Shown here: positions 1-28,174 of the stretch, one piece after another | Position numbering within the stretch: the stretch's first letter is position 1 | Layout of the letters: the number at the start of each line of letters is the position of its first letter | Origin: a virus | DNA: 28,174 nt | IMG/VR virus record: IMGVR_UViG_3300046492_000609 | Coordinates: 1-28,174 of that record | Reading direction: 5' to 3' (one strand) | Translations under genes and position numbers: made by a program | The notes under the pieces: generated by a model | The model's input: only the letters and a program-made list of their open reading frames with translations | Databases searched by the model: none | Told to the model about the DNA's origin: nothing

Positions 1-471
1 CTACCTTCCCATCAAGGCGTCGTAGCTGGATTCACACGCGAATCCGGCCCGACGACCTGCGTCAAGCGCTGTTGCCAGCTGGCCCGCATGGTCGTCAGCT
101 TCTGCGCGCAGCTGGGCGAGCAGATCGGTAAGCTCTTCGATTGTCTTGCCTCGCTGGGCAAGGCGGGTATGGAGAGCGGCGCGGTCGGCGAGCAGGCCAC
201 CGGTTTGTTTGCGCAGGCTGTCACCAACAGCAGCAAGCTCAACAGCGTGAGCATCATCCAGGGTTTTCTGGTCATGGGCCTTGTCTCTTATCTGATCGAT
301 GGCGGCCTGATGCCGCTGTTCGGTTTGCCGCGCCACCGATTCGGCAATGCGCGCTTCACCCTGGATCTGGGCGACGTATTCGGCGTGCACCACCTCCAGG
401 GACATGAGGCGATAGGTTTGGGCGCCGGTGGCCAGCACCAGCAGGGCGATCACCGCCAGCAGGACCTTCAT
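1..471 (-). CDS. Rz: Rz-like inner-membrane spanin (i-spanin)
   Basis: This 156-aa protein has a single N-terminal hydrophobic segment (about residues 3-18, uncleaved anchor type) followed by a long charged, coiled-coil-like periplasmic domain rich in Ala, Glu, Gln and Arg. That is the layout of Rz-type i-spanins, which join the outer-membrane partner to fuse the two membranes in the last step of lysis. The call is supported strongly by context: it follows the endolysin gene with a 4-bp overlap and contains an Rz1-type lipoprotein gene in another frame. The ORF is complete, with its TAG stop at the first three bases of the window. Sequence identity to a particular Rz family was not tested, so the call rests on architecture and position. 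Confidence 0.85.
   Translation of the reverse strand: MKVLLAVIALLVLATGAQTYRLMSLEVVHAEYVAQIQGEARIAESVARQTEQRHQAAIDQIRDKAHDQKTLDDAHAVELAAVGDSLRKQTGGLLADRAALHTRLAQRGKTIEELTDLLAQLRAEADDHAGQLATALDAGRRAGFACESSYDALMGR
12..275 (-). CDS. Rz1: Rz1-like outer-membrane spanin lipoprotein embedded in Rz
   Basis: This 87-aa ORF lies wholly inside the Rz gene in a different frame. It starts MTRKPW, has a Leu-rich signal segment and a lipobox LVTAC with the lipidated Cys at residue 21. The mature part begins with a proline-rich stretch (NKPVACSPTAPLSIPALP), which is typical of Rz1-type o-spanins. Nested Rz/Rz1 genes are established in lambdoid phages. The start codon is less certain than the lipobox, which fixes the functional reading frame. 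The mature part is longer than the 40-residue lambda Rz1. Confidence 0.85.
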   Translation of the reverse strand: MTRKPWMMLTLLSLLLLVTACANKPVACSPTAPLSIPALPSEARQSKSLPICSPSCAQKLTTMRASWQQRLTQVVGPDSRVNPATTP

Positions 472-980
472 TTCCCGAGCCCCGAAAGGCAGACGTTCAT
501 CTCCGCGATGCGGCGATTGGTCAGGCCCCTCACCTCGCGGCCGCCGGCCTTGTTCCAGCGCGGCAGTTCACGGCACGCGCCTTCATGGTCACCGGCGTTG
601 AGCTTGCGCTGGAGGTTGGAGCCGCAGACCAGTTGAGGCCCAAGGTTGTAGCCGCCCGACACGTAGGCGCCCCGCTCCTGGTTGCTGATCGCCACCGTGA
701 TGCATCGGTCGATGTAGCTATTCGCCAGCTGCAGCTCGGGCGCCAGCGCCGCATCGCACTGCGCCGTGGTGTACTGGCCGCCGGGCTTCACGCCGCGGGT
801 GATGCCATCGCAGGCGGTCCACACGCCGATGATGTCCTGGTACGCCACGTACCGCTTACCGTCGGGCGTTGTGATGGCGGTGGTCTCCCGCCCTTCCCAC
901 GGCTGCACCAGCGAAATGGCAATGGCCAGCGCACTCCCAGCCAATGCGCCAGCGCCGACCTTCTGGTTACGAGTTGCCAT
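468..980 (-). CDS. SAR-type endolysin, GH24 lysozyme (R21/P1 Lyz-like)
   Basis: The 170-aa protein has an N-terminal weakly hydrophobic Ala/Gly/Ser-rich segment (residues about 9-25), which fits a signal-anchor-release domain rather than a cleaved signal. The muramidase motif follows: Glu29 in WEG, Asp49 in AYQD and Thr55 in GVWT, matching the E-D-T catalytic triad of GH24 enzymes. Glu29 and Asp49 are 20 residues apart instead of about 9, so a small insertion (around TTAITTPDGKR) sits in the active-site loop. Cys residues at 57 and later could give the disulfide switching known for SAR endolysins. It overlaps the upstream holin gene by 14 bp and has a GAGAG Shine-Dalgarno in front of ATG 980. 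It cuts peptidoglycan after membrane release. Confidence 0.92.
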   Translation of the reverse strand: MATRNQKVGAGALAGSALAIAISLVQPWEGRETTAITTPDGKRYVAYQDIIGVWTACDGITRGVKPGGQYTTAQCDAALAPELQLANSYIDRCITVAISNQERGAYVSGGYNLGPQLVCGSNLQRKLNAGDHEGACRELPRWNKAGGREVRGLTNRRIAEMNVCLSGLGK

Positions 981-1179
981 TGATGTCTCTCACTTTTGGC
1001 TGGTAGACGAAGCGGGCGACCAGAGCGATCACCAGCGCAATGCGATACACCGCCAGCTCGGCGGTGGTCGGGTCGTAGTGCATGAAGATCTGCACCACGT
1101 CGGGCAGGAACTGGAGGAGGAACAGCACCTGAACGCTGGCTAGGCGCCAGGCCGAGCGCCACTCGGGGATGACTTTCAT
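967..1179 (-). CDS. Small phage holin-like membrane protein (DUF7940 type)
   Basis: This is a 70-aa protein beginning MKVIPEWRSAWRLASVQ. It has two hydrophobic segments (about residues 15-32 and 43-60) joined by a short polar loop, and a charged C-terminus. Small two-helix proteins starting with an amphipathic W-R-x-A-W segment and lying just before a SAR endolysin are known holins or pinholins of Pseudomonas and enterobacterial phages. ATG 1179 overlaps the stop of the preceding gene as ATGA, so the shorter start is preferred over in-frame upstream ones. It would depolarise or perforate the inner membrane and trigger the SAR endolysin. Confidence 0.8.
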   Translation of the reverse strand: MKVIPEWRSAWRLASVQVLFLLQFLPDVVQIFMHYDPTTAELAVYRIALVIALVARFVYQPKVRDINGNS

Positions 1180-1502
1180 CCGCCAAACCCCTTGGCCAGG
1201 AACGGCCACACCTTGTCGAACATGACCATAAAGGCAGCGCCCGCGCCGATCCCCCAAGTAATCTTGTGGCCCATGCGATCAACCGAGGCGTTGATTTTTC
1301 CTATTCCCACTTCCATGTCGTCGAGCTTTTCGGTCTGGTGCGCGAACTGCTGCTCGAGCTTGGTCAATCGCTCCGGGGCGCTTTCATGTCGGCGGTCGAA
1401 CTGATCAAGGCGGTGCTTGACCACCTTCATGTCCTGTTCGAGGGCGCCGATGCGATCGCCCTGGTTGCGACCTGATTCCGACCGCTGTTCTGAAATCTGC
1501 AC
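1176..1502 (-). CDS. Coiled-coil protein with C-terminal membrane segment, lysis cassette
   Basis: The 108-aa product is mostly a charged coiled coil (residues about 10-75, with regular Leu/Val heptads such as LEQDMKVVKHRLDQF). It ends with one hydrophobic segment (about 81-97, ITWGIGAGAAFMVMF) and a short polar tail. This resembles XhlA-type hemolysin/holin accessory proteins in layout, but family membership is an inference. Translation starts at GTG 1502 with a GAGGG Shine-Dalgarno seven bases upstream. The stop overlaps the holin start, so the two are probably translationally coupled and the protein may assist or regulate holin function. Confidence 0.7.
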   Translation of the reverse strand: MQISEQRSESGRNQGDRIGALEQDMKVVKHRLDQFDRRHESAPERLTKLEQQFAHQTEKLDDMEVGIGKINASVDRMGHKITWGIGAGAAFMVMFDKVWPFLAKGFGG

Positions 1503-1514
1503 TGGGTATCCCTC

Positions 1515-3770
1515 TCAATTGGCTTGGTTGGTGCTGCTGCGCAGGTCCTGCAGTTGCTGCTGCAGGTCTGCCATTTCTTTATCCATGGCGAGCAACCTGG
1601 CCACCACGAGCGGCACCAGCTTGGAAACGTCTAGGGCTTGGGGAACAATGGCGGTGCCGGTCTTGTGCCACTCGCACCCATCTTCCAGCTCGGCTGGCTC
1701 GGGCTGGTCAGATGCGACGATCTCCCAGCTTTCGTTGGTGATCTCGCCGGTCTCGGGGTCTTTGTCGAAGGCGTGGCGCACGATGGTACCCACGTCCTGG
1801 ACGGCGTCCTTATCGCCCACAACTGCGCCAGGAACGATCTCCTGGACTTCGTGAGCGATGAAGCCGGAATGCACGACTTTGTCGGGATCGGAGATGAAAT
1901 TGTAGGTAACAGGTCGCAGCGCGCGGAAATCGGCCACCACGTCATCCATCTCGACGATGTTCTCTTTGGTGCGCACGTCGGAAGTGGTGGCGTAGGTGGT
2001 CGCACCCGCTGCCACCGAGATCGCGCCCGACTGGACCAGGGCCTTGTAAAAGTACATCAGCGGCCCATCGGTGCCCTGTCGGCGCATGTAGGACACTGGG
2101 TTGGAGGTTTGCGAAAGCTCCAGCGTGCCGCCAGCATCCACGGTGCTCCCGTCCTGGGTGCCCGAGGAAACGATGACTCGCTGGGTTCCACCAAGATGGG
2201 TGCGATTGCTCAGGTAAGAATCTGAGCCGTTGACGTAGAGGTAGCCGGTACCAGTCCCGCTTGGGTCGCAGACCAACGAGAGGATGGTCTTTGGTAGCTG
2301 GCTGGCACCATCGAACGCCGTAAGGTTGAGCGTTCGACCCGACGCTGTGCCGGTGCTGATCTCGAAAGGCTGGGCCACGCTGCCGTTGAACGCGCCGTTG
2401 GTTTCTTGTCTGCCCCGGATGGTTCCTGGTAGCGCCGGGTTATAAGCTGGGTGGGTATCGATGACCCCATTCTTGTGCGCCAGGTAACGCGCACCAACCG
2501 CGGTGCCGTTGATGGTGCAATCCTTGACAGTGATGGTGCCCTCGGCCGCGCCGGCGAAGTACGAGATAAAGCTAGGGTTTCCGGTCACGGTCAGCGTGAT
2601 CACAGCGGTGAAGATCTGCCCAGGCGACCCAACGTGCCAGTGGCTGTTGCCGCCGCCGAAGGCCTCATAGGAAGAGGTCAGGTAGACGTTGCCCATCGAG
2701 CCAGCAACGATGTGGGATGCCAGGCAGTTGCCAAATCGCATGGGGCCGACGGACATGAAGCCGCCTGTCTGCGCCGAAATGCCGTCCCCTGCCGACGAGC
2801 TAACCGTGAAACCACGGATGTCCACCACCGCGCTTTGCTCAACGGTGAAGCCGGTGCTGGTGGCGTTGATGATGCAGTTCGCAGGGGCGGCCACGTTGCC
2901 CGTGATATAGAGGCTGCCGGCACCTACGTGTGGCTTCGAAATGAATGCGCCAGCCGCGTAGGTTCCGTCCGCAACCTGAATGACCACGTTGTAGCCGTTG
3001 AAATCCAGAGATGCCTTGATCACATCGACAGCATGCTGAATGGTCAGGAATGCGCCGCCAGCGGTAGAGGCCAGGCCAGTGTTGTTGTCGTTACCATCGG
3101 TGCGCACGTAGTAGGTGCGGTCGGCATAGAGCTTTTCGCGAAGGTGGCCGGATAGAGCTCGTCCACGGAACCCAATGCCAGCGGCCCCGAGCAATGGGTC
3201 AGCGATGTTCGCAAGGGTCTGGAGCATGCGAGCGATGCCGTCTGGGTACAGGTACGCTACGTTCTGTGCGTTGTTTATATTCCCGGTTGCACCTGCCACC
3301 AGGCTAGAGGCGAACAGCTCCGACGAGTTCTTCGTTGCAGCATCTTGAGGATTGACCGGGTCGCCCAGGTTGGCGATGCGATAGCTCAGCGCGTCGAAGT
3401 AGGACTTGAAGAAAGGCCGCACAAGGGCGCGACCTATTGAACGCCCAACGTCCTGGAGTACGCACCAGATTCGGTCGAAGTCCAGGTTGATGGACTTGGC
3501 CAGCAGGTCGCCGTTGGTTTGATAGTCGGTCAGGCGCTCCAAAGGTACGTTGCGAATGAGCGACAGGGTGCCCGGGGCTGGCGGGGTCACGAAGGTGATG
3601 GTGCCGGTGTTAGCGCCCACTCCTGCGATGGAGAATCCGGAAACGACCTCAACCCCGCCGAGGAACACGTCGAGGTCGCTGGCCTTGATCAGCAGGAAGG
3701 GTATCGAAAATACCGTGGCCACTCCGTTGGCCTGGTATTCGACATAGGGTTGCGTGTTGGAAACAGCCAT
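1515..3770 (-). CDS. Tail fibre/tailspike with T7 gp17-like head and self-cleaving S74 chaperone
   Basis: The 751-aa protein has three visible parts. Residues about 1-140 resemble the T7 gp17 N-terminal tail-attachment domain (YQANGVATVFSIPF, IRNVPLERLTDYQ, NLDFDRIW). The middle, from about YYVRTDGNDNN, is a beta-helix-like region with repeated short strands and Gly turns, as in host-surface polysaccharide-binding or -cleaving spikes. The C-terminus from Ser597 (SDVRTKENI) is a peptidase S74 intramolecular chaperone, expected to cut itself before Ser597. Its final helix (about residues 720-745) is a coiled coil. The S74 domain carries an acidic insertion of roughly 45 residues between DVGTIV and DVSKLVPLVV. 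This is the likely receptor-binding protein and hence the host-range determinant. The depolymerase activity is not certain. Confidence 0.9.
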   Translation of the reverse strand: MAVSNTQPYVEYQANGVATVFSIPFLLIKASDLDVFLGGVEVVSGFSIAGVGANTGTITFVTPPAPGTLSLIRNVPLERLTDYQTNGDLLAKSINLDFDRIWCVLQDVGRSIGRALVRPFFKSYFDALSYRIANLGDPVNPQDAATKNSSELFASSLVAGATGNINNAQNVAYLYPDGIARMLQTLANIADPLLGAAGIGFRGRALSGHLREKLYADRTYYVRTDGNDNNTGLASTAGGAFLTIQHAVDVIKASLDFNGYNVVIQVADGTYAAGAFISKPHVGAGSLYITGNVAAPANCIINATSTGFTVEQSAVVDIRGFTVSSSAGDGISAQTGGFMSVGPMRFGNCLASHIVAGSMGNVYLTSSYEAFGGGNSHWHVGSPGQIFTAVITLTVTGNPSFISYFAGAAEGTITVKDCTINGTAVGARYLAHKNGVIDTHPAYNPALPGTIRGRQETNGAFNGSVAQPFEISTGTASGRTLNLTAFDGASQLPKTILSLVCDPSGTGTGYLYVNGSDSYLSNRTHLGGTQRVIVSSGTQDGSTVDAGGTLELSQTSNPVSYMRRQGTDGPLMYFYKALVQSGAISVAAGATTYATTSDVRTKENIVEMDDVVADFRALRPVTYNFISDPDKVVHSGFIAHEVQEIVPGAVVGDKDAVQDVGTIVRHAFDKDPETGEITNESWEIVASDQPEPAELEDGCEWHKTGTAIVPQALDVSKLVPLVVARLLAMDKEMADLQQQLQDLRSSTNQAN

Positions 3771-3793
3771 GGGGAGCCCTCAATTGGGCGGGC

Positions 3794-5419
3794 TCAGTAA
3801 TCAACCTGCACTTCGTGCACGCCCGCATCTGGGCGCCAATCGTCACGCTTCACCTCTGTCGGTTTCCCGACTATCCGCCCAATACGTACGGGGGTTTGGC
3901 TGATTGCGCCGGCGCCGGAGTCGATAAAGTCGTCTGGCTGGTCGCTGATGGCCGGGTTGAAGTCGCGCATCTGGTCCCACACAGTGCGCAGGACGTCGAC
4001 ATGAGCCCACAAGAAGCGGGCCGATAGCGGCGACTCGAAGGCGTCCAGGATGCGCTTCTGCTTGTTCACGGTGGAGTGCTCTTCACGGACCCCACAGCCC
4101 GTGCCTTTCAATGCCTGTCTGAGGATGTTGGGCACAAACCCGCCCGGTCCGTTGGTCTCCACCACGACGCATGGGATCTGGAACTTGAGCACCAGCTCGC
4201 GCACCCGGGCGACCTGCCCTCCCACGATCCGGTCCTTGCTGTCGAACTCTGCCAGCTCGCCGGTCAAGCCCTCGCACTGGTGCCAGTACAGCTGGCCACG
4301 GGCATCGGTCAACAGCAGAGAGAACGCCGAGGCGTCCGATTTGATCTTGCCCAGCGACACGTCCCAGTAGGCCACCGCGCTGACGATCTGGGTGGTACCC
4401 AGGAACATGGCAGCTGCACCGTTGGCGTACCGCATTTCGGGGTGCACGTCGTAGGGAATGATGCGGGCCGGATCCAGGCGCACTTCCGTGATTGGCTTGG
4501 AGTGGAGCTGATACTGCGAGTCCCATTCGTTGATGGTCCGAGTCTTTCGGCGGCGGTCGCCCAGTTCTTCGGCGTTGAAGCGATCAGCCCAGGCGCAGCC
4601 AGCGTAGCAGTCCACCAGCGTGCCGGGCGGCGTGAAGAAGGCGATGCCTGTCTTGGTTACCTGGTAGTCCTTGCCCGGCACCAGCAGGCGGGCGTGCTTG
4701 CCAATGCCGGAAAACACCACCTCGGGAACGAACGGCACGTCGTAACCGTGCTGCTTGGCGTCCTCAATGCGGTGCTCCTGGGCGAACATGCGGATGGTCA
4801 GGCAGTCGGCGCCCAGGCCTTCGACCTCGTCGTAGATGCTGTCGTGGGTGTGCGGGGTGCCGATGAACAGCTGGCGCGCCCCGGGCACCATGATGTGGAT
4901 CTGCTCGCCCAGCCGGTACCGCATTTTCTCCCGAGCTTCCGGGGTCTGGATGTTCCGGGGCACCTCCACGTCGTCGTTCTGGCATTCATCCGCCCGGGCC
5001 GACGTGACGTTGGAGAGGATGCCCTTGGCGAACATGCTGGCGTTCCGGAAGTCCTGAGCGCCCAGCACCCACCACTGTTCAACCGTGCCCTGCCCGGCCG
5101 GCAACAGGTGCTTGGTAAGCGGGTGATTGCGCAGCACGTTCTGCGTGTCGCGGCTGGTCTTGTAGGCGGTGGGGTCCGACTCCGACTGGTGCAAGATGCG
5201 GTACGTAGGGTCGAGGTAATACCGCCAGGCGTTGTACACTGCGAGGATGGTGGACTTACCGAAGCCCCGAAAACAGCGAAGCACCGCAAGGTTTCCACGG
5301 TGCTCCAGCCAATGGCACGCCCGGATGTGCACGTCCGGGACTTTCCACCCCATGCGCTTGGCCCACATGAGGAAAAACGCCAACAGTGAGATATACGGGC
5401 GCTGGTTCTCAGTGGACAT
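3794..5419 (-). CDS. Terminase large subunit (T7 gp19/DNA maturase B-like)
   Basis: This 541-aa packaging motor ATPase and nuclease has a Walker A motif FRGFGKST at residues about 50-57. An acidic segment (DECQNDDVEVPRN) sits where gp19-type proteins carry Walker B (ADDVEVP). LFIGTPHTHDSIY follows, and the C-terminal nuclease domain begins AYWDVSLGKIKSDASAF with the expected metal-binding Asp residues. The start was set at ATG 5419 (MSTENQ), overlapping the small-subunit gene by 11 bp; GTG 5425 in the same frame is an alternative. The last 25 codons contain one copy of the ATAGTCGGGAAACCGAC element, read in frame as IVGKPT. Together with the small subunit it translocates DNA through the portal into the procapsid. 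Confidence 0.93.
   Translation of the reverse strand: MSTENQRPYISLLAFFLMWAKRMGWKVPDVHIRACHWLEHRGNLAVLRCFRGFGKSTILAVYNAWRYYLDPTYRILHQSESDPTAYKTSRDTQNVLRNHPLTKHLLPAGQGTVEQWWVLGAQDFRNASMFAKGILSNVTSARADECQNDDVEVPRNIQTPEAREKMRYRLGEQIHIMVPGARQLFIGTPHTHDSIYDEVEGLGADCLTIRMFAQEHRIEDAKQHGYDVPFVPEVVFSGIGKHARLLVPGKDYQVTKTGIAFFTPPGTLVDCYAGCAWADRFNAEELGDRRRKTRTINEWDSQYQLHSKPITEVRLDPARIIPYDVHPEMRYANGAAAMFLGTTQIVSAVAYWDVSLGKIKSDASAFSLLLTDARGQLYWHQCEGLTGELAEFDSKDRIVGGQVARVRELVLKFQIPCVVVETNGPGGFVPNILRQALKGTGCGVREEHSTVNKQKRILDAFESPLSARFLWAHVDVLRTVWDQMRDFNPAISDQPDDFIDSGAGAISQTPVRIGRIVGKPTEVKRDDWRPDAGVHEVQVDY
3858..3874 (-). repeat. ATAGTCGGGAAACCGAC element, copy 1 (inside terminase gene)
   Basis: The minus strand reads ATAGTCGGGAAACCGAC, identical over 17 bases to copies 3 and 4. 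RNA would form GTCGG-GAAA-CCGAC, a 5-bp stem closed by a GNRA tetraloop. This copy is translated (I-V-G-K-P-T) near the C-terminus of the large terminase, 88 bases upstream of the tail fibre start. All four copies point in the direction of late transcription. Confidence 0.85.
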
Positions 5420-5744
5420 GGCCACCTTGCTGCGCTCGCTCGAGCAGCGCTTGGGCCTCCCTTTCAGCTTTCGCTATGTCGTTGTCCAACCCATCGTCGT
5501 CATCGCTGCCTACCGGCGCCTTTGTCCGGTTCAGCGTGCCGCAAATGTTCATCACCCTGACCAGCAGCGTCATGGTGGCGGCGGCGTTCTTCTTGCACCA
5601 GTAACGGTCGCCCCGTTCCTGCTGGGTTATTTCGGCCAGGGGCTTGTCGTTGCCAGGCCACTGGCTGGGGTCTGCCTCGCTGATCACTACTTCGGCCAGC
5701 CCTTCGGCCAGCACCTGCATCCGGTCGAGTTGGTCACTGCGCAT
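5409..5744 (-). CDS. Terminase small subunit-like protein
   Basis: The 111-aa acidic protein lies directly upstream of, and overlaps, the large terminase gene, the usual place of the DNA-recognising small subunit (maturase A). The segment GDRYWCKKNAAATMTLLVRV resembles the central helix seen in small terminase-associated proteins of related podophages. The C-terminal part (DDDDGLDNDIAKAEREAQALLERAQQ) is acidic, then helical. No clear helix-turn-helix can be picked out by eye. The call is therefore based mainly on gene order and size. The start ATG 5744 shares a base with the stop of the preceding ejection-protein gene. Confidence 0.65.
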   Translation of the reverse strand: MRSDQLDRMQVLAEGLAEVVISEADPSQWPGNDKPLAEITQQERGDRYWCKKNAAATMTLLVRVMNICGTLNRTKAPVGSDDDDGLDNDIAKAEREAQALLERAQQGGHVH

Positions 5745-8287
5745 CAGTTGTCTCCTACGGCGGCGCCGAGGTCAGGGCCTCGGCTCGGGGCTGCTTCGCC
5801 CGGTTCCCACCAGTAGCTCTGGCCGAAGTCCTTCTGCGCGCGGCGGGTCATGCGGCTGAGGTAGCCAGGGGAGAAAAATTCCTGCAGCTGGTGGAACACC
5901 AGGTGATCCATGGCGGCCTTGGTGTACCAGAGGTTGGCGCCCGGGATGTGGCCTTTGGCGAAGCGCACCAGGTTGCCGCCGGTTTGATCGACATTGCCGT
6001 CAGCAGCGGATCCTTTGAGCTTGAACAGGGATTCAATATCGCCAGCGATGGGCCCGCCCAACGAAGCCAGGGCCGAGTTGCCGCCTTGGGTCTGGTCACT
6101 GAACAGGAAGTCGCCGTACAGGCCCAGCGCGCCGCCCTTGAGGAATGAGGCCAGGCCGAAGCGCAGGCCGGGCACGCCCAGCGTCTTGTCGTCGGTCATG
6201 TCCTTGGGGTCACGGCCGGCGATGACCTCGCCAAGCTGGATAACCATGCCGCCAAGGACAGTTGTGGTAGCGGCTGTTGCGGCCAGATAGCCGGCCTTGC
6301 CCCACCCCGTTTCCTGAGCCATGGCGCGCCGGAAGTGACGCATGATCATCGCCACCGAGAAGCTCTTGAACTGCCAGAACGACCGGGCAATCTCACCCTT
6401 GAAGGTGCCCCGCTCGAAGCCGCCGTGCATAAAAACCTTTTCCCGGGCACCGGGCTCGATGATCGCCATGTTGGTTTCGTCCAGGACGGTGCCCAGCAAC
6501 TTGGTGGCGGCCTGGTCGCGCAAGCGTGTCGGGGTCATCCCCAAGGATTTCGCCAAACCCTGCAAGCTTGAATCTTTGATGCGATAGATGCTGGCAGGGG
6601 TCAGTACCGTGTCACCGGCACCGCGCCAGTCTTCGGGCTCAGCCAGGCGCCACACCTGCCAGTCGGTTTCGGTGACACCCTGGCCCTTGAGGCGGGTCCG
6701 ATCGGCATCTTCCATCATCGACATCGAACGGTGCTTACGGCTCATTTCGCCCAGCGTATCCAGCATGGTCGCACCGAACGCCCGCTGCGTTCCGGCAGTC
6801 AAGGCGTTGAGCCCGGAGGCCTGCATTACTTTACTGGCGGCGGTCTGAGAGAACTTCGCGACACGACCAGATATCTCGGCAGTGCTGCCCAAACCATCGG
6901 CGCCCCAGCGGTTCAAACTGCCGATCAGCTGGTTCAGCCCCAGGCCCGCGCGCATGGCCAGACGGCGGTCAGTGGCATCAGCAGGGTTAAGCATTCGTAG
7001 CTCGTTGGAGAACACCTGCATCACCGGCATGTTGTTCATGTGGGCCGTGATGCCCAGCGTGCCTTGGTCCGTCAACGAAGTCACCACAGCAGAACCAAGC
7101 CGAGCGCCTACGTTCAGCGCTCGATACGTATCGAATCCATTCGCAATGCTGGCGTTGGCGGGGGGCTCGCCGGTTCCGGCGATTTCTTCGTATAGCCGCT
7201 CGATCTTGCGGCGTTGACGCTGATTCTTTGGGGATTTCCGAGGCGCCATGATATCGGCCGCCTTTTGCTGGTTGTCGAGCCAGTAGCGCAGCTGGTGGTC
7301 CGGGTTAGGCCCGAACGCTTCGACCAGGGCTATATCGCTGGAAGCCTTATGCAGGTGGCCCAGCAGCAGCTCCAACAGGTTCTTCTCCCCGTAGCGCTCC
7401 TGGGCTGCGATGAATGCCTCGGCGTCTTTGTAGTGGATCTGGCGGGACTCGCTGCCACGGTTGGCACGCATCCCATCACCACCAACGCGGCCGGGCTCAA
7501 GCTTGCTGGTGCCGCCGGTGGCCAGGGTCAACCATGCATTGCCCAGGAACTCGCGCAGTTCCACGTCGTTCATGGCCGCGCCGTCTTCCTTGATGTACTT
7601 GGCGCGGTTCGCCCACTGCACGTGGTCATTGACCCAGGCGTCTTTATCCTTGGCCACCCGAATCTGCGAGTGATCGCGCGGCATGGACCAGTCGTCCAGA
7701 AACCCGACATCACCGCCGGCACGGTTGAAGCGCTGGCGCAGGCGCTCGGCCACGTCCTTGAATTGCTTGGCCGCCACCTTGGCCTCGGGCACACCTGAGT
7801 CGGTGCCGTGCAGCTCGCGCACCAGGGCCAGGTTGCCGCCGGCGTCCTGCAGCAGCCCCATGAACTTGCCCTTGGTCAGGTCGATGACGTCCAGCATGCG
7901 CGACACGGATTCGTCGCGGATCGCCCGGCCGGCGGATTCCACGGACTGGATGCCACTGCGACCATCCGAGGTGAAGGCCATCATGCGATCCAGCCCTTCG
8001 AGGGGGGCCGTGGGGAAGCGCGCCACGTAGTTGGCAACACGGTCATGGGCAAGGATGGTCAGAGCAACGCGGCGTTTCTTTAGAGCCTGCTCGTCGACCA
8101 GCTGCTTAGCCGCGGCGGTGGCGGCTTCGGTCAGACGGTCTGCGGCGGTCTTGGATTGCCAGGCCGGGTCCTTCTGCGCGAGCTGGCGCATCGTCATGCG
8201 GATGCGGTTCTCGATGCCCTGGACTTCGGTCTGGTTGAGGTGGCGGCCTATCGCTTGAGTGACGGCCTTGATGCATTCGGGGCGCAT
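5744..8287 (-). CDS. Large internal virion/ejection protein (gp16 C-terminal-like)
   Basis: The 847-aa protein starts MRPECIKAVTQAIGRHLN, has a long helical Arg/Ala/Glu-rich first half, and a C-terminal half with hydrophobic Gly/Ala stretches (YLAATAATTTVLGGMVIQLG; LASFLKGGALGLYGDFLF). It ends in FFSPGYLSRM and DFGQSYWWEPGEAAPSR. These features and its place between the ejection-protein genes and terminase match the second large internal protein of T7-virion-type temperate podophages, corresponding to the C-terminal part of T7 gp16. It would sit in the capsid core and be injected to form the trans-envelope DNA channel. Its Shine-Dalgarno lies in a hairpin (8292-8314). No lytic transglycosylase motif is visible. 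Confidence 0.75.
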   Translation of the reverse strand: MRPECIKAVTQAIGRHLNQTEVQGIENRIRMTMRQLAQKDPAWQSKTAADRLTEAATAAAKQLVDEQALKKRRVALTILAHDRVANYVARFPTAPLEGLDRMMAFTSDGRSGIQSVESAGRAIRDESVSRMLDVIDLTKGKFMGLLQDAGGNLALVRELHGTDSGVPEAKVAAKQFKDVAERLRQRFNRAGGDVGFLDDWSMPRDHSQIRVAKDKDAWVNDHVQWANRAKYIKEDGAAMNDVELREFLGNAWLTLATGGTSKLEPGRVGGDGMRANRGSESRQIHYKDAEAFIAAQERYGEKNLLELLLGHLHKASSDIALVEAFGPNPDHQLRYWLDNQQKAADIMAPRKSPKNQRQRRKIERLYEEIAGTGEPPANASIANGFDTYRALNVGARLGSAVVTSLTDQGTLGITAHMNNMPVMQVFSNELRMLNPADATDRRLAMRAGLGLNQLIGSLNRWGADGLGSTAEISGRVAKFSQTAASKVMQASGLNALTAGTQRAFGATMLDTLGEMSRKHRSMSMMEDADRTRLKGQGVTETDWQVWRLAEPEDWRGAGDTVLTPASIYRIKDSSLQGLAKSLGMTPTRLRDQAATKLLGTVLDETNMAIIEPGAREKVFMHGGFERGTFKGEIARSFWQFKSFSVAMIMRHFRRAMAQETGWGKAGYLAATAATTTVLGGMVIQLGEVIAGRDPKDMTDDKTLGVPGLRFGLASFLKGGALGLYGDFLFSDQTQGGNSALASLGGPIAGDIESLFKLKGSAADGNVDQTGGNLVRFAKGHIPGANLWYTKAAMDHLVFHQLQEFFSPGYLSRMTRRAQKDFGQSYWWEPGEAAPSRGPDLGAAVGDN

Positions 8288-8291
8288 GGCT

Positions 8292-8314
8292 TGCCTCCAG
8301 TTGGGATGGAGGCA
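8292..8314 (-). promoter_or_regulatory. RNA hairpin that sequesters the Shine-Dalgarno of the 847-aa ejection protein gene
   Basis: On the minus strand TGCCTCCA pairs perfectly with TGGAGGCA across the 7-base loop TCCCAAC. The 3' arm contains GGAGG, the only good Shine-Dalgarno for ATG 8287, six bases before the start. The fold would hide the ribosome binding site. Translational damping of this gene is an inference. Confidence 0.6.
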
Positions 8315-8332
8315 GCCTATGAGGGAGGGTTA

Positions 8333-8349
8333 GACGGTTTCCCGACTAT
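8333..8349 (-). repeat. ATAGTCGGGAAACCGTC element, copy 2
   Basis: The minus strand reads GCAAATAGTCGGGAAACCGTC. It differs from the other copies by one base (T for A), which puts one mismatch in the 5-bp stem. The flanking GCAAATAG matches copy 3. The TAG in the element is the stop codon of the YecR-like lipoprotein gene, and the element ends 46 bases before the next gene. Confidence 0.85.
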
Positions 8350-8690
8350 TTGCTGTCAACGCACTGGTATTTCACGCGGTATTTTTTGGACCAGCAAGGG
8401 CTGATGCCTTGCGCCTGACAGACCTCAGTGACTGGCAGCTGCCCGTTGCGGTACATATCGGCGCCGGCGTAGCCCCAGCTCTTGCAGCGCCGGTCAGCTT
8501 CGCCATCAGCCTGCGCTACGTCCCATTGAATCATGGTCTCGCGCACACCCATCTTGGGCGGAACATCGATGCCAAGGGTTACAACGCCGTCGCTTTTGCT
8601 GCCGTCGACCATGGCCCAGTTCCCATGTTCGGTGGGGGTGGCGCACCCGGCCAAGAGCGCCACAGCCATCAATGCAATGTACTTCACCAT
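8346..8690 (-). CDS. YecR-like lipoprotein
   Basis: The 114-aa precursor has a short signal peptide and lipobox LLAGC with Cys16 as the predicted lipidated residue. The mature part contains VDGSKSDGVVTLG, then ADRRCKSWGYAGADMY and KYRVKYQCVD, the signature spacing of YecR-like lipoproteins (SKxDG, C..WGY.A, YQC). Start ATG 8690 is preferred over upstream TTG/GTG because AGGAGG lies nine bases before it. It is inserted between two ejection-protein genes, an unusual place for a lipoprotein. It may be a lysogenic-conversion or superinfection-exclusion factor in the cell envelope, or a virion-associated factor expressed late. Function is unknown; family assignment is by motif recall. Confidence 0.8.
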   Translation of the reverse strand: MVKYIALMAVALLAGCATPTEHGNWAMVDGSKSDGVVTLGIDVPPKMGVRETMIQWDVAQADGEADRRCKSWGYAGADMYRNGQLPVTEVCQAQGISPCWSKKYRVKYQCVDSK

Positions 8691-8725
8691 GATCACCAAC
8701 CTCCTGTTGTGGGGTTGTGATGCTA

Positions 8726-10561
8726 TTACGATTCACCCCTCTGCAGGAAGCAGGCGGCTGCGGCCAGAAAGCCCTTGGTGTCGCTTTGGGCCTGCTGCAG
8801 CTGGGCATCAGCCTCGGCCAGCAATTGCTTGGCTGACACGGTTACAGGCCGCCCCTCGGCATCGATGGCGCCGGTGGGCAGCTGCAGGTCTTCCATGTGG
8901 TCGACGATGCCCTGCGCCAGCTGCACCTCAGGATCCACATCGGCGGGGTTTTGTTGCGCTTCCTGCCCGTCCTGTTGCGCTTTTGCGCCGGATTGTTGCG
9001 CGTTCTGCCCATCTTGTTGCACGGCAGGCTCTGGTTGGTCGATGGATTCACGCGCCGCCCGGGGCATACCGGCCAGGCCATCGTCGGCGACCGCCGTGTG
9101 CGGGACCTGCTCGCGGTCGATGTCGCCGAGGGCGCGGCCGATCTCCTGGCGGGCAATCTGCCGGAACGACAGCTGGTTGCCGCTGGCCACACCACTAGCC
9201 AATGGGGTCTTCTCGAAGGCCTTGGCCATTTCATCGGCACGTGCCTGCACCCGCTGGTTCAGCACTTCCGAGGGTTCACCGCGGTTCAGGCGCCCCAGCT
9301 CGGCCCCGGCCTGCTCGGCCTGACGGTTCATGTCGAGGGCTGAATTTATCTCGCCTTGACGGTCGGTGAGGGTCTGGCGGTCCTGGGCGATGGCGTCACG
9401 CGCGGAAGCCTCGGCAGCCTTTCGGCCTTGGCCCTGCTGCTGGAACTGCTTGGCGCGGTCCTTGAAACTGTCGTCGAGGCCGTCCAGCGTGCGCTGCATC
9501 TCTGCCACTTCCTGCTTGAGGTCAGCCACATTGGGCTGGCGCTGGCTCGCTTGCTGGTCCAGCTCGGCACGGTAGGCCGGTTCCAGTTCCTGCCGGGCGG
9601 CGGTCTCGGCCACTTCACGGCTCGGCGCCATGGGCGCAGCCTCATCACCAGAACGGAGAAACCCCGCGTCCATGATGCGGGGTGGCAGGTTGACCGGCTC
9701 GCCGCGGCTGATCTGGTCCAAGGCAGTGCGCAATGCTTCCTGGTGAGAGACCGACGACACCGCATCGATCGGCACCCCCGGTGCGATGTCGACCTGTGCG
9801 TTCTGCGCGTTGCGCTGGGTCAGCGCCGCATCGACCTGGGGCTGGCTAAACCGACGAGACAGGCCCCAGAAGGCACTGCCCATCACCAGATCGGCAGCAA
9901 TGGACGCGGCGTCGAAGGCCTTGTATTGCTGGGCCTGCGCCTCATAGCCGTTGGCAGATAGCAAGGCATTCAGCCCGCCACGGTTCGCCAGGCCCAGCCC
10001 GACGTTGCCGCCAGCCGCCAGGGCGAAGTCGGCCAACTTACCTGCCACGATGCCGCTACCAGGCAGCATGCCACCTACGCCCATGGTGGCCGCCTGGATC
10101 ACCGAAGCACCAATAGCGGTGCCTGAGCCCACACCCTGGTCGACCAGATCGAGGCCAGTGTTGAGGCCTTCGGTAGCCGCCAAGCCAGAAACACCCCCGG
10201 CGGTCAACGAGGTGAGCATCTGCGCGACGCCACCCAGCAGCCGCCCTGCACTGCCAGTCTCTTGGGCGCCGGGCGTCCAATACTTCACAGCGTCGGTACC
10301 GTAGTCGTCCATGGTTTCAAACCACGAGTCTTGGGCCTTGGTGCCCCCGGTGGCCGCATCGTAGGCGATAGGACCGACAGACAGCGCCAGCATGCCCGCC
10401 CGGGCAGAACGCGCAAAACCGGCCATGGCGTAGTTACCGATGGCCTGGTTGGTGCGGTAGAAGGTAGGCACCTGGACAGCGTCCGGGCTCAGTGGGTTGA
10501 GGTTGGCCTGCTCGTCCTGGACGCGCTGACCTTCGGTGTCGAGGTCGAAAACGGTGCTCAC
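8726..10561 (-). CDS. Internal virion/ejection protein (gp16 N-terminal-like, Gly/Ala-rich)
   Basis: The 611-aa protein starts at GTG 10561, overlapping the preceding stop as GTGA. Residues about 40-250 are rich in Gly, Ala and hydrophobic residues (RLLGGVAQMLTSLTAGGVSG; GASVIQAATMGVGGMLPG), which suggests membrane-active helices. The second half is highly polar and helical, with a repetitive Gln-rich tract (DGQNAQQ, AQQDGQEAQQ at about 520-550). With the 847-aa protein it appears to replace the single large gp16 core protein of T7. Neither contains a recognisable transglycosylase motif. Assignment is by gene order and composition. Confidence 0.7.
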   Translation of the reverse strand: MSTVFDLDTEGQRVQDEQANLNPLSPDAVQVPTFYRTNQAIGNYAMAGFARSARAGMLALSVGPIAYDAATGGTKAQDSWFETMDDYGTDAVKYWTPGAQETGSAGRLLGGVAQMLTSLTAGGVSGLAATEGLNTGLDLVDQGVGSGTAIGASVIQAATMGVGGMLPGSGIVAGKLADFALAAGGNVGLGLANRGGLNALLSANGYEAQAQQYKAFDAASIAADLVMGSAFWGLSRRFSQPQVDAALTQRNAQNAQVDIAPGVPIDAVSSVSHQEALRTALDQISRGEPVNLPPRIMDAGFLRSGDEAAPMAPSREVAETAARQELEPAYRAELDQQASQRQPNVADLKQEVAEMQRTLDGLDDSFKDRAKQFQQQGQGRKAAEASARDAIAQDRQTLTDRQGEINSALDMNRQAEQAGAELGRLNRGEPSEVLNQRVQARADEMAKAFEKTPLASGVASGNQLSFRQIARQEIGRALGDIDREQVPHTAVADDGLAGMPRAARESIDQPEPAVQQDGQNAQQSGAKAQQDGQEAQQNPADVDPEVQLAQGIVDHMEDLQLPTGAIDAEGRPVTVSAKQLLAEADAQLQQAQSDTKGFLAAAACFLQRGES

Positions 10562-12639
10562 TGGCCATCCCCTTTGACGTTGATGATGATTGGCTGGCCG
10601 CTCTTGTCGCGCAGGTAGTCGCCACCCTGCACAACGCGATAGGTATCGCCGGTGCGGTTCTCAAGCCCGAACACGCCGAAGTTGTTGGTCAGCGCCGCCG
10701 GCATGCCGTGCTTGGTCATCTCAGCTTCGAACGAAGTCTTGGCCTTGGAGTGGAACGTGTCTTCGTCCATGCCCCACGGGGCCAGCACCGGGCTTCCACC
10801 ACCTACGCTGACCGGGCGGCCGATGGTGGCGGTGATGGCCTGCTTCATGCGCTTGGTGTCGATCTCGCCCGACACGTCACCGTCCTGGGCGGCCTTGCCG
10901 GTGTAGTAGCTGCGCACCGACTGCATGGCGATGTCGAAGGCCTCGGGGCGGTTGGCGAACACGTTGCCCACCACGCTGGAGAACGTCGTGCGGAAGTCCT
11001 GTTCCTTGGGGATCGGGAAGCCCGACGACTTACCGTCGGTGCCCTTGTCTGCCTTGGTCTTGTTCAGGATGTTCTCGCCGGTGAGCATCGTTGCAGCCAC
11101 GTCACCGCTGTTGGCCATCACGTTGTCGCCGAACCACTTGGACTGCAGGGTGATGTCCTTCTGTTTCGAGTAGATCATCCCGGCCATTGCGCGCACGGGC
11201 GAGTCGGGGGCGATCTGCTGCATGGCGCCCTGGTACGCAGCATCGTCGCCGAAGGCATTCTTAAGGATGCCGAAGATCTGGCCCTGTTGGCGCGGGGTGG
11301 CCTGCTGCAGCGCGCCCGACAAAGCCGTGGCCTCTTGGGGCAGCAGCGGCGCCATCTTCACGGTAGAGCCGTACATGTTGCGCATGCCGGTGATGGTGGT
11401 GGCGCGGTCCTGCAGCTGGTTGGTGATCGCCGAGGTGTCGCCGCCATTGACCAGGCTGGCCAGATCCAGAGGCTGCGGCGGGTTGCCCAGGCGGTTGCCG
11501 GCCCATACCAGCGGCTGATCCTGCATCTGCTTCACGTTATTGGTCACGGCAGTGTTGAGGCGGTTCAGGTTGGCCAGGTCCTTCACGGTGCCGCCGTTCT
11601 GCTGCAGATCCTGCTGGCGCTTCTGAACGAACGAAACCTGCTCATTGGCAGGCAGGCGCAGCACCGACTGGATTTCATTCTCACCCTGCACCAGGTCCTT
11701 GAAGTCACCCTCGGCGCTGGTGCCCTTGACCTTGGCACCAACGCCATCCCAGAAACCTGCCGGCGCCGGGATGCCGCTCGCCAGCTGCTGGTTGGCCGAG
11801 TAGATAGCCCGTTGGGCACCGGCCTCGCGCTTAGCCTCAGCAGCCAGGGCGCGGTTCTCCAATTGAATCTGGAAGTTCTGGACCTGATTGAGGACCGTGG
11901 TACGCCGGCTGGCGTCGAGTTTGCCGGTATAAAACCCATCTTCGGCAGTCAGGTCGTGCTCGAGCTGCTTGAGCTGTCCCATGTCGTTCTTGGCAGCCCC
12001 GGCCCGCTGGATAGCGTTGGTGGCAAAAATGCTGTCCTTGAAGTCCTGTTTCTTGTGGTCCCAATCAAGGCCAAACGCCATTCGGCCAGATGTGTCTACA
12101 TCTTCTGAATCGAGTCGCGCTGCGATCTTGCCGGGGTCAGTGCCAGGCATGCCGGCATCTTTGCCAAGCAAGTCCAGCCGATTGGCCATTTCGCTTTGAG
12201 CCTCACCAATACGAGCCTTCTGGATGATGGGCTGCAGGTCCTGGGTGCCCCCGATCTGCAGCCGCTTGAGCGAGGCCCCAAAGGTTTCCATCTCGACCGG
12301 GCCCAAACCTTTGGGCGTAATCGGTTCCAGTTTGCTCACGGCCTGTTCGTACGCGACGGGCAACTGATCGTGCGTCAGCGCGCCTGTACGTGCTTTTTCG
12401 CCTAGGTCTTGGGTGATCGTCTTGATCTGCGTTTCACGATCCAGCAACAGGTTGCTCGCGCGCACGCGCGACAGAGCGTCGTTCTGCTGGATCTGTTGCT
12501 GGGCGACGTCATTGGCGATGGCCTGGCCAGTGCGCCCGAGGCGCTCGGCGGCCTGGCTCACCTGGGTGTTGTCGAAGGCGGCGGCGCCAGGGCGCACCAC
12601 TGGTACGACCTGGCCAAAGTTTCCGGTGGGGATGCGCAT
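10558..12639 (-). CDS. Internal virion protein, gp15-like
   Basis: The 693-aa protein begins MRIPTGNFGQVVPVVRPGAA and has a long alpha-helical Gln/Ala/Asp-rich body without signal peptide or membrane segment. It sits between the gp14-like gene and the gp16-like genes, which is the T7 gp15 position; proteins opening with this P-x-G-x-x-G-V-x-P pattern are common in this slot. It would form the middle ring of the internal core and the periplasmic part of the DNA-ejection channel. Its start ATG 12639 is preceded by AAGGA at good spacing and its stop overlaps the next start. Confidence 0.78.
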   Translation of the reverse strand: MRIPTGNFGQVVPVVRPGAAAFDNTQVSQAAERLGRTGQAIANDVAQQQIQQNDALSRVRASNLLLDRETQIKTITQDLGEKARTGALTHDQLPVAYEQAVSKLEPITPKGLGPVEMETFGASLKRLQIGGTQDLQPIIQKARIGEAQSEMANRLDLLGKDAGMPGTDPGKIAARLDSEDVDTSGRMAFGLDWDHKKQDFKDSIFATNAIQRAGAAKNDMGQLKQLEHDLTAEDGFYTGKLDASRRTTVLNQVQNFQIQLENRALAAEAKREAGAQRAIYSANQQLASGIPAPAGFWDGVGAKVKGTSAEGDFKDLVQGENEIQSVLRLPANEQVSFVQKRQQDLQQNGGTVKDLANLNRLNTAVTNNVKQMQDQPLVWAGNRLGNPPQPLDLASLVNGGDTSAITNQLQDRATTITGMRNMYGSTVKMAPLLPQEATALSGALQQATPRQQGQIFGILKNAFGDDAAYQGAMQQIAPDSPVRAMAGMIYSKQKDITLQSKWFGDNVMANSGDVAATMLTGENILNKTKADKGTDGKSSGFPIPKEQDFRTTFSSVVGNVFANRPEAFDIAMQSVRSYYTGKAAQDGDVSGEIDTKRMKQAITATIGRPVSVGGGSPVLAPWGMDEDTFHSKAKTSFEAEMTKHGMPAALTNNFGVFGLENRTGDTYRVVQGGDYLRDKSGQPIIINVKGDGQ

Positions 12640-12648
12640 GGTGATTCC

Positions 12649-13119
12649 TTACTTGGTGGCCGTGGACTTTTTCCAGTTGGAGTACCCGCTGTACGCGCCG
12701 CCAATCAGGCTGGTGGCAGCGCTGACGGTTCCGGCGGTGGCGGCCTGGTTGCCCTGGATGCTTGCGGCGACGCCCTGCTGGGTGGTCTTGGCGGCGCTGT
12801 TGTTGCCGTTGATGATCGTCATAGCGGCGTCTTCTTCGGCGTCGCGGTAGATGCCCTCGTTAATCTCGAGCGCGGTGCCCTCGCCCACCTCCACACCGGA
12901 AGCGGCCAATGAGGCGTTGGCTTGGCCCGCCTGCGAAGCAGCCAGCTTTCGGATCTTGGCCGCCTGCACCTGGGCGGCGCTCTGCTCGGCGTCGGCGTCG
13001 GCCTGGGCTTGATCGGCCTGGTATTCGCCCATGGCCTTCTGCTGCTGGCCAGATTCATAGGCAGCGCCGGCGGAAATCACAGCGGTCACGGCAAGGGCTG
13101 CGGTGGTGTATCCAGACAT
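12649..13119 (-). CDS. Internal virion protein, gp14-like
   Basis: The 156-aa protein has a hydrophobic N-terminal segment (TTAALAVTAVISAGAAYESG), then a polar Gln/Ala-rich helical region (QQQKAMGEYQADQAQADADA) and a region ASGVEVGEGTALEINEGIYRDAEEDA. This N-terminal hairpin plus polar helix layout is shared by small ejection proteins (T7 gp14, and by analogy P22 gp7). It would insert in the outer membrane as the first ejected protein. Gene order (tail tube B, ..., gp14-like, gp15-like, gp16-like) supports it. Confidence 0.78.
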   Translation of the reverse strand: MSGYTTAALAVTAVISAGAAYESGQQQKAMGEYQADQAQADADAEQSAAQVQAAKIRKLAASQAGQANASLAASGVEVGEGTALEINEGIYRDAEEDAAMTIINGNNSAAKTTQQGVAASIQGNQAATAGTVSAATSLIGGAYSGYSNWKKSTATK

Positions 13120-13121
13120 GG

Positions 13122-13580
13122 TTATTCCCCTGTGCTGATAGTGGTGTTGCCGTCCTGCTTGCGAGAGGCCAGCAAGTCAGCTTCATGGGTGAACTCGGCT
13201 TCGGCCTGTTCCACCGTCGTCGCAGTGGTTGGGAAGGTCATGGTGAGGTCCGTGTCGGCGTGGGCCAGAAACGCCTGCTTGCGGCCGGCCTGCCCGGGCA
13301 GCACGTGGTAGCCGGCCAGCTCCAGGCATTCGCCACCGATGAACACCGACACATGGCCCGAGACCACCAGCAAGGTGGGGATCTGGATCAATGCACCGGT
13401 GATCATCACGCCCGCGGGGATCCGGATGGTTCGGGCGTACAGGCCTGCGTGGAAGTGGTGGGTGGTCTTGATGTCCACTTGGGGGGCCTGCATCAGCGCG
13501 CTTTCAAGGCGCTGCACGCGCTCGACATCATCACCGGACATTGCCGGCAAACCTGGCTGTGAACGCTGCACCTGGCTCAC
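13122..13580 (-). CDS. Cupin-like phage protein of unknown function
   Basis: This 152-aa protein starts at GTG 13580, overlapping the GNAT gene stop as GTGA. The middle (residues about 35-120) is rich in beta-strand patterns: HHFHAGLYARTIRIPAGVMI, TLLVVSGHVSVFIGG, LAGYHVLPGQAGRKQAFLA. The HxH...PAG...G...PG spacing resembles an RmlC-like cupin, and the His residues could bind a metal. The same type of protein occurs near the ejection genes of related podophages, so it may be a minor structural or assembly protein. No substrate can be named. Confidence 0.55.
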   Translation of the reverse strand: MSQVQRSQPGLPAMSGDDVERVQRLESALMQAPQVDIKTTHHFHAGLYARTIRIPAGVMITGALIQIPTLLVVSGHVSVFIGGECLELAGYHVLPGQAGRKQAFLAHADTDLTMTFPTTATTVEQAEAEFTHEADLLASRKQDGNTTISTGE

Positions 13581-14032
13581 GGTAAGGCCCTCACAAAGAT
13601 GCTACTGCTGTGCCGGTAGCCTTGGCGCGGCAGGACCTCCTGCAGCCGCCCGCCGGCCGGGGCGCTGACCATCAGGGCGCGGGCGTCCAGGTCGCAGGCC
13701 TTGGACTCAGCAGCGCGCAACAGCTTGAGCCCAGCGCCGGTCTCCCGGGCCTCTGGCAGGACGAAGAACGATTCCATGGCACAAACGCGGTACCCCCCGT
13801 AATGCGGCAAGCCGTAGACGATCAGCACCGCCAGCCCCACCAGGTCAGGAGAGAAGGCGCCGATGATGTGCAGTGAGCCGCTGGTCTCCATGGCGTGGTA
13901 CATGGGGAAGCAGGCCTCGACCTTGCCGAACTCCGGGCTGCTGGATTCGCTGGCGTACTGGGCCAGCAGCTTGGTCATGGCGCCGGACTGCTCGACCTCA
14001 GCAACGGTGATGCTTCGGATTTCGATAGGCAC
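13577..14032 (-). CDS. GNAT-family acetyltransferase (second of two)
   Basis: The 151-aa protein shows the GNAT core: MESFFVLPEARETGAGLKLLRAAESKACD matches motif A, where the R-x-x-G-x-G loop binds acetyl-CoA phosphate; here it is RETGAG. It is followed by ALMVSAPAGGRLQEVLPRQGYRHSSSIFVR (motif B, with G-Y). It starts at GTG 14032 after a GGAG eight bases upstream and three bases after the stop of the first GNAT gene. It differs from its neighbour in sequence, so it is unlikely to be a recent duplicate. The target is unknown; a host or virion protein is possible. Confidence 0.8.
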   Translation of the reverse strand: MPIEIRSITVAEVEQSGAMTKLLAQYASESSSPEFGKVEACFPMYHAMETSGSLHIIGAFSPDLVGLAVLIVYGLPHYGGYRVCAMESFFVLPEARETGAGLKLLRAAESKACDLDARALMVSAPAGGRLQEVLPRQGYRHSSSIFVRALP

Positions 14033-14034
14033 GG

Positions 14035-14478
14035 TTAGATCTCCATCTTGAACATGGGGTGCTCGGACTTGAACCCGAGGGACTGATAGAACTGGCTGAT
14101 ACCGTCGACGCCACGGCCGGTGGTGATACCGGCCTCGACGTGCTTGGCGCCACGGAGCTTTGCCCAGGCCATAAAGGCCTTCACCAGCTTCACAGCAGTG
14201 ATCCCGCTGCGGCTGGCGGGATCAATGAACAGGGCAATCTCATAGGCGTAGAGGTCATCGTTGAACCACTGCTGCCCCAGTGCACCAGCAATGCCGCCCA
14301 CCACAACGCCGTCGACCTCGGCCAGGAACACCACACCGGCTCCGGCGATCAGGCTGTACATGAATTGGCCGGCGCGTTCCTGGTCGTAGTTGAGGGTCGA
14401 GTAATCGGTGGTGGCGTGCATGATCACGCCCAGTTCGAGAATGCGAGGAATGTCGCTGTAGGTGGCTGGCCGGATCAT
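14035..14478 (-). CDS. GNAT-family acetyltransferase (first of two)
   Basis: The 147-aa protein starts MIRPATYSDIPRILELG, a classical GNAT N-terminus. It has GAGVVFLAEVDGVVVGGIAG (strands 2-3) and YEIALFIDPASRSGITAVKL, where RSGITA stands in the acetyl-CoA loop, then GRGVDGISQFYQSLGFKSE, the typical Y..LGF motif B. ATG 14478 overlaps the tail tubular protein B stop as ATGA, so it is co-translated with a structural gene and expressed late. Substrate unknown. Confidence 0.88.
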   Translation of the reverse strand: MIRPATYSDIPRILELGVIMHATTDYSTLNYDQERAGQFMYSLIAGAGVVFLAEVDGVVVGGIAGALGQQWFNDDLYAYEIALFIDPASRSGITAVKLVKAFMAWAKLRGAKHVEAGITTGRGVDGISQFYQSLGFKSEHPMFKMEI

Positions 14479-16625
14479 GACGATTGAAACCCCTTGATGA
14501 CGGAGAGCAGGTGGAACGGCAGGGGTTGGTCCTGGGTGATGGTGATAGAGGCTTCGCCCAACGCCCACCCGAGCTGCTCCATGCGGTGGTCGCCAGTGAA
14601 TGGCGTCAGCGGGCTGTCCAAGATCGCTGGGGCGAAGCGCCGGAACGCGACGGTCTTGCCGTTGATCTTGCAACCGATGGTGTTTAGGAAGCGCAGGGTG
14701 ACCTCGGCGATGCGCATGTTGCTGCCCTGCGCGGTGCCGGTCTGGCTGGATATCTCAGGCGTGAGGGTTTCGATGGTGGTCGTGAACGGTAGGCCGATCT
14801 CCACCGCCTTGGCGGTACGGTCCAGAGTGATCTGCCCGCCAGCCACAACAGCCTGAGGCATGACCACGCCATCGGCGACCACGTCCACGGTCTTGCCCTC
14901 AAGATGCGCCAGGCCGCCCCACGTGCTGGCGCCAGCGCCGCTGGCACCGGTGATGGACGCATGGGTGTAGGCCTGGTCATCGAAGCGCTCCAGGTACCGC
15001 ACTGCCTGACCGTTTACCGTGCGATCTACCACCACCCACACCGTCTCACCGTCATCGACAGGAATCGACGCCACAGCGCGATACAGGCCGTCCGTGGTCT
15101 GGCGTCCCCAGCCGGTCACGTCCTGGTCGCGGTCGACCGTGACGGTGGCCATGGTGCCGTCAGCGCGGACCAGCCACAGGATCGACTCGGGTTCCTGCTG
15201 GTACGCCATGTCGATGATGCCGGTCTCGGTGAGGTGCTCCGACAGCACCGACAGGTCGGGCGAGCCATAGGCGTCGGTCTCGTACTTGTAGGCCATGGCC
15301 CGCAGCTTGCGGTTGGCGCGCTGCATGAAGTACAGCTCGTTGCCGATCCGCAGGGGGCGCACGCCGTTGCACCCGTACACCGACTGGTTCTTCACCTGGA
15401 TGTTGGTGGGGGTGATGGCCTTCTCGGTACCGCCGCTGAGCGTGAACTCACCGCCGTAGGTGAGCGCGATCAGGGTTTGGATCTGACCCATGTGCACGAT
15501 GGGGTTGATCTGGTTGGACGACACGGTGAACGACATGGCGTCGTCATCATCGGTACCGATCTCGAAGTTGAGGTACTCGCCGGTTCGGGACATCCATACC
15601 GTCTGTGGGTATTCGGTCGAGCCGGCACACACCAGGCGTTGCTCGTGCAGGGTGATCGCGCCCGGGTAGCCAGAGACCGGAGTCCATACGGTCGATTCGA
15701 TGGACCAAGCCCCGGCCTGAGAACCAACAGTGGCCGACAGCGCCACCTGAATCTTGCCCTTGGCCACCAGGTCGCTGGTCAGGCTGGTGATCAGCACTAG
15801 GCCGCTGTTGATCCTCACCCACTTGCCGACGTCACCAGCGCGCCACCCCGAGGCGGTAAGGGTCAGGTCGATGGTGTCGCCGACATATTCCTTCGCCGAA
15901 GGTGTGAGCGTGGTTTGCGGGCTGCCCTTGATGGTCCAAGCACCAGACGCCCAAGCGGCCTGGTCGAACGCGCCCTTGATCTGGACGGTGACCGACGTGG
16001 AGCTGGTGTAGCCGGTGATGACTGCAATCCCGGTACCGGCCCAAACCTCACGGCCCACGTCTGCCGCAAAGAACGAAGCCGCCGAAGCGGTGGCAGTAAT
16101 GCCGGTACCGACCGCGGTGCTGGAGAGGGTAAGGGTGGCCGCCGGCTTTACGCCGATCTCGTCGAATGGCTCAGTAACGAACGGCGCCGCTGCCAGCACC
16201 CACTGGGTATTGGTCGAGCGGCGCAGGCGGTAGATCGGCACGCTGGGGTGGGCGAGGAACATGGTGTCAGCGCCCTGGACGTACGACAGATCGTCCAGCA
16301 TGGCTGAACTGTAGGGCGATGCGACCTCTGCCAGCAGTGCCCCGTCGCGGCTGTAGATCCGCATGTACAGGTCGCCAACCTCCAGCATGTACGACTGCTG
16401 GCGGTTGAACACGTAGGGGATCAGGATGGTTGCCCGGTCCGCGTACTTGATGGGCGCCACGAAGCGCGTGCCCCACGTGCGGATCACACCGCCGTGAATC
16501 ATCACCAGGCCATTCTCGATGGTCTTGGCGCCGTTGCCGTACCGGGCGATGTCCACCCGGCCCATCATGCGCGGGGAGAGCTCACCCGCTGTGAAGTTGG
16601 TTTGGATCAGCGAGATTTTGGCCAT
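14475..16625 (-). CDS. Tail tubular protein B-like (gp12-like nozzle)
   Basis: The 716-aa protein begins MAKISLIQTNFTAGELSPRM, a strong signature of T7 gp12-like tail nozzle proteins (the F-x-x-G-E-x-S/L-P motif), followed by GGVIRTWGTRFV and YMLEVGDLYMRIY. It is mostly beta-strand. It would form the distal tube of the short tail, below the tail tubular protein A ring and touching the fibres. The start overlaps the gp11-like stop as TGATG. Length is close to T7 gp12 (about 790 aa). Confidence 0.9.
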   Translation of the reverse strand: MAKISLIQTNFTAGELSPRMMGRVDIARYGNGAKTIENGLVMIHGGVIRTWGTRFVAPIKYADRATILIPYVFNRQQSYMLEVGDLYMRIYSRDGALLAEVASPYSSAMLDDLSYVQGADTMFLAHPSVPIYRLRRSTNTQWVLAAAPFVTEPFDEIGVKPAATLTLSSTAVGTGITATASAASFFAADVGREVWAGTGIAVITGYTSSTSVTVQIKGAFDQAAWASGAWTIKGSPQTTLTPSAKEYVGDTIDLTLTASGWRAGDVGKWVRINSGLVLITSLTSDLVAKGKIQVALSATVGSQAGAWSIESTVWTPVSGYPGAITLHEQRLVCAGSTEYPQTVWMSRTGEYLNFEIGTDDDDAMSFTVSSNQINPIVHMGQIQTLIALTYGGEFTLSGGTEKAITPTNIQVKNQSVYGCNGVRPLRIGNELYFMQRANRKLRAMAYKYETDAYGSPDLSVLSEHLTETGIIDMAYQQEPESILWLVRADGTMATVTVDRDQDVTGWGRQTTDGLYRAVASIPVDDGETVWVVVDRTVNGQAVRYLERFDDQAYTHASITGASGAGASTWGGLAHLEGKTVDVVADGVVMPQAVVAGGQITLDRTAKAVEIGLPFTTTIETLTPEISSQTGTAQGSNMRIAEVTLRFLNTIGCKINGKTVAFRRFAPAILDSPLTPFTGDHRMEQLGWALGEASITITQDQPLPFHLLSVIKGFQSS

Positions 16626-17206
16626 CAGCGCACAAAGCCCCCGCTGTAACGAGAGCCCAGCAGCGGGAAGTCGCCGAGGGTTTCGGCGGGGTTCTCTTGG
16701 CCGTCAACGGCGCGAGCCTTGCGCAGGGCATAGTCCAGCGCCTGCGCGCGGGCCTGGGCTTCGGACGTTGACGAGGTCAGCGCGTAGGCCATCTCTGCGG
16801 TCATGGCCATGGTCATCACGGCAACCAGCGAGCTGTCCCACGTGGCCTCCACATCGTTGCGGAAGATGTAGCGCAGTTCGATCGATGACGAATCCGACAG
16901 GATCATCTGCCCTTCCACCTGGTGGTCGACGGTGCAGTCGTTGCTGGTGACCTGGATGGTGCGAAGCCAGTCGCCTGGCAGGTTGAACTGGTACTGATAC
17001 CCGAAGGCTGGGGCCACCGCGTTGGGCGCCAGCAGGATGCGCCGCACCGCGCAGTTCCAGGGATGGGCACGCAGCATGTCGTCGCGCACCGACTCATAGA
17101 GGTTCGAGGCCAGCTGCGCCCGGGGCAGGTCCTCGTCAAAGCTGTTGATGGGTTGCGCGCCCAGTTTGAGCATCGCGTTGGAGCAGATCGATACGGCCGT
17201 CGCCAT
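16625..17206 (-). CDS. Tail tubular protein A-like (gp11-like gatekeeper/adaptor)
   Basis: The 193-aa protein has SICSNAMLKLGAQPINSFDE, LYESVRDDMLRAHPWNCAVRR and YQYQFNLPGDWLRTI. These are typical of T7 gp11-like adaptor proteins, which form a 12-mer ring between portal and nozzle. Its length matches T7 gp11 (196 aa). ATG 17206 has GAGGTGA at ideal spacing. It is the first gene after the terminator that follows the capsid genes. Confidence 0.9.
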   Translation of the reverse strand: MATAVSICSNAMLKLGAQPINSFDEDLPRAQLASNLYESVRDDMLRAHPWNCAVRRILLAPNAVAPAFGYQYQFNLPGDWLRTIQVTSNDCTVDHQVEGQMILSDSSSIELRYIFRNDVEATWDSSLVAVMTMAMTAEMAYALTSSTSEAQARAQALDYALRKARAVDGQENPAETLGDFPLLGSRYSGGFVR

Positions 17207-17218
17207 GGTGTCACCTCA

Positions 17219-17246
17219 AACAAAAACCGGGGCACAGGGCCCCGGT
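17219..17246 (-). terminator. Intrinsic terminator after the capsid genes
   Basis: On the minus strand ACCGGGGC-CCTGT-GCCCCGGT forms a perfect 8-bp stem followed by TTTTTGTTTG. It lies in the 72-bp gap between the small capsid-associated gene and the gp11-like gene. This is the same place as the T-phi terminator in T7, downstream of gene 10. It would make capsid mRNA more abundant than tail and ejection mRNA. Confidence 0.88.
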
Positions 17247-17278
17247 GTGTTACAGCCCATTGCTGGACGCTGGATGGA

Positions 17279-17740
17279 TCAGTTGGGACCGGTGTAGACC
17301 GCCACCAGGGTGATGACCTGGCCCGCCTGCAGTGCTGCGCCAGCCACCACGGAACGCAGCTCGCTCAGGTCAGCAGCATCACCAGGCTTGGCGACGGTCA
17401 CTTCGACCAGAGCGCCGTTGGCGAACTGGGCTTCTGCAACCAGCTTGCCGGCGGCGGCCACCGAAGCAGCAGCCATGTAGCGAGCTGGTACCACTGGGTC
17501 ACCAAGGTTGAGCGTCGACGAAGCAGCGCCAGCGGCGCAGAAGATCGCAGAGCCAGGCATCACGCGAGACCCGAAGGGCAGGAAGCCCCACGAGATGATG
17601 TCGCCGATAGCCTGGCCGCCGGCCGGGACGGTGTAGGTGGAGACGAAGCACTGCAGGTCACCGCCCTGCAGGTTCATCTTTACGTTTTGCTGGGGCTGGG
17701 CCACGCGGGCCGCTGCCAGGGATGCGTTTACGGTTGCCAT
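17279..17740 (-). CDS. Small capsid-associated protein, possible decoration protein
   Basis: The 153-aa protein is Ala/Gly/Val-rich with beta-strand pattern (STYTVPAGGQAIGDIISWGF; GALVEVTVAKPGDA; VITLVAVYTG). No catalytic motif is seen. It lies directly after the major capsid gene, before the terminator, where capsid decoration/cement proteins or head-associated proteins are common. It has its own good ribosome site (TAGGAG, seven bases before ATG 17740), consistent with high expression. The role is inferred from place only. Confidence 0.55.
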   Translation of the reverse strand: MATVNASLAAARVAQPQQNVKMNLQGGDLQCFVSTYTVPAGGQAIGDIISWGFLPFGSRVMPGSAIFCAAGAASSTLNLGDPVVPARYMAAASVAAAGKLVAEAQFANGALVEVTVAKPGDAADLSELRSVVAGAALQAGQVITLVAVYTGPN

Positions 17741-17782
17741 GATGGGGCTCCTATTGACCGGGAAAGACGAAACAACCGGGGC

Positions 17783-18646
17783 TTACGCCTCGATTGCTGC
17801 GATCTCCACAACCTTTTCTTCTTCCACACGGACGGCGCCGATGGACATTTTTGCGTAGATGCGGACGTTGAAGCCCTTGCCTGGATCCGGAGCAACGTTG
17901 CGCTGGATATCCATGCCCTTGCCCAGGACCACACCAGACTTCGCCCAGGCGTACAGCGAGCGGGTGGTGCCCGACTTCGGCAGGCGCTCGGACGGGATCC
18001 AGTTGAAGCCCATCCATTTGCCCTTGAGGGTGCCCGACTGCAGCATCTGGCCAGCCAGGAAGTCAGCCGAGGTCAAGGTGGCATCGGCGAGCACATCGGC
18101 CAGCGCCTGCGAGCTATAGGCGATGTACAGCTCTTCGCCTGCTTCCTCGTCGGCCTCGTTGGCACGGAACAGCTTTTTGGCCTGGATGATCTTGGCCTTG
18201 GTCAGGCCAGTGCCGCCCACGGCGATCTTCTGGGTGGTAGGGAGGATGATGTTGCCGGTGGATGCACGCGAGTTGCCGCCAAACGCGGTGACAATCACGT
18301 CATCCTTGGCGCGGTTCATGCTCGCGACCATGGCCTTGACGTAGTCCGACTGCGGGTCGACCAGCATGCGGATCTTGTCCTGGTCATCGATCATGTCGCC
18401 GTCTTCCCAGTCGAACAGGTCGACATAGCGGGTGGAGTGCGGTTGATCGTTGATTGGGGTGTCACCGTGGCGCGAGGTGCGGCGCGAAGCAGTGCGCTGG
18501 CCCAGGCGGTTCACGGACTTGGACATGCCGGTGATGTTCGGCTCGATGGTTACGCACGGCTCGAAACGGCTTGAGGCCTGCTGTGATACGTGCATGAAGT
18601 TGTCAGCGAACTGCTGAACAAACGCTTCGGTAATCTGCTGCGACAT
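17783..18646 (-). CDS. Major capsid protein
   Basis: The 287-aa protein begins MSQQITEAFVQQFADNFMHV. It carries the pattern of the phage capsid family common in temperate T7-like podophages: SRRTSRHGDTPINDQPHS, RYVDLFDWEDGDMIDDQDKI, LVDPQSDYVKAMVASMNRAKDDV, then ERLPKSGTTRSLYAWAKSGVVLG. The fold is expected to be HK97-like. ATG 18646 was chosen over the upstream in-frame extension because GGAGCGAG precedes it and the extension looks non-coding. It follows the scaffold gene after a 206-bp leader, and is followed by the small capsid-associated gene and a terminator. Confidence 0.9.
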   Translation of the reverse strand: MSQQITEAFVQQFADNFMHVSQQASSRFEPCVTIEPNITGMSKSVNRLGQRTASRRTSRHGDTPINDQPHSTRYVDLFDWEDGDMIDDQDKIRMLVDPQSDYVKAMVASMNRAKDDVIVTAFGGNSRASTGNIILPTTQKIAVGGTGLTKAKIIQAKKLFRANEADEEAGEELYIAYSSQALADVLADATLTSADFLAGQMLQSGTLKGKWMGFNWIPSERLPKSGTTRSLYAWAKSGVVLGKGMDIQRNVAPDPGKGFNVRIYAKMSIGAVRVEEEKVVEIAAIEA

Positions 18647-18852
18647 GGCGCTCGCTCCAAAAGATTGATGTGTCCGCCTTGTTGCAGGGTGTCCGCTGCG
18701 CGGGCCTGGTGTTCGCGGTGCGTCGGCGTCATTGCCGCACCTACGGGCAGTTGCTTGCGGGTATCCACGAGCCATCGCGGGCCGCCCCTTGCGGGATTGC
18801 CAGCGATGTTCGGGTACGGAGACTGTCGGTTTCCCGACTATTTGCGAGGGGG
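18647..18852 (-). promoter_or_regulatory. Long leader in front of the major capsid gene
   Basis: This is the largest gap (206 bp) in the late region. It holds the third copy of the ATAGTCGGGAAACCGAC element at its 5' end and a hairpin at 18717-18741 (GGTGCG pairing with CGCACC). A GGAGCGAG ribosome site lies at the 3' end. No clear sigma-70 promoter is visible. An ORF runs through it from GTG at about 18768 into the capsid gene in another frame, but it has no ribosome site. A promoter, processing site or translation control of capsid mRNA is likely; which one is undecided. Confidence 0.45.
18825..18841 (-). repeat. ATAGTCGGGAAACCGAC element, copy 3
   Basis: The minus strand reads GCAAATAGTCGGGAAACCGAC: core identical to copies 1 and 4, with the same GCAAATAG flank as copy 2. 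It lies seven to eleven bases after the scaffold stop codon and 179 bases before the capsid start. The stem GTCGG/CCGAC is perfect, with a GAAA loop. No U-run follows, so it is not a standard terminator. Confidence 0.88.
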
Positions 18853-19719
18853 TCAGGCGCCGAAGGCAGACTTCTTCGGGTTGTAGCGCTGGGCATACAT
18901 GGCGTCGAGCTTGGCCTGAACAGGCTTGCGGCGTGGATCGTGGACCGGGATAGCGTCCAGCTGGGACCGCAGCTCAGCCGCGGCGGCATCGAAGTCCTGC
19001 GAAGGCATTGCGCTCTCGCTGGCCGGGCTGTCTTCCTGCATTTCCTTGCCGATGCGAGCGGTGAACGCGATGAAGTCCGGATCGTTGCCGTACTTGGCCA
19101 TCAGGTTGCTCATGCTGCCCAGGCCTTCACCATCACCACCGAACGCCTGCGCCGCGCGGTACGACGCCTGCAAGTTGCTCTTGAACTCGGCGTCGGTCTT
19201 CCACTCGGCGCGCATCGCCTCGGTGGCGGACGCCTGGTCCAGCTGCACAGCACCGGCCACCAGGGCAGGCGCACGGTTCAGGTACTCGCCCAGGACGAAC
19301 GAGAGCTGGTTGTTGGTGATGCCCTTGGCGTGGGCGCCCTTGATGAACGTCTGGGTGTCAGGGTCGGCCTTGAACTCGTCCCAGTTGAAGCCCTCGACGC
19401 CCTCGACCTTGGGGGCATATTCGTCCACGGACTTGGGTGCAACGTCGCCGGTGCCCAAGCGCTTCTCAAGGCTGCCGTAGGCCTCGGCCATCTTGCGGCT
19501 GGACTGAGCAACGTCGACGGCGCCGTCAGCGCCAGTGACCCGGAACTTCTCCGGGATGTAGTCGTTGCTGGCGCCCTGGTCGAGCAGGCTGCCGGCCGCA
19601 GGAGGTGCAGCAGCTGGTGGAGCGGCAACAGGCGCCGGAGCGCCACCACCCTCACCGCCACCCTCGTTGGCCTCGTCCTGCAGGTAGTGGCCCAGCATGC
19701 GGTGGATGAACCAATTCAT
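18853..19719 (-). CDS. Capsid assembly scaffolding protein
   Basis: The 288-aa protein is acidic, helical and without catalytic motifs. It has GSLEKRLGTGDVAPKSVDEY, GFNWDEFKADPDTQTFIKGA and KGITNNQLSFVLGEYLNR, motifs typical of T7-like/podophage scaffolds placed between portal and capsid genes. A Gly/Ala/Pro linker (GGGEGGGAPAPVAAPPAAAP) lies near residues 21-40. It would drive procapsid assembly and exit later. ATG 19719 overlaps the upstream Acb2-like stop as ATGA. Confidence 0.85.
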   Translation of the reverse strand: MNWFIHRMLGHYLQDEANEGGGEGGGAPAPVAAPPAAAPPAAGSLLDQGASNDYIPEKFRVTGADGAVDVAQSSRKMAEAYGSLEKRLGTGDVAPKSVDEYAPKVEGVEGFNWDEFKADPDTQTFIKGAHAKGITNNQLSFVLGEYLNRAPALVAGAVQLDQASATEAMRAEWKTDAEFKSNLQASYRAAQAFGGDGEGLGSMSNLMAKYGNDPDFIAFTARIGKEMQEDSPASESAMPSQDFDAAAAELRSQLDAIPVHDPRRKPVQAKLDAMYAQRYNPKKSAFGA

Positions 19720-19958
19720 TTGTCACCCCCAGCGAATGGGTCAGCAGGCTTGGCAATCGAGCGAACGAACCACATGAAACCCTGCTGAAGGTTGGTTTTG
19801 GCGAGAGCCAGCAGGCGCTGGTCGACGCCTTCGATCTGGCCGATCTGTTTGAAAAGCTCGCCGGCATCTGCCTCAAGCGCCTTGATGGAGTTCATGCCGT
19901 CGATCTCGGCCTGGGTCAGGTCACGGTAGCCCGTGATTTTCTTGTGCTGATTGTCCAT
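19716..19958 (-). CDS. acb2: Acb2-like anti-CBASS cyclic-nucleotide sponge
   Basis: The 80-aa protein is MDNQHKKITGYRDLTQAEID followed by a short helical hairpin and the end motif DQRLLALAKTNLQQGFMWFV-RSIAKP. The I-x-G-Y-R-x-L-T/S-x-x-E-I-D-x-M-N opening and the LQxGxMxxxRxIAxP end are the hallmarks of the Acb2/Tad1 hairpin family. Acb2 binds cyclic di- and trinucleotides made by bacterial CBASS and blocks effector activation. With the start at ATG 19958 (GAGGA six bases upstream) the conserved Tyr and Lys fall at residues 11 and 26, the positions I recall as ligand-binding in the Pseudomonas phage protein. The variable central part is shorter than in many members. ATG 19964 (MTMDNQ) is an alternative start. 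It lies in the late operon between portal and scaffold. Confidence 0.85.
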   Translation of the reverse strand: MDNQHKKITGYRDLTQAEIDGMNSIKALEADAGELFKQIGQIEGVDQRLLALAKTNLQQGFMWFVRSIAKPADPFAGGDK

Positions 19959-19960
19959 GG

Positions 19961-20200
19961 TCATTCCTCGTTGTGGTCTTGTTGGTCCTGCACACCGCTT
20001 GCGCGGTTGATGCGGAGCACGATGTGGTCGAGCACCTCGCGGTGCCCGGATTGCTGGTAGGTCTTGAGGATGGCGTCGATGCCACCCACGGTGACGGCGT
20101 TGCGGGCGAAGCGCTGGATCAGAACTTCCAGGCACATGCGCCCTTCGTGGTGCTCTTCGAACACACGCTTGAACATCTCGTCGATCTGTTCGGAGGTCAT
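19961..20200 (-). CDS. Small hypothetical protein between portal and Acb2-like genes
   Basis: This 79-aa helical, charged protein (MTSEQIDEMFKRVFEEHHEG; LEVLIQRFARNAVTVGGIDA) overlaps the portal stop as ATGA and the next gene's region by its own stop. It has no signal or membrane segment. Not recognised. Its tight coupling with the portal gene suggests late expression; it may be a head assembly accessory or a companion of the Acb2-like protein. Confidence 0.75.
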   Translation of the reverse strand: MTSEQIDEMFKRVFEEHHEGRMCLEVLIQRFARNAVTVGGIDAILKTYQQSGHREVLDHIVLRINRASGVQDQQDHNEE

Positions 20201-21798
20201 TGGTTAACTACCTGTTTGGCGGCTTCCTGCCCTGCTGACAGCTGGACCTGCTGCTGGATGGCCTGCTGCTGGGCCTGTTGCTGTTGCTGCTGGCGCTCGT
20301 CGCGCTTGGCCTGCACGTCGGCCTTGCTGCGGATGATCGAGGACGGAACGCCCAGGGCTTCACCACGGAAGCGCGCGGCGGCGTCGAAGTCGACGTTGTC
20401 CAGGACGTCGGGCTGCACCTGGGCTGCCTGGGCGGCGCCGGCCACGAACTGGTCAATGGCACTGACCTCTTCGAGCTTCTGCGCCCGGGCAAGCGGGCTG
20501 ATGTAACGGACAGTGAATTCCCTGTTGGCCAGGGACTGCGGGGCCGGCGCGAACACGCCAGCGCGGTAGGCGATGCCAAAGCACCGTTCGATCAGGGCTT
20601 GCAGGTACTCGGCTTGAAGGCGGCCATAGACCGGACCCAGCAGCTGACGGATCAAGGCGACGCGCACGTGCACCTCGGTGGCCGTCATGGCTGGGCCGTC
20701 CTGGGGCTGGAGCTGGTCGGCCATCATCACCTTGCGGATCGAGGCGCGCAGCTGGTCGGCCTTGGTGAACGCCACGTTGAAGTCGGCGCCGGTCTGCAGC
20801 GGCTTCATGCTGTCGACGCTGTTGGCCACGATGATCTTGCGCGGGCCGACCTTGACGGTGCGGGGGTTGAGCACCCCGTCGTCTTCGGCGATCCACATCC
20901 CGGCGATAGCCAGGTCACAGTTAGCCAGCTCCATGCGTACCAGGGTGTTCAGCGTGCGGGCGTCGGGCAACGCCTCGCTGGTGGGGCCGATGGCGTACAC
21001 GCTGTTGGGGATCTGCATCCAGCGCGGAACCACCACGGGCATCTCGTGATAGCCCGACTCACGGGCCATTTTCTTCTGCCCAACCTCGACGTGGTACGAA
21101 GCGATGGCCATGTTTTTGGCCAGCTTGGCGCCGATGACGTAGGTGCTGCGGGGCTGGATGGCGTGGACGAACTCGACCTGCTCGTCTGGCTTCTCCCGGG
21201 CCAGCTTCTGCGTGGCTTCGCTCAGGTTCTCAATCCCGAACTCTGCCGCTGCCTGCTCGGCGCTGAGCTTGTAGCACCGGTACACGGTGTCGATGGTGCC
21301 GCCCGCCTTGGACGTGGCGCAGTACACGCTGGAGATGGGCCAGAGCTGGAACGTGAAGCCGCCCCGCTCCCGGTCTTCGTCGATGTACATGCAGAACCAG
21401 CCGGCGCACACCAGGTCGATCATCCCTTCGTACCCGGCCGCGTCGAAGTTGGCAGCGTGGATGTTCTCCCACAGGGTCTGAGCGCTGTCGTCGAACCACA
21501 CGCGCTCTTCGTCGGTCTCTTGGCCCACGTCCATGCCGAACCAACGGGAGTTGGCCGGCGTCATGCCGGACATGATCGCCGAGGCCTGCAGGCGCGCCGA
21601 GTCGGTCAGGGTGGAGTCAGCCAGGCGGGCAATCCGTGCCTGCACGTCCATGGCGTTGCTGATGCTGGAGTCCAGGCCGTCGCCCCGGATCGGGTACGTG
21701 TGGTCGAAGCAATCCCGCCAGACCGGTTCATGAGGCTGGCGCAGCGCCTTGAGCGAGCCGAGGCGCTTGCAGATCTGGGCAGCGGGGTGATCGATCAT
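20197..21798 (-). CDS. Portal (head-tail connector) protein, T7 gp8-like
   Basis: The 533-aa protein has RLGSLKALRQPHEPVWRDCF, TYPIRGDGLDSS, DSTLTDSARLQASAIMSGMT and PANSRWFGMD. These are the conserved N-terminal blocks of the head-to-tail connecting protein family (PF12236). The C-terminus is a Gln-rich helix (ERQQQQQQAQQQAIQQQVQL), typical of portal barrel ends. Length matches T7 gp8 (536 aa). It forms the dodecameric ring for DNA entry and exit. ATG 21798 overlaps the preceding stop. Confidence 0.93.
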   Translation of the reverse strand: MIDHPAAQICKRLGSLKALRQPHEPVWRDCFDHTYPIRGDGLDSSISNAMDVQARIARLADSTLTDSARLQASAIMSGMTPANSRWFGMDVGQETDEERVWFDDSAQTLWENIHAANFDAAGYEGMIDLVCAGWFCMYIDEDRERGGFTFQLWPISSVYCATSKAGGTIDTVYRCYKLSAEQAAAEFGIENLSEATQKLAREKPDEQVEFVHAIQPRSTYVIGAKLAKNMAIASYHVEVGQKKMARESGYHEMPVVVPRWMQIPNSVYAIGPTSEALPDARTLNTLVRMELANCDLAIAGMWIAEDDGVLNPRTVKVGPRKIIVANSVDSMKPLQTGADFNVAFTKADQLRASIRKVMMADQLQPQDGPAMTATEVHVRVALIRQLLGPVYGRLQAEYLQALIERCFGIAYRAGVFAPAPQSLANREFTVRYISPLARAQKLEEVSAIDQFVAGAAQAAQVQPDVLDNVDFDAAARFRGEALGVPSSIIRSKADVQAKRDERQQQQQQAQQQAIQQQVQLSAGQEAAKQVVNQ

Positions 21799-22019
21799 GA
21801 TCCGAGGGTGTCCTTGACGGCTGCGGTGGACAGCAGGTTGCCACCGGTGGTGGGGGTGACGCCTTGAGCGCCGCCAGTCGACAGCAGCGAGCTATCGGCC
21901 TTGCGGCGCTTTCGGGTCGCGGTCTCGGCGTTTGCCTTTGCGGCCGCCTCGTTGGCGGCTGCATCGGCATCGGCCACTGGATCGGTCTTTACGACCTTGG
22001 GGGTGGATTTGCTTCCCAT
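21795..22019 (-). CDS. Small phage protein upstream of portal
   Basis: This 74-aa protein begins MGSKSTPKVVKTDPVADADA, continues as a low-complexity Ala-rich helix with RKRRK, and ends in a Leu/Ser/Thr/Gly-rich tail (LLSTAAVKDTLGS). Proteins with this MGSKS start, Ala-rich middle and TLLG-like end are common just before portal genes in temperate podophages; their role is unknown, possibly minor head or tail-completion. Its stop overlaps the portal start. Confidence 0.75.
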   Translation of the reverse strand: MGSKSTPKVVKTDPVADADAAANEAAAKANAETATRKRRKADSSLLSTGGAQGVTPTTGGNLLSTAAVKDTLGS

Positions 22020-22022
22020 GCT

Positions 22023-22397
22023 TCACTTCTCCGGGCACAGCCAACCGGAGGGCGTGAGCACTGCGGCGGAGATGGTGGTGGGGTCGATGTCGTCGGTGGC
22101 CGCGGGGGTGGCTTGCTCGACCGTGGTGTTGGCGTTGGTGTCTTCGGCGGGCTTCACGTACGGCTCACCACCAGCGGTGAGGCGGTCGATCTCGGCTAGG
22201 GCTTCGTCCTTGGTACCGATGAAGTCGCCGATCTTGACGGTCTTGCCGTCGACCAGGGCGGCGGCGTTGTCGATGACGACGTACCGGCCGCCGCCACGGT
22301 GCTCGGTATCGTAGGCAGGCGCTGTGGTCTCGCTGGCGGTCGTGGTGTTGGCGTTGGTGTCGCCTGGGGTCTGCGGGGTCAGGTCTGGGGCTGGCAT
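22023..22397 (-). CDS. Hypothetical acidic protein, first gene of the late block
   Basis: This 124-aa acidic Thr/Ala-rich protein starts MPAPDLTPQTPGDTNANTTT. ATG 22397 is preferred to the in-frame TTG at 22424 because GAGG lies eight bases before it. It contains the motif DTNANTT twice (near residues 13-19 and 88-94), flanking a folded-looking core (GRYVVIDNAAALVDGKTVKI). It is the first gene after the copy-4 hairpin element. It could be a capsid-associated or tail-accessory protein; the function is not recognised. Confidence 0.7.
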   Translation of the reverse strand: MPAPDLTPQTPGDTNANTTTASETTAPAYDTEHRGGGRYVVIDNAAALVDGKTVKIGDFIGTKDEALAEIDRLTAGGEPYVKPAEDTNANTTVEQATPAATDDIDPTTISAAVLTPSGWLCPEK

Positions 22398-22451
22398 GGC
22401 TTGGGCCTCGTTGTGGGTGGTCAACGGGGCCCAGCATCATGGGTGGGAGGT

Positions 22452-22468
22452 GTCGGTTTCCCGACTAT
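22452..22468 (-). repeat. ATAGTCGGGAAACCGAC element, copy 4
   Basis: The minus strand reads GCAATAGTCGGGAAACCGACA. The TAG of the element is the stop codon of the 77-aa gene upstream, as in copy 2. It lies 55 bases before the first late gene, at the boundary between early and late minus-strand genes. Confidence 0.88.
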
Positions 22469-22698
22469 TGCTCAGGAACCTCAACGGCGAAGTAAGACTC
22501 TTGATCAACTCGAACAATGGGTAGCCCCATCAAGTTTTCGTTGCCGCTGGCCCTGTCGAAGAAAAATCGGGTCGTCGCTTCCAGCTCCACCGAGACAGAT
22601 TCTTTGTGCCCGATCACCACGGACAACCCCGCCGGCAGCTTGCCGTGCTGCTCCACAAGAGATTTCTTTTCGATTATGACGCGTTTTGCGATTTCCAT
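22465..22698 (-). CDS. Hypothetical 77-aa protein, last early minus-strand gene
   Basis: The protein starts MEIAKRVIIEKKSLVEQHGK at ATG 22698, preceded by an excellent GAGGTAA site. It has alternating strands (LSVVIGHKESVSVELEATTR; PIVRVDQESYFAVEVPEQ), which suggests a small beta-rich fold. The longer upstream ORF extension was rejected because it runs through the HTH gene in another frame. Not recognised. Its stop codon is part of the copy-4 element. Confidence 0.75.
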   Translation of the reverse strand: MEIAKRVIIEKKSLVEQHGKLPAGLSVVIGHKESVSVELEATTRFFFDRASGNENLMGLPIVRVDQESYFAVEVPEQ

Positions 22699-22708
22699 CG
22701 GTGTTACC

Positions 22709-22969
22709 TCAAACTTTGGAGTGATAAGCCCACCAGTCGCCAACCGCGACCCTGGGCAGTGTGTTGCGGTCCTTGCCGGTCGCCTGGCACCAGAACGCGA
22801 CAAGGCGCTCGCCCTCGGTGTAACGAGGCTCTGCGCCCTGCTTCCAACCCAACAACGTGGTACGGGCCACGCCGACCTCGTCCGCTACCGACTGCGGGGA
22901 AAAGCCGGCGCGCGACAGCCCAGTGATCACCTGGAACCAATCAACGCGCACATCCGCCACGGCAGCCAT
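22709..22969 (-). CDS. Small helix-turn-helix protein
   Basis: This 86-aa protein starts MAAVADVRVDWFQVITGLSR. The HTH is SPQSVADEVGVARTTLLGWK (about residues 24-43), followed by a helical segment (TEGERLVAFWCQATGKD) and a short C-terminal tail. Cro/C1-type DNA binding is likely. It sits immediately before the early/late boundary, where lambdoid phages place late regulators such as Q, but it shows no Q homology. ATG 22969 lies two bases after the upstream stop (TGACCATG). Confidence 0.75.
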   Translation of the reverse strand: MAAVADVRVDWFQVITGLSRAGFSPQSVADEVGVARTTLLGWKQGAEPRYTEGERLVAFWCQATGKDRNTLPRVAVGDWWAYHSKV

Positions 22970-22971
22970 GG

Positions 22972-23232
22972 TCAGGCCCCAAACGCGCACGCGCGCGAGG
23001 CAGGCAGCGATTTCTGACCCACCAGCCCGGTTTTCACCACGTAAGTCATTTCAGCGATAACAGCCGTGAAATCCATAACTGGATCGTCTGATTCGTCGAA
23101 CTGGAACGGGTGGACCGCACGCCGGTACCCCAGCAGGGCCTCAGGCTCGCCGGGTTTCTCCAGGCTCACGTCCGCGCAGATCAGCACCCAGCCATCGAGC
23201 AGCTTGTAGGTCGACCACTTCACGACAGGCAT
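22972..23232 (-). CDS. Hypothetical 86-aa protein
   Basis: The protein MPVVKWSTYKLLDGWVLICA... has strands alternating with polar turns, an acidic middle (FDESDDPVMDFTAVIAEMTY) and a C-terminal basic tail. It starts at ATG 23232 inside the end of the 33-aa membrane peptide gene (13-bp overlap), so it is probably translated by coupling. The function is not recognised. The longer ORF upstream in the same frame is an overlap artefact with RusA. Confidence 0.6.
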   Translation of the reverse strand: MPVVKWSTYKLLDGWVLICADVSLEKPGEPEALLGYRRAVHPFQFDESDDPVMDFTAVIAEMTYVVKTGLVGQKSLPASRACAFGA

Positions 23233-23321
23233 ATGGCACCGCCATGGCGCAGGTAGGCGTTGATCGCGAGCATCAGCCAGGTGCCGATGGCCGCGATGAG
23301 GCAGATCATTGGGGTTTTCAC
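23220..23321 (-). CDS. 33-aa single-pass membrane peptide
   Basis: This short ORF runs from GTG 23321, overlapping the RusA stop as GTGA. It encodes MKTPMICLIAAIGTWLMLAI followed by NAYLRHGGAICLS: one hydrophobic helix (residues 4-22) and a short tail. The GTGA coupling and the helix support it as a real small gene, but no start-proximal Shine-Dalgarno other than within RusA is clear. Function unknown. Confidence 0.55.
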   Translation of the reverse strand: MKTPMICLIAAIGTWLMLAINAYLRHGGAICLS

Positions 23322-23761
23322 GACGAAGCCACCTCAAGCGGGACGATGCGCACGTGCACACCTGGTGTGGCGGCGAAGCGTTTGCGGGCGAAGACGTCCA
23401 CCACCTGCACGTCGTCCTTCCACACCACGCCGTTGAGGCCGTCGCAGATGGCCTTGAGCACGTTATCGAAGTCGGGTTTCTTGGTGGGCATGACCTCGCC
23501 GGCGAGCGCGGCGGCCTGTTTCTTCTTGCTCCATGACTTGGGGATCGAGAGCAACACGCGGATCTCGATCATCACCGGGCAGGCGAGCAGCTCACGGGCT
23601 TGCATGGCGGCGCTGCCGGCGGTGGCGATCAGGCCTTCGTAGGCGGCAGTCTTGGCGGGCGTGAACATGCGGGCATGGCCACCGATGGTGGAGACGCGTG
23701 GCCTGCCCTTCCCTTGCGGTTCGCCGGGCACCAGGAACGACACGGGGCTGAGATTATCCAC
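23318..23761 (-). CDS. rusA: RusA-like Holliday junction resolvase
   Basis: The 147-aa protein has the family hallmarks PGEPQGKGRPRV near the N-terminus and KKPDFDNVLKAICDGLNGVV-WKDDVQV. The catalytic Asp residues are Asp97, Asp99 and Asp116/117. RusA cleaves Holliday junctions and branched DNA made during phage recombination and replication and prepares DNA for packaging. The start is GTG 23761 with AAGGGG upstream. It belongs to the O-P-nin-like early operon. Confidence 0.93.
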   Translation of the reverse strand: MDNLSPVSFLVPGEPQGKGRPRVSTIGGHARMFTPAKTAAYEGLIATAGSAAMQARELLACPVMIEIRVLLSIPKSWSKKKQAAALAGEVMPTKKPDFDNVLKAICDGLNGVVWKDDVQVVDVFARKRFAATPGVHVRIVPLEVASS

Positions 23762-23936
23762 GGGCCATCCCCTTGAGCATTGCTTCGTCCTGCAGCTGGC
23801 GAATGGCGTTCGCCGCCTTCACGAGCAGAAGCGCGGTGGCGACCATCTCGCCTTGAGCCAGCGCACGCACGCTGGACGTGGAGAGCAGCAGGGCCTTCTC
23901 TTCGAGCTGGTCGAGCAGCTCCTGGTATTCACGCAT
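23754..23936 (-). CDS. Hypothetical 60-aa helical protein
   Basis: The protein MREYQELLDQLEEKALLLST... is two charged helices with no membrane segment. It starts at ATG 23936 with GGAG eight bases before it, overlaps the P-like gene by 8 bp and the RusA gene by 8 bp. Small helical proteins in this slot are frequent in nin-like regions. Function not recognised. Confidence 0.7.
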   Translation of the reverse strand: MREYQELLDQLEEKALLLSTSSVRALAQGEMVATALLLVKAANAIRQLQDEAMLKGMARG

Positions 23937-24678
23937 CGGGGCTTCTCCGAATGCCCATACGGGCCAGCAGCAGCGCGCGGGCTGCCTGGGGATCGGTAGG
24001 GATGTTCTGGGCGATCAGCAGGTCGCGGGCTTCGCGGTGCGACTGCGCCAGCTGGGCCTGATACGGGGTCTTGCCGTCGTGGCTGATGCCCTTCGCAACC
24101 CGGCCTTCGAGCGATTGCCCGGTCTGTGCACGACGCATGACGATCGCGTAGTTGCGCTCGAACTGCTGGAACAGGGCCTTGTTGGTCGCCTTGGATTCCT
24201 TGAGATCGAACAGGCCTGTGGCCTCGGCTGCGATCTTCACCGCGGGATGGCCATAAACGCCCTTGAGCGCTTGGATCCAGGCGTCGTCGATCGATGGCAG
24301 GCCGGGCACCTGTTGGCACATCTGGCGAAACACGTTCGCCGGCGGTGGCCAATCGAATTCGTCAGCCTTCTCGACCAGAGCATTGAGGCCGTTGGCGATC
24401 TGTTGGCCGTTCATGCCCTTGAGCACGGAGGCCCATGTGTGATCCTCCTCAGCTTTCTCGCCGAAATTCGCCGTCCAGCGGTGGCCGTACATCTCGGTCA
24501 TCTTGACCCACAGCTTGTCCATGAGCGGCTGCGGCAGCTTCTCGGGCTTGTCGGTCGGCGATGTGTCCCTTGACTCGGTCGACGGCCGAGAGAGGACCTT
24601 GTCGAGTAGGTCGGCGACTGGATGCGATTTGACGTCCATCGGTAGTTCTCCCGCTGGCTTGCTGGATTCGTTGGTCAC
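23929..24678 (-). CDS. Replication protein P-like helicase loader
   Basis: This 249-aa protein contains LWVKMTEMYGHRWTANFGE, NGLNALVEKADEFDWPPPAN and VFRQMCQQVPGLPSIDDAWI, matching the lambda P-like replication proteins of Pseudomonas prophages. These recruit host DnaB helicase to the O-bound origin. The N-terminal about 76 codons overlap the C-terminus of the O-like gene in a different frame. Start ATG 24678 (MTNESS) is used; ATG 24639 (MDVKSH) is an alternative that leaves a shorter overlap. Confidence 0.85.
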   Translation of the reverse strand: MTNESSKPAGELPMDVKSHPVADLLDKVLSRPSTESRDTSPTDKPEKLPQPLMDKLWVKMTEMYGHRWTANFGEKAEEDHTWASVLKGMNGQQIANGLNALVEKADEFDWPPPANVFRQMCQQVPGLPSIDDAWIQALKGVYGHPAVKIAAEATGLFDLKESKATNKALFQQFERNYAIVMRRAQTGQSLEGRVAKGISHDGKTPYQAQLAQSHREARDLLIAQNIPTDPQAARALLLARMGIRRSPDA

Positions 24679-25264
24679 GCTTGAGGTGCTGGGCGAGCGC
24701 GTGCTCCCACTTGGCCTGGGTGCGGTGTTCGTCGGGGGTGGCGATCCAGAAGGATTTGAATTCCAGGAGTTCGTCCTGGTGGAAGACCTGGTTGGCCATG
24801 CCGTTCATGGTCATCACGGCGGCGAAGGATTTCGCTTCCGGTTGCCAGTTGGCGTGCATCGAGAATTTCGTGCGGCCGTCGTACGCGGGAGAAGGTGGTG
24901 TATCTGTATCTGTATCTGTATCTGTATCTGGGGGCGTTACCGTAACGTTACCCGTCTGTTTCTTCTTTGCGCGGTGGGCTGCAACCCTTGATTTGCTTGA
25001 ATCGGAGACGAATTGGCGCCGATCCCACGCACAGGGCTGACATTCGTCATCGATAAGCCCTTTAGCCATAAACGTGGCTTTAGAGGTAGCCCATTCCTCG
25101 TTACTGATGCGCAGCTGAAACGCGATTTCCGTTTCATGTAACGTTACATGGCCGTTACTGCAACGCAGGCAGAGCAACATGACGAACCGGCGCTGGTCGG
25201 CCTCGTTCATCATCTGGACTTTGGGGTCTGTGGCGAACTCGCCATACATCCGGAACCAATCCAA
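24449..25264 (-). CDS. Replication initiator O-like protein
   Basis: The 271-aa protein begins MDWFRMYGEFATDPKVQMMN when translation starts at TTG 25264, ten bases after GAGGAG; ATG 25249 is an alternative. The N-terminal winged-helix part (ADQRRFVMLLCLRCSNGHVT) is followed by a linker with DTDTDTDTDT and a DnaT/O-like domain (FSMHANWQPEAKSFA). The C-terminus ends RPPLDGEFRRES. It should bind the origin, possibly within its own gene (palindromes at 24942 and 25135), and load the P-like protein and DnaB. It overlaps the P-like gene by 230 bp in another frame. It follows the CII-like gene. Confidence 0.85.
   Translation of the reverse strand: MDWFRMYGEFATDPKVQMMNEADQRRFVMLLCLRCSNGHVTLHETEIAFQLRISNEEWATSKATFMAKGLIDDECQPCAWDRRQFVSDSSKSRVAAHRAKKKQTGNVTVTPPDTDTDTDTDTPPSPAYDGRTKFSMHANWQPEAKSFAAVMTMNGMANQVFHQDELLEFKSFWIATPDEHRTQAKWEHALAQHLKRDQRIQQASGRTTDGRQIASSRRPTRQGPLSAVDRVKGHIADRQAREAAAAAHGQAVGQDDRDVRPPLDGEFRRES
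24899..24928. repeat. (TGTATC)5 hexamer tandem repeat
   Basis: Five exact head-to-tail copies of TGTATC, encoding (Asp-Thr)5 on the minus strand in the O-like linker. Changes in copy number keep the frame, so only the length of the linker would vary. It lies six bases from a GTTAC/GTAAC palindrome cluster and is AT-richer than its surroundings, so it might be the melting element of an origin. Confidence 0.9.
24935..24951. other. Candidate replication origin box, GTTAC/GTAAC palindromes (1)
   Basis: The segment CGTTACCGTAACGTTAC holds three alternating half-sites GTTAC, GTAAC, GTTAC; bases 24942-24951 are the perfect palindrome GTAACGTTAC. The same palindrome recurs at 25138-25147. Location in the O-like gene is as in lambda ori. 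Function as O-protein binding sites is inferred. Confidence 0.5.
25135..25158. other. Candidate replication origin box, GTAACGTTAC palindrome (2)
   Basis: Bases 25135-25150 are the 16-bp perfect palindrome CATGTAACGTTACATG, with a further GTTAC at 25154-25158. It shares the GTAACGTTAC core with the cluster 185 bp away, in the coding region of the O-like gene. Confidence 0.5.
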
Positions 25265-25266
25265 GG

Positions 25267-25575
25267 TCAGTCCTCCTCGAGTTGGTCGACGTGCTGCACG
25301 TGTTCCATCCAGCGCTTGGCTTGATGGAAGATCGCTTCGATATCGCGCTGGTTGAAGCACCGCATTTCGTTGGGAACGATCTTGAGGTCGAGCACGGCCA
25401 GGATCTGGGCGAGCTGCTCGAACTTCTCGGGCTTCATGCGGCTGATCGTTGCCTCATCGCAACCGACTGCAACCGCGACCGGCCCGTTGCCGATCGATGC
25501 AAGCCGTTGCATGAGCACCGCATAGTTCTTGCGGGCCCTTACTGTCTGGTCCTGGCTTAATGAGGTCGTCGACAT
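25267..25575 (-). CDS. CII-like transcriptional activator
   Basis: The 102-aa protein has NYAVLMQRLASIGNGPVAVA-VGCDEATISRMKPEKFEQLA and LAVLDLKIVPNEM, which align in pattern with lambda CII: an HTH containing VG-x-D-x-x-x-ISR, then LL.VL.....D.M. CII activates the promoters for repressor establishment and integration. ATG 25575 follows the Cro stop by two bases (TGACCATG), with GGCGG upstream. GTG 25581 is an alternative. No clear paired TTGC CII-binding repeat was found by eye. Confidence 0.85.
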   Translation of the reverse strand: MSTTSLSQDQTVRARKNYAVLMQRLASIGNGPVAVAVGCDEATISRMKPEKFEQLAQILAVLDLKIVPNEMRCFNQRDIEAIFHQAKRWMEHVQHVDQLEED

Positions 25576-25577
25576 GG

Positions 25578-25766
25578 TCACGCCGCCGACTGAGCAGATG
25601 CAGCCTTCGAATGAAAAATCTCGATGGCCTTACCTGTTTCGTAGCCGATGCCAGCGCCCTTTGAAGCGCGGTGAATCGTAGGCTGGGTGGTACCGACCTC
25701 GTCGGCAATGGCCTTCTGGGAGTAACCCCATCGGGCCAGTTCTGAAAGCATTTCTTGAATGGTCAT
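25578..25766 (-). CDS. cro: Cro-like repressor
   Basis: This 62-aa HTH protein (MTIQEMLSELARWGYSQKAI...) is the first minus-strand gene of the divergent switch. The HTH is SQKAIADEVGTTQPTIHRAS; the recognition helix residues QPTIHR (28-33) are identical to those of the CI-like repressor encoded opposite (29-34), which suggests both bind the same operators. ATG 25766 with GGAGGGCGGC upstream is preferred to a longer ORF that would read through operator 1. Confidence 0.88.
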   Translation of the reverse strand: MTIQEMLSELARWGYSQKAIADEVGTTQPTIHRASKGAGIGYETGKAIEIFHSKAASAQSAA

Positions 25767-25774
25767 GCCGCCCT

Positions 25775-25854
25775 CCAATGCGTTTGCGTATTGGCTGATG
25801 ATACGCAAGCGTATTGGTTGAGGCAATAGACTTGTTTCGATACGTTTTTCTATT
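25775..25854. promoter_or_regulatory. Divergent switch region (OR-like) with three operators and two promoters
   Basis: Three related 16-bp operator-like sites fit the consensus AATRCGNNNNCGYATT: 25777-25792 (aatgcgtttgcgtatt), 25800-25815 (gatacgcaagcgtatt) and a weaker 25839-25854 (gatacgtttttctatt). For the minus strand a promoter reads TTGCCT (25826-25821), 17 bp, TATCAT (25803-25798), over operator 2, driving cro. For the plus strand TTGAGG (25818-25823), 17 bp, TACGTT (25841-25846) overlaps operator 3 and would drive cI; it is a weak match, as expected for a maintenance promoter. Confidence 0.75.
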
Positions 25855-25864
25855 AAGGACTGGG

Positions 25865-26542
25865 ATGAAAATCGGGGATCGTTTAGCGCAAGAGATGGAG
25901 AAGCGGGGCATATCTGAGGGTGAGCTGGGGCGCCGCTCAGGTGTGAATCAGCCGACTATCCATCGGATCATCACCGGTGAATCCAAAAACCCCAGGCAGG
26001 ACAATGTCGAGAAGATCGCCAAAGCATTGGGCGTTGCGTCCGATTGGCTATGGCGCGGTGGGGCGCCTGCAGAGCCGGCAATTATTCCATATGTGCCGCA
26101 CGCACCTAAGGGACAGATCGCCATCCCTGAATATGATGTGAGGGGATCAATGGGGCCGGGCGAAACGCCGCCGACGGATTATGTGGAGACCATCACTAAG
26201 ATCACCATGCGGGCCGATTTCCTCCAGGAGCAGGGCATAAACTTCACCAAGGCGGGTAACTTGGCTGTTATCACTGGCTTCGGTGAAAGTATGGAGAAAA
26301 CCTTCAGCAGCGGCGATGCACTGATAATTGACCAAGGCGTGAATGAAGTTGTGATGGACGGCGTTTACTTCTTCACCCTCGACGGATCGATGTACATCAA
26401 GCGCCTACAGAAGCTGCCGAAGATGCTGCGGATGATCTCAGACAACGATGCGTTCCCACCCTACGAAATCAAGGGTCCTGAGCTGCAACTGTTGCGCGTG
26501 CATGCCCGGGTACTGATGGCTTGGAATAGGCGAAAACTATGA
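25865..26542 (+). CDS. CI-like repressor, S24 LexA-type
   Basis: The 225-aa protein has an N-terminal HTH (ISEGELGRRSGVNQPTIHRI, residues 16-35), a linker and an S24 peptidase-like domain with Ser142 in GESMEKTF and Lys179 in SMYIKRL. Their spacing of 37 residues matches the Ser-Lys dyad of LexA. The linker at 91-99 reads DVRGSMGPG, where an Ala-Gly or Cys-Gly cleavage pair would be expected; none is visible there. ATG 25865 has AAGGA five bases upstream; upstream in-frame starts would lie in operators. It maintains lysogeny by binding 25775-25854 and 26970-27011. Confidence 0.92.
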   Translation: MKIGDRLAQEMEKRGISEGELGRRSGVNQPTIHRIITGESKNPRQDNVEKIAKALGVASDWLWRGGAPAEPAIIPYVPHAPKGQIAIPEYDVRGSMGPGETPPTDYVETITKITMRADFLQEQGINFTKAGNLAVITGFGESMEKTFSSGDALIIDQGVNEVVMDGVYFFTLDGSMYIKRLQKLPKMLRMISDNDAFPPYEIKGPELQLLRVHARVLMAWNRRKL

Positions 26543-26558
26543 AAAATGGAGAAGTATC

Positions 26559-26900
26559 ATGCCAACAAAGCTTCAGCTGTTATTGAGTATCGCGTTAGGC
26601 TTTACAGCTACGTTAGCAGCTGCTCAAGAACGTTATGCAATAGCAGGGCACGGCGCCCTGTCCTGCGGGACTTACCTCAAAGCACAAAAAGAAAAAGACG
26701 ACTACACCCCAATGTTCGTGGATATTTGGGTCCAGGGATATTTAAGCGGAACCAATACCCAATCTGCCTCTGACCACAAAACAAAAATGCGGTTGCTACC
26801 AGAGCCCGACTCAATCCGGGCCTACATAAGCAAATACTGTAACGACCATCCGTTGCATTCGGTGTACCAAGCCTCATTGTCTCTAGACTCAGAATACTGA
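26559..26900 (+). CDS. Small secreted/periplasmic protein, likely lysogenic-conversion gene
   Basis: The 113-aa precursor has a clear signal peptide (residues 1-22, cleavage after TLAAA). The mature part has two Cys, Cys36 in SCGTYL and Cys94 in YCNDHP, probably a disulfide, and IWVQGYLSG. The W-x-x-G-Y and Y-C-x-x-H-P arrangement recalls small Rap1a/Tai-type or HdeA-like periplasmic proteins, but this is uncertain. It is 16 bases after cI on the same strand and before the terminator, so it should be made in the lysogen like rexAB in lambda. The GGAG site is seven bases before ATG 26559. Base use is more AT-rich than neighbours, a sign of recent acquisition. Confidence 0.75.
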   Translation: MPTKLQLLLSIALGFTATLAAAQERYAIAGHGALSCGTYLKAQKEKDDYTPMFVDIWVQGYLSGTNTQSASDHKTKMRLLPEPDSIRAYISKYCNDHPLHSVYQASLSLDSEY

Positions 26901-26925
26901 GCAGCCATCGATCTGCCCCCCCCCG

Positions 26926-26954
26926 AAACCCGCCACTTGAGCGGGTTTTTTTTT
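26926..26954 (+). terminator. Intrinsic terminator of the repressor operon
   Basis: AAACCCGC-CACTTGA-GCGGGTTT forms an 8-bp stem followed by a T-run to 26954. It is preceded by nine C residues (26916-26924). It separates the cI-secreted protein transcript from the downstream early promoter. Confidence 0.92.
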
Positions 26955-26969
26955 GCCCCCAAAAAAATC

Positions 26970-27013
26970 AATGCGCAAACGTATTGACAGCTATCAATGC
27001 GTAAACGTATCGT
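26970..27013 (+). promoter_or_regulatory. Repressor-controlled early promoter (PL-like) with two operators
   Basis: Two operators match the switch sites: 26970-26985 (aatgcgcaaacgtatt) and 26996-27011 (aatgcgtaaacgtatc). A consensus -35 TTGACA lies at 26984-26989, and 18 bp later TATCGT (27008-27013) can serve as -10, so both promoter boxes are covered by operators. It reads right towards the small early genes and RecT, as lambda PL does towards its recombination genes. Confidence 0.8.
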
Positions 27014-27014
27014 T

Positions 27015-27076
27015 CGCTCATTCCGGTTCACGCCGGAACAACCTGAAACACGACGAAACAGCCCGTTCTTTAAAAA
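27015..27076 (+). promoter_or_regulatory. Early leader with hairpin and boxA-like antitermination element
   Basis: Starting a few bases after the predicted transcription start are CGCTCATT (27015-27022, near boxA CGCTCTTA) and the perfect hairpin TTCCGG-TTCACG-CCGGAA (27021-27038). CGTTCTTTAAAAA (27064-27076) resembles the boxA of bacterial rRNA operons (TGCTCTTTAACA). The 248-bp leader to the first gene (27259) holds no other clear gene. This could be a nut-like site; no N-like protein is seen in the window. Confidence 0.5.
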
Positions 27077-27258
27077 CCAACTGATTCACCGCTGATGGCT
27101 TGGAAAGGCTTTGACGCGCTGGGCGGGGGCGATTCCCTCACTGGCTGCGCCGTATAGACCTCGGGGCCATCGGCAAAACGGAACATTTCACTGCTGCACC
27201 TGGGCGACCGGGTGCATCGGGAAGTAACCGAAACCCACGTCGCCAGGAGGCGAACCCC

Positions 27259-27513
27259 ATGTACGAAGTAATCGTTGAGGAATTCGTCCTCGAGGTGGAG
27301 ATCACCGCCCTGGACGACGAGCAGCCATCACCTGGTGGGCCTGGTGCCCACGAGCTGGAATTCACCATCACCGCGGCGGCGACCTACGACGCCAAGGGCA
27401 AGCGCCACGCCGAGTTCGGCCTGGCCGGCATCGCCCAGCACTACCGCCAGCAGATCGAAACCGCGCTGTGGGTTGAGATTGACAGCCGCAAGCGGCGTCG
27501 GGTGGCGGCATGA
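27259..27513 (+). CDS. Hypothetical 84-aa early protein
   Basis: The protein MYEVIVEEFVLEVEITALDD... has alternating strands at the start and a helical C-terminus ending in SRKRRRVAA. It has AGGAGG eight bases before ATG 27259. It is the first gene of the plus-strand early operon; its stop overlaps the next start as ATGA. Proteins of this type are frequent in Pseudomonas prophage early operons; function not recognised. Confidence 0.8.
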   Translation: MYEVIVEEFVLEVEITALDDEQPSPGGPGAHELEFTITAAATYDAKGKRHAEFGLAGIAQHYRQQIETALWVEIDSRKRRRVAA

Positions 27514-27737
27514 ATACCCATGAAAAGGCCACCGACTTCATCGAAGCGGCCCTCAAGTTGGCGACCAACACCCCAGGCGAGCGTTACCTGGTGATGTCGA
27601 GCGCCGCCTATACCGCCATCAGCTTGGCGCACACGCTCAAGGCCATCGATGGCGCCGAGTACCTGAACTACTGCGAGCGCCTGCGCCAGATCGATGCGCG
27701 CTGGCTGGCCCTTCCTGAACTGAGGCACGGAACATGA
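27510..27737 (+). CDS. Hypothetical 75-aa early protein
   Basis: The protein MNTHEKATDFIEAALKLATN... is helical and neutral, without membrane segment or known motif. It overlaps the genes on both sides by four bases (ATGA), which points to one translationally coupled early operon. Function not recognised. Confidence 0.78.
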   Translation: MNTHEKATDFIEAALKLATNTPGERYLVMSSAAYTAISLAHTLKAIDGAEYLNYCERLRQIDARWLALPELRHGT

Positions 27738-27868
27738 CCATCGTCGCCCGATCCTGCAAGCAGCTCGCCGAAGCCCTGAACAATCAGGGCTTTTTTCTGG
27801 TCGCGGACTTGCCACCCGGCACCCGCATCGAGATTCGCCGCGGAATGATCGTGGTGAAGCTGCCATGA
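27734..27868 (+). CDS. Hypothetical 44-aa early protein containing a terminator
   Basis: The ORF MTIVARSCKQLAEALNNQGF... is coupled by ATGA to the gene before it and overlaps the next start (ATGA at 27865). The overlaps, codon use and the Lys/Arg-rich C-terminus (RIEIRRGMIVVKLP) support it. Codons 14-21 coincide with a perfect terminator hairpin at 27773-27796. Function unknown. Confidence 0.7.
   Translation: MTIVARSCKQLAEALNNQGFFLVADLPPGTRIEIRRGMIVVKLP
27773..27796 (+). terminator. Intrinsic terminator inside a coding sequence
   Basis: GCCCTGA-ACAA-TCAGGGC is a perfect 7-bp stem with a 4-base loop followed directly by TTTTTT. It is in the reading frame of the 44-aa ORF (EALNNQGFF). Active translation or antitermination would be needed to read into RecT. 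Confidence 0.8.
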
Positions 27869-27984
27869 CCACCCCGCAGCGCCGCCGGCGCCGCGCCATC
27901 CGCCTGGCCTCGGCCATCAGCGGAATCCTCTTCATCACCATCACTCTGGTCGGGCCCGCCATCGGCGGCCTGGTCGCACCCTAG
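27865..27984 (+). CDS. 39-aa membrane peptide
   Basis: The ORF MTTPQRRRRRAIRLASAISG... has five consecutive Arg residues followed by one hydrophobic helix (about residues 18-37, ILFITITLVGPAIGGLV). It overlaps the preceding stop as ATGA and ends at TAG 27984, 13 bases before RecT. This positive-inside layout suggests a C-terminal-out inner-membrane peptide. Function unknown. Confidence 0.7.
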   Translation: MTTPQRRRRRAIRLASAISGILFITITLVGPAIGGLVAP

Positions 27985-27997
27985 GAAATCACAGCTC

Positions 27998-28174
27998 ATG
28001 AGCGAAGTAGCGATCAAACCAACGTTCAGCCTGGCGCCGCAGAACATCGACGAAGCGTTGAAGTTCGCCGACTACCTGGCCAACTCCGACCTGGTCCCCA
28101 AGGACTTCCAGCGCAAGCCCGCCAACATCCTGGTGGCCGTGCAGTGGGGCATGGAGCTGGGCCACCAGGATGTT
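27998..28174 (+). CDS. recT: RecT-family single-strand annealing protein (5' part)
   Basis: Only the first 59 codons are in the window. The segment EALKFADYLANSDLVPKDFQ, then KPANILVAVQWGMELG, matches the N-terminal core of RecT/Bet recombinases (LVP..+.GKP.NIL.A.Q.G.ELG). RecT anneals single strands for phage recombination, normally with an exonuclease partner that should lie beyond the window. The gene is truncated by the window end, not broken. Confidence 0.88.
   Translation, partial: MSEVAIKPTFSLAPQNIDEALKFADYLANSDLVPKDFQRKPANILVAVQWGMELGHQDV

What the first reader, a model, noticed from the sequence alone, without database searches (positions are those of the whole stretch)
8346..8690. 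YecR-like lipoprotein inserted between two DNA-ejection protein genes
A lipoprotein with lipobox LLAGC and YecR signature lies in the middle of the ejection-protein cluster, ends in a copy of the hairpin element, and splits the two gp16-like genes. Lipoproteins are not normal parts of this module. Late synthesis in the envelope could block re-adsorption or DNA entry, protecting progeny, as T5 Llp does.
Basis: partly seen in the sequence, partly recalled or inferred. Interest (0 to 1): 0.5.

Follow-up and report, generated by a model that had tools for sequence, protein, structure and literature searches.

The report
Lipoprotein cassette in phage ejection-gene slot
A phage carries a small outer-membrane lipoprotein gene in a swappable slot between two genes for the machinery that pushes its DNA into cells; related phages fill the same slot mostly with other cell-envelope proteins, which suggests a set of interchangeable "door-locking" or host-surface-altering genes.

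Summary
Minus-strand 8346-8690 encodes a 114-aa lipoprotein (LLAGC) of Pfam YecR. It lies between two late virion genes that overlap in two relatives, and its stop codon overlaps one of four copies of a hairpin element. The new result comes from the relatives. In 40 viral contigs with this junction, 23 have no gene there. The other 17 hold something different just 5' of the hairpin: 9 lipoproteins (three families), 5 transmembrane proteins, 1 secreted protein, 1 lysis cassette, 1 without an ORF. Contents differ between near-identical relatives. So this is a conserved cargo slot for envelope proteins, and YecR is one sporadic occupant (0 of 24 slot-bearing relatives searched have it). The predicted fold matches Salmonella YecR bound to the flagellar L ring (Z 10.5, 84 of 84 residues). 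Best explanation: an accessory outer-membrane lipoprotein made with the late operon that blocks superinfection or alters an envelope machine, by analogy with P22 SieA and the mEpimmI lipoproteins. Exclusion is inferred, not shown; the flagellar clue points to a different target than T5 Llp's. Host conversion is the main rival.

The parts
8346..8690 (-). yecR-like lipoprotein gene (114 aa, signal peptide plus LLAGC lipobox)
   Evidence: PF13992 E 7.9e-21; AF2 model pLDDT 80.7 and match to 7bgl YecR; 64% to Bbp28 of BPP-1
8700..8705 (-). Shine-Dalgarno AGGAGG of yecR
   Evidence: read from sequence
8333..8347 (-). hairpin element copy, right boundary of the cargo slot
   Evidence: same place in relatives
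8285..8321 (-). second hairpin, holds the Shine-Dalgarno of the downstream gene
   Evidence: Shine-Dalgarno paired in 38 of 40 leaders folded
8726..10561 (-). upstream ejection-module gene (ej2, 611 aa), left boundary of the slot
   Evidence: phrog_1145 6.8e-49; conserved ...CFLQRG end in most relatives
5744..8287 (-). downstream ejection-module gene (ej3, 847 aa, virion structural protein)
   Evidence: phrog_684 1e-269
3858..3872 (-). hairpin element copy inside the 3' end of the terminase gene, upstream of the tailspike gene
18825..18839 (-). hairpin element copy between protease/scaffold and major head protein genes
22452..22466 (-). hairpin element copy upstream of the portal-side genes

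Best explanation
The gene is an accessory single-gene cassette sitting in a conserved insertion slot between ejection-module genes ej2 and ej3. The slot lies between the ej2 stop codon and a repeated hairpin element (shown). The protein has a lipobox and an Ala after the cysteine, so it should be lipidated and carried to the outer membrane, where it faces the periplasm (inferred from the recalled +2 rule). It has its own ribosome site but no promoter-like site, so it is probably made with the late operon, late in infection or on induction (inferred). There it most likely binds a protein of an outer-membrane machine and makes the cell refractory to entry of further phage DNA, or protects released progeny from ejecting into debris (inferred from the kind of cargo, its turnover and published precedents). 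The flagellar L ring is the leading candidate target, because the protein has the fold of the YecR that decorates that ring.
For: Family, lipobox and fold. Empty versus filled slot with the same borders in 40 contigs. Nine cargo families against a background of small genes under one hydrophobicity/lipobox rule: 8 of 9 versus 19 of 94 (Fisher p 7e-5). Turnover: 14 changes for 12 labels on the ej3 tree; close relatives hold different cargo or none. YecR in 0 of 24 slot-bearing relatives, so it is a recent or mobile occupant. Temperate group: integrase in 14 of 19 records searched. In other viral contigs YecR also sits among tail genes, e.g. L012 between minor tail protein and tail assembly protein/J, L011 between distal tail protein and J-like gene. 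Literature.
Against: No adsorption, exclusion or expression data. PHROG Cor model does not match this protein at E up to 1. PADLOC has no match. Two cargo genes are antisense and one slot holds a lysis cassette, so the slot is not purely for exclusion genes. E. coli yecR deletion appeared in a screen for genes whose loss REDUCES lambda infection (PMC2900299), which is opposite in sign to an exclusion role, though for the host gene. The host of this phage and whether it has flagella are unknown.
Confidence: 0.45

Rival explanations
1. Lysogenic conversion or host-physiology gene: the lipoprotein docks on the host flagellar L ring or another outer-membrane machine and changes motility or envelope integrity, with no role in phage exclusion.
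For: Fold and profile match to YecR of the Salmonella LP ring; a paper states that YecR sits on the outside of the L ring and is not needed for its formation, and suggests it may protect the outer membrane (PMC11756786); yecR is under FlhDC in E. coli (PMC4183435); yecR disruption was listed as deleterious under antibiotics (PMC2680486); yecR on 2.1-kb plasmids.
Against: No promoter-like site of its own in the window; placed in the late operon beside entry genes; most other cargo in the slot is unrelated in sequence.
Confidence: 0.27
2. Late lysis or envelope helper: the slot hosts genes that help lysis or release, and YecR is one of them.
For: One relative (L132) has an endolysin/spanin cassette in the same slot; small transmembrane cargo could be holin-like.
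Against: The window has its own endolysin and Rz spanin genes and a nested Rz1-like lipoprotein; YecR matches spanin models only weakly, through its signal peptide.
Confidence: 0.1
3. The lipoprotein is a virion or ejection-complex component delivered with the ejection proteins.
For: Position between two ejection-module genes.
Against: Absent from most relatives that keep both neighbours; has an export signal, which virion proteins assembled in the cytoplasm should not have.
Confidence: 0.05
4. Neutral passenger: the slot merely tolerates insertions and YecR has no selected function here.
For: Rapid turnover and many empty slots.
Against: Cargo is strongly biased to envelope proteins, and yecR keeps an intact frame, a ribosome site and the conserved cysteines.
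Confidence: 0.13

Closest known systems
Bbp28 of Bordetella phage BPP-1
   Same: 64% identical YecR-like lipoprotein with the same extra segment and ADMYR motif
   Different: In BPP-1 the gene lies outside the ejection cluster, on the opposite strand to its neighbours, beside the terminase genes; annotated hypothetical
Salmonella YecR on the flagellar LP ring (PDB 7bgl chain 1)
   Same: Same family (profile E 9.8e-15) and fold (Z 10.5, rmsd 2.2, 84 of 84)
   Different: Cellular gene; about a quarter identical; ring binding of the phage protein untested
P22 SieA
   Same: Envelope protein gene next to ejection genes in short-tailed phages, several sequence types (PMC10883804)
   Different: [quoted passage not shown] YecR is a lipoprotein
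mEpimmI Lpp021/Lpp010 exclusion lipoproteins
   Same: Lipoprotein genes within the structural gene cluster, several types (PMC11893012)
   Different: A YecR query found no mEp record in the phage collection, so no homology was seen; whether mEp records are held there was not checked
T5 Llp / Cor
   Same: Small phage lipoprotein; Llp is shown to be periplasmic (PMC9586334), as is expected here
   Different: No match to the Cor PHROG; different size and cysteine pattern (recalled for Llp)

Membership tests
YecR-like lipoproteins (PF13992) | Score above the curated cut-off | tested here: met
   74.6 bits versus 27
YecR-like lipoproteins (PF13992) | Signal peptide, lipobox and conserved cysteines | tested here: met
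   C16, C69, C91, C99, C110 invariant in 31 sequences
YecR-like lipoproteins (PF13992) | Fold of Salmonella YecR | tested here: met
YecR-like lipoproteins (PF13992) | Association with the flagellar L ring | not testable with these tools
   needs host and binding assay
Llp/Cor superinfection-exclusion lipoproteins | Sequence relation to Cor | tested here: not met
   phrog_1119 absent for this protein at E up to 1
Llp/Cor superinfection-exclusion lipoproteins | Blocks infection when expressed | not testable with these tools
   bench test needed
P22 SieA | Polytopic inner-membrane protein | tested here: not met
   lipobox protein with one N-terminal hydrophobic stretch
Moron (extra gene between genes adjacent in relatives) | Neighbours adjacent in relatives without the gene | tested here: met
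   MPK9, YeP4 and 23 empty slots
Moron (extra gene between genes adjacent in relatives) | Own promoter and terminator | tested here: inconclusive
   no sigma-70-like or terminator-like site in 8240-8900; simple consensus scan only
Moron (extra gene between genes adjacent in relatives) | Odd base composition | tested here: inconclusive
   GC 0.594 versus mean 0.634, sd 0.024 of 21 window genes
Rz1-type o-spanin | O-spanin of the phage, nested in or after Rz | tested here: not met
   yecR is far from Rz, and a nested Rz1-like lipoprotein lies in the Rz gene

The most novel reading that the evidence does not exclude
The slot is an exchangeable arsenal of envelope proteins, some built as look-alikes of accessory lipoproteins of outer-membrane machines (YecR of the flagellar L ring; the commonest cargo lipoprotein has a BamE/OsmE-like predicted fold at middling score), which sit on those machines and close them as entry routes. 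Its place between ejection genes keeps lock and key genetically linked, and the repeated hairpin element is the recombination border.
Probability: 0.18. Interest if true: 0.82.

Novelty: new variant of a known kind. Interest (0 to 1): 0.6.

Why it matters
It gives an ordered catalogue of candidate superinfection-exclusion genes that can be found by position alone: whatever lies between the ej2 stop and the hairpin. It also offers a handle on YecR, which a 2014 paper called a gene of unknown function (PMC4183435) and which has since been seen on the flagellar L ring: phage copies let its function be tested by exclusion and motility assays.

Tried and rejected
Close-relative scans with the single protein gave nothing in viral contigs or genome contigs; a degenerate motif for this subfamily found only BPP-1 in viral contigs and nothing in genome contigs. 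Absence there means only that the strict patterns did not match. NCBIfam gave no family for four YecR proteins; PHROGs none for the window protein at E 0.01; PADLOC none for six proteins.

Considered and rejected: that the hairpin belongs to the lipoprotein gene. It stays in empty slots and in three other places. Because slots were collected by searching for the hairpin, its presence in them is by construction; it was not found in the MPK9 stretch around this junction, and in YeP4 only in the terminase. A terminator role is not supported (no terminator-like site found at 8240-8900). Rfam had no match in the window. A tRNA in the L239 slot was suspected; ARAGORN found none.

The envelope test used a rule I wrote after seeing the cargo; L120's secreted protein failed the rule and was counted as a miss; the lysis cassette and the slot without an ORF were not among the nine families. 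The control was small annotated genes of MPK9, YeP4 and part of BPP-1 (94). For the neighbour survey I passed 55 of 95 neighbour ORFs listed, from 35 representatives of 82 YecR loci; 12 of the 82 were left out because my lipobox rule did not call them (some truncated at a contig end). The BamE/OsmE resemblance of the commonest cargo (Z 5.2 to 7.0) is below the level the tool calls safe, the two best rows there are other proteins, and Foldseek alone did not list BamE or OsmE among its first 50 rows.

Full report
What is there. The ORF at 8346-8690 on the minus strand codes for 114 residues, has AGGAGG nine bases before its ATG, a hydrophobic N-terminus ending in LLAGC, and matches Pfam YecR at 74.6 bits against a cut-off of 27. 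In an alignment of 31 YecR-like proteins the lipidated cysteine and four further cysteines are invariant; this protein and Bbp28 of Bordetella phage BPP-1 (64% identical) share an extra segment and ADMYR in place of AEAFGG. The record is a 28,174-base viral contig of unnamed host.

Neighbourhood. The gene lies between 8726-10561 (phrog_1145, unknown function) and 5744-8287 (phrog_684, virion structural protein), downstream of an internal virion protein and a phrog_992 protein, and upstream of terminase and tail genes. In Pseudomonas phage MPK9 (61% identical in the downstream protein) and Yersinia phage YeP4 the two homologous genes overlap. In BPP-1 the related gene sits elsewhere, by the terminase genes and on the other strand.

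The hairpin. AGTCGGGAAACCGAC with a GAAA loop occurs four times, always on the coding strand; a 12-nt core gives 4 matches against 0.17 expected. The yecR stop overlaps the copy at 8333-8347, which has one mismatch. In relatives the copies lie at fixed places: before the portal-side gene, before the major head protein gene, before ej3 (the 5744-8287 homologue), and inside the terminase 3' end before the tailspike gene; of 194 element sites in the loci, not thinned by contig, 10, 33, 42 and 48 fell into these four and 61 were unassigned. One such contig has all four copies and no gene at the ejection junction. A second hairpin at 8285-8321 covers the Shine-Dalgarno of ej3; it is paired in 38 of 40 leaders folded.

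The slot. A narrower scan gave 40 stretches, of which 38 show the junction; with one more (L132) and the window there are 40 contigs. In 23 the ej2 stop lies within 25 bases of the hairpin or overlaps it. In 17 something sits between, directly 5' of the hairpin: the window's YecR; one lipoprotein family (two members match phrog_3716) in L119, L222, L205, L225, L227, L234 and L241, where L119 and L222 are near-identical; an antisense lipoprotein in L150; an antisense secreted protein in L120; transmembrane proteins in L191, L203, L226, L228 and L229; a lysis cassette in L132; and no ORF in L239. Under one rule for membrane segment or lipobox, 8 of 9 cargo families count as envelope proteins against 19 of 94 small genes of three phages (p 7e-5). 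On the ej3 tree (38 rows) 12 labels need 14 changes, the minimum being 11 and the shuffled mean 15.6; very close rows such as L203, L234 and L180 carry a membrane protein, a lipoprotein and nothing. PF13992 was found in 0 of 24 slot-bearing relatives. Integrases were found in 14 of 19 relatives' records and not in the window, which may be a fragment.

YecR elsewhere in viruses. A motif scan found 82 viral stretches with canonical YecR; 70 of 82 ORFs passed a lipobox rule. Of 55 neighbour proteins scanned, 4 matched central tail fiber J and 4 a minor tail protein, with several more tail families and a few repressors. L012 carries YecR between a minor tail protein and tail assembly protein plus J; L011 between a distal tail protein and a J-like gene. 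Synechococcus phage Yong-L1-251 carries one among tail genes.

Fold. The AlphaFold2 model (28 sequences, pLDDT 80.7, pTM 0.67) matches Salmonella YecR in the 26-fold LP ring, PDB 7bgl: Foldseek E 1.4e-3, TM 0.79 on the target; Z 10.5, rmsd 2.2, 84 of 84 residues, the next row Z 5.0. The profile finds the same chain at 9.8e-15; the single sequence only at 0.41. A passage in PMC11756786 says YecR is a lipoprotein on the outside of the L ring and not required for its formation. I saw only that passage; the DOI I recalled for the original structure paper is not held. The commonest cargo lipoprotein gives a model with BamE and OsmE among its best rows at Z 5.2 to 7.0, behind two other proteins at 9.1 and 7.5; this is a hint only.

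How it works. Shown: lipoprotein of the YecR family; conserved slot; envelope bias; turnover. Inferred: outer-membrane location, expression with the late operon, target and effect. Superinfection exclusion is favoured because P22 SieA, an envelope protein encoded next to ejection gene 16, is escaped by changes in ejection proteins (PMC10883804, abstract and passages) and because lipoproteins encoded in the structural cluster of mEpimmI phages excluded phages when expressed (PMC11893012, section 3.7 and passages). T5 Llp is a periplasmic lipoprotein that jams FhuA (PMC9586334, passages); the phage YecR does not match the Cor model. Against: a host yecR deletion came up in a screen for loss of lambda infectivity (PMC2900299, passages), which would make host YecR a helper. 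That temperate phages can remodel host flagella I saw only as a search listing with the start of an abstract (PMC13418256).

Novelty. Searches for YecR with lipoprotein and phage, for YecR-like, YecR family or YecR homolog, and for superinfection exclusion with ejection protein, hotspot and prophage showed no title in their listings that describes a phage YecR or this slot. The held library is open-access only. The kind (accessory envelope gene in a temperate phage) is known; the fixed slot between ejection genes, bordered by a repeated hairpin and filled almost only with envelope proteins, is the new variant.

Noticed in passing
Its function is unexplained; slot-specific variants exist (GAAC loop at the portal side, CCGTC at the ejection slot).
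   Followed up: partly
window 8285-8321: A hairpin sequesters the Shine-Dalgarno of the downstream virion gene and is kept in 38 of 40 leaders folded; possible translational control.
   Followed up: partly
window 22465-22698: A 77-aa minus-strand gene without a PHROG match also ends with its TAG stop in a hairpin copy, as yecR does.
   Followed up: no
window 12-275: Rz1-like lipoprotein nested in the Rz spanin gene 1-471.
   Followed up: no
L006 447-770: YecR lipoprotein gene on small (mostly 2.1-kb) mobilizable plasmids of Salmonella, Shigella and Klebsiella.
   Followed up: no
L132, between the ej2 homologue and the hairpin: A lysis cassette occupies the slot and is preceded by a second, degenerate hairpin copy TCGGGAATCCGAC right after the ej2 stop.
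   Followed up: partly
L150 9955-9982: A sigma-70-like site TTGATA-16-TATTTT overlaps the element on the strand of the antisense lipoprotein; none found for L120.
   Followed up: partly
L239, slot of 168 nt: No ORF of 45 aa or more; a terminator-like stem with T run and a T-arm-like stretch by eye, but ARAGORN finds no tRNA.
   Followed up: partly
L241 3626-3994 and relatives: The commonest cargo lipoprotein (phrog_3716) has a BamE/OsmE-like predicted fold at middling score.
   Followed up: partly

Follow-up and report, generated by a model that had tools for sequence, protein, structure and literature searches.

An intrinsic terminator in the reading frame of a conserved small gene is a probable gate in the early operon of Pseudomonas temperate phages

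The intrinsic terminator in codons 14-21 of a 44-aa phage gene is, judging from the sequences of its relatives, kept by selection at the RNA level as well as on the protein. One stretch of DNA would serve two codes, that of a folded protein and that of a transcription stop signal, and compensatory mutations appear to preserve the hairpin even at the cost of altering the protein. The sequence comparisons and the likeness to known phage systems suggest that this terminator is probably a gate in a repressor-controlled early operon, and that it is overcome by processive antitermination on a boxA-headed leader. The gene was studied in a whole IMG/VR virus record of 28,174 bp, which we call the window.

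A sequence-only reading of the window had described a hairpin GCCCTGA-ACAA-TCAGGGC-TTTTTT, and we found it exactly at 27773-27796 on the plus strand. It lies, as had been claimed, in codons 14-21 of the 44-aa gene (27734-27868, plus strand), with GCC as codon 14 and TTT TTT as codons 20-21. The ATGA overlaps described for both sides are also present: one joins the stop of the 75-aa ORF to the start (ATG) of the gene, the other the stop (TGA) of the gene to the start (ATG) of the 39-aa ORF. The stem is GC-rich and has 7 bp, or 10 bp when the flanking A-U and G-U pairs are counted, the loop is 4 nt long and the U-tract follows directly, as in an intrinsic terminator. Folding of the RNA from 27770 to 27798 gave -15.2 kcal/mol (z = -4.3). 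When the same peptide was encoded with random synonymous codons, the probability of the full 7-bp stem with at least 7 U of 8 was 0.007. A generic terminator scan of the window between 20 and 28 kb showed no excess (6 matches vs 6.8 in shuffles), and the longest stem in that scan (10 pairs) was the hairpin of the 44-aa gene.

The right end of the window contains, in this order, a CI-like repressor gene (25865-26542, plus strand), a terminator, a promoter-like site, a 240-nt leader, small genes and RecT. The sequence scan placed the early promoter-like site, TTGACA-18-TATCGT, at 26984-27013 on the plus strand. Two repressor-type operator-like repeats overlap it (26969-26986 and 26995-27012), and a third copy is positioned near the divergent cro-side start (25776-25793). 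Within the leader, a boxA-like CGTTCTTTA at 27064-27072 (CGCTCTTTA in most relatives) is followed by a structured RNA of type A at 27106-27161, whose main helix shows compensatory changes; both are on the plus strand. The first gene of the early transcript (27259-27513) encodes an 84-aa protein without a family. Behind it lie the ATGA-coupled 75-aa gene (27510-27737), with a weak match to phrog_10019, the 44-aa gene, a 39-aa gene for a small, probably membrane-spanning protein (27865-27984) and, 3' of the terminator, the gene of a RecT-like annealing protein (PHROG 561, 27998-28174), which runs off the contig. All these genes are on the plus strand. Elsewhere in the window, a hexamer repeat (GTATCT)n at 24901-24935 encodes a DTDTDT run within a minus-strand ORF of the replication region.

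Relatives were first collected via RecT. Most close relatives in this collection have the hairpin upstream of RecT, always in the frame A-L-x-x-Q-G-F-F. For the second set we searched at the protein level, using patterns that were back-translated and codon-neutral, and obtained 72 viral loci and 12 genome loci. An Undibacterium match (L153) was dropped, since it has a broken frame and does not belong to the family; the other 11 genome loci are from Pseudomonas. With the window, the final set comprises 84 loci from Pseudomonas phages and prophages, with 75 different ORF sequences. The contigs are fragments, and the loci are related, which inflates raw counts. Direct searches of phage databases, queried with this region of the window or with the 44-aa protein, returned only phage phiAH14a and one chance match, and no close relatives were found with the 75-aa upstream protein as a query.

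Across the 75 ORFs, the codons of the stem and the U-tract hardly vary. We observed GCC in 72/72, CTG or TTG in 74/75, CAG in 70/72 and GGC in 74/75 sequences, while the two Phe codons of the U-tract were TTT in 74/75 and 64/66 (138/141 together) against a background TTT usage of 25%. A stem of at least 6 pairs with at least 6 U was present in 47 of 48 distinct sequences, and the expectation with random synonymous codons is 8.9% per sequence. The changes were placed on a tree that rests on one short gene and excludes its hairpin codons. Parsimony gave a mean of 1.5 synonymous changes in the six stem and U-tract codons vs 9.3 in other codons, an approximately six-fold depletion. The Leu and Pro codons just downstream of the hairpin are equally conserved as amino acids and had 19 and 17 synonymous changes. 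Chance or codon bias alone was rejected on the basis of the 47 of 48 sequences and of the difference in synonymous changes. Elsewhere, the clearest frozen stretch is a GCG AGG codon pair that most relatives have close to the 3' end of the 44-aa gene (27846-27868 in the window), where it apparently serves the next, overlapping gene as its Shine-Dalgarno site.

The stem changes in a manner that keeps it paired. Pair 4 is C-G in most sequences, U-G in some and U-A in four loci (L092, L109, L112 and L151), and C-A was never observed. In L092 and L109, the U-A pair comes with a replacement of Gln by Arg. Of 59 distinct sequences, 38 have C-G, A-U, G-C or G-U at pair 7 (23 in shuffles), and pairing over the whole helix exceeds both shuffles and slid controls, which indicates that pairing is what is kept. 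The U-tract shows a similar behaviour. When the second Phe codon was altered (TCT, TTC or GTT), the next codon was TTG or TTT in all 11 sequences, whereas with TTT as the second Phe codon the next codon was TTG in only 7 of 63 and usually CTG. This means that 7 of the 8 bases after the stem remain T when the second Phe codon is lost. The sequence-only reading had proposed that relatives be compared for conservation of the hairpin versus the protein, and we found no relative that keeps the protein and has lost the stem and T-run. Phage phiAH14a shows the reverse, with the stem and U-rich tail retained and an unrelated C-terminal half of the protein. The identical stem-loop-T6 string also occurs in unrelated viral contigs, apparently between genes, as an ordinary terminator. 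The ALxxQGFF motif would therefore be an in-frame reading of a common terminator.

The 44-aa protein is nevertheless genuinely encoded, as indicated by its conservation beyond the hairpin and by a confident AlphaFold model. Leu26, Pro27, Arg35, Arg36 and Met38 are conserved outside the hairpin, and the codons of the non-Met residues vary. The C-terminal half is conserved and carries an RRGM motif, and the model predicts one compact beta-alpha-beta-beta fold with a mean pLDDT of 93.8. Searches with this protein gave no Pfam match, no convincing PHROG family and no significant PDB fold match. The gene is ATGA-coupled to the upstream small gene in 67/84 loci and to the downstream gene in 63/84, and its neighbours differ between phages. 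The upstream coupled protein (27510-27737 in the window) is one of a highly diverse group of small proteins, which are encoded directly 5' of the terminator gene in most loci.

In the relatives, the canonical boxA CGCTCTTTA directly follows an operator/promoter-like sequence and precedes a structured RNA. The pattern [CT]GCTCTTTA was found upstream of the terminator on the same strand in 48/84 loci (49 sites). The opposite strand had 0 sites upstream and 4 downstream, and the same strand had 0 downstream. Seven of 20 further contigs, whose leaders were read, carry boxA 3.1-3.8 kb upstream of the terminator according to the coordinates. Some relatives have no consensus boxA in the entire contig and a few have only variants, e.g. 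AGCTCTTTA. In the L078 contig, the boxA at 28234 was discarded as a leader, being 12.7 kb upstream and apparently in coding sequence. Among the loci, the distance from leader to terminator ranges from 0.6 to 3.8 kb.

Most leaders have a structured RNA 3' of boxA, and these RNAs are of several types. Compensatory pairs numbered 11 in type B and 4 in type A, and both types exceeded the shuffles and the slid controls. Rfam gave no family at the gathering threshold in 20 related loci, and in the window only sub-threshold matches. Type B leaders are also present in the named phages PseuP_224 and Aurca01, where a limited scan did not find the terminator; the negative hairpin scan behind L274 and L275 permits G-U pairs, yet it misses the site of the window owing to the outer G-U pairs. 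The leader and the terminator thus do not seem to be strictly linked. Boxes A heading structured leaders were seen at 27064-27161 of the window, at 1381-1537 of L021 and in L071, L075, L087, L089, L096, L138 and L277-L283.

We infer that the hairpin stops transcription in vivo and that the leader overcomes this stop. RNA polymerase leaving the repressor-controlled early promoter unprotected would stop at the terminator in the 44-aa gene. During lytic growth, an antitermination complex would assemble on the boxA-headed structured leader and travel with the polymerase, which would then pass the hairpin, allowing expression of the remainder of the 44-aa gene, of RecT and of the genes that follow. 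Since the distance between leader and terminator is so variable and no local competing structure was found, a processive modification of the polymerase fits best.

The sequence-only reading had offered two functions, an equivalent of lambda tL1 or a leader-peptide attenuator. The first agrees with the conservation at the RNA level, the covariation and the position in an early operon, where an operator-controlled promoter and a leader headed by boxA precede the terminator; the second was not supported, as discussed below. With lambda tL1 and nutL/N, our system shares an early intrinsic terminator in an operon controlled by a CI-type repressor, a boxA leader before it and recombination genes after it. 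However, tL1 lies between genes, while the terminator described here is within codons 14-21 of a conserved gene. Furthermore, lambda nut has a simple boxB hairpin, and here the boxA, CGCTCTTTA(ACA), is followed by a large structured RNA. The sequence CGCTCTTTAACA closely resembles the boxA of rRNA operon leaders, used in NusB/S10/SuhB antitermination. In contrast to the rRNA boxA, it lies in a phage early leader with another downstream structure, and here the polymerase would have to withstand an intrinsic terminator. The HK022 put RNA, about 70 nt with two stem-loops, is likewise a structured nascent leader RNA just 3' of an early promoter and makes the polymerase ignore far-downstream terminators (PMC9378689). 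The put RNA acts with no need of a phage protein. Unlike put, the leaders described here, which are candidate antitermination RNAs, start with boxA and are of several unrelated-looking types.

The main rival explanation is a terminator gated by translation. Ribosomes arriving from the ATGA-coupled upstream gene would cover the hairpin and the polymerase would pass, with no dedicated antitermination, and faltering translation would shut the operon, making the element a sensor of translation or polarity. The ORF start is placed 39 nt 5' of the hairpin in 61/84 loci, which, like the frequent upstream coupling and the genuine coding of the 44-aa protein, speaks for such a gate. However, conservation of the protein alone explains the constant distance, a long upstream ORF that ends at the start codon is missing from about ten loci, and the boxA-headed leaders are left unexplained. 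We therefore consider this explanation rather unlikely, although ribosome protection via the coupled ORF could operate in addition to antitermination.

A further explanation is that the gene, like arfA and brfA, yields a programmed non-stop mRNA. The message would be cut within the ORF, the N-terminal 21 residues would be released or tmRNA-tagged, and the product would be tied to ribosome rescue. A rho-independent terminator inside a short coding region is a known device of B. subtilis brfA (PMC6881298), and transcripts ending at our hairpin would have no stop codon. In brfA, however, the terminator sits close to the 3' end, and the protein still works when cut to 62 of 71 residues (PMC6881298), whereas here the cut is mid-gene and leaves about 21 of 44 residues. 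The half that would be lost is conserved (RRGM) and part of one confidently predicted fold, and the 44-aa protein has no Pfam match. Such a device is improbable here.

The leader-peptide attenuator, in which a stalling ribosome would sense an amino acid or a drug, has in its favour that a short translated ORF bears the terminator. We found no mutually exclusive upstream pairing beyond that in shuffles, and codons 1-13 contain no stretch that repeats one regulatory codon. The site is deep in the operon, hundreds to thousands of nt inside it, and the product is conserved and, according to the AlphaFold model, folded, all of which makes this mechanism very unlikely. Finally, that the hairpin is a by-product of protein conservation (ALxxQGFF) and GC-rich codon preference is hardly credible: GCC, CTG, CAG and GGC are indeed the codons that these phages use most often for the respective residues, but the near-exclusive use of TTT, the compensatory changes, including Gln to Arg, and the depletion of synonymous changes all argue against it.

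Our results point to an antitermination system in these Pseudomonas temperate phages, of which we found no description in the open-licence papers searched. The early leaders may form a group of processive-antitermination RNAs not described before, which start with boxA and fall into several structural types. The terminator could then be their dedicated dual-coded checkpoint, with the full-length 44-aa product made only by an antiterminated polymerase, a view which we put forward tentatively. The boxA leader and the terminator form a natural paired reporter across dozens of phages, which makes antitermination by diverse leader RNAs directly testable.

Two minor observations concern the leaders. 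The annotated hypothetical protein WAK44840.1 of PseuP_224 (6043-6168 of L274) has its whole reading frame within a structured leader RNA and probably does not represent a real gene. A second leader element precedes the first gene and consists of TTTCACTG, a hairpin and GGGAAA (27182-27220 in the window). Read directly in the window, the hairpin is GCACCTGG-GCGA-CCGGGTGC at 27196-27215 on the plus strand, just 5' of the first gene. The element is also present e.g. in L020 near 2000, in L102 and in L145. The stem sequence of its hairpin is wholly different between phages, and it appears that the pairing, not the sequence, is kept.
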